Part shown: piece after piece, positions 1 through 54,971 of the stretch | Position numbering within the stretch: the stretch's first letter is position 1 | Layout: every line of letters begins with the position of its first letter | Source of the DNA: Devosia sp. 66-22 | Lineage (GTDB): Bacteria > Pseudomonadota > Alphaproteobacteria > Rhizobiales > Devosiaceae | NCBI GenBank assembly: GCA_001899065.1 | Contig: MKUZ01000014.1 | Coordinates: 1 to 54,971 of the forward strand | Reading direction: 5' to 3' | Length of the DNA stretch: 54,971 nucleotides | Notes under the pieces: model-generated | Told to the model about the DNA's origin: nothing | Seen by the model: only the letters and a program-made list of their open reading frames with translations | Databases searched by the model: none | Translations under genes and position numbers: made by a program

Positions 1-89
1 CTGGTGACTCCGCGAGTCAAACTGATGCGGTTTTGCACAGGGTGCGACGCATCCGCAGGTTGGCATTCGATCCACAATGCCGTCCCACC

Positions 90-180
90 CCGGCTGTCAT
101 CCCAGCGCAAGGATGGGACCCATTCATCCGCTGGCGCAAGGTGGGAGCTGGGTCCCAGCTTTCGCTGGGATGACAGCCGG
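90..180. repeat. Long inverted repeat, RPE/REP-like intergenic element
   Basis: Perfect 18-bp arms, CCGGCTGTCATCCCAGCG at 90-107 and its reverse complement at 163-180, flank a second inner pair (TGGGACCCA at 114-122, TGGGTCCCA at 149-157). The whole folds into one long hairpin. A related, less perfect copy lies at 42792-42871, so this is probably a dispersed palindromic element of this genome rather than a gene-specific terminator. It sits just past the 3' end of the chrA-like gene. I see no gene in the remaining bases 1-226; a short GATGCG/CGCATC dyad is present near base 25-53. Confidence 0.75.
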
Positions 181-226
181 TGGCTGGGGCGCGATGGTGC
201 CGGCTGCGGCGGCTCCGCTTGTGGGC

Positions 227-1423
227 TCAGAGCAGGGTCAGCGCGGCGGCGGCGGCGCCGGAGGCGAGGACGACGAGCCAGGGGGGCGCGCGCAGGTAGA
301 GGGCGGCGAGGGCGGTGGCGGCGAGGGCGAGGTCGAGGATGCCGGTGACGCTGCTGGTGAACACCGGATCGATGAGGGCGGCGAGCAGGAGGCCGACGAC
401 GGCGGCGTTGACGAGGTCGAGGGCGTTGCGGAGGCGGGGGACGGTGCGCAGGCGGTCCCACCAGGGGAGGGCGCCGAGCACCAGGAGGAACGAAGGGAGG
501 TAGATCGCGGCGAGCGCCAGCAGGCCGCCCCAGATGCCGTTGGGCGGGCTGTGGAGCAGCGCGCCGGCATAGAAGGCGAAGGAGAACAGCGGACCGGGGA
601 CGGCTTGCGCCGCGCCATAGCCCGCAAGTAACAGGTCGCGGTCGATCAGGCCGGGCGCGACGAGCTCGCCCTCGAGCAGCGGCAGCACGACATGGCCGCC
701 GCCGAAGACGAGCGAGCCGGTGCGATAGAAGCGGTCGGCGATGTCGATGATCGGATTGTGCGTCGCCGCGCTCAGGACGGGCAGGGCAATGAGCAGGAGG
801 CCGAATGCGAGGAGCGTGATTGTCGCGGCGGGATGCGGCGCGTCGGGGCGGACAGGTTCGGCAGCCGGTGCCGGCCGCATTGCGCCGACGAGCGCGGCGA
901 CCGCGATGACGATCACCGGCATGGCGGTAACCGGCACGAGCAGGATGAGGGCGGTGGCGAGGAGCGCGAGGCCGCGGCGCGGCCAGTCGGGCGCGAGCTT
1001 TGTCGCCATCTGCCAGACGGCGAGCGCGACGACGGCGAGGGCGGCGAGCTTGAGCCCATGCAGGACGCCCTGCGCCAGAGCGCTGTTCCACAGGCTCGCG
1101 CCGAGCGTCACCGCATAGAGGATCAGCACCGAGGGCAGGGTGAAGGCGATGAAGGCGGCAATGGCGCCAGCGAGGCCGGCGCGGCGATAGCCGATGGCGA
1201 TGCCGACCTGGCTCGACGCCGGGCCGGGAAGCGCCTGGCAGAGCGCCACGAGGTCGGCGTACTCGGCTTCGTCGAGCCACTTCCGGCGGGTGACGAATTC
1301 AGCGTGGAAATAGCCCAGATGCGCGACCGGGCCGCCGAAACTGGTGACGCCGAGGGCGAGGAAGGCAAGGAAGGTTTCGGCGAGGCGGCGCATGGCGCGT
1401 GCCGTGCGGGGTGGGGGTGTCAT
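227..1423 (-). CDS. chrA: Chromate transporter, ChrA family (long, two-domain)
   Basis: A 398-residue integral membrane protein with the two CHR domains of long ChrA proteins. The N-terminal half carries SFGGPVAHLGYFH and the CQALPGPASSQVGIAIGYRR stretch. The C-terminal half repeats the pattern with SLVFGGGHVVLPLLE and AAQAVPGPLFSFAFYAGALL. Known members export chromate by a proton- or ion-coupled route; many homologues have no proven substrate. The frame is open to 1468, but that start would lie inside a TetR-type operator, so I choose the ATG at 1423 (the ATG at 1393, MRRLAETF, is also possible). It is divergent from a TetR regulator and probably controlled by it through the operator at 1457-1476. 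Confidence 0.85.
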   Translation of the reverse strand: MTPPPRTARAMRRLAETFLAFLALGVTSFGGPVAHLGYFHAEFVTRRKWLDEAEYADLVALCQALPGPASSQVGIAIGYRRAGLAGAIAAFIAFTLPSVLILYAVTLGASLWNSALAQGVLHGLKLAALAVVALAVWQMATKLAPDWPRRGLALLATALILLVPVTAMPVIVIAVAALVGAMRPAPAAEPVRPDAPHPAATITLLAFGLLLIALPVLSAATHNPIIDIADRFYRTGSLVFGGGHVVLPLLEGELVAPGLIDRDLLLAGYGAAQAVPGPLFSFAFYAGALLHSPPNGIWGGLLALAAIYLPSFLLVLGALPWWDRLRTVPRLRNALDLVNAAVVGLLLAALIDPVFTSSVTGILDLALAATALAALYLRAPPWLVVLASGAAAAALTLL

Positions 1424-1456
1424 AGTCAAGCGGGCGGCCCCCGACGATTTCGCTTG

Positions 1457-1476
1457 CTGACCGACCAATCGGTCAG
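1457..1476. promoter_or_regulatory. TetR-type operator between chrA and tetR
   Basis: Perfect 8-bp arms CTGACCGA (1457-1464) and TCGGTCAG (1469-1476) are separated by four bases. The ACCGACC-AATCGGT core is the common TetR-family operator layout. It lies 12 bases upstream of the tetR start codon, just before its ribosome binding site (AGGAGG at 1481), and also upstream of chrA. Autorepression and co-repression of chrA are inferred. Confidence 0.75.
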
Positions 1477-1488
1477 TATGAGGAGGCC

Positions 1489-2061
1489 ATGATCAGGACT
1501 GGCAAGAAACAGGACATCGTGGCGGCAGCGGTGGCGCTGCTGGCGGAGGGCGGGCCGGAGGCGCTGACGGCGTCGGCGCTGGCGGCGGCGGCCGGAGTGA
1601 GCAAGGCCAACCTCTTCCACCATTTCGGCAGCCTCGACGAGGTGGTGCTGGCGGCGTTCGAGGATTTCCTCCTCGGCATGGAGAGCCTCCGCGAACCGCC
1701 GCCGGCGACGCTGCGCGACTGGCTCGAGGCCCTGATGGCGGAGGCAGCGCAGTCGCTGGCAGCGCGACCGCGGCTCAGCGGCGCCTATCTCGCCTTCGTC
1801 GCCCGGGCACGGTCGGAGCCGCGGCTGCGGGCGCGGCTCGAAGCGGTGGTGGCCGAGGCCCGGGCCGGTTTTGCCGCGATCATCGGCGGTTTCCGGCCTG
1901 ACCTCAGCGCTGCGCAGGCCGAGGCGCTGGCGTCACTGGTGCTGATCGCGGGCGATGGAATGGTGATCCACCGCGACCTGTTCCCCGACCATCTGGCGAC
2001 GCAGACAGCGGGCTGGCGTGCGCTGGTCGACCTCATCGCGGGCAAGGAGAGCACATCGTGA
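1489..2061 (+). CDS. TetR/AcrR family transcriptional regulator
   Basis: 190 residues, normal length for the family. The N-terminal helix-turn-helix spans about residues 8-50 (IVAAAVALLAEGGPEALT through GVSKANLFHHFGSLDEV). The rest is the alpha-helical ligand-binding and dimerisation part, resembling the BetI/TetR C-terminal class. The start is fixed by AGGAGG at 1481-1486. The stop overlaps the GTG start of the following monooxygenase by four bases (GTGA), so the two are co-transcribed. The regulator probably controls itself, the monooxygenase and the divergent chrA-like gene. The inducer cannot be read from sequence. Confidence 0.92.
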   Translation: MIRTGKKQDIVAAAVALLAEGGPEALTASALAAAAGVSKANLFHHFGSLDEVVLAAFEDFLLGMESLREPPPATLRDWLEALMAEAAQSLAARPRLSGAYLAFVARARSEPRLRARLEAVVAEARAGFAAIIGGFRPDLSAAQAEALASLVLIAGDGMVIHRDLFPDHLATQTAGWRALVDLIAGKESTS

Positions 2062-3230
2062 AGGCGATCATTTCGGGCGCCGGCATCGCCGGGCTCGCGG
2101 CGGCGCTGTCGCTGCACCGGGCCGGCTGGGAGGTTGCCGTCATCGAGCGGGCGCGGCAGTTCCGCATGGGCGGCTACATGATCGACTTCTTCGGGGCCGG
2201 CTTCGATGCGGCGGAGCGGCTGGGCGTGATCGACGCGCTGCGGCGGCGGTCGCGGGAGGTGGGCGCCGTCGACTGGGTGGACGAGACCGGCCATCTCGAT
2301 GCGCGACTGAGCTATCGGCTGATGCAGGGCGCCGCAGGCGGCAGGATGCTGCCGCTGCTGCGCGGCGATGTGGAGGAGGGGCTTGCCGAGGCGCTGCCCA
2401 TGGGCGTGGCCCTGCGCTTCGGGGCGACGATCGAGGCCATCGAGCCGCGGCCGAACGGGGTGGGCGTGCGGCTCGCCGGCGGCGAGGCGATGGAGGCCGA
2501 TCTGCTGGTGGGCGCCGACGGCATTCACTCCAATGTGCGGCAGCTCGCGTTCGGCGACGAGGAGCAGTTCCTGCGGCCGCTCGGCTATGAGACGGCGGCG
2601 TATTTCTTCGAGGGCGAGACGGTGCGCCGACGGCTCGAGGGCAGCTTTGCGATGATGAGCGTGCCGGGACGGCTGGCGGGATTCTACGAAGTGGGCGGCG
2701 GGCGGCTCGCGAGCTTCTTTGCGTTCGAGAGCGACGGACGCGGCCGTCCGGCGAGCGCCGCGGGAGAATTGAAGCGGCGTTTCAGCGATATCGGCTGGGT
2801 GGTGCCGGACGCGCTGGCCGCCGCGCCGGCGGACGACGACGACATCTACTATGATCTGGTGGCGCAGGTGGAGATGCCGCGCTGGCACGAGGGGCGCGTG
2901 GCGCTGGTGGGCGATGCGGCCTATGCGGTGTCGCTGGTGGCCGGGCAGGGCGCGTCGCTGGCGCTGGCGGGCGGGACAGTACTGGGCGAGGCCCTCGCCG
3001 AGGGCGGCGATATCGAGGCGGCGCTGAGCGCGCTCGGGGCGCGGCTGCGGCCGGTGGTGCTCGACAAGCAGCGGGCCGGCCGGCGCGCGGCGAAGTGGTT
3101 CGTGCCGGCGACGCGCCTCCATGTCGGGCTGCGCAATGCGGGGCTGAACGTGCTCAGCACGCCGCTGTTCGCGCGCCTGCTGTCGCCGCTGTTCTCGCTC
3201 AACGGGAAGGGATTTTCGGTGCGGGCGTGA
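2058..3230 (+). CDS. FAD-dependent monooxygenase (aromatic hydroxylase/TetX-like class)
   Basis: 390 residues, GTG start. The N-terminal Rossmann FAD site reads SGAGIAGLAAALSLHRAG. The second FAD motif of flavoprotein hydroxylases is LVGADGIHSNVR near residue 155, and the third, LVGDAAYAVSLVAGQGASLA, lies near residues 283-302. This is a class A single-component flavin monooxygenase (PheA/TfdB, salicylate hydroxylase, TetX relatives). It inserts one oxygen atom using NAD(P)H; the substrate is unknown. It is translationally coupled to the preceding TetR gene. With the divergent transporter this looks like a small detoxification or antibiotic-modification unit, which is inference. Confidence 0.88.
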   Translation: MKAIISGAGIAGLAAALSLHRAGWEVAVIERARQFRMGGYMIDFFGAGFDAAERLGVIDALRRRSREVGAVDWVDETGHLDARLSYRLMQGAAGGRMLPLLRGDVEEGLAEALPMGVALRFGATIEAIEPRPNGVGVRLAGGEAMEADLLVGADGIHSNVRQLAFGDEEQFLRPLGYETAAYFFEGETVRRRLEGSFAMMSVPGRLAGFYEVGGGRLASFFAFESDGRGRPASAAGELKRRFSDIGWVVPDALAAAPADDDDIYYDLVAQVEMPRWHEGRVALVGDAAYAVSLVAGQGASLALAGGTVLGEALAEGGDIEAALSALGARLRPVVLDKQRAGRRAAKWFVPATRLHVGLRNAGLNVLSTPLFARLLSPLFSLNGKGFSVRA

Positions 3231-3252
3231 ACACCCCGTGCCACCGGTTGCG

Positions 3253-3286
3253 CCGGCATCCTCCCACTCGCGAGGGAGGATGTCGG
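3253..3286. terminator. Hairpin between convergent genes, probable bidirectional terminator
   Basis: Arms CCGGCATCCTCCC (3253-3265) and GGGAGGATGTCGG (3274-3286) pair with one mismatch around an 8-base loop. It lies between the convergent monooxygenase and FAH-family genes. There is no T-run, so terminator function is inferred from position and stem strength. Confidence 0.5.
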
Positions 3287-3297
3287 CGGATCGGATG

Positions 3298-4149
3298 CTA
3301 GGCGTGGTAGGCCTTGACGGTCTGGCGCTGCTCGCCCAGGCCCTCGATGCCCAGATGCATGACGTTGCCGGGCTTGAGCCACACCGGCTCGGGCTTGATG
3401 CCCATGCCGACGCCCGGCGGGGTGCCGGTGGAGATGACGTCGCCGGGCTGCAGCGACATGAACTGGCTCACATAGCTGACGATCTGGACGACGTTGAAGA
3501 TCATCGTGCGGGTCGAGCCGTTCTGGTAGCGGTGGCCGTCGACTTCGAGCCACATGGAGAGGTTCTGCGGGTCGGGAATCTCGTCGGGGGTGACGAGCCA
3601 GGGGCCGATGGGGCCGAAGGTGTCGCAGCCCTTGCCCTTGTCCCACGTGCCGCCGCGCTCGGTCTGGAAATGACGCTCGGAGACGTCGTTGACGACGCAA
3701 TAGCCGGCGACGTGGTCCATGGCGTCGGCTTCGTCGACGTAGCGCGCTTCCTTGCCGATGATGATGCCGAGCTCGACTTCCCAGTCGGGCTTGATGGCAT
3801 TCTTGGGGATGACGACGTCGTCGTTGGGGCCGATGACGGCGCTGGTGGCCTTCATGAAGATGATCGGTTCGGCCGGGATCGGCGCACCGGTTTCGGCGGC
3901 GTGGTCGGCATAGTTGAGGCCGATGCAGATGAACTTGCCGACCCTGTCGACGCAGGGGCCGATGCGCTGGTTACGATCGAGGATGGGCAGCGAGGCCGGA
4001 TCGACGGCGCGGATGCGGCTCATGCCCTCGGGCGTCAGCACGAGGCCGCGCAGTTCGGGGACGACGGAGCTCAGGTCGCGATAGGTCCCGTCGGTGTGGA
4101 GGATGGCGGGCTTTTCCAGGCCCGGGGCGCCGACGCGCAGCAGTTTCAT
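3298..4149 (-). CDS. FAH-family hydrolase, probable 2,4-diketo-3-deoxy-L-fuconate hydrolase
   Basis: 283 residues with the fumarylacetoacetate hydrolase fold. A short N-terminal domain is followed by CIGLNYADHAAETG, the metal-ligand region WEVELGIIIG, and DTFGPIGPWLVTPDEIPDP; the C-terminal motif is GDVISTGTPPGVG. The family cleaves carbon-carbon bonds of acylpyruvates. The pattern closely matches hydrolases of non-phosphorylative L-fucose pathways, which yield pyruvate and L-lactate; homologues are often auto-named ureidoglycolate lyase. AGGAG precedes the ATG with good spacing. It follows gntR and a FucU-type gene on the same strand, which supports the deoxysugar role. An acylpyruvase or L-2,4-diketo-3-deoxyrhamnonate hydrolase is the alternative. 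Confidence 0.82.
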   Translation of the reverse strand: MKLLRVGAPGLEKPAILHTDGTYRDLSSVVPELRGLVLTPEGMSRIRAVDPASLPILDRNQRIGPCVDRVGKFICIGLNYADHAAETGAPIPAEPIIFMKATSAVIGPNDDVVIPKNAIKPDWEVELGIIIGKEARYVDEADAMDHVAGYCVVNDVSERHFQTERGGTWDKGKGCDTFGPIGPWLVTPDEIPDPQNLSMWLEVDGHRYQNGSTRTMIFNVVQIVSYVSQFMSLQPGDVISTGTPPGVGMGIKPEPVWLKPGNVMHLGIEGLGEQRQTVKAYHA

Positions 4150-4228
4150 GGCATGTACTCCTAGTGTAGCGCCGCCCTAGCGGCAGCCCCGCGCGAAAGC
4201 GAGGGCGACTTTGGGCGAATGGGTTCGG

Positions 4229-4660
4229 TCAGGCGGGACGAATGACGCCCTTCTTGAGCAGGATATTGCCGTAGAGCCGGCGCTCGCCGGTCTGGACGAT
4301 GACGAAGGCCTGCGACGCCCGCTCGTAGAACTCGTAGCGCTCGAGCAGAGCGAGCTTCATGGCCGGCTCGTACTTTCTGACCAGCTTGTCGAATTCCTTG
4401 TGCGTCTGCTCGCGCTTTCTCGGATTGCCGACGACCTCCATGGCGAAGGCCTGCTCCTCGACGAAATCGTCGAGCGGCAGGAGGCTCAGCACAGCGTCGG
4501 CGACGTCGGTGGCGAGCAGACCGTCGAGCCGGATCACGGGCGGACCGGCGCTCTCGGCGGGATAATTGGCGTCGACGATGACGATCTCGTCGCCATGGCC
4601 CATGGCGCGCAGGGCGTGCAGCAAATCGGGGCTGAGAATGGGCGGAATGTTCTTGAGCAT
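4229..4660 (-). CDS. RbsD/FucU family sugar mutarotase
   Basis: 143 residues, the usual size of FucU/RbsD. Diagnostic segments are the N-terminal MLKNIPPILSPDLLHALRAM, then GHGDEIVIVDANYPAES, which carries the conserved His and Asp of the active site, and the C-terminal YGNILLKKGVI. These proteins interconvert the anomers of L-fucose (FucU) or D-ribose (RbsD). The PAESAG and RLDGL segments favour the FucU side, but substrate is not certain. It starts 6 bases after gntR and lies 79 bases before the FAH-family hydrolase on the same strand, so all three are probably one transcript. Confidence 0.85.
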   Translation of the reverse strand: MLKNIPPILSPDLLHALRAMGHGDEIVIVDANYPAESAGPPVIRLDGLLATDVADAVLSLLPLDDFVEEQAFAMEVVGNPRKREQTHKEFDKLVRKYEPAMKLALLERYEFYERASQAFVIVQTGERRLYGNILLKKGVIRPA

Positions 4661-4666
4661 GGGGCC

Positions 4667-5410
4667 TCAGTCGAAAAGGGCGATGTCGTCGGCAAGCCGC
4701 TCGGCATCGGCGAAGAGATCGGGAGCGGTTTTGGCAAAGGCGAGGAGCTCGCCGGTGACCTTGTCGATATGGCGGCGCATGGCGGCCACGGCGCGCTCGG
4801 CGTCGCCGGCCGCAATACCGTCGGCGATGGCCTTGTGCTCGGCCTGGGTGGCGGTGAGGCGGCGCGGATCGAGGATCAGCAGCCGGGCGCGGTCGAGATT
4901 GGCGCGGGCGCTGTCGATGACGGCGCGGATGCGCGAGAAATCCATCGCCTCGAACAGGATTTCGTGGAACTCGACGTCGAAGCGATGGAAGGTCTCGCGG
5001 TCGCCCTTGCGCGCGGCGCGCGCCTGCTCGGCCAGGTTGCGCTCGAGTTCCTCGACAATACCCTCGGGGCGGCGCGCCATGAGGACGCGGATCGCCTCGC
5101 TCTCGAGCGCCTTGCGGATCAGCATGTATTCGACCACGTCAGCGATGCGGACGCGCGACACCATCGAGCCGCGCTGCGGCATGATTTCGACCAGCCCCTC
5201 GGACTGGAGACGCGCCAGGGCCTCGGAGACGGGGAAGCGCGACACGCCCAGCCGCTCGCAGATGGCACCCTTGTCGAGGATTTCGCCCGGCTTGAGCTCA
5301 AGCGTGACGATGGCGCGCCGGAGCTCGGCGGTGACGGACGCCGTGACGTTGCCGCGCTCGGGAGGCGTGGCATTGACCAGAAATTTGTACGGGATTTCCG
5401 TCGTGGACAT
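4667..5410 (-). CDS. GntR family regulator, FadR/FCD subfamily
   Basis: 247 residues. The N-terminal winged helix (about residues 20-85) includes LKPGEILDKGAICERLGVSR and SEALARLQSEGLVEIMPQRG. The C-terminal all-helical FCD domain carries the metal-ligand pattern expected for carboxylate-binding members (FDVEFHEILFEAM and the later AMRRHIDKV). FCD regulators usually sense sugar acids or organic acids. A perfect palindrome CTAACATGTTAG lies two bases upstream of its start codon, so it probably represses itself and the divergent dehydratase operon. The same palindrome occurs three times before the L-lactate dehydrogenase at 15272. Confidence 0.93.
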   Translation of the reverse strand: MSTTEIPYKFLVNATPPERGNVTASVTAELRRAIVTLELKPGEILDKGAICERLGVSRFPVSEALARLQSEGLVEIMPQRGSMVSRVRIADVVEYMLIRKALESEAIRVLMARRPEGIVEELERNLAEQARAARKGDRETFHRFDVEFHEILFEAMDFSRIRAVIDSARANLDRARLLILDPRRLTATQAEHKAIADGIAAGDAERAVAAMRRHIDKVTGELLAFAKTAPDLFADAERLADDIALFD

Positions 5411-5411
5411 G

Positions 5412-5423
5412 CTAACATGTTAG
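5412..5423. promoter_or_regulatory. GntR-type operator, CTAACATGTTAG
   Basis: A perfect 12-bp palindrome lies in the 81-base divergent region between gntR and the uxaA-type gene, immediately next to the gntR start. FadR/FCD regulators bind short palindromes of this size. Three identical copies lie at 15185-15234. Assignment to the neighbouring GntR protein is inference from adjacency. Confidence 0.8.
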
Positions 5424-5490
5424 TTGGTAGCGGCCGGTTGAGCAACCGCCGCACATGTCCTTACCCCCGAGATCGTCAATGTCCGAAGTC

Positions 5491-7029
5491 ATGTCCCGCC
5501 CTGCCGCCAAGACGCTGCTGCTGAACCCGCAAGACAATGTGGCGGTGGCGCTCAGCAATCTCGATGCCGGGATGGAGACGCCGCAGGGGGTGGTGACGAG
5601 CAAGCGCGTGCCGCGCGGCCACAAATTCGCGGTGCGACCGATCGGCGCGGGCGAGGCGGCGGTCAAGTTCGGCCAGATCATCGGCTTTGCCAAGGACGGC
5701 ATTCCGGCCGGCGAGTGGGTGCACGAGCATAATTGCGGCATCGGCGAGGAGCACGGGGCGTTCGAGCGCGACTATGCGTTCGGCGAGGGCGTGGTGCCGG
5801 TGGAGTTCTTCACCGGCGCTGAGCAGGCGACGTTCCAGGGCTACAAGCGGTCGAACGGGCAGGTGGGGACACGCAATTATGTGGGCGTGCTGACCTCGGT
5901 GAACTGCTCGACGACGGTGGCCGGGTTCATCGTCAAGGAGATCGAGCGCTCGGGGATCCTCGACGACTATCCCAACATCGACGGCATCATCGCGCTCAAG
6001 CAGTCGAACGGCTGCATCGTCGATTATCGTGGCGTGATCTTCGACACGCTCAAGAAGACCACCTGGGGCTATGCCACCAACCCGAACATGGGTGGCGTGG
6101 TGATGGTGGGGCTGGGCTGCGAGGGCTTCCAGATCCCCAAGCTCAAGGAAGCCTACGGGGTCACCGAGAACGAGACGTTCCGCACCATGACCATCCAGGA
6201 AGTGGGCGGGACGAAAAAGACCGTCGAGGCCGGCGTCGAGGCGGTGAAGGCGATGCTGCCGGTGGTCAACCGGGCACGGCGCGAGACGGCGCCGGCAAGC
6301 GAATTGATGCTGGCGCTGCAATGCGGCGGGTCGGACGGCTATTCGGGCATCACGGCGAACCCGGCGCTGGGCTATGCGGCCGATATCCTGGTGCGGCATG
6401 GCGGCACTGCGATCCTCAGCGAGACGCCCGAAATCTACGGCGCCGAGCACCTGCTGACGCGGCGGGCGCGGACCCGCGAGGTGGGCGAGAAGCTCATCGA
6501 CATCATCCATTGGTGGGAGGACTACACCAAGCGGAACAATATGGAGATGAACAACAACCCCTCGCCGGGCAACAAGCTGGGCGGGCTGACGACGATCCTC
6601 GAGAAATCGCTGGGTGCGGCGGCCAAGGGCGGCACGACGCCGCTCAACGCGGTCTATCACTATGCCGATCCGGTGACCGAGAAGGGTTTCGTGTTCATGG
6701 ACACGCCGGGCTACGACCCGGTATCGGCGACGGGGCAGGTGGCGGGCGGCGCCAATGTGCTGGCCTTCACCACCGGCCGCGGCTCGGCCTATGGCTGCAA
6801 GCCCACGCCCTCGATCAAGATCGCGACGAACTCCGAAATCTATCGCCACATGATCGACGACATGGACATCAATGGCGGCGAGGTGGTCGAGGGCTCGAGC
6901 CTCGAGCAGAAGGGGCAGGAGATCTTCGACATGATTCTCCGCGTTGCCTCCGGGGAGCAAACCAAGTCGGAACAGCTCGGCTATGGCGACAACGAGTTCG
7001 TCCCCTGGCACATTGGAGCGACGGTCTAG
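5491..7029 (+). CDS. UxaA-family altronate/L-fuconate-type dehydratase
   Basis: 512 residues from the chosen ATG, close to E. coli UxaA. The N-terminal SAF-like domain (about residues 1-85) contains the conserved GHKFAVRPI. The catalytic part includes YKRSNGQVGTRNYVGVLTSV, GCIVDYRGV, GLGCEGFQ, QCGGSDGYSGITANPALG, ETPEIYGAEHLLTRRA and the C-terminal TGRGSAYGCKPTPSIKIATN. Such Fe-dependent lyases dehydrate sugar acids to 2-keto-3-deoxy acids. The frame is open to ATGs at 5479 and 5455; MSRPAAKTLLLN fits family N-termini best. It is divergent from gntR and followed by an aldo/keto reductase. Given the FAH hydrolase and mutarotase nearby, L-fuconate or another 6-deoxy acid is a plausible substrate; altronate is the default. 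Confidence 0.85.
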   Translation: MSRPAAKTLLLNPQDNVAVALSNLDAGMETPQGVVTSKRVPRGHKFAVRPIGAGEAAVKFGQIIGFAKDGIPAGEWVHEHNCGIGEEHGAFERDYAFGEGVVPVEFFTGAEQATFQGYKRSNGQVGTRNYVGVLTSVNCSTTVAGFIVKEIERSGILDDYPNIDGIIALKQSNGCIVDYRGVIFDTLKKTTWGYATNPNMGGVVMVGLGCEGFQIPKLKEAYGVTENETFRTMTIQEVGGTKKTVEAGVEAVKAMLPVVNRARRETAPASELMLALQCGGSDGYSGITANPALGYAADILVRHGGTAILSETPEIYGAEHLLTRRARTREVGEKLIDIIHWWEDYTKRNNMEMNNNPSPGNKLGGLTTILEKSLGAAAKGGTTPLNAVYHYADPVTEKGFVFMDTPGYDPVSATGQVAGGANVLAFTTGRGSAYGCKPTPSIKIATNSEIYRHMIDDMDINGGEVVEGSSLEQKGQEIFDMILRVASGEQTKSEQLGYGDNEFVPWHIGATV

Positions 7030-7031
7030 AA

Positions 7032-8069
7032 ATGGATCTGCGGCGGCTCGGCAATAGCGGTACGATCGTCACCGCGTGGTGCCTGGGCACCATGACGTTC
7101 GGCAAGGAAGCCGACGAGGCGGCATCGTTCGCGATCATGGACGCCTATGCGAAGGCGGGCGGCAATTTCCTCGACACGGCGGACGTCTATTCGGGCGGCG
7201 CCAGCGAGACCATCGTGGGACGCTGGCTCAAGGCGCGGCCGACCGAAGCGCAGCAGATGGTGGTGGCGACCAAGGCGCGGTTTCCGACGGGCACAGGCCC
7301 CAACGATATCGGGCTCAGTCGCCGACACCTGGGCGTGGCGCTCGACGCGTCGCTCGCGCGGCTCGGCGTCGAGCGGATCGACCTCTACCAGATGCATGCC
7401 TGGGACGCGCTGACGCCGCTCGAGGAGACGCTGCGTTTCCTCGACGACGCGGTGCGCGCCGGCAAGATCGGCTATTACGGCTTCTCCAATTATGTGGGCT
7501 GGCAGGTGACCAAGGCGGCGCAGATTGCGCAGCGCCAGCAGTTCGCAGCGCCGGTGACGCTGCAGCCGCAATACAATCTGTTGATGCGCGATGTGGAGCT
7601 CGAAGTGGTGCCGGCCTGCCTCGATGCGGGCATCGGGCTGCTGCCGTGGTCGCCGCTGGCGGGCGGCTGGCTCACCGGCAAGTACCGGCGCGACCAGTTT
7701 CCGACGGGCGCCACGCGGCTGGGCGAAGACCCCAAGCGCGGCGGCGAGGCCTATGAGCCGCGCGCCGCGCAGGAGCGGACCTGGGCGGTGCTCGCGGCCC
7801 TGGAGGCGGTGGCGGCGGCGCGCGGGGTCAGCATGGCGGAAATGGCGCTGGGCTGGCTGGTCGACCGGCCGAGCGTGACCTCGGTGATCCTCGGCGCGCG
7901 CACGGTTGCGCAGCTCGAGGAGAATCTCAGGGCAGCGCAGATCAAGCTGAGCGCCGACGAGATCGAGGCGCTCGATGCGCCGAGCCGGCCGCCGGTGACG
8001 GACTATCCCTATGGGCCGGGCGGCACCAGGCAGCGCATCCGGCCGGTGGCCGGAGGACGCGCGCATTGA
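7032..8069 (+). CDS. Aldo/keto reductase
   Basis: 345 residues, a full (alpha/beta)8 AKR barrel. Visible motifs are LGTMTFG at the N-terminus, the catalytic Asp/Tyr region NFLDTADVYSGGASE, the later LYQMHAWD in place of the usual H-x-W/H strand, YYGFSNYVGWQ, QPQYNLLMRDVE and the NADP-binding SVILGARTVAQLEENLRA. It begins 2 bases after the dehydratase stop, so it belongs to the same operon. In a non-phosphorylative deoxysugar pathway an AKR could act as the sugar 1-dehydrogenase (some known L-fucose dehydrogenases are AKRs) or as a carbonyl reductase. The sequence alone does not decide. Confidence 0.85.
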   Translation: MDLRRLGNSGTIVTAWCLGTMTFGKEADEAASFAIMDAYAKAGGNFLDTADVYSGGASETIVGRWLKARPTEAQQMVVATKARFPTGTGPNDIGLSRRHLGVALDASLARLGVERIDLYQMHAWDALTPLEETLRFLDDAVRAGKIGYYGFSNYVGWQVTKAAQIAQRQQFAAPVTLQPQYNLLMRDVELEVVPACLDAGIGLLPWSPLAGGWLTGKYRRDQFPTGATRLGEDPKRGGEAYEPRAAQERTWAVLAALEAVAAARGVSMAEMALGWLVDRPSVTSVILGARTVAQLEENLRAAQIKLSADEIEALDAPSRPPVTDYPYGPGGTRQRIRPVAGGRAH

Positions 8070-8341
8070 AGTCGGTTCGGGCGCGCATTACCGGCCGGGT
8101 GCAGGGCGTGGGGTTCCGCGCTTTCGTGGAACGGGCGGCTGCGCAATTGGGGGTTCGCGGCTGGGTGCGCAATCGTCGCGACGGCTCGGTCGAGGCGGTG
8201 ATCGCCGGCGACACGAGCAAGGTCGACGAGATGCTGACGCTGTGCTGGCAGGGACCGCCAGCCGCCAAGGTCGACGGCGTGAGCGTCGAGGAGACGACGG
8301 CGCCGAGCGCGCCGGGGTTCGAGAGCAAGCCGACGGAATAG
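8066..8341 (+). CDS. acyP: Acylphosphatase
   Basis: 91 residues, standard size. The substrate loop is GRVQGVGFRAFVERA with the catalytic Arg, followed by LGVRGWVRNRRDGSVEAVIA containing the catalytic Asn. It hydrolyses carboxyl-phosphate bonds of acyl phosphates. The start is a TTG overlapping the aldo/keto reductase stop (TTGA), so it is translationally coupled to the sugar-acid operon. A pathway role is not evident; it may simply share the transcript. Confidence 0.92.
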   Translation: MKSVRARITGRVQGVGFRAFVERAAAQLGVRGWVRNRRDGSVEAVIAGDTSKVDEMLTLCWQGPPAAKVDGVSVEETTAPSAPGFESKPTE

Positions 8342-8638
8342 AGCCATATCTCGGCCCCGTCCCACCTCCGTCTCGAGGCTTGGCCGGCTCCGCCTTCAGT
8401 CGGCTTGCATTCCCTGCGGGAATGCCTAGGCTGAGAGCATGAGCGCACGTCTTGTCATTGCTGCGATGCCGGTTCCGCGGGAGTTTCCCGTGGAAGGACG
8501 GCGACCCTAGGCTCGGACGGCGGCGTCTTCCGGGCCTGGGGCAAGGCCTATCCGACTTCGCGCGGCGCCATTTTCACATCACACGGAATTTTGACTGCCG
8601 GACGGGGCTTTGCCGCGTGCCGGAGCAGGAGCTTTGAC
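8342..8638. other. Intergenic stretch with a short hairpin, no supported gene
   Basis: About 297 bases with only short unsupported reading frames. A near-perfect hairpin (GCATTCCC at 8407-8414, GGGAATGC at 8418-8425) could end the upstream operon, although no T-run follows. The last 20 bases hold the ribosome binding site (GGAG/CAGGAG) of the Rnk-like gene. Confidence 0.5.
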
Positions 8639-9079
8639 ATGACCACCATCACTCTCTCCGAACTTCGCCTGTCGCCGCCGCTCACGCTGGCGCGCAGCGA
8701 CCATCAGCAACTGGCGCGACTGGCGCTCGCAGGCAGCGGGCACAGCGCCGACGCGGCCGACGATCTGCTCTACGAGCTCGACCGCGCGCAGATCGTCGAC
8801 GATCCCAAGATGCCGACCGATGTCGTGCGCATGGGCTCGCGCGTGCGGTTCCACACGGGGCGCGACGAACGGCACGTGACGCTGGTGTGGCCGGCGGAAG
8901 CCGATATCGCCGAACGCCGCGTCTCGGTGCTGACGCCGGTGGGGACAGCGCTGCTCGGCCTCAGATCCGGGCAGTCGATCACGTTCCGCACGCGCGACGG
9001 GCGGCCGCAGATGCTGACCGTGCTGGGCGTGTTGCCGCCCGAAGGCGAGCACGACGATGACGGGCCGCGGGCGGCGTGA
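8639..9079 (+). CDS. Rnk/GreA-C-type RNA polymerase-binding protein
   Basis: 146 residues, matching nucleoside diphosphate kinase regulator (Rnk)-like proteins. A helical N-terminal part (LTLARSDHQQLARLALAG) is followed by the GreA/GreB C-terminal FKBP-like fold, with VVRMGSRVRFHTG, VSVLTPVGTALLGLRSGQSI and a hydrophobic VLGVLPP end. These proteins bind the secondary channel region of RNA polymerase and lack the full GreA coiled coil. CAGGAG precedes the ATG. It appears monocistronic, with a strong hairpin downstream. Confidence 0.85.
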   Translation: MTTITLSELRLSPPLTLARSDHQQLARLALAGSGHSADAADDLLYELDRAQIVDDPKMPTDVVRMGSRVRFHTGRDERHVTLVWPAEADIAERRVSVLTPVGTALLGLRSGQSITFRTRDGRPQMLTVLGVLPPEGEHDDDGPRAA

Positions 9080-9109
9080 GTCGCCGGCAATTGTCCACAA
9101 CTGAGTTCG

Positions 9110-9140
9110 GCCCTGCCGGAACCGCGAGGTCCGGCAGGGC
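9110..9140. terminator. Strong hairpin after the rnk-like gene
   Basis: Perfect 11-bp arms GCCCTGCCGGA (9110-9120) and TCCGGCAGGGC (9130-9140) enclose a 9-base loop, 30 bases past the stop codon. No clear T-run follows, so the terminator call rests on stem strength and position. Confidence 0.6.
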
Positions 9141-9230
9141 ATTGGCCTGTCATATTTGTGTCGGCCAAAGGTCACGCGGCGGCCAAGCGTCCTAGTTAAC
9201 AAGGCGTGACATCCACTTCAGGAGACTGCC

Positions 9231-9446
9231 ATGCGTGCTTCTGAGTTTTCGACCAATCATCTGACTGCCCGCGCGACCAGCGGCCGGCGTCTCGATATCC
9301 GCTACGACCCGCGAACCAACGCCCTCGTGTTTCTCGAGGACGACTGGACGGCGGACGGGCGGGGCGGCGCGACGCCGCGCAGCGCGTTCCGCGAACAGCT
9401 CGACACGGCAAAGGTCCGCCGCCTGCCACGCCGCCGCGCCGCCTGA
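9231..9446 (+). CDS. Small hypothetical protein, 71 residues
   Basis: I do not recognise this protein. It has a clear ribosome binding site (CAGGAG at 9217-9222, 8 bases before the ATG). The composition is basic with a mixed middle (LDIRYDPRTNALVFLEDDW) and an Arg-rich tail (VRRLPRRRAA). There is no signal peptide or membrane segment. It lies alone between the Rnk-like gene and gabD. Confidence 0.6.
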   Translation: MRASEFSTNHLTARATSGRRLDIRYDPRTNALVFLEDDWTADGRGGATPRSAFREQLDTAKVRRLPRRRAA

Positions 9447-9548
9447 GGGGCAGCCGGCCTGGTTTCTGTTTTTCGGGCGGCTCCGCACGGGAAATCCGTG
9501 GCCACTTTTGCGCGGAAGCGTTCTAGTCTCCCCCAAAAGGAGGCAGAC

Positions 9549-11021
9549 ATGCCCGTGACCGAAGCGCTCACCAAGCATCTCAAGTTCAGCGACATCGTGC
9601 CCGGCGCCGGGCTGGTCGGCGGCGAGTGGGTGCCGCGCGCCTCGGACGGCAAGCTGTTCGAGGTGACCAACCCGTCCAATGGCGATTTGCTGGCGGTGCT
9701 GCCCGACATGGGCGTGGCCGAGGCGCGGCGCGCCATCGCGCTGGCCGAAGCCGCGCAGACCGAGTGGGCCCGAAAGACCGGCAAGGCGCGCGCGGCGATC
9801 CTGCGCCGGCTGTACGACCTGATGATGCAGCACCAGGACGACCTCGCCGCGATCATGACGGCCGAGCAGGGCAAGCCGCTCGCCGAGGCCAGGGGCGAGA
9901 TCGCCTATGGCGCGGCCTATGTCGAATGGTTCGGCGAGGAGGCCAAGCGGGTCTATGGCGACACCATTCCCGGCCATCAGGAAGACAAGCGGATCATCGT
10001 GATCAAGCAGCCGGTGGGCGTGGTGGCGACGATCACGCCGTGGAATTTCCCCAACGCCATGCTGGCGCGCAAGATGGCGCCGGCGCTGGCGGTGGGCTGC
10101 GCGGTGGTGAGCAAACCGGCGCAGGAAACGCCGCTGTCGGCGCTGGCGCTGGGCAAGCTGGCCGAGATGGCCGGCCTGCCCAAAGGGCTGTTCAGCGTGA
10201 TCCCCTCGACGCAGAGCGCGGCGATCGGCATGGAATTCTGTTCCAATGCGATCGTCAAGAAGCTGAGCTTCACCGGGTCGACCGAGGTGGGGCGCATCCT
10301 GATGCGGCAAGGGGCCGAGCAGATCAAGCGACTGAGCCTCGAGCTGGGCGGCAATGCGCCGTTCATCGTGTTCGACGATGCCGACCTCGATGCGGCGGTC
10401 GAGGGCGCGATGATCAGCAAATACCGCAATAACGGACAGACCTGCGTGTGCGCCAACCGGCTCTATGTGCAGGCGGGAGTCTACGATGCGTTCGCGGACA
10501 AGCTCGTGGCGGCGACGCGGAAGCTCAAGGTCGGCGACGGGTTCGGCGAGGGCGTGACGACGGGGCCGCTGATCGACAGGAAGGCGGTCGAGAAGGTGGA
10601 GCGGCACCTCGCCGATGCGACGGCCAAGGGTGGCAGGGTGCTTCTGGGCGGCAAGGCGAAGGAGGGGCTGTTCTTCGAGCCGACGATCGTTGCCGGCGCG
10701 ACGGCCGAGATGGTGCTGGCGCGCGAGGAGACGTTCGGCCCGGTGGCGCCGCTGTTCAGGTTCGAAACCGAGGACGAGGTGATCCGGCTCGCCAACGCCA
10801 CGGAGTTCGGACTGGCGTCGTATTTCTATGCGCGCGACCTGTCGCGGGTGTTCCGGGTGGCGGAGGCGCTCGACTACGGCATGGTGGGGATCAATACGGG
10901 GCTGATCTCAACCGAGGTCGCGCCGTTCGGCGGGGTGAAGCAGTCGGGCCATGGCCGCGAGGGCAGCAAATACGGGACGGCGGACTATCTCGACATCAAG
11001 TATCTGAGCATTGCGATTTAG
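9549..11021 (+). CDS. gabD: NAD(P)-dependent succinate-semialdehyde dehydrogenase (GabD type)
   Basis: 490 residues, typical of the aldehyde dehydrogenase superfamily and the GabD subgroup. Visible elements are the cofactor segment ITPWNFPNAMLARKMAPALA, the FTGSTEVGRILM glycine turn, the catalytic Glu in LELGGNAPFIVF, the catalytic Cys299 in NNGQTCVCANR, and ETFGPVAPLF near the C-terminus. It oxidises succinate semialdehyde to succinate in 4-aminobutyrate breakdown; glutarate semialdehyde or another aldehyde is possible. An AAGGAGG ribosome binding site precedes the ATG. No transaminase (gabT) lies beside it. Confidence 0.88.
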   Translation: MPVTEALTKHLKFSDIVPGAGLVGGEWVPRASDGKLFEVTNPSNGDLLAVLPDMGVAEARRAIALAEAAQTEWARKTGKARAAILRRLYDLMMQHQDDLAAIMTAEQGKPLAEARGEIAYGAAYVEWFGEEAKRVYGDTIPGHQEDKRIIVIKQPVGVVATITPWNFPNAMLARKMAPALAVGCAVVSKPAQETPLSALALGKLAEMAGLPKGLFSVIPSTQSAAIGMEFCSNAIVKKLSFTGSTEVGRILMRQGAEQIKRLSLELGGNAPFIVFDDADLDAAVEGAMISKYRNNGQTCVCANRLYVQAGVYDAFADKLVAATRKLKVGDGFGEGVTTGPLIDRKAVEKVERHLADATAKGGRVLLGGKAKEGLFFEPTIVAGATAEMVLAREETFGPVAPLFRFETEDEVIRLANATEFGLASYFYARDLSRVFRVAEALDYGMVGINTGLISTEVAPFGGVKQSGHGREGSKYGTADYLDIKYLSIAI

Positions 11022-11122
11022 CGGTGGGCGCGACGCGGTTCGTGCCAGACCCAAGCCCCCACCCACCGGCTTCGCCGGTCCCCCCTCCCCGGACGGGAGG
11101 ATGGGCTCCGCGCACGTGGCGG

Positions 11123-11512
11123 CTATTTCGAGACCTTGAACCAGGGGTCGATGCCGTAGTTCCAGACGAGCTCGTCGCCGGGCGCGATGTCGGCGATGGT
11201 CTCGATGCACAGGACATCGCCCTCGATGTCGGACTCGATCTTGCAGTTGGGCTTGTCGGAGTGGTTGAGCAGGCCCGCATAGCCGAGCGGGAAGGCGTGG
11301 ACGTAGGGCGGCTCGTCCCACTGGAAGGGGTAGTGGCTGAGCACCGTCGAGCGATCGAGCCGGTCCTTCTTCTTCATTTTGATGACCGGGCCGGCCTCGA
11401 CGATCGTGCCCTTGCTGATGGCGCGCGTGGCGACGACGCCGCGGCCCTTGCCCTTGATCGGGACGAGTTCGAGAAGGCCGGGCTCGGGATGGACGATCTT
11501 GGCTGCGGACAC
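11123..11512 (-). CDS. Small SET-domain protein
   Basis: 129 residues, essentially one SET domain. KGRGVVATRAISKGTIVEAG forms the first strands, LLNHSDKPNC is the NHS/cofactor knot motif, and DELVWNYG the catalytic-Tyr motif. SET proteins transfer methyl groups to protein lysines; the bacterial target is unknown. The start is a GTG with a weak ribosome binding site. It is convergent with gabD; the gap 11022-11122 holds GC-rich inverted repeats (around ACCGGCTTCGCCGGT) that may end both transcripts. Confidence 0.85.
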   Translation of the reverse strand: MSAAKIVHPEPGLLELVPIKGKGRGVVATRAISKGTIVEAGPVIKMKKKDRLDRSTVLSHYPFQWDEPPYVHAFPLGYAGLLNHSDKPNCKIESDIEGDVLCIETIADIAPGDELVWNYGIDPWFKVSK

Positions 11513-11573
11513 GATGTGGACTGCTTTCGGATTGGAGCGCGGCGACGCTCATAGCCCACTCCCGCCATCGCCT

Positions 11574-11990
11574 CTAGTGGCGATGTGCGTGTTGCAGCGG
11601 TGCGGCGCCGGCGAGGCTCTCGATGATGGGGCAGTCGGGCCGGTTGTCGCCATCGCAGCAATGGGCGAGGTGGGAGAGCGTGGCGCGCATTTCGCCCAGG
11701 AGCGCGATCTTCTGGTCGAGCTCGGCGATGTGGCTGAGGGTGAGCGCCTTGACGTCGCGGCTTTCGCGCCCGCGGTCGCCCCACAGATGGAGCAGGTCGC
11801 GGATCTCCTCGATCGAAAAGCCCAGGTCGCGGGCGCGGCGGATGAAGCCCAGCCGGTGAACGTCCTCGGCGCCGTAGTCGCGATAATTGGAATCGCGGCG
11901 GTCGGCCGCGGGGATCAGGCCGATCGATTCGTAGTGACGGATCATTTTCGCCGACACGCCCGTTGCCCTGCTGGCTTCACCGATCTGCAT
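11574..11990 (-). CDS. cueR: Cu(I)-responsive MerR-family regulator CueR
   Basis: 138 residues. An N-terminal MerR winged helix (MQIGEASRATGVSAKMIRHY; SNYRDYGAEDVHRLGFIRRA) is followed by a coiled-coil dimer helix and a C-terminal metal loop CCDGDNRPDCPIIESL, matching the paired Cys of CueR. The His-rich tail is common in alphaproteobacterial members. The frame is open further upstream, but MQIGEAS is the family N-terminus. It activates the divergent copper ATPase by distorting a promoter with a 19-bp spacer, which is present at 12009-12039. Confidence 0.94.
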   Translation of the reverse strand: MQIGEASRATGVSAKMIRHYESIGLIPAADRRDSNYRDYGAEDVHRLGFIRRARDLGFSIEEIRDLLHLWGDRGRESRDVKALTLSHIAELDQKIALLGEMRATLSHLAHCCDGDNRPDCPIIESLAGAAPLQHAHRH

Positions 11991-12008
11991 TTTTCCTATC
12001 TCCGGCTC

Positions 12009-12040
12009 TTGACCTTCCAATGATGGGAAGGTGCATATCA
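12009..12040 (+). promoter_or_regulatory. CueR-type promoter/operator of the copper ATPase
   Basis: The -35 TTGACC (12009-12014) and -10 CATATC (12034-12039) are separated by 19 bp, the over-long spacer of MerR-activated promoters. The spacer holds the dyad ACCTTCC (12012-12018) and GGAAGGT (12026-12032), the classic CueR box. Confidence 0.9.
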
Positions 12041-12075
12041 TTCGTCAAGAGGGGCGACCCCGACGGAGATTTCAT

Positions 12076-14700
12076 ATGGCGCACGAGCATCACACCCACC
12101 ATCACCCCAAGAACGAGGCGCAGACGGCGATCGATCCCGTGTGCGAAATGGTGGTCGATCCCGCGACCGCGCGTTCGGCCGAGGTGAGAGGCAAGACCTA
12201 TTACTTCTGCTCGGAAGGCTGCCGCACCAAGTTCGTGGCCGATCCCGACAAATATCTCAACCGCACGCCCTTCGTGCTGCCGCCCAGGACGGCCGCGGCC
12301 CCGGCGCCGCACAAGCATGCCGACGGCAGCGATTGCGGCTGCGAGACGGATGCGGGCAAGGGGCACGACCACCACGATCATGCGCCCAAGGCGGCGGACA
12401 AGGCGACCGATCCGGTGTGCGGGATGACGGTCAATCCGGCGACCGCCCGCTCGGCGGACGTACGGGGCGAGACCTATTACTTCTGCTCGGAGGGCTGCCG
12501 AACCAAGTTCGTGGCCGACCCCGACAAGTATCTCAGCGGCGCGGCGAAGGACCATCACCATGGCGCGCCGGCAATCCCGGCCTCGGCCGTGCCGGCAGGC
12601 TCCAAGTGGACGTGCCCGATGCACCCCGAGATCGTCAAGGACGGGCCGGGCGACTGCCCGATCTGCGGCATGGCGCTCGAGCCGATGGTGGCCTCGCTCG
12701 ACGACGCGCCCAACCCCGAGCTGGCCGACTTCACGCGCCGGCTGATCGTGAGTGCGGCGCTGAGCGTGCCGATCGTCCTGCTGGCGATGGGCAGCATGAT
12801 CGGGCTGCCGTTCCGCGAATGGATCGGCGAGCGCAACGCATTGTGGGCGGAACTCGTGCTGGCAACGCCGGTGGTGCTCTGGGCGGCGTGGCCGTTCTTC
12901 CGCCGGTTCGTGGCGTCGCTGCGCAACCGCTCCCCCAATATGTGGACGCTGATCGGGCTGGGCGTGGGCGCTGCCTATATGTTCTCGGTGGTGGCGGTGG
13001 TGGCACCGCAACTGTTCCCGATGACGGCGGGGCATGCCGGGCCACCGGTGTATTTCGAGGCGGCGGCGGTGATCATCACGCTGGTCTTCGTCGGCCAGGT
13101 GCTGGAGCTGCGCGCCCGCGAGGCGACCGGCAAGGCGATCCGCGCCCTGCTCGACCTCGCGCCCAAGACGGCACGGCGGATCGTCAATGGCCGCGAGGAA
13201 GACGTGTCGCTTGACCAGGTGGCGGCAGGCGACCTGCTGCGCGTCCGGCCGGGCGAGGCGGTACCGGTCGACGGCGAAGTGACCGACGGCGAGTCCGACG
13301 TCGACGAATCGATGCTGACCGGCGAGCCGATCCCGGCCGAGAAGCGTCCGGGCGTCGGCGTCACGGGCGGCACGCTCAACGGCACGGGCTCGTTCGTGAT
13401 GAAGGCGACGGCGGTGGGCGCAGCGACGCGGCTCAGCCAGATCGTGGCGCTGGTGGGCACCGCGCAGCGGAGCCGCGCACCGATCCAGGCGCTGGCCGAC
13501 AAAGTGTCGGCATGGTTCGTGCCGCTGGTGGTGGCGATCGCCGTCGTGGCGTTCGTCGCGTGGATGGTGTTCACCGGCGACATCGCGCAGGCCCTGGTGG
13601 CCTCGATCAGCGTCCTGATCATCGCCTGTCCGTGTGCGCTGGGCCTCGCAACACCCATGTCGGTGATGGTGGCGACCGGTCGCGGCGCGCATGCGGGCGT
13701 GCTGGTCAAGGATGCCGAGGCGCTCGAGACGTTTGCGCGGGCCGACGTGCTGATCGTCGACAAGACCGGCACGCTGACCGAAGGCAAGCCGGTGCTGGGG
13801 CAGGTGGTGCCCGAGAAGGGCGTCGACGAGGGCTGGGTGCTCGCCGTCGCGGCCGGACTGGAACGCGGTTCTGCCCACCCGCTGGCGCATGCCGTCACCG
13901 TGGGTGCGGCGGCGCGCAATGCCAAGACACTCGAGGTGACGGGCTTCCGCTCGGTCACCGGCAAGGGTGTCACGGGCAAGCTCAAGGACGCCGTGGTCGG
14001 CCTTGGCAACAAGGCGCTGATGGATGAGCTTAACGTGCCGCTCAGCGACGCGATCCTGAAGCTCCAGGCCGAGCATGCCGGCAAGGGACGCACAGCGATG
14101 TATGTCGCCGAGGCGGGCAAGGCGATCGGTCTGCTGACCGTGACCGACCCGATCAAGGCCAATGCGAAGGCTTCCATCGCAACGCTCGCAGCCGACGGCG
14201 TGACCGTCATCATGGCGACGGGCGATGCCCGCGGCACCGCCGAGGCGGTCGGCCGTGAGCTGGGGCTCACGCAGATCGAAGCGGGGATGACGCCGGAGTC
14301 CAAGCACAACCTCGTCGTGTCGCTCAGGAAGCAAGGCAGGACGGTGGCGTTTGCCGGCGACGGCGTGAACGACGCCCCGGGCCTTGCGGCGGCCGATGTG
14401 GGCATCGCCATGGGCACCGGCGCCGATGTGGCGATCGAGTCGGCCGGCATCACGCTCCTGGGCGGCGACCTCGCCGGCGCGGTGCGGGCACGCCGGCTCG
14501 CCAAGGCGACGCTGGGCAACATCAAGCAGAACCTGTGGTTCGCCTTCGGCTACAATGCGCTGGGCGTACCGATCGCGGCGGGCGTGCTGTTCCCGCTGAC
14601 GGGCTGGCTGCTGTCGCCGATGTTCGCCGCCGCGGCGATGGCGCTGAGCTCGGTGAGCGTGATCGGCAATGCGCTGAGGCTCAACACGATCAAGCTGTGA
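12076..14700 (+). CDS. copA: Copper-transporting P1B-type ATPase with two YHS domains
   Basis: 874 residues. A His-rich N-terminus (AHEHHTHHH) leads into two near-identical YHS domains: about residues 19-60 (DPVCEM, Cys23; [12 protein letters not shown]) and 111-152 (DPVCGM, Cys115; [12 protein letters not shown]). A heavy-metal-binding motif [10 protein letters not shown] follows near residue 177, with [13 protein letters not shown]. The ATPase core has the metal site C518-P-C520, phosphorylation Asp562 in DKTGTLTEG, and [20 protein letters not shown]. There is no N-terminal HMA domain. This exports Cu(I) from the cytoplasm and is CueR-controlled. The frame is open to 12031, but GGAG precedes the ATG at 12076. 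Confidence 0.93.
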
Positions 14701-15118
14701 AGGGTCGGCCGCGCATGAAGGCGATGAGGTGAGGCGTCAGCGCGGGCTGCGACGGATGGAAGGATGGATCGGACGGCGCAGTGAGCCGTCCGATCGGGTT
14801 GAGGGCCTGGAGGAACTCGGGATCGATGGTCTCGAGGTCGACGAGGAAATTGTAGCGCGGGCCGAGGGCAAGATGACCCCGCTCGTAGGCATAGATGGCA
14901 TCGAGGCAGGCGGGGATGAGCAGCGCCGGCTCCGTCGTCCGCGGATCGGCCCCGATGTTGAGCAGATAGCCGCGCGGATCGGCGCTCGCTTCCGCCCGCA
15001 GGTCGCGGCCGGTGAAGGCACAGGCAAAGCCATAGGCGGCGTGGATCGGCGTCAGGACGTCCAGCGGCTGCTGGACCTCCCGAAACCCGCGCGGCTGCTT
15101 CGGCTTCCGCGATGCCAC
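14690..15118 (-). CDS. Hypothetical protein, faintly HNH-like, 142 residues
   Basis: Not confidently recognised. GTG start with a good ribosome binding site (GGAGGG at 15125-15130). The order of CAFTGRDL, a middle [20 protein letters not shown] and a terminal [19 protein letters not shown] recalls the C-terminal HNH domain of HNH_2-type proteins. The paired metal Cys and catalytic His are absent, so any relation would be to an inactive form. It overlaps the copA 3' end by 11 bases in the convergent orientation and runs divergently from the L-lactate dehydrogenase. Confidence 0.6.
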
Positions 15119-15184
15119 CCATTCCCTCCGTATTCTTCCGATCAGTGGTAGGGCAGAATGCGTAGGCGCGACAGGGAGGGCGAA

Positions 15185-15234
15185 CTAACATGTTAGTTGA
15201 CCACTAACATGTTAGTTGACCACTAACATGTTAG
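15185..15234. promoter_or_regulatory. Triple GntR-type operator before the L-lactate dehydrogenase
   Basis: Three perfect copies of CTAACATGTTAG start at 15185, 15204 and 15223, a strict 19-bp period. The spacers are TTGACCA, so two TTGACC elements (15197, 15216) that could act as -35 boxes lie between operators. The palindrome is identical to the single site at the gntR promoter (5412-5423). Co-regulation by that GntR protein is inferred. Confidence 0.85.
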
Positions 15235-15271
15235 TGGCGTAGAGCAGGGCCGAAATCATGGGGATGGGACG

Positions 15272-16444
15272 ATGGGTGCACTCGAGCGCGCGCTGACGAT
15301 CGAAGAGCTGAAGGCGATCGCGCGGCGGCGCGTGCCCAAGCAGTTCTTCGACTATATCGACTCGGGTGCCTATACCGAGCAGACCTACAACGCCAACGAA
15401 GCCGACTTCAAAAAGATCACCTTCCGGCAGCGCGTGGCGGTCAACCTCGAGAACCGCAATCTGGGCACGACGCTGCTCGGGCAGCCGGTGAGCCTGCCCA
15501 TCGCGATTGCGCCGGTGGGTTCGACCGGGATGACCGACGCCGACGGGGAGATCAAGGCGGCGAAGGCGGCCGAGAAATTCGGCATTCCGTTCACGCTTTC
15601 GACCATGGGCATCTGCTCGATCGAGGACGTGGCCGAGAACACCAGCAAGCCGTTCTGGTTCCAGCTCTATGTGATGCGCGACCGCGGCTTCATCGAGCGG
15701 CTGATCGATCGCGCCAAGGCGGCCAAGTGCTCTGCGCTGGTGCTGACGATGGACCTGCAGATCCTGGGGCAGCGGCACAAGGATATCCGCAGTGGGCTGA
15801 CGACGCCGCCCAGAATCACGCCGCGGTTCGTGGCCGAGATGATGCTCAAGCCGGGCTGGGCGTTCCGCATGCTGGGCACGAGGCGGCACACCTTCCGCAA
15901 CATCTCGGGGCATGTGGCGGACGCGGTCAATCTTGCCAAGCTCAGCGAGTGGACCAGAACGCAGTTCGACCTGACGCTCAACTGGACGGATATCGGCTGG
16001 ATCAAGAAACGGTTCGGCGGGCCAGTGATCGTCAAGGGCGTGCTCGATGTCGAGGACGCCAAGCTCGCGATCGCGAACGGTGCCGACGGCATCGTGGTGT
16101 CCAATCATGGCGGACGGCAGCTCGACGGCGCACCCTCGACGATCCGCGTGCTGCCCGAGATCGTTGACGCGGTGGGCCACCAGACCAAGGTGCTGATGGA
16201 TGGCGGCATCCGCTCGGGGCAGGATCTGCTCAAGGCGCTGGCGCTGGGGGCCAAGGGCGCGCTGGTGGGCCGCATCATGGCCTATGGCCTGGGCGCGGGT
16301 GGCGAAGCCGGCGTGACGCGGGCGCTGGAGATCGTGCGCAAGGAGACCGACACGTCGATGGCGCTGATGGGCGAGCGCGACATCCGCAACGTCGGACTGC
16401 ACAACATCTATTCGAACGATTTGGACCGCCGGCAGGGGTACTGA
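15272..16444 (+). CDS. lldD: FMN-dependent L-lactate dehydrogenase (LldD-type alpha-hydroxy acid oxidase)
   Basis: 390 residues, typical of the FMN-dependent alpha-hydroxy-acid dehydrogenase family. Visible features are FDYIDSGAYTEQTYNANE, PIAIAPVGSTGM, the FMN-contacting FWFQLYVMRD, the catalytic His279 in SNHGGRQLDGAPST, and DGGIRSGQDLLKALALGAKG. It oxidises L-lactate to pyruvate, passing electrons to the respiratory chain; mandelate- or glycolate-type relatives are the alternative. The upstream triple operator ties it to the GntR regulator of the sugar-acid locus. It lies alone, convergent with a toxin-antitoxin pair. Confidence 0.9.
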   Translation: MGALERALTIEELKAIARRRVPKQFFDYIDSGAYTEQTYNANEADFKKITFRQRVAVNLENRNLGTTLLGQPVSLPIAIAPVGSTGMTDADGEIKAAKAAEKFGIPFTLSTMGICSIEDVAENTSKPFWFQLYVMRDRGFIERLIDRAKAAKCSALVLTMDLQILGQRHKDIRSGLTTPPRITPRFVAEMMLKPGWAFRMLGTRRHTFRNISGHVADAVNLAKLSEWTRTQFDLTLNWTDIGWIKKRFGGPVIVKGVLDVEDAKLAIANGADGIVVSNHGGRQLDGAPSTIRVLPEIVDAVGHQTKVLMDGGIRSGQDLLKALALGAKGALVGRIMAYGLGAGGEAGVTRALEIVRKETDTSMALMGERDIRNVGLHNIYSNDLDRRQGY

Positions 16445-16450
16445 CCGCGG

Positions 16451-16765
16451 CTACTGCCGGGCGCGCTTTCTGCTCCCCTCCGGCTCGAAACTGATACGCA
16501 AGCGGGTCCTTGTCGCCTTGGCATAGCGCTGCAAGGTGCGGGTCGACGGCATTGAGCGACCACTCTCAAGACGCGCGACAGCAGCCTGCGTCGTTCCCAT
16601 TTCCTTTGCGACCTGTTCCTGGGTCATGTCGGCGTCTGCCCGTGCCCTGATGAGCGCCTGCGCCAGCGCAAACTCCTCTTCCAGCGCATCGTAGGCTGCC
16701 TTGAACTCGGGGTTCTTGAGCCACTCCTTGGCTGCCTCAGCGACGGGGATGGACTTGCGGGTCAT
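16451..16765 (-). CDS. XRE-family antitoxin (HigA-like)
   Basis: 104 residues. A helical N-terminal part is followed by an XRE helix-turn-helix (MTQEQVAKEMGTTQAAVARL, then ESGRSMPSTRTLQRYAKAT). The toxin gene overlaps its start by four bases (ATGA), giving the toxin-first order of HigBA systems. It would neutralise the toxin and repress the operon. Confidence 0.88.
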   Translation of the reverse strand: MTRKSIPVAEAAKEWLKNPEFKAAYDALEEEFALAQALIRARADADMTQEQVAKEMGTTQAAVARLESGRSMPSTRTLQRYAKATRTRLRISFEPEGSRKRARQ

Positions 16766-17085
16766 TTGACCTCCTTCGCCCTCTTGAGGGCCAGTTCGAT
16801 TTCACGGCGTGGCGTCTTCTGGGTCTTTTTTGGAAAGATCCTCACCACCACGACCCGCCTCCCAACGACGGTGACGTAGGCCGCCCTGGCGATGCCATCG
16901 CGACCCTTCATGCGCATTTCCCAAAGCGGGCCTTCGAGGTGCTTGATGTAGGGCTCGTGCACCTGCTCGAGACCATTGGCTTCGATCAGTCGAGCAATGC
17001 GAAGGAAGCTGGCGCGGATATCAAGCGGCAGCGCTTCCAGCTCCGATCGGACGTCCGTGTTCAGAAAATGCACTGTCCACGTCAT
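16762..17085 (-). CDS. RelE/HigB-type toxin (phage Gp49-like)
   Basis: 107 residues. The pattern HEPYIKHLEGPLWEMRMKGR followed by IARAAYVTVVGRRVVVVRIF and a basic C-terminal helix is that of the Gp49/HigB branch of the RelE superfamily, ribosome-dependent mRNA interferases. A ribosome binding site is not visible and the predicted -10 box ends only 7 bases before the ATG, so the transcript may be leaderless. It is the first gene of the TA operon. Confidence 0.87.
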   Translation of the reverse strand: MTWTVHFLNTDVRSELEALPLDIRASFLRIARLIEANGLEQVHEPYIKHLEGPLWEMRMKGRDGIARAAYVTVVGRRVVVVRIFPKKTQKTPRREIELALKRAKEVK

Positions 17086-17091
17086 CGGTGA

Positions 17092-17119
17092 AGTATATCA
17101 GTTTTGCAATATTCGGCAA
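17092..17119 (-). promoter_or_regulatory. Sigma70-like promoter of the toxin-antitoxin operon
   Basis: On the minus strand, -35 TTGCCG (17114-17119) and -10 TATACT (17092-17097) are separated by 16 bp. Transcription would begin at or next to the toxin ATG at 17085. Confidence 0.5.
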
Positions 17120-17123
17120 GCGC

Positions 17124-17939
17124 TCACCACTGCACCGCCGCACCGTCCGGGCGCCAGGTGAGCTGCTCGAAGATCTTGCGGCCCAGCATGCGGAGCTCGG
17201 CTTCGGGGAGGGCGGCGACGACGGTGCAGGTGATCGTGTCGTTGGCCCAGTAATAGGCCTCGACGCCGCTGAGGGTCTCGAACTGCCAGGCTTCCTCTTT
17301 GTCGGGCAGGGCGGAGGTGATGTAGAGCGTGACGCGCTGCGCTTCGCCGTTTTCGTACATGAGCTGGGCGGCGGGGCCGGGGATGCCCTTGCCCGGATCG
17401 CTGGGCAACAGGCGCCCGCCGAGGAAGGTGTAGCCTTCGGCCGTGAGGTTGGGCGCGTCGATGGGCGTGGTGATGCGGTTGGACAGCCACGTCATGAGAT
17501 TGGGCGCGTCGGCGCCGACTTCGACGGCGCGGGTCTTTTCCTTGACGTAGAGGCTGTGGGCGGTGACGGCGGCCTCGATGAGGTAGTCGCTCGCGGCCTT
17601 GGTGGGCGTCAGGTAGTCGCGGCCGTACCAGCCGATGCCGCTGCCGATGACCACGAGGGTGACCGCCGCGGCGATGTTCATGATGCTTTGCCGGCGGGCA
17701 CTGCGGATCTCGCGGGCGATGCGGTGCGGCGACAGGCGGGCGGGAACCGCCTCGTTGGCCGCCGAGGGGAACAGGGCGTGCATCGCCTCGTTCTGACGCT
17801 GCCAGGCGGCGACGTCGGCGGCGGCATCGGGATGGGCAGCGAGATAGCGCTCGACGGCGGCGCGTTCGGTCGCGCCCAGCTGGCCGTCGGCATAGGCGTG
17901 GAGCACATCAGCGGTGATCGCGAAGTGTTCGCGCGTCAT
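17124..17939 (-). CDS. Anti-sigma factor (membrane-anchored)
   Basis: 271 residues. The N-terminal cytoplasmic part (LHAYADGQLGATERAAVERY, LAAHPDAAADVAAW) is typical of anti-sigma factors but lacks a zinc HxxxCxxC motif. One membrane segment lies near residues 86-105 (MNIAAAVTLVVIGSGIGWYG), and a periplasmic domain of about 160 residues follows. Its start overlaps the sigma factor stop by four bases (ATGA), fixing both the start and its partner. It presumably holds the sigma factor inactive until an envelope signal is sensed. The same frame is open further upstream through the sigma gene, but that part is an artefact. Confidence 0.88.
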   Translation of the reverse strand: MTREHFAITADVLHAYADGQLGATERAAVERYLAAHPDAAADVAAWQRQNEAMHALFPSAANEAVPARLSPHRIAREIRSARRQSIMNIAAAVTLVVIGSGIGWYGRDYLTPTKAASDYLIEAAVTAHSLYVKEKTRAVEVGADAPNLMTWLSNRITTPIDAPNLTAEGYTFLGGRLLPSDPGKGIPGPAAQLMYENGEAQRVTLYITSALPDKEEAWQFETLSGVEAYYWANDTITCTVVAALPEAELRMLGRKIFEQLTWRPDGAAVQW

Positions 17940-18445
17940 TTCACGGTCCTCAGTCTCGGCTCGTCTCCCGAGCCGGTCAGTGTGCGTAGGGCGGCGCGGG
18001 CGCGGCCCAGGCGGGACATCAGCGTCCCGATCGGAATGCCGATCGCCTCGGCGGCCTCGGCGTAGCTCATGCCCTCGAGCACGACGAGCAGCAGGGCTTC
18101 GCGCTGTTCGGCCGCGAGGGTATCGATGGCGCGCGCCATTTCGCTGAGCGCCACGCGTCCGGGCTGGGCCGGAGCAACGGCAGGCTCTACCAGGAGCGTT
18201 TCCACGGCTACATGGTCGCCGCGCCGGCGGCTGGTCCGCAGCTCGTTGCGGTAGAGATTGAGCAGGATGCGGAAGAGCCAGCCCTTGAGCGGCCCCGTGG
18301 GCTTCCACAGGGCCTTTTTGCGGATGGCCCGCTCGATGCAGTCCTGGACGAGATCGTCGGCGCGGTCGGCGTTGCGCGTGAGGGCACGCGCATAGCGGCG
18401 GAGGGCCGGCACGCTTTCCTCGATCTCGTCCAGAAACTGTTGCAA
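17936..18445 (-). CDS. ECF-type RNA polymerase sigma factor
   Basis: 169 residues. Region 2 is FLDEIEESVPALRRYARALT through DLVQDCIERAIRK and KGWLFRILLNLYRNELR. Region 4 is IDTLAAEQREALLLVVLEGM, SYAEAAEAIGIPIGTLMSRL and GRARAAL. It directs RNA polymerase to a small stress regulon. It lies between a secreted repeat protein gene and its anti-sigma gene on one strand. Its target promoter is not known; a GGAAT-N16-TGTT sequence before the operon is a candidate. Confidence 0.93.
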   Translation of the reverse strand: MQQFLDEIEESVPALRRYARALTRNADRADDLVQDCIERAIRKKALWKPTGPLKGWLFRILLNLYRNELRTSRRRGDHVAVETLLVEPAVAPAQPGRVALSEMARAIDTLAAEQREALLLVVLEGMSYAEAAEAIGIPIGTLMSRLGRARAALRTLTGSGDEPRLRTVK

Positions 18446-18480
18446 GCGCTATCCTTGTCCCCGCCGTCGCGGGGATGATG

Positions 18481-18879
18481 TCATTCGACGGCGGTGTGCC
18501 AGGTGCCGCCGACGCCGTCGCCGGTGGTATCGCCCGGCTTGGTGTCCTTGATCCACAGATAGAGCGGCCAGCCCTTATAGGCGACGATCTTCATGTCGCT
18601 GTCGGTGCGGTCGACGAGGGTGAAGTCGCCGGTGACGGCGGTGTCGGCCGGAACCAGCAGCGGCGGCCAGTTCACGGCGCATTGCTCGTAGCAGTTGGAG
18701 ACGCCCACCGCGTCCTTGTCCCAGATGTAGAGGGTCATGTCCTTGGCGTCGGTGAGGATGGTCTTGCCGCCCACATCGGCCGTTTTCACGGCGCCGCCGA
18801 GGTAGTCCTCGGCCATGGCGAAAGAGGTGGAGAGCAGCCCGGCGGCCGCCGTGGCGAGAAGCAGAGTACGCAGTTTCAT
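18481..18879 (-). CDS. Secreted repeat protein (COG4315, Lipoprotein_15 type)
   Basis: 132 residues with a signal peptide (MKLRTLLLATAAAGLLSTSF, cleavage near AMA-ED). There are two copies of the small beta repeat of this family: KTILTDAKDMTLYIWDKDA and DMKIVAYKGWPLYLWIKD, with NCYEQCAVNWPPL between them and the typical GGTWHTA end. The function is unknown; such proteins often accompany ECF sigma/anti-sigma pairs, as here. The gap to the sigma gene is only 35 bases. Confidence 0.85.
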   Translation of the reverse strand: MKLRTLLLATAAAGLLSTSFAMAEDYLGGAVKTADVGGKTILTDAKDMTLYIWDKDAVGVSNCYEQCAVNWPPLLVPADTAVTGDFTLVDRTDSDMKIVAYKGWPLYLWIKDTKPGDTTGDGVGGTWHTAVE

Positions 18880-18936
18880 CAGGGGTCTCCCTTTGGAGTC
18901 TTCCGGCGCGCCCGATCGGCGTCGCTCAAGACAAGA

Positions 18937-18961
18937 AACAGTGCTGCGGCGAGCTTATTCC
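18937..18961 (-). promoter_or_regulatory. Candidate ECF-type promoter of the sigma operon
   Basis: On the minus strand GGAAT (18957-18961) and GTT (18937-18939) are spaced as in ECF promoters (GGAAT-N16-TGTT), about 57 bases before the first start codon. It deviates from the EcfG consensus at two positions and could instead serve the local sigma factor. Confidence 0.3.
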
Positions 18962-19037
18962 GGAGTCCGAGAAAAATCTTGTCGGGCACGCGGGCTTTTG
19001 GTTGTCTGGGGACCATACTAACGGGAGGATTAGCCTA

Positions 19038-20123
19038 ATGAAGAGACGTCAGTTTTTCGGCGCCGCGACCGCCGTTGCCGCAACCGGGCTCGCCATGCCG
19101 GCAATCGCGCAGGGCAATATCACCTGGCGCATGGTCACCACCTGGCCTAAGAACTTCCCGGGCCTCGGGGTCGGCGCGCAGAAGATCGCGGACCGGATCA
19201 CCAAGGCCTCGGGCGGCCGGCTGACCGTGCAGGTGTTCGCGGCGGGCGAAATGGTGCCGGGGCTGGGCGCGCTGGACGCCGTCATCGACGGGTCGGCGGA
19301 AATGAGCCACGGCGCGGCCTATTACTGGCAGAACAAGAGCCAGGGCCTGAGCTTTTACACGGGCGTGCCGTTCGGCATGACCTCGCGCGAGCTGACCGCC
19401 TGGGTGCGCTATATGGGCGGCCAGGAAATCTGGGACGAGATCTACGACCAGTTCGGCGTGCAGGGCTTCCTCAGCGGCGATACGGGGACGCAGGCCGGCG
19501 GCTGGTTCCGCAAGGAGCTGACCGGCCTGGGCGACATCCAGGGGCTGCGCTTCCGCACCCCGGGCCTTGGCGGGCAGGTGTGGGCGAAGCTGGGCGCGGC
19601 GGTGACCAACCTTGCGGCGGGCGAGATCTTCGCGGCACTGCAGGCGGGCACGCTGGATGCCGCCGAGTTCGTGGGGCCGTACAACGACCTCGCGCTCGGC
19701 TTCCACCAGATCGCCAAGAACTACTACTTCCCCAGCTTCGTCGAACCGGGCCTTGCCACCGAACTGGTGGTCAGCAAGTCCAAGTACAGCGAGCTGCCCG
19801 AAGACCTGCAGGAAATCGTGCGGATGGCGGCGCAGGCCGGCTATGACGACGTGGCCTCGGACATGTACGCCAACGATCCGCGCGCGCTTGCCGCGCTGGT
19901 CAGCGAACATGGCGTGCAGGTCAGGCGCTTCCCCGAGGAGATCCTCGAGGCCGGCGCCAAGGCGTCGATGGAGCTGATCAGCGACATTCGGGCGAATGGC
20001 GATGCGCTGACCAAGAAGGTCGCGGAGAGCTTCGTGAGCGCGTTCAACATCCTGCGCACCCGCACTGAGGGCACGGACATGCCGTTCCTCGTGGCGCGCG
20101 AAAAGTACATCAAATACGAGTAA
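19038..20123 (+). CDS. dctP: TRAP transporter substrate-binding protein (DctP, TakP-like)
   Basis: 361 residues. A Tat-type signal (KRRQFFGAATAVAATGLAMP, AIAQ) is followed by a DctP fold. WRMVTTWPKNFPGLGVGAQK, FAAGEMVPGLGALDAVIDG and AAEFVGPYNDLALGFHQIAK match the 2-oxoacid-binding TakP group, where the E-W/F-V-G-P-Y segment contacts the carboxylate and cation. It delivers a monocarboxylate or 2-oxo acid to the DctQM permease in the inner membrane. GGGAGG precedes the ATG at 19038. Unusually, it is convergent with dctMQ rather than in one operon with them. Confidence 0.9.
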   Translation: MKRRQFFGAATAVAATGLAMPAIAQGNITWRMVTTWPKNFPGLGVGAQKIADRITKASGGRLTVQVFAAGEMVPGLGALDAVIDGSAEMSHGAAYYWQNKSQGLSFYTGVPFGMTSRELTAWVRYMGGQEIWDEIYDQFGVQGFLSGDTGTQAGGWFRKELTGLGDIQGLRFRTPGLGGQVWAKLGAAVTNLAAGEIFAALQAGTLDAAEFVGPYNDLALGFHQIAKNYYFPSFVEPGLATELVVSKSKYSELPEDLQEIVRMAAQAGYDDVASDMYANDPRALAALVSEHGVQVRRFPEEILEAGAKASMELISDIRANGDALTKKVAESFVSAFNILRTRTEGTDMPFLVAREKYIKYE

Positions 20124-20147
20124 GCGCGAACGAGCGACAAAAGCGCG

Positions 20148-20171
20148 AAGGCCCGGAGCGATCCGGGCCTT
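20148..20171. terminator. Bidirectional terminator between dctP and dctM
   Basis: Perfect arms AAGGCCCGGA (20148-20157) and TCCGGGCCTT (20162-20171) with a 4-base loop, followed by CTGCTTTT on the plus strand. It lies between two convergent genes. Confidence 0.85.
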
Positions 20172-20183
20172 CTGCTTTTCGCC

Positions 20184-21575
20184 TCAGGTGTAGAACAGGC
20201 GCGGCAACCAGGTGGCGATGTTGGGCATGAAGAACAGGATGCCGAGGCCCACCACCTGCAGGGCGACGAAGGGGATGACGCCACGGTAGATCATGCCGGT
20301 GGTGACCTGGGGCGGCGCCACGCCGCGCAGGTAGAACAGCGAGAAGCCGAAGGGCGGCGTGAGGAAGCTCGTCTGCAGGTTCACGCCCACCGCGACGCCC
20401 AGCCAGATCGGATCGACGCCGAGCGCAAGCAGCACGGGCGCAGTGATGGGGATCACGATGAAGATGATCTCGAAGGTGTCGAGGATGAAGCCGAGCACGA
20501 ACATGATCGCCATCACGATGATGGTGGCGCCGATGGCGCCGCCAGGCATCGCGCGCAGGAATTCATGCACGAGGTTGTCGCCGCCCATCATGCGGAAGAC
20601 GATGGAGAACACCGCCGCGCCGAACAGGATGATGAACACCATGGAGGTGATCGAGGCGGTGGAGATGACGGCTTCGCGCAGCACCCTGAAGTCGAGGCGA
20701 CGCTTGGCGAGGGCAAGGAGCATCGCGCCGATGGAGCCGACCGAGGCGGACTCGGTGGGCGTGGCGATGCCGAGGAGGATGGAGCCGAGCACGGCGATAA
20801 TGAGGGCGAGCGCCGGGATCAGGGCGACGACGACCTCGCGCAGCAGGTTCTGCTTTTCGGCCTCGGGAACCGGCGTGGCGGGGGCCGATTTGGGGTCTGT
20901 GACGGCCTTGAAGATTATCCACAGGATGTAGAGCGCGACGAGCACCAGTCCGGGGATGAAGGCGCCCGCGAACAGGGCGCCGACCGAGACGGGCTCGGGC
21001 GCGAAATTGCCCTTCTCCATCTGCACCTGGGCATTGATGCCCGAGAGCATGTCGCCCATGAAGATGAGGACGGTGGAGGGCGGGATGATCTGGCCGAGCG
21101 TGCCCGAGGCGCAGATGACGCCGGTGGCGAGCTTGGGATCGTAGCCCGAGCGCAGCATGGCGGGCAGCGAGATGAGGCCCATGGTGACGACGGTGGCGCC
21201 GACGACGCCGGTGGACGCCGCAAGCAGCGCGCCCACGAGCACCACCGAGATGCCCAGGCCGCCGCGCAGATTGCCGAACAGCTTGCCCATGGTGAGCAGC
21301 AGCGCCTCGGCGATGCCGGTGCGCTCAAGCATGACGCCCATGAAGATGAAGAGCGGCACGGCGACCAGCGTCTCGTTGGTCATGGTGCCCAGATAGCGGA
21401 CGATCACCGAGCCGAAATTGGAGACATCGAACACGCCGAGGAAATTGCCGACGAGGCCGAAGATCAGGGCGGTGCCGGCGAGGCTGAAGGCGACGGGGAA
21501 GCCCAGCAGCAGGGTGCCGATGATGCCCACGAACATCAGGCCGGCGAGGATTTCGCCGATGAGGACGGGGCTCAC
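20184..21575 (-). CDS. dctM: TRAP transporter large permease (DctM)
   Basis: 463 residues, a 12-13 segment membrane protein of the DctM/YiaN family. Characteristic stretches are NETLVAVPLFIFMGVMLERT, GASTGVVGATVV-like AASTGVVGATVVTMGLI, CASGTLGQIIPPSTVLIFMG, and GVNLQTSFLTPPFGFSLFYL near the C-terminus. It translocates the substrate using the sodium gradient. The GTG start overlaps the dctQ stop (GTGA). It faces dctP across a terminator. Confidence 0.93.
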   Translation of the reverse strand: MSPVLIGEILAGLMFVGIIGTLLLGFPVAFSLAGTALIFGLVGNFLGVFDVSNFGSVIVRYLGTMTNETLVAVPLFIFMGVMLERTGIAEALLLTMGKLFGNLRGGLGISVVLVGALLAASTGVVGATVVTMGLISLPAMLRSGYDPKLATGVICASGTLGQIIPPSTVLIFMGDMLSGINAQVQMEKGNFAPEPVSVGALFAGAFIPGLVLVALYILWIIFKAVTDPKSAPATPVPEAEKQNLLREVVVALIPALALIIAVLGSILLGIATPTESASVGSIGAMLLALAKRRLDFRVLREAVISTASITSMVFIILFGAAVFSIVFRMMGGDNLVHEFLRAMPGGAIGATIIVMAIMFVLGFILDTFEIIFIVIPITAPVLLALGVDPIWLGVAVGVNLQTSFLTPPFGFSLFYLRGVAPPQVTTGMIYRGVIPFVALQVVGLGILFFMPNIATWLPRLFYT

Positions 21576-22060
21576 AGCACAGCCTCGGTCGGATCGGGGG
21601 CGTGGCGTTTGTAACGCAGATGCTCCGGCAGGGCGTCTTCGCGGCCGGCGAGCACGAGGATGGAGCGGAACGCCCAGGCGATGCCCTGCAGCAGCACCAG
21701 TATGGCGAAGACCGGGATGAAGGTCTTGAGGACGAACAGGCCCGGCATGCCGCCGATATTGGCCGAGCCCTCATAGATGCGCCAGGAGCGCTGCACGTAG
21801 GGGGCGCCGTAGATCAGCACCAGGACCATGAAGGGGATGAGGAAGATGACGACCCCGATGAGATCGGCAATGGCTTTGCGGCGCACCGACCAGGGCCGGT
21901 AGAAGATGTCGACGCGCACGTGATCGTCGCGCAGCAGCGCAAAGCCCGCGACGCCGGTGAACATGGCGCCGTTCATCCACACATAGAGGTCCTGCAGGGC
22001 GAGGACCGAATAGTGGAACACATAGCGCTGCACCACCACGGTGAAGCAGACGAGCACCAT
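21572..22060 (-). CDS. dctQ: TRAP transporter small permease (DctQ), 5' end uncertain
   Basis: 162 residues from the first ATG. It includes TVVVQRYVFHYSVLALQDLY, WMNGAMFTGVAGFALLRDDH and VRVDIFYRPWSVRRKAIADL, the DctQ core. The coding pattern clearly continues upstream (LSWLALAMVLV completes membrane segment 1), and the frame is open to a TAA near 22171. No ATG, GTG or TTG occurs in that 37-codon extension. GGGGAGGA at about 22149-22156 would fit a non-canonical start near 22138. Either an unusual start codon, a truncated N-terminus or a sequence error is involved. It forms the DctQ-DctM membrane unit. Confidence 0.82.
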   Translation of the reverse strand: MVLVCFTVVVQRYVFHYSVLALQDLYVWMNGAMFTGVAGFALLRDDHVRVDIFYRPWSVRRKAIADLIGVVIFLIPFMVLVLIYGAPYVQRSWRIYEGSANIGGMPGLFVLKTFIPVFAILVLLQGIAWAFRSILVLAGREDALPEHLRYKRHAPDPTEAVL

Positions 22061-22267
22061 GGCCAGCGCCAGCCAGCTCAGGATCTCGCCAATGACGCGG
22101 TTGAGCCCGCTGACCAGGCGGATGTAGTTTACGAGAAGTGCCGTTTTGTCCTCCCCAGGCTCGCGGCTTGCTTAAGCGACCATCTGGCGACCCATCGGTC
22201 AACCCGTTGCCGCCGCTTGAAAGCGCGGCGTCCCCCGAGTAACGGAGAGGCGGGTTGCGGGAGGCGC

Positions 22268-23221
22268 ATGATGTTGGTGGTTGGCGGCGAAAGCCTGATC
22301 GATCTCAAGGAGAAGCCGGTCAAGGGCGGGGTGATGCCGCTGACGGCGCACGTTGGCGGGTCGCCGATGAACTGCGCCATCGCGCTGCGGCGCCTCGGGC
22401 ACGACACCGGATTCATGTGTCCGATCTCGGAAGACAAGTTCGGCACGATGATCCTCGAGCCGCTCAAGGAAGCCGGCGTCAAGGTGCTGCTCAAGCAGCG
22501 CGTGCGCGCGCCGACGACGCTGGCGGTGGTCAGCGACGACGGCAGGGGCAACCCGCGCTACATGTTCTATCGTCACGCCGACCGCGCCTTCACGCGCGAC
22601 GGGCTGATCGCGGCGCTGCCCAAGAAGGTCGATTTGTTCCAGATCGGCGGCTTCTGCGCGATCGAAGCCTATGATGCGCGCGCCTGGTTCGAAACCGCCA
22701 AGACCGCGGCGAAGGCGGGCGCGACGATTTCGATCGATCCCAATGTGCGCCCCGCCATCATCACCGACATGGCGGCCTACAAGCAGCGCCTGGGGCGGAT
22801 GCTCGATCTCGCCCACATCATCAAGGTGAGCCACGAGGATCTCGACTATCTCGAAACGGGCCGGCCGCTCGAAGCGCATGCGGCGGCGTTGCTCGAACGG
22901 CCCAACTGCAAGCTCGTGGTGATCACCCGGGCGATGGACGGCTCGATCGCCTTCACGCGCGAAGCGCGGGCGGAGGTACCGATCTATCCGGCCAAGAAGG
23001 GCGGCGACAATGTCGGCGCCGGCGACACGCTGATGGCAGGCATCCTGAGCTGGCTGCGCGACCATCGGGCGCTGGGGCCGGCGAAGCTCGCGGCGCTGTC
23101 GGGCGATCAGCTGCAGGCGATGCTGTGGTTCGGCGCGGTGGCGGCGGGGATCAATTGCAGCCGCATCGGGGCCAATCCCCCCACGCGAGCGGAAGTGGAC
23201 AAGGTGGTGGGGAAGGGCTGA
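22268..23221 (+). CDS. PfkB-family carbohydrate kinase
   Basis: 317 residues of the ribokinase/PfkB fold. The N-terminal motif is VVGGESLIDLKEK with HVGGSPMNCAIALRRLGHDT, the substrate and dimer region; the C-terminal signature is GGDNVGAGDTLMAGILSWL with the catalytic Asp. It phosphorylates a sugar or sugar acid with ATP; fructokinase-like is the closest general description, and 2-keto-3-deoxygluconate kinase is possible. GGGAGG precedes the ATG. It is divergent from dctQ. Confidence 0.88.
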   Translation: MMLVVGGESLIDLKEKPVKGGVMPLTAHVGGSPMNCAIALRRLGHDTGFMCPISEDKFGTMILEPLKEAGVKVLLKQRVRAPTTLAVVSDDGRGNPRYMFYRHADRAFTRDGLIAALPKKVDLFQIGGFCAIEAYDARAWFETAKTAAKAGATISIDPNVRPAIITDMAAYKQRLGRMLDLAHIIKVSHEDLDYLETGRPLEAHAAALLERPNCKLVVITRAMDGSIAFTREARAEVPIYPAKKGGDNVGAGDTLMAGILSWLRDHRALGPAKLAALSGDQLQAMLWFGAVAAGINCSRIGANPPTRAEVDKVVGKG

Positions 23222-23388
23222 CGGCCCGGCTCGACGCTGCCGTGCCCGCGATGACATCTGTCGTGCGGGAGAGCGCGGTGCGTCGCGACCGCCATTGGCG
23301 GACTTAATCCCGCTGTCGTAAAATATAGTTCAGTTGCGGGCCCTCCGGGGCTCTGCTTTGGTTTGCGCCTCTCGTGGTGGAGGCGCGC

Positions 23389-24273
23389 ATGCGGCTGTGG
23401 CAGTGGATCGTGCTTGTTGTCGTGGCGGCCGGCGCGGGCGCGGGCCTCTACATGCTGACGCCGGTGAGTGGCCCGGCGCGCGACCTGACACTGGTGGGCG
23501 ATGCGGCACGCGGTGAGTATCTGATCCGGCTGGGCGGGTGCATCACCTGCCATACCGACCCCAAGAACGAGACGGCGCAGCTGGCGGGCGGCGCGGGACT
23601 GCCGACGCCGTTCGGCACGTTCTATCCGCCCAACATCACCTCGTCGAAGACGGCGGGCATCGGCACCTGGACGCTGGCGCAATTCTCCAAGGCGATAAGT
23701 GACGGCGAGGGGCCGCAGGGGCATCTGTATCCGGCGTTCCCCTATGACAGCTATACGCTGATGAGCGACCAGGAGATCGCCGATCTCCACGCGGCGCTGA
23801 TGGCGTTCCCGGCGAACGACACGCCGTCGAAAGCGCACGAGGTCGGCTTCCCGTTCAATATCCGGCTGGCTATGGCGGGGTGGAAGCATCTTTTCTTCAA
23901 GCCGCAGCGCTTCGTCGCCGATGCGAGCCAGTCCGACCAGTGGAATCGCGGCAAGTACATCGTGTTCGGGCCGGGCCATTGCGTCACCTGCCACAGTCCG
24001 CGCAACCCGCTGGGCGGTGTCGAAGCGGGCAAGGAACTGTCGGGCAATCTCGCGGGGGGGCCGGGCGGCAAGGCGCCCTCGATCCGCAAGGCCGACCTCG
24101 AAGCGCATCAGTATACCGTGGATGCGCTGGTGCAGACACTGACCGACAGCTTCACGCCGGGCTTCGACAATCTGGGCGGGGCGATGGGCGAGGTGATCGA
24201 GGACGAGACCTCGCACTGGACCGACGCCGACAAGCGCGCGGTGGCGGTTTATCTGCTGAGCGGGGTCATCTAG
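23389..24273 (+). CDS. Diheme c-type cytochrome (dehydrogenase electron-acceptor type)
   Basis: 294 residues. An N-terminal membrane anchor (RLWQWIVLVVVAAGAGAGLY) precedes two class I heme c domains with CITCH (C51-C54-H55) and CVTCH (C198-C201-H202). YPPNITSSKTAGIGTWT and YPAFPYDSYTLMSD, with Met ligands around them, match the cytochrome subunits of membrane alcohol/aldose/gluconate dehydrogenases. Here it stands alone, with no dehydrogenase subunit beside it, followed 61 bases later by KDPG aldolase. GTGGAGG precedes the ATG. The partner dehydrogenase is unknown. Confidence 0.88.
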   Translation: MRLWQWIVLVVVAAGAGAGLYMLTPVSGPARDLTLVGDAARGEYLIRLGGCITCHTDPKNETAQLAGGAGLPTPFGTFYPPNITSSKTAGIGTWTLAQFSKAISDGEGPQGHLYPAFPYDSYTLMSDQEIADLHAALMAFPANDTPSKAHEVGFPFNIRLAMAGWKHLFFKPQRFVADASQSDQWNRGKYIVFGPGHCVTCHSPRNPLGGVEAGKELSGNLAGGPGGKAPSIRKADLEAHQYTVDALVQTLTDSFTPGFDNLGGAMGEVIEDETSHWTDADKRAVAVYLLSGVI

Positions 24274-24334
24274 GGGCCGCTTGCACCGGCTCCGCGAACG
24301 GCCTAACTGAGGCTTCAGATTGAAGGAGCCCACC

Positions 24335-24976
24335 ATGCCGCAAGATGTTGCCGCGCTTCGTGCCACGCTGTCGCTAGCGCCGGTCATTCCGGTGATCGTC
24401 CTGGATGATGTGCAGAAGGCCCGGCCGCTGGCGGAAGCGCTGGTGGCGGGCGGGCTGCCGGTGCTCGAGGTAACGCTGCGCACGCCGCATGCGCTGCAGG
24501 TGATTGAGGAGATGGCCAAGGTCTCCGGCGCCGTCGTCGGCTCGGGTACGGTGCGCTCGCCGCTGCAGATGGGCCATTCGGTGGATGCTGGCTGCCAGTT
24601 CATGGTGTCGCCCGGCGCGAGCCCGCGCCTGCTCGAAGCGGCGGACGGGTTTGCGATCCCGCTGCTGCCGGGGATCGGGACGCCGACCGAGGCGATGACG
24701 GCGAGCGAGCATGGCTACAATTTCCTCAAATTCTTCCCGGCCGAGGCGCTGGGCGGGGTGAAGGTGCTCAAGGCCTACGCGTCGCCGCTGAGCGACATCA
24801 CGTTCTGCCCGACCGGCGGCATCGATGTGGTGAAGGCCCGGGACTATCTCGCGCTGCCCAATGTGATCTGCGTGGGCGGCTCGTGGATCATGCCGCAGGA
24901 CGCCATCGAGTCAGGCGACTGGCGGCGGATCGAAGGGCTGGCGCGCGAAGCGGCGGCGCTGAAGAAGGCCGCCTGA
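24335..24976 (+). CDS. eda: KDPG/KHG aldolase
   Basis: 213 residues. The conserved core is PVIPVIVLDDVQKARPLAEA, LPVLEVTLRTPHAL (catalytic Glu) and GSGTVRSP, then FMVSPGASPRLLE, the Schiff-base Lys132 in YNFLKFFPAEALGG, and FCPTGGI. It splits 2-keto-3-deoxy-6-phosphogluconate to pyruvate and glyceraldehyde 3-phosphate in the Entner-Doudoroff pathway. AAGGAG precedes the ATG. Its stop overlaps the start of a ModE-like gene (TGATG), an unexpected coupling. Confidence 0.94.
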   Translation: MPQDVAALRATLSLAPVIPVIVLDDVQKARPLAEALVAGGLPVLEVTLRTPHALQVIEEMAKVSGAVVGSGTVRSPLQMGHSVDAGCQFMVSPGASPRLLEAADGFAIPLLPGIGTPTEAMTASEHGYNFLKFFPAEALGGVKVLKAYASPLSDITFCPTGGIDVVKARDYLALPNVICVGGSWIMPQDAIESGDWRRIEGLAREAAALKKAA

Positions 24977-25347
24977 TGGCCAGGCGCGCGAAGTCGGCGG
25001 GGCTGACGCATCTGCGCGTGACATTCTCCGACGATTTCTACGTCGGCCCGGGGCGGGCCGATCTGCTCGAGGGCATTGCCGCGACCGGATCGATCGCGGC
25101 GGCCGGCAAGCGCATGGGCATGAGCTACAAGCGCGCCTGGTCGCTGGTGCAGGCGCTCAATGACGGGTTCGGCCGGCCGCTGGTCGAGACCTCGCGGGGT
25201 GGCGCGGGGCAGGGCGGCGCGGCGCTGACCGAGGACGGCGCGTTCGTCCTCGCGCACTACCGCGCGATGGAGGAGGCGACGCGCAAGGCGATCGCCGGCG
25301 ATGTGAGCGCGGTGGCCAGGCGCCTCGATATGTCTCGTCGGAAATAA
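24976..25347 (+). CDS. ModE-like winged-helix regulator (single domain)
   Basis: 123 residues, corresponding to the N-terminal DNA-binding domain of ModE: FYVGPGRADLLEGIAATGSI, AAAGKRMGMSYKRAWSLVQA, LNDGFGRPLVETSRGGAGQG and GGAALTEDGAFVL. The molybdate-binding TOBE domains are absent, as in many alphaproteobacterial members. It is followed by a palindrome and modAB, which it probably controls. It is translationally coupled to eda. Confidence 0.88.
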   Translation: MARRAKSAGLTHLRVTFSDDFYVGPGRADLLEGIAATGSIAAAGKRMGMSYKRAWSLVQALNDGFGRPLVETSRGGAGQGGAALTEDGAFVLAHYRAMEEATRKAIAGDVSAVARRLDMSRRK

Positions 25348-25377
25348 CGCTTGCCCACACCATCGGGCTTTGCGAGA

Positions 25378-25409
25378 ACTCCGATATGGTCAACCGAACA
25401 TATCGGAGT
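25378..25409. promoter_or_regulatory. Probable ModE-type operator before modA
   Basis: Perfect 10-bp arms ACTCCGATAT (25378-25387) and ATATCGGAGT (25400-25409) are separated by 12 bases. The ATAT-containing dyad resembles Mo-boxes. The right arm contains the GGAG ribosome binding site of modA, so binding would block both transcription and ribosome access. Confidence 0.75.
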
Positions 25410-25414
25410 GCATG

Positions 25415-26152
25415 ATGCGTCTTGCCGGGATTGCGCTTGGACTGGTGATGCTGGCGGCGGCGCCGGCGCAGGCGGGAACGGTGAGTGCAGCGGTGGCGGC
25501 GAATTTCACCAAGGTCGCCGAAGAGATCGGCGCCGACTTCAAGGCGGCGACCGGGCACGATGTGGTGTTCAGCTTCGGCGCCACGGGGGCGCTCTACACG
25601 CAGATCACCCAGGCGGCGCCGTTCGAGGTGTTCCTGTCGGCCGACGACAAGCGCACCAAAACAGCGATCGAGGAGGGCTTCGGCGTCGAGGGGACCGAGT
25701 TCACCTATGCGATGGGCAAGGTCGTGCTCTACTCGCCCACGATCGACGTGACGGACGGTGCGGCGGTGCTCGCGGCAAACGCGTTCCAGCATATCGCCAT
25801 CGCCGACCCCAAGACGGCGCCCTATGGCGCGGCGGGGATGGCGGTGCTGGAGGCGTTCGGGCTCACCGAGGCGGTGACGCCCAAGGTCGTGACCGGCGAG
25901 AACATCACGCAGACGCTGCAATTCGTCGAGTCGGGAAGTGCCGAGCTCGGGTTTGTCGCGCTGAGCCAGGTGAGCGGCAAGCCGGCGGCGCAGGTCTGGC
26001 GCGCGCCGCAGGAGGACTACCCGGCGATCCGCCAGAACGCGGTGCTGCTCAAGACCGGCGCGGCCAACGACGCGGCCAAGGCGTTCCTCGACTATCTCCG
26101 CAGCGAGCCGGCAATCGCGGTTATCAAAGCCGCCGGCTATGAGCTAGAATAG
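25415..26152 (+). CDS. modA: Molybdate ABC transporter substrate-binding protein
   Basis: 245 residues. A signal peptide (MRLAGIALGLVMLAAAPAQA) precedes the ModA domain: AAVAANFTKVAEEIGADFKA, FSFGATGALYTQITQAAPFE with the oxyanion-binding Ser/Thr region, and ADPKTAPYGAAGMAVLE, then ENITQTLQFVESGSAELGFV. It binds molybdate or tungstate in the periplasm. The ATG at 25415 is 6 bases after GGAG; an ATG at 25412 is directly before it. Confidence 0.93.
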   Translation: MRLAGIALGLVMLAAAPAQAGTVSAAVAANFTKVAEEIGADFKAATGHDVVFSFGATGALYTQITQAAPFEVFLSADDKRTKTAIEEGFGVEGTEFTYAMGKVVLYSPTIDVTDGAAVLAANAFQHIAIADPKTAPYGAAGMAVLEAFGLTEAVTPKVVTGENITQTLQFVESGSAELGFVALSQVSGKPAAQVWRAPQEDYPAIRQNAVLLKTGAANDAAKAFLDYLRSEPAIAVIKAAGYELE

Positions 26153-26157
26153 GGTTC

Positions 26158-26841
26158 ATGCCGACGCTCGACGAGATCCTGCCGCCCATCATCCTGACGG
26201 TCGGGCTCGCCTGCGTAACGACGCTGCTGCTGGTGGCGATCGGCACGCCCATTGCCTGGTGGCTGGCGCGGACGCAGTCGCGCTGGCGCGAGCCGATCGC
26301 GGCGGCCGTGGCGCTGCCGCTGGTGCTGCCACCCACGGTGATCGGGTTCTACCTGCTGATCGCGCTGGGCCCCAACGGGCCGGGCGGGCCGATAGCGGGG
26401 CTGTGGGGCGCGCGCACGCTCGCCTTCTCGTTCGAGGGACTGGTGATCGGCTCGATCCTCTATTCGCTGCCGTTTATGACGCAGCCGATCCGCGTGGCGT
26501 TCGAGACGATGGGCACCGATCCGATCGAGGCGGCGCATACGCTGGGGGCGGGGCGGAGGCAGACCTTCTTCCGCGTGATCGTGCCAGAGGCGCGGGCAGG
26601 GTTCTTCACCGGGCTCATCCTGACCTTCGCGCACACGGTTGGCGAGTTCGGCGTGGTGCTGATGATCGGCGGCAACATCCCGCACGAGACCAAGGTGCTG
26701 TCGATCGCGATCTACGATTTCGTCGAGCGCGGGGAGTGGATGAAGGCGCACTGGGTCTCAGCGGGGATGGTGCTGTTCGCCTTCGTCGTGGTGACGGCGA
26801 CGATGCTGCTCGACCGGCGGTTCGGGCGGTTGACCGGTTAG
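26158..26841 (+). CDS. modB: Molybdate ABC transporter permease
   Basis: 227 residues with about five membrane segments. The ABC permease EAA loop is EAAHTLGAGRRQTFFRVIVP followed by EARAGFFTGLILTFAHTVGE, and FGVVLMIGGNIPHETKVLSI is a ModB signature. It starts 5 bases after modA. No modC ATPase gene follows; the next gene is a LysR regulator, so the ATPase must be encoded elsewhere or shared. Confidence 0.93.
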   Translation: MPTLDEILPPIILTVGLACVTTLLLVAIGTPIAWWLARTQSRWREPIAAAVALPLVLPPTVIGFYLLIALGPNGPGGPIAGLWGARTLAFSFEGLVIGSILYSLPFMTQPIRVAFETMGTDPIEAAHTLGAGRRQTFFRVIVPEARAGFFTGLILTFAHTVGEFGVVLMIGGNIPHETKVLSIAIYDFVERGEWMKAHWVSAGMVLFAFVVVTATMLLDRRFGRLTG

Positions 26842-26885
26842 AACATTCGGCTTCGATTGTTCGCTGAATCAGCTATGGTCTCCGC

Positions 26886-27785
26886 ATGTCCCAGGATCTC
26901 GCGCGTATCCGTGCGTTCGTGCAGGTGTTCGATGCCGGCGGGTTTTCGTCGGCGGCGCGGCAGCATGGGCGCAGCAAGGCGCTGCTCAGCAAATATGTGA
27001 CGGACCTCGAGGACTATCTCGGGGTGCGGTTGATGAACCGCACGACGCGCAAGCTGAGCCTGACCGAGGCCGGCGAGGCGTATTATCGCGAGGCGAGCCA
27101 ACTCCTGCAGCAGCTCGACGACCTCGACAACTCGATTCTCGACCAGACGGCGGCGCCGCGCGGGCTGCTGCGCGTTTCGGCGGCGCGGAACTTCGGCGAG
27201 ATGATCCTCGCCCCGGCGATCTTTGCCTTCCTTGCAGAGCATCCGGATGTGACGCTCGATCTGAGGCTCGAGGACCGGTTCGTCGACCTCGTGGAAGAGG
27301 GGATCGACGTGGCGCTGCGGATTTCGGCGGCGCAGGATTCCTCGCTGATCGCGCGCAAGATCTGCGACATGCAGCATTCGGTGGTCGCGGCGCCGGTCTA
27401 TCTCGACGCGCACGGGACGCCCAAGGTGCCCGAGGACCTCAGGCATCATGCCTGCGTGGTGGATACGAACCTACAGGGCCAGGCGAACTGGCGGTTCGTC
27501 GACAACGGGCAGACGGTGTCGGTGCATGTGAACGGGCCGGTGCGGGTGAACTCGCCGCTCTCGGCGCGCGACGCGGCGATGGCCGGCCTTGGGATTGCCC
27601 TACTTCCCGGCTATCTCGCCGACCCGATGATCGAAGCGGGCAAGCTTACGCGCATTCTCGACGGCTATGTGCAGACCGGGGCGAGCCTGATGGCGGTGTA
27701 TCCGCACCGGCGGCATCTGGCCGGCAAGGTGCGGGCACTGATCGATCACCTCGTCGCATGGTTCGAAGCGCATCCGGTGAACTGA
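26886..27785 (+). CDS. LysR family transcriptional regulator
   Basis: 299 residues. The N-terminal winged helix (RIRAFVQVFDAGGFSSAARQ, KALLSKYVTDLEDYLGVRLM, NRTTRKLSLTEAGEAYY) leads into a linker helix and a substrate-binding domain. It is in the CrgA/DsdC-like group that often lacks a defined neighbour target. It starts 44 bases after modB and ends 19 bases before the nickel-type permease, on the same strand. Regulation of either neighbour is possible but unproven. Confidence 0.92.
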   Translation: MSQDLARIRAFVQVFDAGGFSSAARQHGRSKALLSKYVTDLEDYLGVRLMNRTTRKLSLTEAGEAYYREASQLLQQLDDLDNSILDQTAAPRGLLRVSAARNFGEMILAPAIFAFLAEHPDVTLDLRLEDRFVDLVEEGIDVALRISAAQDSSLIARKICDMQHSVVAAPVYLDAHGTPKVPEDLRHHACVVDTNLQGQANWRFVDNGQTVSVHVNGPVRVNSPLSARDAAMAGLGIALLPGYLADPMIEAGKLTRILDGYVQTGASLMAVYPHRRHLAGKVRALIDHLVAWFEAHPVN

Positions 27786-27804
27786 AACGACATTCCGGAA
27801 CACA

Positions 27805-29580
27805 TTGAGGCGAACGCTCGCGGGGCTGGTGCTGGGAACGGCGATGGTGGCGCCGGCACTGGCGCATCCGCACATCTTCGTCGACGCCAAGGCGACTATC
27901 ACCTTCGACGATGCCGGGCAGGTGACAGGCGTCCACAACAGCTGGACGTTCGACGAAGCCTACTCGGCCTGGGCCGTGCAGGGGCTCGACGCCAATCTCG
28001 ACGGCGTTGTGAGCCGCGAGGAGCTGCAGCCGCTCGCCGACGACAACATGCAGGGGCTGAGCGAGTACGAGTATTACACCTATGCGGGCGAGGGGCCGGA
28101 CAACCTCAAGTTTGCCTTCGGCAGCAACCCGACCATCGACTATGTCGACGGGCGGCAGACGCTGAACTTCGACGTGGCGCTTGACCACCCCTATGCGATC
28201 AAGGATCGCCTCGAGCTCGCGATCAACGATCCGGAGTATTATGTCGGGATCACCTTCGCCAACATGGCGGCGGTGACGCTGGTCAATGCGCCCGACAATT
28301 GCAGCCTGATGCTGCTCGATCCCGAGCCGATGTCGGATGCGCTGGCCGAGCAGCTCTATGCGCTGGGGCCCGACGTGACCTCGCTGCCGCCCGAACTGGC
28401 ACAGCAGATGCGCGGCGTGCAGGGCGCGATCGTCGTCAGCTGCCCCGGCGGCAGTGCGACGGGCAGGGCGGCGGCACCGGTGGCTGCAGCCGAACCGTCC
28501 ACCGCCCTCGATGCGGCCACGCAGCTCGCCGAAGCGGCGCCGGCGCCGCTGCCCACGCCGACGCTCGTCACCGCGGGCGACCTGCCGCTCGGCGGGCCGC
28601 CGCCGGAGCCCGGGCTGGTGCTGCCCAAGACCGGCATTCTCGGCTGGGTGTCGCAGATGCAGACCGATTTCTACAAGGCGCTGGTCAAGTCGCTCGATGC
28701 GCTCAGGCAGGACTGGACAGCATTCTGGGTGTTGGGCGGGCTGAGCTTCCTCTACGGCGTGTTCCACGCGGCGGGGCCCGGGCACGGCAAGGTCGTGATC
28801 TCGTCCTATGTGCTCGCCAACGAAGCGCAGGTGCGGCGCGGGGTGTGGCTGAGCTTGCTCAGCGCAATGCTGCAGTCGCTGGTGGCCATCGGTTTCGTGC
28901 TGGTGGCGGCGCTGGTGCTGGGGATGACGAGCCTTGCCATGAACGATGCGGCGCACTGGATCGGCGTCATTTCCTATGGGCTGATCGTGGTGCTCGGCCT
29001 CTGGCTGGTGGCGCGCAAGGTGCTCCGGCTGGAGCACCGGCATACGCACGAGCCGGCGCCTTCGATGGAGTCGCTGGCGCGGCAGCATCTGGGCCGGCCG
29101 GCCCATGCGCTGGCGACGAGTGGGCCGGCGCTGACCAGTTTCTCGGTCGCCGCGAGCGGGCCCGATGCCCATGGCCGCGCGCCGGGGCATGCACATTACG
29201 GGCACAATCACGGCGACAACGAGCATCACGGCCACGCGCATGTGGTGATGCCGGAGCAGACCGGCGGCGGCTGGCGCGAGCAGCTCGGCGTGGTCCTGGC
29301 GGTGGGCCTCAGGCCCTGCTCCGGCGCACTGATCGTGCTGGCCTTCGCGCTCAGCCAGGGATTGCTGGCTGCCGGTATCGTGGCCGTGCTGCTGATGGGA
29401 CTGGGCACGGCGATAACGACCGGCGCCCTCGCCTCGGTCGCGGCGGGCGCGAAGGGCCTCGCGCGACGGCTCGCGGGTGCCGACAATTCGACGACCGCCA
29501 CCGTGCTGTGGTGGATCGAGCTGTTGGGGGCGCTCGCCGTGCTCGGCTTCGGCGCGGTGCTGCTCGCCGCCAGCCTCTAG
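27805..29580 (+). CDS. DUF1007 domain fused to a NicO/RcnA-type nickel-cobalt permease
   Basis: 591 residues. A TTG start gives a good signal peptide (RRTLAGLVLGTAMVAPALA). DUF1007 follows, about residues 20-215, with HPHIFVDAKA and an EF-hand-like loop DANLDGVVSREE. A Pro/Ala-rich linker leads to a membrane NicO domain from about residue 310, with the metal signature FHAAGPGHGKVVISSY, a cytoplasmic His-rich loop (HAHYGHNHGDNEHHGHAH), and GLRPCSGALIVLAFALSQG. Separate DUF1007 and NicO genes are often adjacent; here they are one chain. It likely moves Ni or Co across the inner membrane; direction is not evident. Confidence 0.88.
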   Translation: MRRTLAGLVLGTAMVAPALAHPHIFVDAKATITFDDAGQVTGVHNSWTFDEAYSAWAVQGLDANLDGVVSREELQPLADDNMQGLSEYEYYTYAGEGPDNLKFAFGSNPTIDYVDGRQTLNFDVALDHPYAIKDRLELAINDPEYYVGITFANMAAVTLVNAPDNCSLMLLDPEPMSDALAEQLYALGPDVTSLPPELAQQMRGVQGAIVVSCPGGSATGRAAAPVAAAEPSTALDAATQLAEAAPAPLPTPTLVTAGDLPLGGPPPEPGLVLPKTGILGWVSQMQTDFYKALVKSLDALRQDWTAFWVLGGLSFLYGVFHAAGPGHGKVVISSYVLANEAQVRRGVWLSLLSAMLQSLVAIGFVLVAALVLGMTSLAMNDAAHWIGVISYGLIVVLGLWLVARKVLRLEHRHTHEPAPSMESLARQHLGRPAHALATSGPALTSFSVAASGPDAHGRAPGHAHYGHNHGDNEHHGHAHVVMPEQTGGGWREQLGVVLAVGLRPCSGALIVLAFALSQGLLAAGIVAVLLMGLGTAITTGALASVAAGAKGLARRLAGADNSTTATVLWWIELLGALAVLGFGAVLLAASL

Positions 29581-29813
29581 GCGGCGACGGCCTGCATGGC
29601 CTCGCGTTCGAGGCGTCGGGCGCTGGTGAGTTCGCGAATGAGCCAGGCCGAGATCAGCCGGTGCTTGCTGGTGACGGTGTAGAAATCCAGCTCGACTTCG
29701 AGATGGGAGGCGAAGCTCTCCGCCTGCTCATAGGTCTCGCGCTGCGATTCATGCAGATCATACCAGCGCCGGAGCGCTTCATCTTCGGCCTGCTGCCGTG
29801 TCAGCTCGTACAT
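29577..29813 (-). CDS. Small hypothetical protein, 78 residues (paralogue of the next)
   Basis: Function not recognised. A helical, soluble protein whose core ALRRWYDLHESQRETYEQAE, SFASHLEVELDFYTVTSKHR and LISAWLIREL aligns residue for residue with the neighbour at 29880-30083. CAGGAG precedes the ATG. It overlaps the permease 3' end by four bases in the convergent orientation. The sequence 29855-29874 upstream holds two ATGGTTAAC direct repeats at an 11-bp period. Confidence 0.75.
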   Translation of the reverse strand: MYELTRQQAEDEALRRWYDLHESQRETYEQAESFASHLEVELDFYTVTSKHRLISAWLIRELTSARRLEREAMQAVAA

Positions 29814-29879
29814 GGGAGGGTCTCCTGACGATGACCCGACGAGCTTGCCGCCGCATGGTTAACCAATGGTTAACGCCGG

Positions 29880-30083
29880 CTATTCGGCGGCCTGCCTCGT
29901 CTGTGCGAGGTCTCGCACCAGCCAGGCCTCGATGACCTTGCGCTCATTGCCCATGGTGCGGAAATCGAGCTGCTCGGCGAGGCCGGCGGCAAAGACCTGT
30001 GCATGCGTGATGGTCTGGCGTTCTTCCTCGGGGAGCTGGTGCCAGCGCCTGAGGGCTTCGCGGAAGGCTTCGTCCTTGGTCAA
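29880..30083 (-). CDS. Small hypothetical protein, 67 residues, with an EcfG-type promoter
   Basis: Paralogue of the preceding small protein: ALRRWHQLPEEERQTITHAQ, VFAAGLAEQLDFRTMGNERK and VIEAWLVRDL. TTG is the only usable start, just after GGGGATGA. A perfect EcfG promoter (GGAAC-N16-CGTT) lies about 30 bases upstream, so it is probably part of the general stress response. Its function is unknown. It is divergent from mntH. Confidence 0.72.
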   Translation of the reverse strand: MTKDEAFREALRRWHQLPEEERQTITHAQVFAAGLAEQLDFRTMGNERKVIEAWLVRDLAQTRQAAE

Positions 30084-30112
30084 TCATCCCCGCAATCTGA
30101 GCCCCGGCCGAA

Positions 30113-30137
30113 AACGCCGACGCGACGCATTGGTTCC
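30113..30137 (-). promoter_or_regulatory. EcfG-type general stress promoter
   Basis: On the minus strand GGAAC (30133-30137) and CGTT (30113-30116) are separated by 16 bases, the consensus of alphaproteobacterial EcfG/RpoE2 promoters. It drives the 67-residue small protein gene. Confidence 0.75.
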
Positions 30138-30146
30138 AGCGTCTAG

Positions 30147-30193
30147 TTGCAAACGATTTGCAATTGCGGTAGCCATTTGCGAACGATTTGCAG
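30147..30193. promoter_or_regulatory. Two Mur/Fur-like boxes before mntH
   Basis: Box 1 (30147-30163) is a perfect palindrome, TTGCAAA-CGA-TTTGCAA. Box 2 (30177-30193) is TTGCGAA-CGA-TTTGCAG. Their starts are 30 bp apart, on the same face of the helix. The pattern fits the manganese-responsive Mur (Fur-family) sites known before alphaproteobacterial Mn transporter genes. A third copy lies at 52930-52946. Confidence 0.78.
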
Positions 30194-30229
30194 AAATGCG
30201 CGGTGACGCGCTACAAGGACTCCCTGTCG

Positions 30230-31585
30230 ATGGCCGACGAGACGATGGACACCACCCCGACCCGCCGGCCCGTCTGGCTGCGCGACAGTAGCACTCCCCC
30301 CCTTGCCGATGTCTTCCGCTCGATTCCGGTTCGAGCCGGAGGCAGCGGCTGGCGGCGCTTCCTCGCCTTTGTCGGGCCGGGCTATCTGGTCGCCGTCGGC
30401 TATATGGACCCCGGCAACTGGGCGACCTCGCTCGCGGGCGGCAGCCAGTTCGGCTATGCGCTGCTGGCGGTGGCGCTGATCTCCAACATCATGGCGATCA
30501 TCCTCCAGTCGCTCTGCGCCCGGCTCGCCATCGCAACGGGCAAGGATCTGGCGCAGGCGTGTCGCGACGCCTTCCCACGCTGGCTGAGCTGGCCGCTGTG
30601 GGCGCTCGCCGAACTGGCGATCTGTGCGACCGACCTTGCCGAGGTGATCGGCACCGCGATCGGCCTCAACCTGATCTTCGGCATTCCGCTCGAGATCGGT
30701 ATCTTCATCACCGCCGCCGATGTGTTCCTGATCCTGTGGCTGCAGACCAAGGGCTTCCGCTGGATCGAGGCCTTCATCATCACGCTGCTGGGCGTCATCG
30801 CGACGTGCTTCGTGATCCAGATCGCGCTGGCCGACCCCAATTGGGGCGACCTGATCCGCGGCTTCGCGCCGACCACAGATATCGTCACAAATCCGGACAT
30901 GCTTTACCTCGCGCTTGGCATCATCGGCGCGACGGTGATGCCGCATAATCTCTACCTGCACTCGGGCATCATCCAGACCCGCGCCTACGGCCACACGGTG
31001 CCCGAGAAGAGGGAGGCGCTGAAGTTCGCCACCATCGACTCGACGGTTGCCCTGATGTTCGCGCTCACCATCAATGCCTCGCTGCTGGTGCTGGCGGCCG
31101 CGACCTTCCATGGCAACGGCATGGTAGTGTCGGACCTGACGGAAGCGCACGGGCTGCTGAGCCCGCTGTTGGGCGCGGCATTCGCGCCGGTGCTGTTCGG
31201 TATTGCGCTGCTGTGCTGCGGCCTCAACTCGACGGTCACCGCGACCATGGCGGGGCAGATCGTCATGGAGGGCTTCATCGACATCAGGATGGCCGCCTGG
31301 GCCAGGCGGCTGGTGACGCGCCTCGTCGCCATCGTGCCGGCGATCGTGGTGATCCTGATCTACGGCGAAGCGCAACTGGGCGAGCTGCTGGTGTTGAGCC
31401 AGGTGATCCTCAGCCTGCAACTTCCCTTCGCGGTGGTGCCGCTGGTGATGTTCACGGCGAGCAAGGGCAAGCTTGGCGCGCTCGTGGCGCCGCTCTGGCT
31501 CACGGTGGCCGCCGCACTGATCGCAACGCTGCTGGTCACGCTCAATGTAAAGCTGATCTTCGATTTCCTGACCGGCGCCCTGTAG
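30230..31585 (+). CDS. mntH: NRAMP-family manganese transporter
   Basis: 451 residues, about 11 membrane segments. Metal-site motifs are D60-P-G-N63 in [20 protein letters not shown] and M237-P-H239 in [20 protein letters not shown]. It imports Mn(II), possibly Fe(II), with protons. AAGGA lies about 10 bases before the ATG at 30230; the frame stays open upstream into the operator, which is not coding. The two Mur-like boxes indicate repression by Mn-loaded Mur. Confidence 0.94.
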
Positions 31586-31655
31586 CGACTGACGCGCCGG
31601 CCCCGCGACAAAGCGGACCTTGCGTGCGGGTAGATCGGGGCTATGGTGCGCGCCG

Positions 31656-31672
31656 ATTAGAAGCCTTCTAAA
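31656..31672. promoter_or_regulatory. Irr-type box (ICE) before hemH
   Basis: ATTAGAA-GCC-TTCTAAA differs by one base from the Irr consensus TTTAGAA-N3-TTCTAAA. It lies 14 bases before the hemH start, so Irr would repress hemH in low iron, as for other heme genes in Hyphomicrobiales. Confidence 0.82.
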
Positions 31673-31686
31673 GCGCGCATTCCTGC

Positions 31687-32709
31687 ATGGCCGTCACAAA
31701 ACCCGCCACTCACCCGCAGTTTCCCGAACCCAGGATCGGGGTGCTGCTGCTCAATCTGGGCACGCCCGACGGCACCGATTACTGGCCGATGCGGCGCTAT
31801 CTCAGCGAGTTCCTGAGCGATCCGCGGGTGATCGAGACCAATCCGCTGATCTGGCAGCCGATCCTGCAGGGCGCGATCCTGACGTTCCGTCCGCAAAAGA
31901 GCGGCGCCAACTATGCGCGCATCTGGGACAAGACCGAGAACGACAGCCCGCTGCGCGTCATCACCAAGCGGCAGGCGGCGAAGCTGCAGCAGCGGCTGGG
32001 CGACGGCGTGATCGTCGACTACGGCATGCGCTACGGCAATCCGTCGACGGCGTCGCGGCTCGAGGCGCTGCAGCAGGCGGGGTGCCAGAAGATCCTTCTC
32101 GCGCCGCTCTATCCGCAATACTCGGCGACGACGACGGCAACGGCCAACGACAAGGCCTTCGAAGCGCTCGGCAGGATGCGCTGGCAGCCGGCGGTGCGGA
32201 CGCTGCCGGCCTATTTCGATACGCCCGAATATGTGGCGGCGCTCGCCAAATCGGTCGACGACGGCGTCAAGGCGCTGCCGTTCAAGCCGGACGTGGTGCT
32301 GACGTCGTATCACGGCATGCCGCAGGTCTATCTCGAGCGCGGCGATCCGTACTACTGCCAGTGCCTCAAGACGACGCGGCTGGTGCGCGAGACGCTGGGC
32401 TGGAGCGAGGACAAGCTTAGAGTGACGTTCCAGAGCCGGTTCGGCCCGACCGAATGGCTGCAGCCCTATACCGTCGATGTGCTCGAAGAGCTGGCGCGCG
32501 CCAAGAAGAAGGTCGCGGTGCTGGCGCCGGCCTTCTCGGTGGACTGCATCGAGACACTCGAGGAGATCGCCATCACCGGGCACGAGCAGTTCGTCACGGC
32601 GGGTGGCGGGCACGACGACTACGCCTACATCCCGTGCCTCAACGACAGCGAGCTGGGCATGGGGATGCTCGAGGCGATCATCAGGAACGAGCTCAAGGGC
32701 TGGATATAG
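31687..32709 (+). CDS. hemH: Ferrochelatase
   Basis: 340 residues. The N-terminal IGVLLLNLGTPDGTDYWPMR and the active-site His209 in TSYHGMPQVYLERGDPYY are followed by FQSRFGPTEWLQPYT and the second conserved segment PAFSVDCIETLEEIAITGHE. It inserts Fe(II) into protoporphyrin IX in the last step of heme synthesis. No clear ribosome binding site is visible before the ATG. The Irr box upstream explains its control by iron and heme status. It is convergent with ligD. Confidence 0.95.
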   Translation: MAVTKPATHPQFPEPRIGVLLLNLGTPDGTDYWPMRRYLSEFLSDPRVIETNPLIWQPILQGAILTFRPQKSGANYARIWDKTENDSPLRVITKRQAAKLQQRLGDGVIVDYGMRYGNPSTASRLEALQQAGCQKILLAPLYPQYSATTTATANDKAFEALGRMRWQPAVRTLPAYFDTPEYVAALAKSVDDGVKALPFKPDVVLTSYHGMPQVYLERGDPYYCQCLKTTRLVRETLGWSEDKLRVTFQSRFGPTEWLQPYTVDVLEELARAKKKVAVLAPAFSVDCIETLEEIAITGHEQFVTAGGGHDDYAYIPCLNDSELGMGMLEAIIRNELKGWI

Positions 32710-32732
32710 GCCGGTGCCGGCTTGCGCCGAAC

Positions 32733-35306
32733 CTAGTCCGCCACGGCCTTGAGCATGGCCCTGGTCAATGACTGGCCGACGTCGAAATAGCCGGACCACG
32801 GGTCCTTGCCTTGAGCGCGGGCTGCGGCTTCGCCCAGGGAGAAGACGTTGGCGGCGTCGAGCGTTTGCACTTCGTCCCATGAGACTGGCGTTGCCACCGG
32901 GCAGCCGGGCTTGCCGCGGGTGGAGTAGGGGGCGACGGCGGTGGCGCCGCGTTCGTTGCGCAGGTAGTCGACGAACATGCGGCCCTTGCGCGTCGCCTTG
33001 CGGATATTGGAGGTGAAGCGGTCGGGTTCGTCGCGCGCAAGCTTGTCGGCAAAGTCGTGGCAGAAGAGCTTGACGTCGGGCCATTCGAGATTGCGGCGGA
33101 TGGGGGCGATGACATGGATACCCTTGCCGCCGGTGACCATCGCGAAAGTCTGGAGGCCGAGACCGGCGAGCCTGTCGCGGATGTCGAGCGCCGCCTGCCT
33201 GGTGGCGTTGAAGTCGAGGCCTTCGTCGGGATCGATGTCGAAGATGATGCGGTCGGCCTGCTCAAGCCTGTCGATATGGCTGCCCCAGATGTGGAACTCC
33301 TGGGTGTTCATCTGCACGCCGCCGACGAGGCCGGCTGTGTCGTCGATGTAGAGATAGATGTCGGTGTCGCCGGTGGTCTCGGGGATCTTCACCTTTTTGA
33401 AGGCGTCGGGGAAGCCGCCGGAATCGTGTTTCTGGAAGAAGGGTCTGGGGCTGCCCGTGGGGCGGCGCACGAGGGACAAGGGGCGCCTCGCGACATGCTC
33501 CAGCATGCGCTCGGACACCGCGTCGTAATAGGCGACGAGCTGCGCCTTGGTGATCTTGCCGTCCTCGTAGACGATCTTGTCGGGGCTGGTCAGCTTGGCG
33601 CCGAGGCGCGCGGCGATCTCGATGCCCTGCTCGTCGGTGAACTCTAGCGGCTTCACGGCTTTGACCTTGCTGGCTTTGGGCTTCGGCTTTGCCGCCGCGG
33701 CGGCGACGGGCGCATCCTTGGGCAGCTCAAGTGTCACCTCCCTGGCCTTCTTGTCGCGGCGCAGGCCGAGGAAGGACGGATGGCGCACGATAGCGTCAGG
33801 AGTGAATTCGGTGAAGGACACTTCGCCCACGAGCTCGGGCCTGACCCATCTCGCGCGCCGCGCGATGTCGCGCGGGGCGTTGTCGAAGGGGTTCCCGTCG
33901 GTGGCGCGGGCATCGAGCGCCTTCTGGATGGCTTCGGCATCGCGCACGTTCCAGCCGGTGCCGACGCGACCGCGATAGACCAGCCTGCCATTGTCCCAGG
34001 TGCCAAGGAGGAGCGAGGCGAAGGTGCGCTTCTTGTCGGAGGGGCGCCAGCCGCCAATGACGAACTCCTGGCGATGGCCGACCTTGATCTTGAGCCAGTC
34101 GCGGGTGCGCTCGCCGCGATAGGGCGCATCGGCGCGCTTGGCGAGCATCCCTTCGTAGCCGCCCTCGCGCATGGCGTCGAAAAAGGCCTGGCCCTGGCCG
34201 ACGATGTGATCGGAGAACTGAATCTCGTCGGCCTGCGCGCGCCTGCCGAGGAGCTTGCGCAGGCGCTCCTTGCGCTCGACGAGCGGCAGGCGCTGCAGAT
34301 CCTCGCCGTTCTCCTCGATGAGGTCGAAAGCAAAGAAGGTAAGCGGTGCGCCCGATGAGAGCGCGTCCTTGAGGGTGGAGAAATCGGTCCGGCCGTCCTT
34401 GAAGGCGACGATCTCGCCATCGATCAGCGCCGACCCTCCGGTGAGCTTGCCGAGCGGCTTCACCAGCGGCGCGAACTGGGTGGTCCAGTCATTGGCGTTG
34501 CGGGTGTAGATGCGAACCTGGTCGCCGGCGATGGCGGCGAGGGCGCGATAACCGTCGAACTTCATCTCGAACAGCCAGTTGTCGCCGGTGGGGATGTCCT
34601 CGACCAGCGTTGCGAGCTCGACCGGGCGGAAGTCGGGGAGGGTCTGTTCGCCCTTCCTGGTCCAGACCCGGACCGGAGCTTCGAGCGCCGCCGATTTCCT
34701 GCGCGATTTGTGGCCCTTGGCGATGCCGTCGAGGTTGCGGCCGGTCGCAACGCTGGTGGTGAATCTGTCGGTGAGCCCGTCGGCCTCGGTTGCGTATTTG
34801 TCGCGGTGCTTGATCAGCAGCCAGTTCTCGCGCGTGCCGCTCTTCGACTTGCTGTCGCGGCCCTTCATGTGGACGAGCACCCACTCGCCCTTCATGCGCT
34901 TGCCGTGGAGCGTGAATTTGAGGTCGCCTTTCTTCAGGCCCTCATGCGGATCGCCGACTGGCTCCCAGGTGCCGGTGTCCCAGAGCATGACGGTGCCGCC
35001 GCCATACTCGCCCTCGGGGATGGTGCCCTCGAAGCTGCCATAGTCGAGCGGGTGGTCCTCGACATGGACGGCGAGGCGCTTGTCGGCCGGATTGGTGGAA
35101 GGGCCCCTGGTGACGGCCCAGCTCTTGAGCACGCCGTCGAGCTCGAGGCGGAAATCGTAGTGAAGGCGCGTCGCGTCGTGCTTCTGCACGACGAAGCGCA
35201 GATCCTCGCCCTTGCGCCTGCGCGACGATTTGCCGGAGGGCTCGGCCGTCCTGGTGAAGTCGCGCTTGGACTGGTAGGTCTTGAGCTGCTCCCGGGCGGT
35301 CGGCAT
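32733..35306 (-). CDS. ligD: ATP-dependent DNA ligase LigD (phosphoesterase-ligase-polymerase)
   Basis: 857 residues with three domains in order. The 3'-phosphoesterase is at about residues 35-160 (FVVQKHDATRLHYDFRLELD, PLDYGSFEGTIPEGEYGGG). The ATP ligase spans about residues 225-530, with nucleotidyl Lys249 in EMKFDGYRALAAI, DGEIVAF and WLKIKVGHRQEFVIGG. The primase-polymerase covers about residues 575-857 (IYLYIDDTAGLVGG, FDIDPDEGLDFN, ATPVSWDEV). It repairs double-strand breaks with Ku. Its ATG directly abuts the ku stop codon with no gap. Confidence 0.96.
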   Translation of the reverse strand: MPTAREQLKTYQSKRDFTRTAEPSGKSSRRRKGEDLRFVVQKHDATRLHYDFRLELDGVLKSWAVTRGPSTNPADKRLAVHVEDHPLDYGSFEGTIPEGEYGGGTVMLWDTGTWEPVGDPHEGLKKGDLKFTLHGKRMKGEWVLVHMKGRDSKSKSGTRENWLLIKHRDKYATEADGLTDRFTTSVATGRNLDGIAKGHKSRRKSAALEAPVRVWTRKGEQTLPDFRPVELATLVEDIPTGDNWLFEMKFDGYRALAAIAGDQVRIYTRNANDWTTQFAPLVKPLGKLTGGSALIDGEIVAFKDGRTDFSTLKDALSSGAPLTFFAFDLIEENGEDLQRLPLVERKERLRKLLGRRAQADEIQFSDHIVGQGQAFFDAMREGGYEGMLAKRADAPYRGERTRDWLKIKVGHRQEFVIGGWRPSDKKRTFASLLLGTWDNGRLVYRGRVGTGWNVRDAEAIQKALDARATDGNPFDNAPRDIARRARWVRPELVGEVSFTEFTPDAIVRHPSFLGLRRDKKAREVTLELPKDAPVAAAAAKPKPKASKVKAVKPLEFTDEQGIEIAARLGAKLTSPDKIVYEDGKITKAQLVAYYDAVSERMLEHVARRPLSLVRRPTGSPRPFFQKHDSGGFPDAFKKVKIPETTGDTDIYLYIDDTAGLVGGVQMNTQEFHIWGSHIDRLEQADRIIFDIDPDEGLDFNATRQAALDIRDRLAGLGLQTFAMVTGGKGIHVIAPIRRNLEWPDVKLFCHDFADKLARDEPDRFTSNIRKATRKGRMFVDYLRNERGATAVAPYSTRGKPGCPVATPVSWDEVQTLDAANVFSLGEAAARAQGKDPWSGYFDVGQSLTRAMLKAVAD

Positions 35307-36185
35307 CTAGCTCGCCTTTTTCCTCGCAGGCGCCTTCTTAGCAGCTTTCCTGGCCGGCGCCTTCCTGGCGGCCGCTTTCTTCGCGGGCGTGCGTGCGCCG
35401 GAATCGAGGCTCTTCTTGAGGGCCGCCATGAGGTCGATGACGTTGCCGGTCTGCCTTGCGGGCTTGTCGTCTTCCACCTCGATCTTGCGACCCTTGGATT
35501 TGAGCTTGCGCTGGATCAGCTCGCGCAAAGCGGCCTGGTAGTGGTCCTTGAAGATCTTTGGGTCGAACCTGTCGGTCTTCTTGTCGATGAGCGCGGTCGC
35601 CACCTCGAGCAGGTCGTCGTCGGCCGACTTCGCCGGGATGTCGGAGAAGAAGCTGTCGGCCTTCTTGATCTCCGCCTCGTAGTGCAGCGTCTCGAGCAGC
35701 ATGCCCTTGCCGCACGGCTTGATGGCGACGAGGTACTCCTTGCCGCGCAGGGCAAGCTGGCCGAGCCCGACCTTCTTCGATTTGCGCAGTGCGTCGCGGA
35801 CGACGCGGAACGCGTCCTCGGCGAGGTCGTCGGCGGGAGCGACGAAGTAGGGACTGTCGTAATAGAGCAGCGGGATCTCGGTCTCGTCGACGAACTGGAC
35901 GAGGTCGAGCGTCTTTTTGGTCTCGAGCTTGACCGCGTCGAGCTCCTCGTCCTCGAGCAGGACATACTCGCCCTTGTCGTACTGGTAGCCCTTCCTGATG
36001 TCCTTGGCTTCGACCGGCCCGATGCCCTCGACCACCTTCTGGTAGTGGATGCGCTTTCCCGACGGCTTGTGGATCTGGTTGAACGCGGTCGTCGCGCCCG
36101 ATTTGTGCGCGGGAAACATCTCGACATTGATCGAGACGAGGCTCAGGCGGAGCTGGCCTTTCCAGATTGGACGCGAAGCAGCCAT
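35307..36185 (-). CDS. ku: Non-homologous end-joining protein Ku
   Basis: 292 residues. The bacterial Ku core includes WKGQLRLSLVSINVEMFPAH, HKPSGKRIHYQKVVEGIGPV, GYQYDKGEYVLLEDEELDAV and YYDSPYFVAP. The C-terminal tail (about residues 265-292) is a Lys/Ala-rich, histone H1-like stretch (PAKKAAARKAPARKAAKK) that extends DNA binding. It binds broken DNA ends and recruits LigD. A consensus EcfG promoter upstream suggests induction in the general stress response. Confidence 0.96.
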   Translation of the reverse strand: MAASRPIWKGQLRLSLVSINVEMFPAHKSGATTAFNQIHKPSGKRIHYQKVVEGIGPVEAKDIRKGYQYDKGEYVLLEDEELDAVKLETKKTLDLVQFVDETEIPLLYYDSPYFVAPADDLAEDAFRVVRDALRKSKKVGLGQLALRGKEYLVAIKPCGKGMLLETLHYEAEIKKADSFFSDIPAKSADDDLLEVATALIDKKTDRFDPKIFKDHYQAALRELIQRKLKSKGRKIEVEDDKPARQTGNVIDLMAALKKSLDSGARTPAKKAAARKAPARKAAKKAPARKKAS

Positions 36186-36220
36186 TTTGGACCTTCGATT
36201 GCGGCAGAACTCGGCGATTC

Positions 36221-36245
36221 AACGGAACTTTTGTGCATTTGTTCC
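36221..36245 (-). promoter_or_regulatory. EcfG-type promoter of ku-ligD
   Basis: On the minus strand GGAAC (36241-36245) and CGTT (36221-36224) are separated by 16 bases, exactly matching the EcfG/RpoE2 consensus. The predicted start site leaves a leader of about 30 bases before the ku ATG. Confidence 0.78.
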
Positions 36246-36336
36246 CGCGCGGTTGCGTGCAACGGCCGAGGTGCCTATTTCTTCAACAGCACGGCGCCGC
36301 AGTTCTCCCAACCCCGGCGCCGCGAGGGAGAGACCC

Positions 36337-37332
36337 ATGGATTTCGTGCTCGATGGCGGCAGCATCACCCTGATCGTTCTGGGCGTGCTGGCGGTGCTGG
36401 TCCTGCTGGCGGCGGTCAAGACCGTACCGCAGGGCTACAATTACACGGTCGAGCGCTTCGGCCGCTACATCAAGACGATGAAGCCGGGTCTCAACCTGAT
36501 CATCCCGTTCGTCGACGGCATCGGCCACAAGATGAACATGATGGAGCAGGTGCTCGACGTGCCGCACCAGGAAGTCATCACGCGCGACAATGCGTCGGTC
36601 ACGGCGAACGGGGTGACGTTCTACCAGGTGCTCGATGCACCGGCGGCGGCCTATGAGGTCAACAATCTCCAGAACGCCATCCTGAACCTGACGATGACCA
36701 ACATCCGTACGGTGATGGGCTCGATGGACCTCGACGAGCTGCTGTCCAACCGCGACGAGATCAACCATCGGCTGCTCAAGGTGGTGGACGCCGCCGTGTC
36801 GCCCTGGGGCATCAAGATCACGCGCATCGAGATCAAGGACATCGATCCGCCCAAGGATCTGGTCGAATCGATGGGCCGGCAGATGAAGGCCGAGCGCGAG
36901 AAGCGCGCGACGATCCTCGAAGCCGAGGGCAAGCGGCAGGCGCAGATTCTTGCCGCGGAAGGCGCCAAGCAGGCGCAGGTGCTCGAGGCCGAGGGCCGGC
37001 GCGAGGCGGCGTTCCGCGACGCCGAGGCGCGCGAACGTTCGGCGGAAGCCGAGGCCAAGGCCACCGAGATGGTGTCGGAGGCGATCGCCAAGGGCGATGT
37101 GCAGGCGATCAACTATTTCGTGGCCAACAACTACATCAAGGCGCTCGAAGGCATTGCCCGCTCGCCCAACCAGAAGCTGTTGATGCTGCCGGTCGAGGCA
37201 GCGAGCGTGATCGGCGCCATCGGCGGTATCGCCGAGATCGCCAAAGAAGCGTTCGGCGACAGCGGCGGTTCGAACCGTCCCACGACGGCGCGTGGGCAGT
37301 CGACGTCGCGGCCGCCCAGCGCCGGCCAGTAA
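36337..37332 (+). CDS. SPFH/band-7 membrane protein (QmcA/stomatin-like)
   Basis: 331 residues. One N-terminal membrane segment (SITLIVLGVLAVLVLLAAVK) precedes a band-7 domain (VPQGYNYTVERFGRYIKTMK, QEVITRDNASVTANGVTFYQ, MGSMDLDELLSNRDEIN) and a long Ala/Glu-rich coiled coil (about residues 185-250, MKAEREKRATILEAEGKRQA). It forms membrane scaffolds and often partners an NfeD protein, as here (25-base gap). GGGAG precedes the ATG. The frame is open far upstream, but those codons lie in the ku promoter region. Confidence 0.92.
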   Translation: MDFVLDGGSITLIVLGVLAVLVLLAAVKTVPQGYNYTVERFGRYIKTMKPGLNLIIPFVDGIGHKMNMMEQVLDVPHQEVITRDNASVTANGVTFYQVLDAPAAAYEVNNLQNAILNLTMTNIRTVMGSMDLDELLSNRDEINHRLLKVVDAAVSPWGIKITRIEIKDIDPPKDLVESMGRQMKAEREKRATILEAEGKRQAQILAAEGAKQAQVLEAEGRREAAFRDAEARERSAEAEAKATEMVSEAIAKGDVQAINYFVANNYIKALEGIARSPNQKLLMLPVEAASVIGAIGGIAEIAKEAFGDSGGSNRPTTARGQSTSRPPSAGQ

Positions 37333-37357
37333 GCAACTGAGCTAGAGGAGCATTCCA

Positions 37358-37807
37358 ATGGCACTGCTCGACCTGTTCATCCAGTACGGACCCTGGGCCT
37401 GGTTCGTGATCGGCCTCGCACTGCTGGCGCTCGAGCTGGTGGTACCGGGCGGCTGGTTCCTGTGGCTGGGGGCGGCCGGCATCGTCACCGGGCTCACCGC
37501 GTTCATCCCGGGCGTCAGCTGGCCGTTCCAGGTGACGATCTTCGGCGTCCTGGCGCTGGCGATCGTGATCGGCTGGACAATGATCTCGCGCAACCGCAAG
37601 CCGCGCAGCGACCGGCCGCTGCTCAACCAGCGGGCCGAGACCTTTGTCGGTCACGAAGCGCAGCTCGACGAGCCCATCGTCAACGGCATCGGCCGGATGC
37701 GGCTGGGCGATACTGTGTGGCGTATCGCGGGGCCCGATCTGGCGGCGGGCCAGCGGGTGCGCGTGATCGGCGCCGACGGCGCGCTGCTCAAGGTGGAAGC
37801 GGTCTAG
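37358..37807 (+). CDS. NfeD family membrane protein
   Basis: 149 residues of the short NfeD class. Membrane helices lie at about residues 12-35 and 38-75 (WFVIGLALLALELVVPGGWF, WLGAAGIVTGLTAFIPGVSW). A C-terminal OB-fold domain follows (GIGRMRLGDTVWRIAGPDLA, AGQRVRVIGADGALLKVE). It is thought to support the band-7 protein encoded just upstream. GAGGAG precedes the ATG. Confidence 0.9.
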   Translation: MALLDLFIQYGPWAWFVIGLALLALELVVPGGWFLWLGAAGIVTGLTAFIPGVSWPFQVTIFGVLALAIVIGWTMISRNRKPRSDRPLLNQRAETFVGHEAQLDEPIVNGIGRMRLGDTVWRIAGPDLAAGQRVRVIGADGALLKVEAV

Positions 37808-37817
37808 GGCTCTCTGC

Positions 37818-38675
37818 CTAAGGCGTGAGGTCGATGGGGACCGGGGGCTTCTCGTAGAGCAAGAGGATCGAGACCCGCTGGTTGCCCGGCAGATAGGGCT
37901 CGTTGATCAGGAACGGATCGGTGTCGGCGCGGCCGACCACCGATTCGATGCGATCGCCCGACAGGCCGCTTTCCTCGAGAATCTACCGCGCAATGTTGGC
38001 GCGATCGAAGCTCAGCTCCCACGCGCCGTAGCGTGGATTGCTGTAGGTCGCGCCGGAGGCGGTGTGACCGGAAATGCGGATGCGGTTGGGCATCCGCGCG
38101 AGAGCCGGTGCCATGGCGGCAATAGCCTTGCTGGTGATCTCGAAGGGATATTTGCTGCCCGGCGGGAACATTGGCGCGCCATCGCGGTCGGCGATCACGA
38201 TGCTGAGGCCCTCTTCGGTGTCGACCATCGTGATGTGGTCGGAGAACTCGGTGATGTCGGGCAGGTCCTGCCAGGCCTGCTTGAGGCTTGCCGAGGCGAG
38301 TGCGTACTGCGCGGCGCGCTCGATATTGGTGCGGCGCTTGGTGAAGGTATTGGCTTCCTGGCCCTGCGTGCCGTTTTCGGCGTTGTCGACCGAGGCGAAC
38401 TCGGTCTGCGACTGCGTCACGGTGGGGCCGAGATTGTGCAGGTAGTCGCGCTGCGGATTACCTGATCGCTCGATCATGCCGCTCTGGTCGGAATAGGGCG
38501 TGATGCCGAAGGCGCTCTGCACCGAGCCCGCCGCCTGCTCGAGCTTTTCCTGATCCTGGATGGAAAAGCTCAGCAGCATGACGAAGAACGCCATCAGCAG
38601 GGCCATCAGGTCAGCGAAGGAGACGACCCAGGACCCGCTGTGGCTGCCCGAGCCCGGTGCCTTACGCCTGAACAT
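37818..38675 (-). pseudogene. motB: MotB-type stator protein with an in-frame TAG at codon 231
   Basis: The reading frame runs from the ATG at 38675 (overlapping the motA stop) to a TAG at 37818-37820, 286 codons, but is broken by an amber codon at 37983-37985. The N-terminus is MotB-like: one membrane helix with the ion-carrying Asp22 in VSFADLMALLMAFFVMLLSF. The OmpA-type peptidoglycan domain begins before the stop (RIRISGHTASG, WELSFDRANIAR) and continues in frame after it (ILEESGLSGDRIESVVGRAD, then NQRVSILLLYEK). Without the last 55 residues the OmpA fold is incomplete. A C-to-T change in a CAG codon would explain it; sequencing error or readthrough are alternatives. Confidence 0.85.
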
Positions 38676-39445
38676 CAGGCGGCCAGCTTGAGCTGGGCGC
38701 GCGAATGGAGCGGCAGGTAGCTCGCGAGCTCGTCGCGGATGGTTGCCGGGTTGCGACCGTCGCGGATCATCACCAGGGCTTCGATGATAAGGCTGCGATT
38801 GGTGCCTTCCTCCTCGGCACGATGGGCGAGCTTGTCGGCGATGGGGAGGCAGAGGACGTTGGCGAACACGGCGCCGTAGAGCGTGGTGAGAAGAGCGATG
38901 GCCATGCCGGGCCCGATCTTTTTGGGGTCGTCCATGTGGCCGAACATGGAGACGAGGCCGATCAGCGTGCCGACCATGCCGAGGCCGGGCGCGGCGTCGC
39001 CGAAAGCCTTCCACACGACGTGGCCGTGATGCACACGCTCATAGTCGAGATCGCGCTCGCGTTCGAGCGAGGCCCGGAGCGCTTCGGCGGTGAAGCCGTC
39101 GGCGATCATGCGCACGCCCCGCCTGATGAAGGGATCGTCGACCTTGACTTGTTCGATGGCGATGGGGCCGTGGCGTCGCATGGTGTCGGCGATCTCGGAG
39201 AGCTTGTCGATGAGATCGATCTGCGAGGTTGCCTTGTAGTAGATGGCCGAGCGGATGCCGCCGACGGTGCCCTGGACGAAGCTTGCGACCGGATAGCGAG
39301 CAAGCACCGCCATTGTCGCGCCACCCACGACGACGACAGTCGCCAGCAGGTTGATGAAGCTCATCGGGCTCGAGCCTTCGAGCATGACGGCGATGAGCAG
39401 CATCAGGAAGCCGCCCGTGATGCCGATGATGGTCGCGATATCCAA
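38675..39445 (-). CDS. motA: MotA-type flagellar stator protein
   Basis: 256 residues from a TTG at 39445 (MDIATIIGITGGF, with AGGA upstream), which matches MotA/PomA N-termini better than the upstream in-frame start at 39520. There are four membrane segments with a large cytoplasmic loop (DKLSEIADTMRRHGPIAIEQ, IADGFTAEALRASLERERDL) and the Pro-containing segments DAAPGLGMVGTLIGLVSMFG and ALLTTLYGAVFANVLCLPIA. With MotB it forms the ion-driven stator. No other flagellar genes are in the window. Its stop overlaps the motB start (TGATG). Confidence 0.9.
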   Translation of the reverse strand: MDIATIIGITGGFLMLLIAVMLEGSSPMSFINLLATVVVVGGATMAVLARYPVASFVQGTVGGIRSAIYYKATSQIDLIDKLSEIADTMRRHGPIAIEQVKVDDPFIRRGVRMIADGFTAEALRASLERERDLDYERVHHGHVVWKAFGDAAPGLGMVGTLIGLVSMFGHMDDPKKIGPGMAIALLTTLYGAVFANVLCLPIADKLAHRAEEEGTNRSLIIEALVMIRDGRNPATIRDELASYLPLHSRAQLKLAA

Positions 39446-39635
39446 GTGGGGTGGTCCTGACGCTTCGACGGGAGAAGTTTTTCGTTGCCGCAATCTGGGC
39501 GACGAAGCGATAAATCCCACTTAAATCCGGTGGTTAACCCCGGTTGAAGGGATCCGGCGGCCGGGCGCCTGCAAGGCTTCCTTAACCATAAGCTGCAAGG
39601 GTTTGTTAGGCACCTCGCCGGTGCAGGAGACTGCT

Positions 39636-40814
39636 TTGCGCTCGCCCATGCGCGCCTCGATCCTGAGCGTTGCCGCGCTGCTCAGCGCCACGGCGGCGCT
39701 CGCCCAGGAGGCGGAGGGCGAGGCCGAACCAGGCTCCGGCATCGACTGGAGCGTGGGGTTGCGCGGCAGCTACGCCTCCAACTCGATTACCGGGGGTAAA
39801 CCATCGCTCGCATTGACGCCCGAAGTGTCGCTGACGCTGGGCGGCGAGAGCAGCACCACGACCTATGGCGCCGGCAGCGAACTGACGGTCGACGGCACGG
39901 GGCAGGCGCGCATCGATGACCTCCATGCGGGTATCACGAGCACGCTGCGGCTGGGGTCGACCACTACCCTCGGGGGAGCGATCAACGGCGTGCTGACGCA
40001 GATGGATCGCGGCGACAGCAGCCTGCCGGCCAATACGCTGATCGCGCCGACGGTTGTCGACGGCACGGCGCAGGCCAGCGTCACGCAGGACATGGGCCGC
40101 TTCGACGGCAAGCTCACGCTCGACGGCCGGCGCTACATGATGGGCGCGACCACGCTCAACGACCTGTCCACGGTCGACAACACACACAGGAGCTACTGGG
40201 AGGGCGGCGCGACGCTGCGGCTCGGCTACGAGATCACGCCGCTGATCAGCGCGTTTGTCGAAGGCGAGGCGAGCGTGCAGAAGTTCGACGCGCCCGACCC
40301 GACAGTGCTCGCCTACCTCGACGGGCGAGAATACCAGCTCCGCGCCGGCCTCAGCTACACCTATGGCTCCATCATCAGCGCCGAAGCATCGGTCGGGCGT
40401 GGCTGGCTCGACTATGTCGACGGCGCGCTCACCGACACGCAGAGCTGGGTCTACAATGGCAGCCTGACGCTCCGGCCGGACGAGACGGTGAGCCTGACGG
40501 GCGCGCTCGAGACGACGCTCGACCCCTCGACCAGCACGCCGGGGGACACCGACATGGGTGTGACGCTGAGCGGCAACGCGGCCTACCAGGTCAACCCCTG
40601 GCTGACGCTGCGGGCATCGAGCGCCTGGGACCGCACCGTGACGCTTGGAACCGGTGCCGCCAGCTGGAGCCTCGATGCCGGGGTCGGCGTCGACTATCGC
40701 AGCTCGCGGCACATCGTGTGGTCGGCGGACTATGCCTATGGCCGCGACTACGCGCCGCCGACGCCGCTCAACGATACGCACACCGTGTCGGTGGGCGTGC
40801 GGGTCAACCGCTAA
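39636..40814 (+). CDS. Outer-membrane beta-barrel protein (BBP2-like)
   Basis: 392 residues from a TTG at 39636, which is 5 bases after AGGAG; an ATG at 39648 is badly spaced. A signal peptide ([20 protein letters not shown]) is followed by about 350 residues of alternating beta strands ending in the aromatic/charged strand [10 protein letters not shown]. The strand-turn pattern ([40 protein letters not shown]) matches BBP2-type putative porins, often found near polysaccharide genes. Its stop overlaps the galU stop by three bases, tail to tail. Confidence 0.8.
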
Positions 40815-41686
40815 AGGACGCCGAGCTTCTTCAGTTCGGCACGGAACGGCTCGGCGATATCCGGCCGGTCCATCGCAAACACGACATTGGCGGCGAGGAA
40901 GCCGATCTTGCTGCCGCAGTCGAAGACGCGGCCGTCATATTTCACGCCGGTAAAGGCCTGCTGCCTGATCAGCACCTGCATGGCGTCGGTGAGCTGGATT
41001 TCGCCGCCGGCGCCGCGCACGCCTTCGGCGAGCAGCGAGAAGATCTCGGGCTGGAGGATGTAGCGGCCCGAGATCATGAGGTTGGACGGAGCGTCCTCCG
41101 GCTTGGGCTTTTCAACCATGGCCGTGATGCTGAAGCCTTCGTCGGGGCCCGCGCCGCGCCCGACGATGCCATAGGACGAGACTTCGGCGGGGGCGACTTC
41201 CTCGACGGCAATGATGTTGCCGCCCGTGGCTTCGTAGGCGTCCATCATCTGCCGCAGCACGCCCGGATGGGCGCGGAACAGCATATCGGGCAGGAGCAGG
41301 GCGAAGGGCTGGTCGCCCACGAGCTCGCGAGCGCACCACACGGCATGGCCGAGCCCCAGCGGTTCCTGCTGGCGGGTAAAGCTTGCCTGGCCGGCCTGCG
41401 GCAGGTCGCGGCCGAGTTCTTCGAGGGCGCGCGACTTGCCGCGGCTCGCCAGCGTGTGTTCGAGCTCGAACTGCTTGTCGAAATGGTCCTCGATGACCGC
41501 CTTGTTGCGGCCGGTGACGAAGACGAAATGCTCGATGCCCGCTTCGCGCGCCTCGTCCACCGCGTACTGGATCAGCGGGCGGTCGACGACGGTGAGCATT
41601 TCCTTGGGCATGGCCTTGGTGGCCGGCAGGAAACGAGTGCCGAGACCGGCGACCGGAAACACGGCTGTGCGAACGCGCTTGGACAA
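40811..41686 (-). CDS. galU: UTP-glucose-1-phosphate uridylyltransferase
   Basis: 291 residues, normal length. The nucleotide-binding start is [25 protein letters not shown] (split here), followed by [40 protein letters not shown] and ALLLPDML. The C-terminal [20 protein letters not shown] and [14 protein letters not shown] complete the GalU pattern. It makes UDP-glucose for cell-surface glycans. It is divergent from galE with an 83-base gap. Confidence 0.95.
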
Positions 41687-41769
41687 GGTAAGGGGGCTCC
41701 GAAGGAGGCGGTGAAGACTATCTCAACGCCTCACCAATAGCATTTCCGCGCTTAACTGGAGATTGATCG

Positions 41770-42756
41770 ATGGCGGTACTGGTGACCGGCGGGGCGGGCT
41801 ATATCGGCAGCCATATGGCGCTGAAACTGGGCGATTCCGGCGAGGACACCGTCGTTCTCGACAACCTCGTCACCGGATTCGACTGGGCCGTGGACCACCG
41901 CGCGACGTTCGTCCAGGGCGACGCGAGCGATATCGAATTCGTCGGCAAGGTCATCAAAGAGCACGGGATCCGCGAGATCGTGCACTTTGCCGGCTCGATC
42001 GTGGTGCCGGAATCGGTGGTCGATCCGCTCAAATACTACCGCAACAATACGGCTACCTCGCGCAACCTGCTGGAGGCGGCGGTGAAGGGCGGGGTGGAGC
42101 GCTTCATCTTCTCGTCGACCGCGGCGGTCTACGGCATGACCGGGCTGGCGCCGGTGGAGGAGACGACGCCGCTCGCGCCGATGTCGCCCTATGGCAAGTC
42201 CAAGCTGATGACGGAGTGGATGCTGGCGGACGTGGCGGCGGCGCATCCGATCAAATACGGCGTGCTACGCTACTTCAACGTGGCGGGTGCGGACCCCGGC
42301 AAGCGCTCGGGCCAGTCGACACCGCTCGCCACGCACCTGATCAAGGTCGCCTCGCAGACGGCGCTGGGGCAGCGCGAGAAGATGGACATCTTCGGCACCG
42401 ACTATCCGACGCCCGACGGCACCTGCGTGCGCGACTACATCCACGTCACCGATTTGATCGAGGCGCATGCGCTGCTGCTCGGCCACCTGCGCGGGGGCGG
42501 GGACAATGTCACGCTCAACTGTGCCTACGGGCAGGGTTACTCGGTTCGGCAGGTGATCGAGACGGTGCGCGCGGTGTCGGGCGTCGATTTTCGCGTCGAC
42601 GAGGGCCCGCGCCGCGCCGGCGATCCGGCCTCGATCACGGCCACGGGCGAGCAGATCCGCAAGACGCTGGGCTGGGTGCCCAAGCACGACGATTTGCGCG
42701 AGATGGTGAGCACGGCGCTCGACTGGGAGCGGTATCTGATGACGCGGAACCGCTAG
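41770..42756 (+). CDS. galE: UDP-glucose 4-epimerase
   Basis: 328 residues of the extended SDR fold. The NAD site is VTGGAGYIGSHMALKL. The Ser-Tyr-x3-Lys catalytic set is in FSSTAAVYG and SPYGKSKLM, with YFNVAGADPGKRSGQ, DYPTPDGTCVRDYIHVTDLI and NCAYGQGYSVRQVIETVRAV typical of GalE. It interconverts UDP-glucose and UDP-galactose. Together with the divergent galU it supplies sugar nucleotides for exopolysaccharide or LPS. Confidence 0.94.
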   Translation: MAVLVTGGAGYIGSHMALKLGDSGEDTVVLDNLVTGFDWAVDHRATFVQGDASDIEFVGKVIKEHGIREIVHFAGSIVVPESVVDPLKYYRNNTATSRNLLEAAVKGGVERFIFSSTAAVYGMTGLAPVEETTPLAPMSPYGKSKLMTEWMLADVAAAHPIKYGVLRYFNVAGADPGKRSGQSTPLATHLIKVASQTALGQREKMDIFGTDYPTPDGTCVRDYIHVTDLIEAHALLLGHLRGGGDNVTLNCAYGQGYSVRQVIETVRAVSGVDFRVDEGPRRAGDPASITATGEQIRKTLGWVPKHDDLREMVSTALDWERYLMTRNR

Positions 42757-42791
42757 GGGCACCGCCCCGCCAGCGTTTCGACAAACTCGGG

Positions 42792-42871
42792 TGTCATCCC
42801 TGCGAAAGCAGTGATCCAACAGTCAGCTTGCGCAAGTGGCGCGTTGGGTCCCAGCTTGCGCTGGGATGACA
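42792..42871. repeat. Second copy of the RPE/REP-like palindromic element
   Basis: Arms TGTCATCCC (42792-42800) and GGGATGACA (42863-42871) with an interior GGGTCCCAGCTTGCGCTGG closely resemble the element at 90-180. It lies between galE and the lytic transglycosylase gene and leaves little room for a promoter. Confidence 0.7.
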
Positions 42872-42884
42872 ATCGGGGGTGCGG

Positions 42885-44081
42885 ATGCGGCGGTGGCTTC
42901 TTGCGGCGATGATAGTGGTTCTGGCGGGCACTTCCGCGCACGCCGAAACCTTCGCCGAATTTCTCCGCGCCTTCGAGGCGCGAGCGGTCGACGCGGGGGT
43001 GAGCCGCGAGGTCTACCGGCGCGCGACGGACGGCCTCACCGCCGATCCGAACATCCCCAAGCTGGTCGAGACGCAGCCCGAATTCACCACGCCGATGTGG
43101 GCGTATCTCGATGCGCGGATCACCGACGGACGGATCAGCAGGGGCAAGGCCGCGATCACGAAGAACGAGGCGCTGTTCACGGCGGTGGGCCGGACGATGG
43201 GCGTCGATCCGTTCATCCTCGGCGCGATCTGGGGCGTCGAGACCGACTATGGCGCGGTGCTCGGCAACAGCAAGCTGATCAAGCCGATCATCCGCTCGCT
43301 GGCGACGCTGACCTACCAGAAGCGCGGCCGCTACGAGCAGGATGCCGCCGATTTCATCGCCGCGCTCAAGATGGTGCAGGGCGGGCTCGATGCCGATGCG
43401 CTGGTCGGCTCCTGGGCCGGGGCGATCGGGCACTTGCAGGTCAATCCGTCCAATGTCATCGCGCACGGCACCGATGGCGATGGCGACGGGCGGGTGGACC
43501 TCCACAACTCGCTGCCCGACGCGCTGGCGACGAGCGCCAAGTTCCTGCTCGACCTCGGTTACGCGCCGGGGGTCGACTGGGGGTTCGAGGTGAGCGTGCC
43601 CGCCGGCTTCGACTGGCTGCTGGCCGACCGCGAGACGCTGCGGCCGATTTCGTTCTTCGCCGAGCGCGGAGTGACGCGGGTGCGCGGCCGCCCGTTCGCC
43701 GACGGCTCGATCCCGGTGTTCCTCTATGCACCGGCCGGGCAGGACGGGCCGACGTTCCTCATGACCGGCAACTACCTGGTGCTCAAGGGCTACAATTTCT
43801 CGGACAGCTACGCGCTGTCGGTGGCCCACCTAGCGGACCGGCTGAAGGGCGGCGGCGGCTTTGCGGCGAGCTGGCCGCGGGCCACGCAGTTCCCCAATCT
43901 CAGGCAGCGCGAGACGATCCAGGCCAAGCTCAAGCAACTGGGGCTCTATGACGGAGTGGTCGACGGGCGTATCGGGCCGGTGACGCAGGCGGCTTATGCC
44001 AGATTCCAGGCGAGCCGCGGCGAGGTGGCCGACGGATTCATCACGCACAAGAGTTTTGAAGAGCTGAGTGCGGTGAAGTAG
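42885..44081 (+). CDS. Lytic murein transglycosylase, MltB family, with peptidoglycan-binding domain
   Basis: 398 residues. A signal peptide (MRRWLLAAMIVVLAGTSAHA) precedes the MltB/SLT domain, with catalytic Glu119 in ILGAIWGVETDYGAVLGNSK, SWAGAIGHLQVNPSNVIAHG and DGDGDGRVDLHNSLPDALAT. A C-terminal PG_binding_1 domain lies at about residues 340-398 (LKQLGLYDGVVDGRIGPVTQ). It cleaves peptidoglycan glycan strands to anhydro ends. The HLQVNPSN segment replaces the more usual Q-x-Q-F-M-P-S-T. The next gene follows after 37 bases. Confidence 0.92.
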   Translation: MRRWLLAAMIVVLAGTSAHAETFAEFLRAFEARAVDAGVSREVYRRATDGLTADPNIPKLVETQPEFTTPMWAYLDARITDGRISRGKAAITKNEALFTAVGRTMGVDPFILGAIWGVETDYGAVLGNSKLIKPIIRSLATLTYQKRGRYEQDAADFIAALKMVQGGLDADALVGSWAGAIGHLQVNPSNVIAHGTDGDGDGRVDLHNSLPDALATSAKFLLDLGYAPGVDWGFEVSVPAGFDWLLADRETLRPISFFAERGVTRVRGRPFADGSIPVFLYAPAGQDGPTFLMTGNYLVLKGYNFSDSYALSVAHLADRLKGGGGFAASWPRATQFPNLRQRETIQAKLKQLGLYDGVVDGRIGPVTQAAYARFQASRGEVADGFITHKSFEELSAVK

Positions 44082-44118
44082 TCTTCATTTCGCCCGCAAA
44101 GGCCGCGATAAGGCACAC

Positions 44119-45303
44119 ATGTTCCGCCGTCTGTTCATCGTCGTGCTGCTCGCGCTGTTCGCTGTTGGCGACCTGGCGCCATCGCTGCTGGTCAGCCAGG
44201 CCAGCGCGCAGGAGCAGCCGGTCAAGAAGAAGCGCAAGACGCTGATGGATCTGCTGTTCGGCGGCGGCGAGGAGGAGCAGCAGCCGGTGGAAGCGCCCGT
44301 GGTGACGACGCCCAAGAAGGCGTCGCTGCCCCCGGTGCCGGAAAAGCCCAAGGTGGAGAAGGCGCTGACCGCGACGCGGCTCGCGGTATTCGGCGACTCG
44401 ATGGCGGTGGACGTCGCCAAGGCGCTCGAGCGGTTCTACGCCGAGGATCCCAATATCAGCGTGATCAACCAGGGCGTCGGTTCGTCGGGCTTCGTGCGCT
44501 CCGACTTCTTCGACTGGAACAAGACCGCCAGCGAGCAGGTGGCGGCCAACAGCTTCGACATCGCCATCATGATCGTGGGCATCAACGACCGGCAGACAAT
44601 GAAGGCGGGCGAGCAGTCGCTGAAGGCACTGACGCCGGAATGGAACGCGGCCTATCAGGAGCGCATCGCGGCGTTTGTGAGCGATGTGCGGGCGGCCAAC
44701 AAGCCGCTGATCTGGGTGGGCCTGCCGCCGATGTCGAAGGCCGACTACTCCAATGCGATGGGCCAGATCAGCGGTATCCAGCGGCTCGCCGTGTTCGGTG
44801 GCGGTGCCGAGTTCGTCGACATCTACGACCGGTTCGTGGGCGAGGACGGGAAGTACTCGTCCTCGGGCCCCGATCTCAACGGTAACCGCGTGCGCATGCG
44901 CAAGGACGACGGCATTCACTTCAGCGCCGCCGGTGCCGATAAACTGGCGTTCTATCTGAGCCAGACGATCAAGACCTACTATTCCGGCAGCGGCGGCGTG
45001 ACGACCGAGATCGCCGATGCGCTGGCGGGGACGGATGCCGGGCTGATGGTGCGGCCGCCCTATCAGGGCCTCGGGCAGACACGACTGCTCGAAGTGGCGG
45101 GCGCGGTCATTCCGCTGAGTGCAACCCCCAAGCGCGCGACCGACCTCGTGACGGCGATCAACGCGCCAGTGCCGGTCGAAGATATCTTCGACGTGCTGCA
45201 GATGATCGAAGCGCCGGTCGGCCGCGCCGATGCGTTCGGCGTGGGCAAGGTGCCGGCTGAGCCCGAGGACGACGCGGCGACACCGGTGGCGGCTGCGCAG
45301 TGA
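44119..45303 (+). CDS. Secreted SGNH/GDSL-type hydrolase (DUF459)
   Basis: 394 residues. A signal peptide (FRRLFIVVLLALFAVGDLAP) precedes a charged Pro-rich linker and the SGNH domain: block I AVFGDSMAVDVA (Ser94), block II NQGVGSSGFVRSDFF, block III IMIVGINDRQT, and block V DDGIHFSAAGADKLAFYLS with the Asp-x2-His pair. DUF459 proteins often act on cell-wall or polysaccharide acyl groups; the substrate is unknown. The stop overlaps the start of the ankyrin gene (GTGA), and the preceding gene is a transglycosylase, so an envelope role is likely. Confidence 0.86.
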   Translation: MFRRLFIVVLLALFAVGDLAPSLLVSQASAQEQPVKKKRKTLMDLLFGGGEEEQQPVEAPVVTTPKKASLPPVPEKPKVEKALTATRLAVFGDSMAVDVAKALERFYAEDPNISVINQGVGSSGFVRSDFFDWNKTASEQVAANSFDIAIMIVGINDRQTMKAGEQSLKALTPEWNAAYQERIAAFVSDVRAANKPLIWVGLPPMSKADYSNAMGQISGIQRLAVFGGGAEFVDIYDRFVGEDGKYSSSGPDLNGNRVRMRKDDGIHFSAAGADKLAFYLSQTIKTYYSGSGGVTTEIADALAGTDAGLMVRPPYQGLGQTRLLEVAGAVIPLSATPKRATDLVTAINAPVPVEDIFDVLQMIEAPVGRADAFGVGKVPAEPEDDAATPVAAAQ

Positions 45304-45947
45304 TCCGCTGGTTGAGTGCAGTGATGGTGGCGATGATGGCCAGTGGTGCGATGGCCGATGATCCGGCGTTTCTAGCGGCAGCGCGGGCGGACGACGCCGC
45401 AGCGATCAGCCGGATGATCGGCGAAGGGCAGGACCTCGAGGTGCGCGACGCGCTCGGCGCGACGGCCCTGCTGGTTGCCGCGCATGCCAATGCGCGAGGG
45501 GCGGCCAAGGTGCTGGTCGAGGCGGGCGCCGACGTAAACGCCAAGGACGATATCGCCGATACGCCCTATCTCTACGCCGGCGCCGAGGGACGTACCGAGA
45601 TCCTCCGGCTGATGCTGGCAGCCGGCGCCGACCTCACCGACACCAACAGGTATGGCGGCACGGCGCTGATTCCGGCGGCAGAGAAGGGCCACCCCGAAAA
45701 CGTACGGCTGCTGCTCGAGGCAGGCGTCGATCCCGACCACGTCAACAATCTGGGCTGGACGGCGCTGCATGAGGCGATCGTGCTCAGCGATGGCGGACCG
45801 GTGCATCAGGAGATTGTGCGGCTGCTGATCGACGGTGGCGCGAATGTGAACCTGGCCGACGGCAATGGCGTGAGCCCGGTGACGCTGGCGCGGCAGCGCG
45901 GCTTTGTCGAGATCGTCGGCATGCTGGAGGCGGCCGAGGCGAAGTAA
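45300..45947 (+). CDS. Periplasmic ankyrin-repeat protein
   Basis: 215 residues from a GTG start. A signal peptide (RWLSAVMVAMMASGAMA) is followed by about five ankyrin repeats: DLEVRDALGATALLVAAHAN, ADVNAKDDIADTPYLYAGAE, ADLTDTNRYGGTALIPAAEK, VDPDHVNNLGWTALHEAI and ANVNLADGNGVSPVTLARQR. It is a protein-binding scaffold, translationally coupled to the SGNH hydrolase, which it may assist or inhibit (inference). A terminator follows. Confidence 0.9.
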   Translation: MIRWLSAVMVAMMASGAMADDPAFLAAARADDAAAISRMIGEGQDLEVRDALGATALLVAAHANARGAAKVLVEAGADVNAKDDIADTPYLYAGAEGRTEILRLMLAAGADLTDTNRYGGTALIPAAEKGHPENVRLLLEAGVDPDHVNNLGWTALHEAIVLSDGGPVHQEIVRLLIDGGANVNLADGNGVSPVTLARQRGFVEIVGMLEAAEAK

Positions 45948-45964
45948 GCGACGTGCCCGAATGC

Positions 45965-45988
45965 AAAGGGCCGGCGAACCGGCCCTTT
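45965..45988. terminator. Bidirectional terminator between the ankyrin gene and gltD
   Basis: Perfect arms AAAGGGCCGG (45965-45974) and CCGGCCCTTT (45979-45988) enclose a CGAA tetraloop, between convergent genes. Confidence 0.88.
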
Positions 45989-46002
45989 GTGCTTTGTGCA
46001 AC

Positions 46003-47421
<1,419 letters not shown>

Positions 47422-47423
47422 TG

Positions 47424-47732
47424 TCAGTTGCTCCCGAAATCGAAGTTGTCGACCTTGGCGCACTCTGACTTAACGAGCTTCATGCCGTCGAACTCATGCA
47501 TGTTGTTGCGAACCATGCGGTAGAACTTCTTGGTAAGGTATTCGAGACGGGCCCTGCAACTCGCGAGGTCCATCGTGCCGTTCGGTTCGCTGAACAGGGT
47601 CGGCGTGACCTTGCCGTCGGCGTCGGCGAAGTACATACCGATGCCATAGCCGCCATCGGCATAGGTCGGTGCGGCAACCGCCATGGTGCCAGCCATCGTC
47701 AGTGCTGCGAGCGTCGCGCGTATCGTGCTCAT
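47424..47732 (-). CDS. Small secreted protein encoded inside the gltBD operon
   Basis: 102 residues, not recognised. A clear signal peptide ([25 protein letters not shown]) precedes a mature part of about 77 residues with two Cys ([17 protein letters not shown] and [14 protein letters not shown]), which could form one disulfide. Its start overlaps the gltB stop (ATGA) and its stop is 2 bases from the gltD start. It is therefore fully embedded in the operon, although a periplasmic protein has no obvious role in cytosolic glutamate synthesis. Confidence 0.82.
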
Positions 47733-50700
47733 TCGGCAGCCACCTGAAGACGGGCCTGTTCCTTTTCGAGCTCGGCGAGAGCCCGGCGATATTCGACCGG
47801 CATGACCTTTTTGAACTTGGGCAGGTAGGTCTCCCAGTTCGCAAGGATGGTCTCGGCGACGGTCGAGCCGGTGAAGCTCCGATGCCGCTGTACCAGTGCC
47901 TTGAGGCGGTTGGCGTCGCCATTGGACAGGTTCGAGAGGACTTCGACGAGGCCGGAGGTTTCGAGGTCGCCGGCGTGACCGAAATCGCGCGCGGAAATCA
48001 TCTCTTCCTCGACTACCGGTTCGAGCTCGACCATCGACATGTTGCACCGGCTCTCGAAGGTGCCGTCCTCGTCGAGGACATAGGCGATGCCGCCCGACAT
48101 GCCTGCCGCGAAGTTGCGGCCGGTCTTGCCGAGGACGACGACGACGCCACCGGTCATGTATTCGCAACCATGGTCGCCAGTGCCCTCGATGACAGCCACG
48201 GCGCCGGAGTTGCGGACGCCGAAGCGTTCGCCGGCGATGCCGCGGAAGTAGCACTCGCCCTCGGTGGCGCCGTAGAGCGCGGTGTTGCCGATGACGATCG
48301 AGTCCTCGGGCTTTGCTGCCGACTTCTCGGACGGGCGGACGACAAGGCGGCCGCCGCTCAGACCCTTGCCGACATAGTCGTTGGCTTCACCCACGAGGTC
48401 GAAGGTGATGCCGTGGGTGAGGAAGGCGCCGAAAGCCTGGCCGGCCGTGCCCGACAGCGAGACGGCGATGGTGTCCTCGGGCAAGCCGGCGTGGCCGTAG
48501 CGCTTGGCCACGGCGCCGCCGAGCATGGCGCCGGCAGAGCGGTTGACCGACCGGATATCGGTCCTGATCTGCACCGGCGTTCCAGCCGTAAGAGCGGGCT
48601 GCGCCTCGGCGATCAGCTTGCGGTCGAGCACGTCGGCGATGGGATGGTTCTGCGTCTCGGTGTGATAGATCGAGACGTTGTCGGGGTTCGCCGGCTTGTG
48701 GAAGAGCCGCGAGAAGTCGAGGCCCTTGGCCTTCCAGTGGCTGACAGCCTCGGTCTTGTCGAGCATCTGCATCTGGCCGACCATCTCGTCGAAGTGACGA
48801 TAGCCCAGCGCCGCCATCAGCTCGCGCACTTCCTCGGCGACGAAGAAGAGATAGTTGATGACGTGCTCGGGCTTGCCGGTGAAGCGGGCGCGCAGCACCG
48901 GGTCCTGCGTGGCGATGCCGACGGGGCAGGTGTTGAGGTGGCACTTGCGCATCATCACGCAGCCCGCCGCGATCAGCGGCGCGGTCGCCATGCCGAATTC
49001 GTCGGCGCCGAGCAGGGCGCCGATCACCACGTCGCGGCCGGTGCGGACGCCGCCATCGACCTGCACGGCAATGCGGCCGCGCAGCTTGTTGGCGACGAGC
49101 GTCTGGTGCGTCTCGGCAAGGCCGATCTCCCAGGGCGAACCGGCATGCTTGAGCGAGGTCAGCGGCGAGGCGCCGGTGCCGCCCTCATAGCCCGAGATGG
49201 TGACGTGGTCGGCGCGCGCCTTGGCGACGCCGGCGGCGACCGTGCCGACGCCGACTTCGGAGACGAGCTTGACCGAGACCTGGCCATCGGGGTTGACGTT
49301 CTTCAAATCGAAGATGAGCTGGGCGAGGTCTTCGATCGAATAGATGTCGTGATGCGGCGGCGGCGAGATGAGGCCGACGCCGGGGGTCGAGTGGCGCACC
49401 TTGGCGATGACCTGGTCGACCTTGTGGCCGGGCAGCTGGCCGCCTTCGCCGGGCTTGGCACCCTGCGCCATCTTGATCTGCATCATGTCGGAGTTGACGA
49501 GATACTCCGCGGTAACGCCGAAGCGGCCGGAGGCGATCTGCTTGATCGCCGAGCGCATCGAGTCGCCATTGGGCAGCGGCGTGAAGCGGTCCACTTCCTC
49601 GCCGCCCTCACCGGTGTTCGACTTGCCGCCGATCCGGTTCATGGCGATGGCGAGCGTGGTGTGCGCCTCGCGGCTGATCGAGCCGTAGGACATGGCGCCG
49701 GTCGAGAAGCGCTTGACGATATCGACAGCGGGCTCGACCTCGTCGAGAGCGACGGGCGAGCGGCCGTCCTGCTCGGCGGTCTTGAGCCTGAACAGCGAGC
49801 GGATCGTGACGTAGCGGTCCTCGACCTCGTTCACGAGGCGCGAGAACTCGCGGTACTTGTCGCGAGCGTTGCCGCGCGCCGCATGCTGCAGGTTCGACAC
49901 GGTCTCGGAGCGCCAGACATGCGCCTCGCCGCGGAAGCGGAAGGCGTAGTCGCCGCCGATGTCGAGGCTGTCCTCGAGTACGGGGCTGTCACCGAACGCA
50001 TCCTTGTGGCGACGCACGGTTTCTTCGGCGATTTCGGCGAGGCCGGCGCCTTCGATGGTTGTCGCGGTGCCGGTGAAATAGGTGTCGACGAAGTCCGAGC
50101 TCAAGCCGACGGCGTCGAAGATCTGCGCGCCGCAATAGGACTGGTAGGTCGAGATGCCCATCTTGGCGGTGACCTTGAGGATGCCCTTACCGATCGCCTT
50201 GATGTAGCGATAGACGATCTCATGCTCGTCGACTTCCTCGGGGATGTCGTCGCGCATGGCGCGCAGCGTCTCGAAGGCGAGGTAGGGGTTGATCGCCTCG
50301 GCGCCGTAGCCGGCGAGGGCGCAGAAGTGATGCACCTCGCGCGCCTCACCGGTCTCGACGACGAGGCCGACCGAGGTGCGCAGGCCCTTGCGGATCAAAT
50401 GGTGATGCACACCGGCGGTCGCCAGCAGGGCAGGGATCGCGACGCGATCGGGCCCGACGAGACGATCGGACACGATGATGATGTTGTCACCCGCATGCAC
50501 GGCCATTTCGGCATCGGCAAAGAGCTGATCGAGCGCCTGCCCCATGCCGGCGGCGCCTTCGCTCACCGGGTAGGTGATGTCGAGCGTCTTGGAGCGGAAC
50601 GGGTTGTCCTCCATCGCACCGATGGCGCGGATCTTTTCGAGATCGGCGTTGGTGAGGATGGGCTGGTGCACCTCAAGGCGCTGGCGCGTACCGTGACCCT

Positions 50701-52423
50701 CGTGGTCGAGGATGTTGGGACGCGGGCCGATGAAGCTCACCAGGCTCATCACCGATTCCTCGCGGATCGAGTCGATCGGCGGGTTGGTGACCTGCGCAAA
50801 GTTCTGCTTGAAATAGGTGTAGAGCAGCTTCGACTTGTCCGACATGGCCGAGATCGGCGTGTCGGTGCCCATCGAGCCCACGGCTTCCTGGCCGGTGGTC
50901 GCCATCGGCGGCAGGATGAGCTTGAGGTCTTCCTGGGTGTAGCCGAAGGCCTGCTGCAGATCGAGCAGTGGAACGTTGTTTGCAGGTGCCTGCGGGGCAA
51001 CTTCGGGCAGGTCCTCGAGCACGATCTGGGTGCGGGCGAGCCACTGCTTGTAGGGCTGGGCCTGGGCGAGCTCGGCCTTGATCTCCTCGTCGGAGACGAT
51101 GGCGCCCTTCTTGAGATCAATCAGCAGCATCTTGCCCGGCTGCAGGCGCCACTTGCGGACGATCTTTTCGGGCGGGATGGGCAGCACGCCCATCTCGGAG
51201 GCCATGATGACCTCGTCGTCGTCGGTGACGATGTAGCGGGCCGGACGCAGGCCGTTGCGGTCGAGCGTCGCGCCGATGTGGAGGCCGTCCGAGAAGCACA
51301 TGGCGGCGGGGCCGTCCCACGGCTCCATCAGCGCGGCGTGGTACTCGTAGAAGGCCTTGCGGTCTTCATCCATCAGCTCGTTGCCGGCCCATGCCTCGGG
51401 GATGAGCATCATCGCGGCGTGCGGCAGCGAATAGCCGCCGCGCATCAGGAATTCGAGCGCGTTGTCGAAGCAGGCCGTGTCGGACTGGCCGGGATAGGAA
51501 ATCGGCCAGAGCTTCTGGATGTCGGCGCCGAACAGCTCGGAGCTGACCGAAGCCTGGCGCGCGGCCATCCAGTTGACGTTGCCGCGCACGGTGTTGATTT
51601 CGCCGTTGTGGCAGACGAAGCGGTAGGGGTGGGCGAGGCGCCAGCTGGGGAAGGTGTTGGTCGAGAAGCGCTGGTGCACGAGAGCGAGCGCCGAGCCGAA
51701 GTCGGGGTCGTGCAGATCCTTGTAGTAGGCGCCCAGCTGGGCGGCGAGGAACATGCCCTTGTAGACGAGCGTGCGACAGCTCATCGACACGATGTAGAAA
51801 TCGGTCGGCTCGCCCTCATAGGCCGAGTAGATCTTGCCCGAACACACCTTGCGGATGATGTAGAGCTTGCGCTCGAAGGCCTCGTCGTCGGCGACCCTTG
51901 TGCCGCGGCCGATCACCACCTGGCGGTGGTAGGGCTCGGTGGCCATGATCTCGGGCGCCTTGGAGAGCGACGAGTTGTCGTGCGGCACATCGCGCCAACC
52001 GAGCACGGTCTGGCCTTCGTCCTCGATGACCTTTTCGACCACGCGCTCCATCTTCCAGCGCAGGTCGTCATCCTGCGGCATGAAGATATGGGCCACGGCG
52101 TACTTGCCCGGTTCGGGCAGCGTAACGCCCTGCTTGGCCATTTCCTTGGCGAAGAAGGCATGCGGGATCTGCACCAGCATACCGGCGCCGTCGCCCATCA
52201 GCGGGTCGGCGCCCACGGCACCACGGTGCTCGAGGTTCTCAAGGATGGCGAGACCGCGCTGGACGATCGAGTGCTGCGGCCGGTTCTTGAGGTCGACGAT
52301 GAAGCCGACGCCGCAGGCATCGTGTTCGCGCTTGGGGTCGAACAGACCGAACGCCTCGGGGCGATTGGTTTTGCGAATGGCGCGGTCCGGTGAGGGGGCG
52401 GCGTGGTGAGGAGACTGTGCCAT
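47729..52423 (-). CDS. gltB: Glutamate synthase large subunit
   Basis: 1564 residues. A 36-residue propeptide precedes Cys37 in [15 protein letters not shown], the Ntn amidotransferase nucleophile released on maturation. Then come the glutaminase domain ([18 protein letters not shown]), a central domain, the FMN synthase domain ([49 protein letters not shown]), the 3Fe-4S Cys cluster [19 protein letters not shown], and a C-terminal beta-helix domain. With GltD it makes two glutamates from glutamine and 2-oxoglutarate. AAGGA lies 8 bases before the ATG at 52423; a TTG at 52429 is possible. Confidence 0.97.
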
Positions 52424-52957
52424 CTGCAATGTCCTTGGGTCAGGGAATTCAGGTCAGGGGAAGCCGGCAGGCCGGCGATGCGGTCCTTTCAGAGGGGGAG
52501 TTGGTTGCCCGTTTTATCGGTTCGGTGTCGGTCATTCGTCCGCGCTCCATCTGTCTTACTTCACGATTGCGCCGGACGGGGTCCGGGATCGTGACGAGTG
52601 CAGCCCCCAGGGGCAAGTCACAATGTCAACAGGGAGCGGCACTGCATCCAAATGGCCGCTCATTCGGGCTTGGTGCCCCGCCTCCCGTTTCCGCTTTCGA
52701 CAAGCGGGCCAGCCGGTCCGGCGTGCGAACTGTACCGGGGAGACCGGGGCTCGCGTTTGGACAGCATCGCTGTCCTATTAGGGCTACATTTGCATAAGTC
52801 TAAACTGCGGGCAAGCGGCAGATGCGACTTTTTTGGGGCGGGGCCCGGATGGCCCGACTGCGGGGGGGCGATCCGTCGTTCTGATGCAAATGGTTCCAAG
52901 TTGCAGGAGGTGTTCGGCTCTGCTAATTGTTGCAAATCGTTCGCAACAGAGGATCTC
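52424..52957. other. Divergent intergenic region between gltB and the multicopper oxidase
   Basis: About 530 bases without a supported gene. The gltB side should hold its promoter and leader; the MCO side carries the Mur/Fur-like box at 52930. A weaker related sequence (ATGCAAATGGTTCCAAGTTGCAG) lies at about 52882-52904. Short GC-rich dyads such as GCCGGC repeats near 52461-52474 are present. I see no convincing riboswitch or RNA gene. Confidence 0.5.
52930..52946. promoter_or_regulatory. Mur/Fur-like box before the multicopper oxidase
   Basis: TTGCAAA-TCG-TTCGCAA has the 7-3-7 layout of the mntH boxes with one arm mismatch, extended by G...C on either side. It ends 11 bases before the start codon. 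A shared manganese- or iron-responsive regulator is inferred. Confidence 0.72.
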
Positions 52958-54085
52958 ATGGACACCCCCCATCAGCCGACTGACCGCGTTACCCGCCGGG
53001 GGCTCCTCGTGGGCGGCCTGCTCGCAAGCGGTGTCGCGACCCTCGCGGCAAGCGCCCGAGCGCAGGACCACAGCGGGCACAGCGTCGCGCCGGCGGAGCC
53101 GGCACCCACCAGCGCCTATGATGCGCCGCCGCCGCATCTGGGCGCGCATGGGAACATGACGACTGTCGGCGAGGTCGATTTCGAGGCGAACGGCTTTGAT
53201 CCATCAGCGCTGCTCACCGACTGGGATGTCGGCACGCCGAGCATCGAGAACGGACGCACGGTACGGACGTTCGAGATCGTCGCCGAGGACAAGGAGATCG
53301 AGATCGCGCCGGGTGTGATGTTCCCCGCCTGGACCTATAATGGTCGCGTGCCCGGGCCGACGCTGCGCGCCAAGGAGGGCGACCGGCTGCGGATCGTGTT
53401 CCGCAACTTCGGCTCGCATCCGCATTCGATGCACTTTCACGGCATTCATTCGGCGCGAATGGATGGGGTTCCCGGCGCGGGGCTCATCGGGCCGGGCGAA
53501 GAGTTCGTCTACGAGTTCGATGCCACGCCGTTCGGCTGCCACCTCTATCACTGCCATGCGCTGCCGCTGAAGCGGCACATGCACAAGGGCATGTATGGCG
53601 CCTTCATCATCGATCCCGATCCGGCACTGCACCCGGAGTTCGACGCCAGTGCCCGGTCGCGGCTGCTGGGCACGCCCGAGAACGCGCAGTGGCAGGAGAT
53701 GGTGATGGTGATGAACGCGTTCGACACCAATTTCGACAATGAGAACGAGTTCTACGCCGTCAACTCGATCCCCAATGCCTATGGCAACCGCCCGATCCGC
53801 ATCGAGAAGTCGCGACCGGTGCGCATCTATCTGGTCAACGTCACCGAGTTCGACCCGATCAACTCGTTCCACCTGCACGCCAACTTCTTCGACTATTACG
53901 ACACAGGCACGCAACTGACGCCGACGCTCAAGACCGTCGACCTGATCATGCAGTGCCAGGCGCAGCGCGGCATTCTCGAGTTCAGCTATGCCAGGCACGA
54001 GCCCGGCATGTACATGTTCCACGCTCACCAGTCCGAGTTCACCGAGCTTGGCTGGATGGGGATGTTCGATGTGGTGGAGGCCTGA
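52958..54085 (+). CDS. Two-domain multicopper oxidase, Tat-exported
   Basis: 375 residues. A Tat signal (RVTRRGLLVGGLLASGVATL, ASARAQ) precedes two cupredoxin domains. Domain 1 has PHSMHFHGIHSARMDG and CHLYHCHALPLKRHMHKGMY, where H198-C199-H200 with downstream His and Met give a type 1 copper site plus type 2/3 ligands. Domain 2 has NSFHLHANFFDYYD and MYMFHAHQSEFTELGWMGMF, with His ligands but no type 1 Cys. This is a laccase/nitrite-reductase-sized protein with type 1 copper only in domain 1. Substrate is unknown; Mn(II), Fe(II) or Cu(I) oxidation fits the downstream ZIP gene. AGAGGA precedes the ATG; upstream in-frame codons are the operator region. Confidence 0.88.
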   Translation: MDTPHQPTDRVTRRGLLVGGLLASGVATLAASARAQDHSGHSVAPAEPAPTSAYDAPPPHLGAHGNMTTVGEVDFEANGFDPSALLTDWDVGTPSIENGRTVRTFEIVAEDKEIEIAPGVMFPAWTYNGRVPGPTLRAKEGDRLRIVFRNFGSHPHSMHFHGIHSARMDGVPGAGLIGPGEEFVYEFDATPFGCHLYHCHALPLKRHMHKGMYGAFIIDPDPALHPEFDASARSRLLGTPENAQWQEMVMVMNAFDTNFDNENEFYAVNSIPNAYGNRPIRIEKSRPVRIYLVNVTEFDPINSFHLHANFFDYYDTGTQLTPTLKTVDLIMQCQAQRGILEFSYARHEPGMYMFHAHQSEFTELGWMGMFDVVEA

Positions 54086-54086
54086 G

Positions 54087-54971
54087 ATGAGCGACACGGT
54101 TGTTCCGGCGCCCCGGCATTCCACCTGGCGGCTCGTCGCCTGGATCGCACTGCCGCTGCTGGTCCTCGCCGCAGCGATCGCCTGGATCGTCGCGGCCGAT
54201 CCGCTGCGGGGCTTCAACAACGGCGCCCCGCCGGTCGAGGCGATCACCTTCGAGCGTACCGTTCTCGACGACAGCGGCATCAGTGTCCTGATCCGCGCCG
54301 GCGGGTCGGAGCCGATGACCATCGCCCAGGTGCAGGTCGACGATGCCTATTGGCAGTTTACGACGGATCCGGCAGGACCGCTGCAACGCGGGGCCACGGC
54401 ATGGATCAGCGTGCCCTATCCCTGGGTGCTCGGCGAGGCGCACCGCGTGAACCTCGTGACCAACACGGGCGCGACGTTTGAGCACGAAGTGGCCGTGGCC
54501 GTGCCGACACCTGTCGCGACTCCGGGCATGCTCCTGCCACAGGCGATCGTCGGACTCATCGTGGGCGTCCTGCCGGTCGCCATCGGACTGATGTTCTATC
54601 CGGCGCTGCGCAACGCGAGCCGGGGCGTCATGGACTTCGTGCTGGCGCTGACGATCGGGCTTCTGGCGTTCCTCCTTGTCGACATGACGTTCGAGGCGCT
54701 CGAGCTGGCCGTGGAATCGGCGGCGCTGTTCCAGGGGCAGGCGATGGTGATCCTCGCGGCGCTGGCAACCTTCCTCATCCTGATGGGAATCGGGCGGCGA
54801 TCGGGGACGCCCGCCGGGCTGGCGCTCGCCTTCTACATCGCGCTCGGGATCGGCCTCCACAATTTCGGCGAGGGCCTCGCGATCGGCGCGGCGTTCGCCG
54901 CGGGCTCGGCGGGCCTGGGCACGTTCCTGGTGCTGGGCTTTGCGATCCACAACGTCACCGAGGGCATCGGC
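54087..54971 (+). CDS. ZIP-family metal permease with an N-terminal extracytoplasmic domain, 3' end cut
   Basis: 295 codons are present; the gene runs off the window. A first membrane helix (LVAWIALPLLVLAAAIAWIV) is followed by a beta-rich domain of about 110 residues (ITFERTVLDDSGISVLIRAG, VNLVTNTGATFEHEVAVAV) and then ZIP membrane helices from about residue 152. The ZIP metal motif GLHNFGEGLAIG (His258, Asn259, Glu262) and FAIHNVTEGIG lie at the end. Ordinary bacterial ZIP proteins lack such an N-terminal domain. It starts one base after the MCO stop, so the oxidase and permease form one unit, probably for Mn, Fe or Zn. Confidence 0.87.
   Translation, partial: MSDTVVPAPRHSTWRLVAWIALPLLVLAAAIAWIVAADPLRGFNNGAPPVEAITFERTVLDDSGISVLIRAGGSEPMTIAQVQVDDAYWQFTTDPAGPLQRGATAWISVPYPWVLGEAHRVNLVTNTGATFEHEVAVAVPTPVATPGMLLPQAIVGLIVGVLPVAIGLMFYPALRNASRGVMDFVLALTIGLLAFLLVDMTFEALELAVESAALFQGQAMVILAALATFLILMGIGRRSGTPAGLALAFYIALGIGLHNFGEGLAIGAAFAAGSAGLGTFLVLGFAIHNVTEGIG

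Follow-up and report, generated by a model that had tools for sequence, protein, structure and literature searches.

A putative GntR operator linking a deoxysugar-acid locus to dispersed lactate-oxidation genes in Devosia sp. 66-22

Introduction

The closest described counterpart of the locus analysed here is the non-phosphorylating L-fucose route III, in which, according to excerpts of PMC11199699 and PMC6336799, a dehydrogenase, a lactonase, a dehydratase, a KDF dehydrogenase and a diketo-acid hydrolase lead to pyruvate and L-lactate; the pathway proposed below has these steps in common with it. For the dehydratase, excerpts of PMC6336799 describe a D-arabinonate dehydratase of the UxaA/GarD superfamily, with low reported activity on L-fuconate, and a predicted heteromeric L-fuconate dehydratase of P. 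mimosarum. The presence of lldD within deoxysugar regulons is already precedented: RhaR regulons with lldD or lldEFG are reported from certain Actinomycetales and Rhodobacterales in excerpts of PMC3870299, and these likewise place an L-lactate dehydrogenase under a deoxysugar regulator. As to operators, sites of the FadR subfamily usually follow the pattern NyGTNxACNy, with GT before AC; this order is usual rather than defining, and the consulted sections of PMC4494728 name NanR and BioR as exceptions.

A preliminary description of the DNA studied here, a stretch of 54,971 bases from Devosia sp. 66-22 (hereafter the window), proposed that one GntR palindrome ties a deoxysugar-acid locus to an L-lactate dehydrogenase. 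Our analysis partly supports its overall interpretation. Comparison of related genomes suggests a dispersed GntR-controlled regulon for oxidative L-fucose degradation and lactate oxidation via one operator, a reading to which we give a probability of about 0.68.

Results

Genes of the deoxysugar-acid locus

The gene identities of the window locus were confirmed as family assignments. The FAH-family hydrolase (positions 3298 to 4149, minus strand), predicted to split 2,4-diketo-3-deoxy-L-fuconate into pyruvate and L-lactate, appears to represent the 2,4-diketo-3-deoxy-acid hydrolase step of route III. Its best NCBIfam model is the 2,4-didehydro-3-deoxy-L-rhamnonate hydrolase (NF053535; 440.6 bits, under the cut-off of 500), and its closest solved structure is 8gsr, an L-2,4-diketo-3-deoxyrhamnonate hydrolase (E 1.8e-100). 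The adjacent FucU-type L-fucose mutarotase (4229 to 4660, minus strand) scores 125.2 bits with NF011949, under the cut-off of 141, versus 45.4 bits with the D-ribose pyranase model; its closest solved relatives are a FucU homologue and an L-fucose mutarotase.

A UxaA/GarD-superfamily dehydratase, the predicted L-fuconate dehydratase, is encoded at 5479 to 7029 on the plus strand (PF04295 and PF20629). Its start is uncertain, with in-frame ATG codons at 5455, 5479 and 5491, and the query used in searches spanned 5485 to 7029. The galactarate dehydratase model gives 408 bits, far under its cut-off of 730.85. Membership of the UxaA/GarD superfamily is borne out by both domains and by Cys 141, 177, 212 and 280 (numbered from 5485), which are kept in 22/22 sequences and are spaced 36/35/68, compared with 39/35/68 for Cys134/173/208/276 in the portion of PMC6336799 consulted. 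An aldo-keto reductase gene (7026 to 8066, plus strand; PF00248) lies beside the dehydratase, and the same neighbour, 87% identical, is found in the relative G092.

Copies of the palindrome in the window and genome

The palindrome CTAACATGTTAG stands at 5412 to 5423, in the gap that separates gntR from the divergent dehydratase gene and 1 bp short of the ATG of gntR, and again before lldD at 15185 to 15196, 15204 to 15215 and 15223 to 15234. Each of the four copies is a perfect 12-bp palindrome, and those before lldD form a head-to-tail repeat with a period of 19 bp that recurs in G092, G096 and G090. No further copy exists in the window; the preliminary coordinates and the claim of perfection are both correct. 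With up to two mismatches allowed, the total is still four, against a mean of 0.19 and a maximum of 2 in 100 dinucleotide-preserving shuffles of the window.

A scan of the whole genome (4,355,070 bases, 31 contigs) revealed a fifth perfect copy at C31:88625, upstream of a gene for a D-lactate/glycolate-dehydrogenase-type flavoprotein, and three copies with one mismatch; from base composition alone, about 0.03 perfect copies would be expected. No perfect site in this genome has a sugar transporter gene downstream. Relaxed-consensus matches include sites before msbA-like, xylB-like and MFS genes, whose link to the pathway is not clear. We dropped the sites on C13 (msbA-like), C7 (before the xylB-like gene) and at C19:114453 (MFS) as members, same-gene sites not having been found among the relatives' sites examined. 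The C18 site, at a FAH-type/KGSA-dehydrogenase-type pair, and the C19:127596 site, before an EamA gene, each recur in two relatives and are candidate regulon members. Genes outside the window were called by an ORF picker based on codon-position G+C, which at times joins neighbouring genes or overlooks one (GntR in L109, L138, L141, L143 and L227). In one relative, G025, a perfect site at C1:584119 (L107) has no recognised pathway genes nearby and adjoins a gene without a Pfam match.

The GntR protein and its tie to the palindrome

The predicted repressor is a GntR-family regulator of the FadR/VanR type (4667 to 5410, minus strand). Its HTH and FCD domains (PF00392 and PF07729) and its fold place it in this subfamily: the structure model has a pLDDT of 84.7, and the top Foldseek matches are 7u5q, VanR Atu1419 and TM0439. 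D145, H149, H192 and H214 are invariant in alignment A1, an Asp/His set to which we presume a metal-binding role. The order AC-AT-GT in CTAACATGTTAG departs from the usual NyGTNxACNy pattern.

Among 80 named gntR orthologues, 76 have the exact operator at the gene start, one more has it with one mismatch and three with two; the distance to gntR is the same as here at 73 of the 76 exact sites. The perfect motif is present in 96/96 family genomes with a GntR orthologue and in 7/40 without, counts that are not independent because the genomes are related. Where lldD is present and the GntR orthologue absent (32 genomes), four have a perfect motif anywhere. The 40 genomes without an orthologue include genus g15 (13 genomes), whose GntR relatives are 40-51% identical. 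Of these genomes 12/13 lack a perfect site, and where the surroundings of the GntR relatives could be read (L120-L122 in part) the adjoining genes are different, resembling ALDH and PfkB on visual inspection; we took these relatives for paralogues. These comparisons agree with the preliminary view that the palindrome probably belongs to the GntR protein. A different regulator could bind a palindrome that just adjoins gntR, and the perfect sites beside a second GntR-FCD gene in G089, G091 and G093 would suit it, as would the relaxed sites before seemingly unrelated genes; nevertheless, the co-occurrence across genomes, for all their relatedness, and a location that hardly varies with respect to the start of gntR make this extremely improbable.

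Lactate-side oxidases

The FMN L-lactate dehydrogenase of the LldD type (15272 to 16444, plus strand) scores 428.7 bits with NF008398, above the cut-off of 376, and 374.5 bits with a stricter LldD model, under its cut-off of 550. Upstream of the 30 best family lldD orthologues, the operator is perfect in 12 cases and reads CTGACATGTCAG in 9 more, while 8 have no site at up to two mismatches. The C31 flavoprotein, which the preliminary description overlooked, scores highest with the NCBIfam models GlcD (162.7 bits) and YdiJ (148.1 bits), under cut-off in both cases; 10 of its 30 best orthologues are without a site at up to two mismatches, and within the window's own genus the exact site is found in 3/14. 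In genomes G010-G026, a perfect site precedes lldD in 17/17 and the flavoprotein gene in 16/17. The comparative evidence supports a link between the deoxysugar-acid locus and lldD through one operator. As the L-fucose route yields L-lactate only, it leaves the flavoprotein without explanation.

Pathway genes on other contigs

Contig C8 encodes AKR8, an L-galactose/L-fucose-dehydrogenase-like aldo-keto reductase also overlooked earlier, preceded by the variant operator CTGACATGTTAG; CTRACATGTYAG is found before 26/30 of its orthologues, and its closest solved proteins are L-galactose dehydrogenases. A KDF-dehydrogenase orthologue at C17:453788-454513 shares 69% identity with the G011 SDR and 57% with that of a Dongia MAG, whose SDR2 is closest to the L-KDFDH structures 8y11 and 8xwk. 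This gene probably represents the L-KDF 4-dehydrogenase step of route III. No operator was found near it at up to two mismatches, and it adjoins an ABC transporter with a XylF-like binding protein (335 bits, cut-off 389.55).

No close orthologue of the COG3618 L-fuconolactonase was found in this genome (best match 33%). A COG3618 lactonase relative is present in G104 and G109; the G104 protein matches the L-fucono-1,5-lactonase model only (187.4 bits, cut-off 400), with 4dlf as best structure. Lactone opening could occur via an SMP-30 relative on C21 (52%, without an operator) or spontaneously. The prediction that a lactonase and a KDF dehydrogenase would lie elsewhere is thus borne out for the dehydrogenase and not for the lactonase. 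The expectation that a genome-wide scan would find sites at such genes and, for the perfect copies, at a sugar transporter fails in Devosia sp. 66-22 itself, whereas in relatives the lactonase, KDF dehydrogenase and sugar transporter genes do carry operators.

The FAH protein, through its best model and structure, would point to L-rhamnose and the LRA pathway in place of L-fucose, and the same 2,4-diketo acid is reached by both pathways according to excerpts of PMC11199699. However, L-fucose, the main sugar of the preliminary proposal, is favoured by the presence of FucU, by partners that resemble L-fuconolactonase and L-KDFDH, and by an AKR similar to L-galactose dehydrogenase, and we consider L-rhamnose very unlikely.

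Outgroup loci and the nature of the substrate

The 12 lowest-ranked named loci (L219-L230; outside Devosia, 6.6 to 20.7 kb each), recounted by tblastn, served as outgroup. In 12/12 the UxaA-type gene and AKR8 flank GntR, which supports the UxaA-type protein as the constant dehydratase of the locus and fits its earlier designation as a predicted L-fuconate dehydratase. The other partners are the COG3618 fuconolactonase relative (7/12), FAH (4/12), SDR2, the L-KDF-dehydrogenase relative (3/12), and FucU (1/12); lldD and the flavoprotein are absent from 12/12.

The palindrome could instead define a lactate regulon, in which an LldR-like GntR protein senses lactate and controls both lactate-type dehydrogenases, the deoxysugar genes being included as lactate producers. 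FCD regulators often sense such acids, LldR being named in the consulted part of PMC4494728, and the operator does precede both L- and D-lactate-type dehydrogenase genes in G010-G026. But the outgroup loci always have UxaA and AKR8 without either oxidase, and the LldR equivalog model gives the GntR protein 35.3 bits against a cut-off of 311, which leaves it outside LldR; we regard this explanation as doubtful.

Since FucU, FAH and SDR2 are missing from most outgroup loci, the UxaA-GntR-AKR core would also suit D-arabinose or L-galactose, and the recount slightly lowered our estimate for L-fucose and slightly raised that for these configurational relatives. Together with L-fucose, or replacing it, they would pass through the same enzymes, giving L-lactate from L-fucose, burnt by LldD, and glycolate from D-arabinose, burnt by the GlcD-like flavoprotein. 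Excerpts of PMC6336799 describe a Paraburkholderia/Herbaspirillum AKR with similar kcat/Km on D-arabinose and L-fucose, and a dehydrogenase-hydrolase pair that makes glycolate (and pyruvate) from D-KDP and lactate from L-KDF. The GlcD and YdiJ scores, although under cut-off, and the similarity of AKR8 to L-galactose dehydrogenases point the same way. So does the one-mismatch C18 site at the start of the FAH-type gene, which recurs in G087 and G090; the encoded protein is related to 2-keto-3-deoxy-D-arabinonate dehydratase (71.8 bits), with a better match, 9kkt, whose name is uninformative. This site, however, overlaps the start codon, so that some of its bases may be kept by coding constraint. 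Furthermore, separate clusters are induced by D-arabinose and L-fucose in P. mimosarum (PMC6336799, in part), and many Devosiaceae have FucU and FAH inside the gntR operon. A role for D-arabinose or L-galactose is therefore conceivable but rather unlikely.

Discussion

Under the favoured L-fucose reading, the GntR-FCD protein would bind CTRACATGTYAG, of which CTAACATGTTAG is the perfect form, most likely as a repressor, and may be released by L-fuconate, 2-keto-3-deoxy-L-fuconate or the 2,4-diketo acid. In the window, it would control gntR-fucU-FAH, the divergent UxaA-type dehydratase gene and, through three operators, lldD; on other contigs, the L-fucose-dehydrogenase-like AKR (C8) and the D-lactate/glycolate-dehydrogenase-type flavoprotein (C31). 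FucU and the AKR would turn L-fucose into the lactone, which then yields L-fuconate. The UxaA-type dehydratase would form KDF, which the C17 dehydrogenase, outside the operator set, may oxidize to the 2,4-diketo acid; FAH would release pyruvate and L-lactate, and LldD would convert the latter to pyruvate.

It is tempting to extend this scheme to one GntR switch for two substrates, L-fucose and D-arabinose, with each exit acid served by an oxidase of its own (L-lactate by LldD, glycolate or D-lactate by the GlcD/Dld-II-like flavoprotein), a route II branch of KDP dehydratase and KGSA dehydrogenase under a variant operator, and a single-chain UxaA-type L-fuconate/D-arabinonate dehydratase, but we offer this as a speculative proposal of low probability.

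For Devosiaceae and several further groups of alphaproteobacteria, the L-fucose regulon would offer an operator and a set of genes with which the oxidative use of L-fucose can be tested, and it points to a single-chain UxaA-type protein as candidate L-fuconate dehydratase. Through one regulator, the oxidation of end products (L-lactate as well as a second hydroxy acid) would be coupled to the supply of sugar although the genes are far apart, and annotators could assign functions to the AKR, the FAH protein, the flavoprotein and several transporters now named by family only.

In the open-access papers searched, CTAACATGTTAG was not found, TAACATGTTA occurred in 10 papers (unrelated, judged by title), and no description of the operator or regulon was found by title and start of abstract. 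What appears to be new is the operator, the dispersed regulon, the candidate single-chain dehydratase and the second hydroxyacid dehydrogenase; the parts are of known kinds. The regulator shares its fold and invariant Asp/His set with the FadR/VanR-type proteins TM0439, Atu1419 VanR and CGL2915, whereas its putative operator AACATGTT reads AC...GT and not GT...AC. Compared with the RhaR regulons (PMC3870299, in part), sugar, regulator and pathway differ, the RhaR pathway being phosphorylating, with RhaEW. The candidate dehydratase has superfamily and conserved cysteines in common with the enzymes described in PMC6336799 but, in contrast to the heteromeric L-fuconate dehydratase predicted in P. 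mimosarum, is one chain within a deoxysugar locus. Finally, set against route III as outlined in excerpts of PMC11199699 and PMC6336799, the candidate dehydratase is of the single-chain UxaA/GarD type rather than the enolase type, the genes are dispersed, and LldD and a D-hydroxyacid-type dehydrogenase appear to share one operator.

A GntR regulator paired with a conserved palindrome

The palindrome CTAACATGTTAG occurs in perfect form at 5412-5423, ending one base upstream of the ATG of gntR (4667-5410, reverse strand), and at 15185, 15204 and 15223, a tandem of three copies with a 19-bp period upstream of the LldD-type L-lactate dehydrogenase gene lldD (15272-16444, forward strand). The preliminary description had reported these four copies and none elsewhere in the window; our window scan reproduced them and returned no further copy even with two mismatches allowed, a stringency at which shuffled sequence gave a mean of 0.19 copies. 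The 19-bp period recurs in relatives, with two perfect copies each in the family genomes G092 and G096; in G090 one of the two copies is perfect and the other a variant.

Of 136 family genomes, 109 have a GntR match at E<=1e-40; 13 of these 109 belong to a single genus (g15) whose relatives, at 40-51%, are taken for paralogues. The exact palindrome adjoins gntR in all 30 loci examined from these family-genome matches. Of 177 relatives, the 80 best-ranked, all named loci, were compared: the palindrome is exact in 76 (at an identical distance from the gntR start in 73 of them), with a single mismatch in one locus and two mismatches in three. Every one of the 96 genomes with a GntR orthologue of at least 53% identity has the perfect motif, versus 7/40 without one, these being related genomes whose counts are not independent. 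Three of those seven (G058, G069, G094) are incomplete, and a fourth, G096, consists of 750 contigs with 7% contamination. The reversed motif gave 10 copies in total, spread over 7 of the 136 genomes, and none of 615 background tiles (280 bp, from g15 loci) held a site at up to two mismatches. Judged from these sequence comparisons, regulator and operator appear to belong together.

Both a GntR and an FCD domain are present in the regulator, and the FCD regulators that its model (pLDDT 84.7) matches include Atu1419 VanR and TM0439. Asp145, His149, His192 and His214 are invariant among 11 orthologues, a set that resembles the metal-and-acid site of FCD regulators. Since the operator adjoins the gntR start, GntR may repress its own gene from there, and a pathway acid would release it.

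Further putative members of the regulon

In the genome of Devosia sp. 66-22 (31 contigs, 4.36 Mb in total) one more perfect site, the fifth, lies at C31:88625 (C-numbers are its contigs). A one-mismatch site, CTGACATGTTAG, is on C8 upstream of the gene of an aldo-keto reductase, AKR8, to which L-galactose dehydrogenases are the closest proteins of solved structure. From base composition, this genome would be expected to have about 0.03 perfect copies, 0.13 copies with a single change (both orders together) and 0.13 with two changes. In its relaxed form, CTRACATGTYAG, the motif is seen 11 times here and 3 to 12 times in each of the 18 other genomes of the genus; its reversed control is absent from all 19. 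CTRACATGTYAG lies upstream of 26 of the 30 AKR8 orthologues examined, with one further change in 3 more, and one (locus L296) has no convincing site; given this conservation, the C8 site is very likely real.

Directly downstream of the C31 site is the gene of a 969-aa protein that combines FAD-oxidase and Fe-S domains. Its top curated models, GlcD (162.7 bits) and the D-2-hydroxyglutarate dehydrogenase YdiJ (148.1), both fall far under cut-off, and the solved structures that it matches best are those of lactate dehydrogenases and a glycolate oxidase. From these matches we call it a D-lactate/glycolate-dehydrogenase-type flavoprotein, a type label and not a substrate assignment. Exact sites precede 15 of 30 flavoprotein orthologues, with one mismatch in 2 and two in 3, and 10 have no site at up to two mismatches; within the window's genus the exact site is present in 3 of 14. 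For lldD (n=30), the exact site precedes 12 and CTGACATGTCAG 9, and 8 have none at up to two mismatches. Across G010-G026, with all sites listed, a perfect site lies directly upstream of lldD in 17/17 and of the flavoprotein gene in 16/17 (exception G016).

Several neighbours of lldD were also observed. On the far side of the three operators, and divergent from lldD, lies a gene for a 142-aa protein (14690-15118, reverse strand) that has no NCBIfam or Pfam match; homologues (51%) are equally placed in G087 (L133 2125-2547) and G096 (L147 2626-3108). Between the two regulon parts lie a CueR-type regulator gene (11574-12041, reverse strand), above model cut-off, and, divergent from it, an ORF that by eye reads as a copper P-type ATPase (12031-14700, forward strand). 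G092 carries a second LldD-type gene (L143:1225-2394, 68%) that follows, in tandem, the lldD with the operator; neighbouring LldD-type pairs also occur in G099 and G095.

Elsewhere, perfect sites adjoin an FGGY kinase gene in 5 of 7 genomes examined (G012, G014, G018, G022 and G025; not G011 or G013), the gene of the KDF (2-keto-3-deoxy-L-fuconate) dehydrogenase relative SDR2 in G011, and ABC transporter genes in G101, G093 and others. In G089 (L137), G091 (L141) and G093 (L144) a perfect palindrome directly adjoins a second, different GntR-FCD gene with ABC transporter genes, possibly a nested regulator. A perfect site in G025 (L107) has no recognised pathway gene nearby. At C19:127596 (L359:6597), CTGACATGTCAG overlaps one gene's stop codon, 73 bp upstream of an EamA transporter gene, an arrangement repeated in G090 (L365) and G092 (L366) at 67 and 69 bp; this is a possible regulon transporter.

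Identity of the sugar

The window's organism belongs with Devosiaceae: among the named GntR matches listed, the two nearest are from MAGs, one of Hyphomicrobiales (81%) and one of Devosia nanyangense (76%). At the bottom of the ranking of named loci are 12 (L219-L230, 6.6 to 20.7 kb each) that come from Labrys, Ancalomicrobiaceae, Dongia, Taklimakanibacter, Aestuariivirga and others. Eight of these 12 have a perfect operator, one has a single mismatch in it and three have two mismatches. UxaA, GntR and AKR8 are present in 12/12, a COG3618 protein in 7, FAH in 4, SDR2 in 3 and FucU in 1; lldD and the flavoprotein gene are in none of these loci, and in some, by eye, ABC transporter genes come next. 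The constant core UxaA-GntR-AKR8 would also suit D-arabinose or L-galactose.

The COG3618 protein of G104 has L-fucono-1,5-lactonase as its sole model match (187.4 bits versus a cut-off of 400) and 4dlf as best structure; in both G088 and G091 a variant site adjoins the gene of a COG3618-type amidohydrolase (28-29% to the G104 protein). The Dongia SDR best matches 8y11/8xwk, the L-2-keto-3-deoxyfuconate 4-dehydrogenase (PMC11199699). FAH (3298-4149, reverse strand) best matches 8gsr, an L-2,4-diketo-3-deoxyrhamnonate hydrolase, and the 2,4-diketo intermediate is common to the L-fucose and L-rhamnose pathways (PMC11199699). The best solved relatives of FucU (4229-4660, reverse strand) are a FucU homologue and an L-fucose mutarotase. 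Taken together, the lactonase-model, KDF-dehydrogenase, FAH and FucU matches lead us to favour L-fucose over L-rhamnose.

The lactonase and KDF dehydrogenase missing from the window had been expected elsewhere in the genome. A KDF-dehydrogenase orthologue (69%) does lie on C17, behind an ABC transporter whose binding protein is XylF-like, and has no site at up to two mismatches in the 19 kb examined. No close lactonase orthologue was found in this genome (best 33%), and an SMP-30 relative on C21 (52%) has no site.

The L-fucose route yields L-lactate only, which leaves the D-lactate/glycolate-type enzyme to be explained otherwise. D-arabinose is a candidate further substrate: it has the C2-C4 configuration in common with L-fucose and gives glycolate via like enzymes (PMC6336799). 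At C18:44719 (L012:6720), CTAACATGTCAG lies at the start codon of a FAH-type, 2-keto-3-deoxy-acid-dehydratase-like gene adjoined by a KGSA-dehydrogenase-type gene, with a variant site equally placed in G087 and G090; the fit to D-arabinose is weak because the site overlaps the start codon.

Comparison with known systems

Route III of L-fucose is already described, and lldD and lldEFG have been reported in deoxysugar regulons (PMC3870299). Neither the operator sequence, in the open-access literature searched, nor such a regulon for these bacteria, by title or abstract start, was found. The operator departs from the usual FadR-subfamily pattern as given in PMC4494728. The window dehydratase (5479-7029, forward strand) belongs to the UxaA/GarD superfamily (galactarate dehydratase model 408 bits versus a cut-off of 730.85). 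Its Cys 141, 177, 212 and 280 (counted from 5485), conserved in 22/22 sequences, have a spacing near that of the four conserved cysteines given in PMC6336799. One relative dehydrates D-arabinonate, and L-fuconate weakly; a heteromeric one was predicted as an L-fuconate dehydratase from gene context (PMC6336799). The proposal in the preliminary description that the single-chain UxaA-type protein is an L-fuconate dehydratase is plausible and partly foreshadowed in print.
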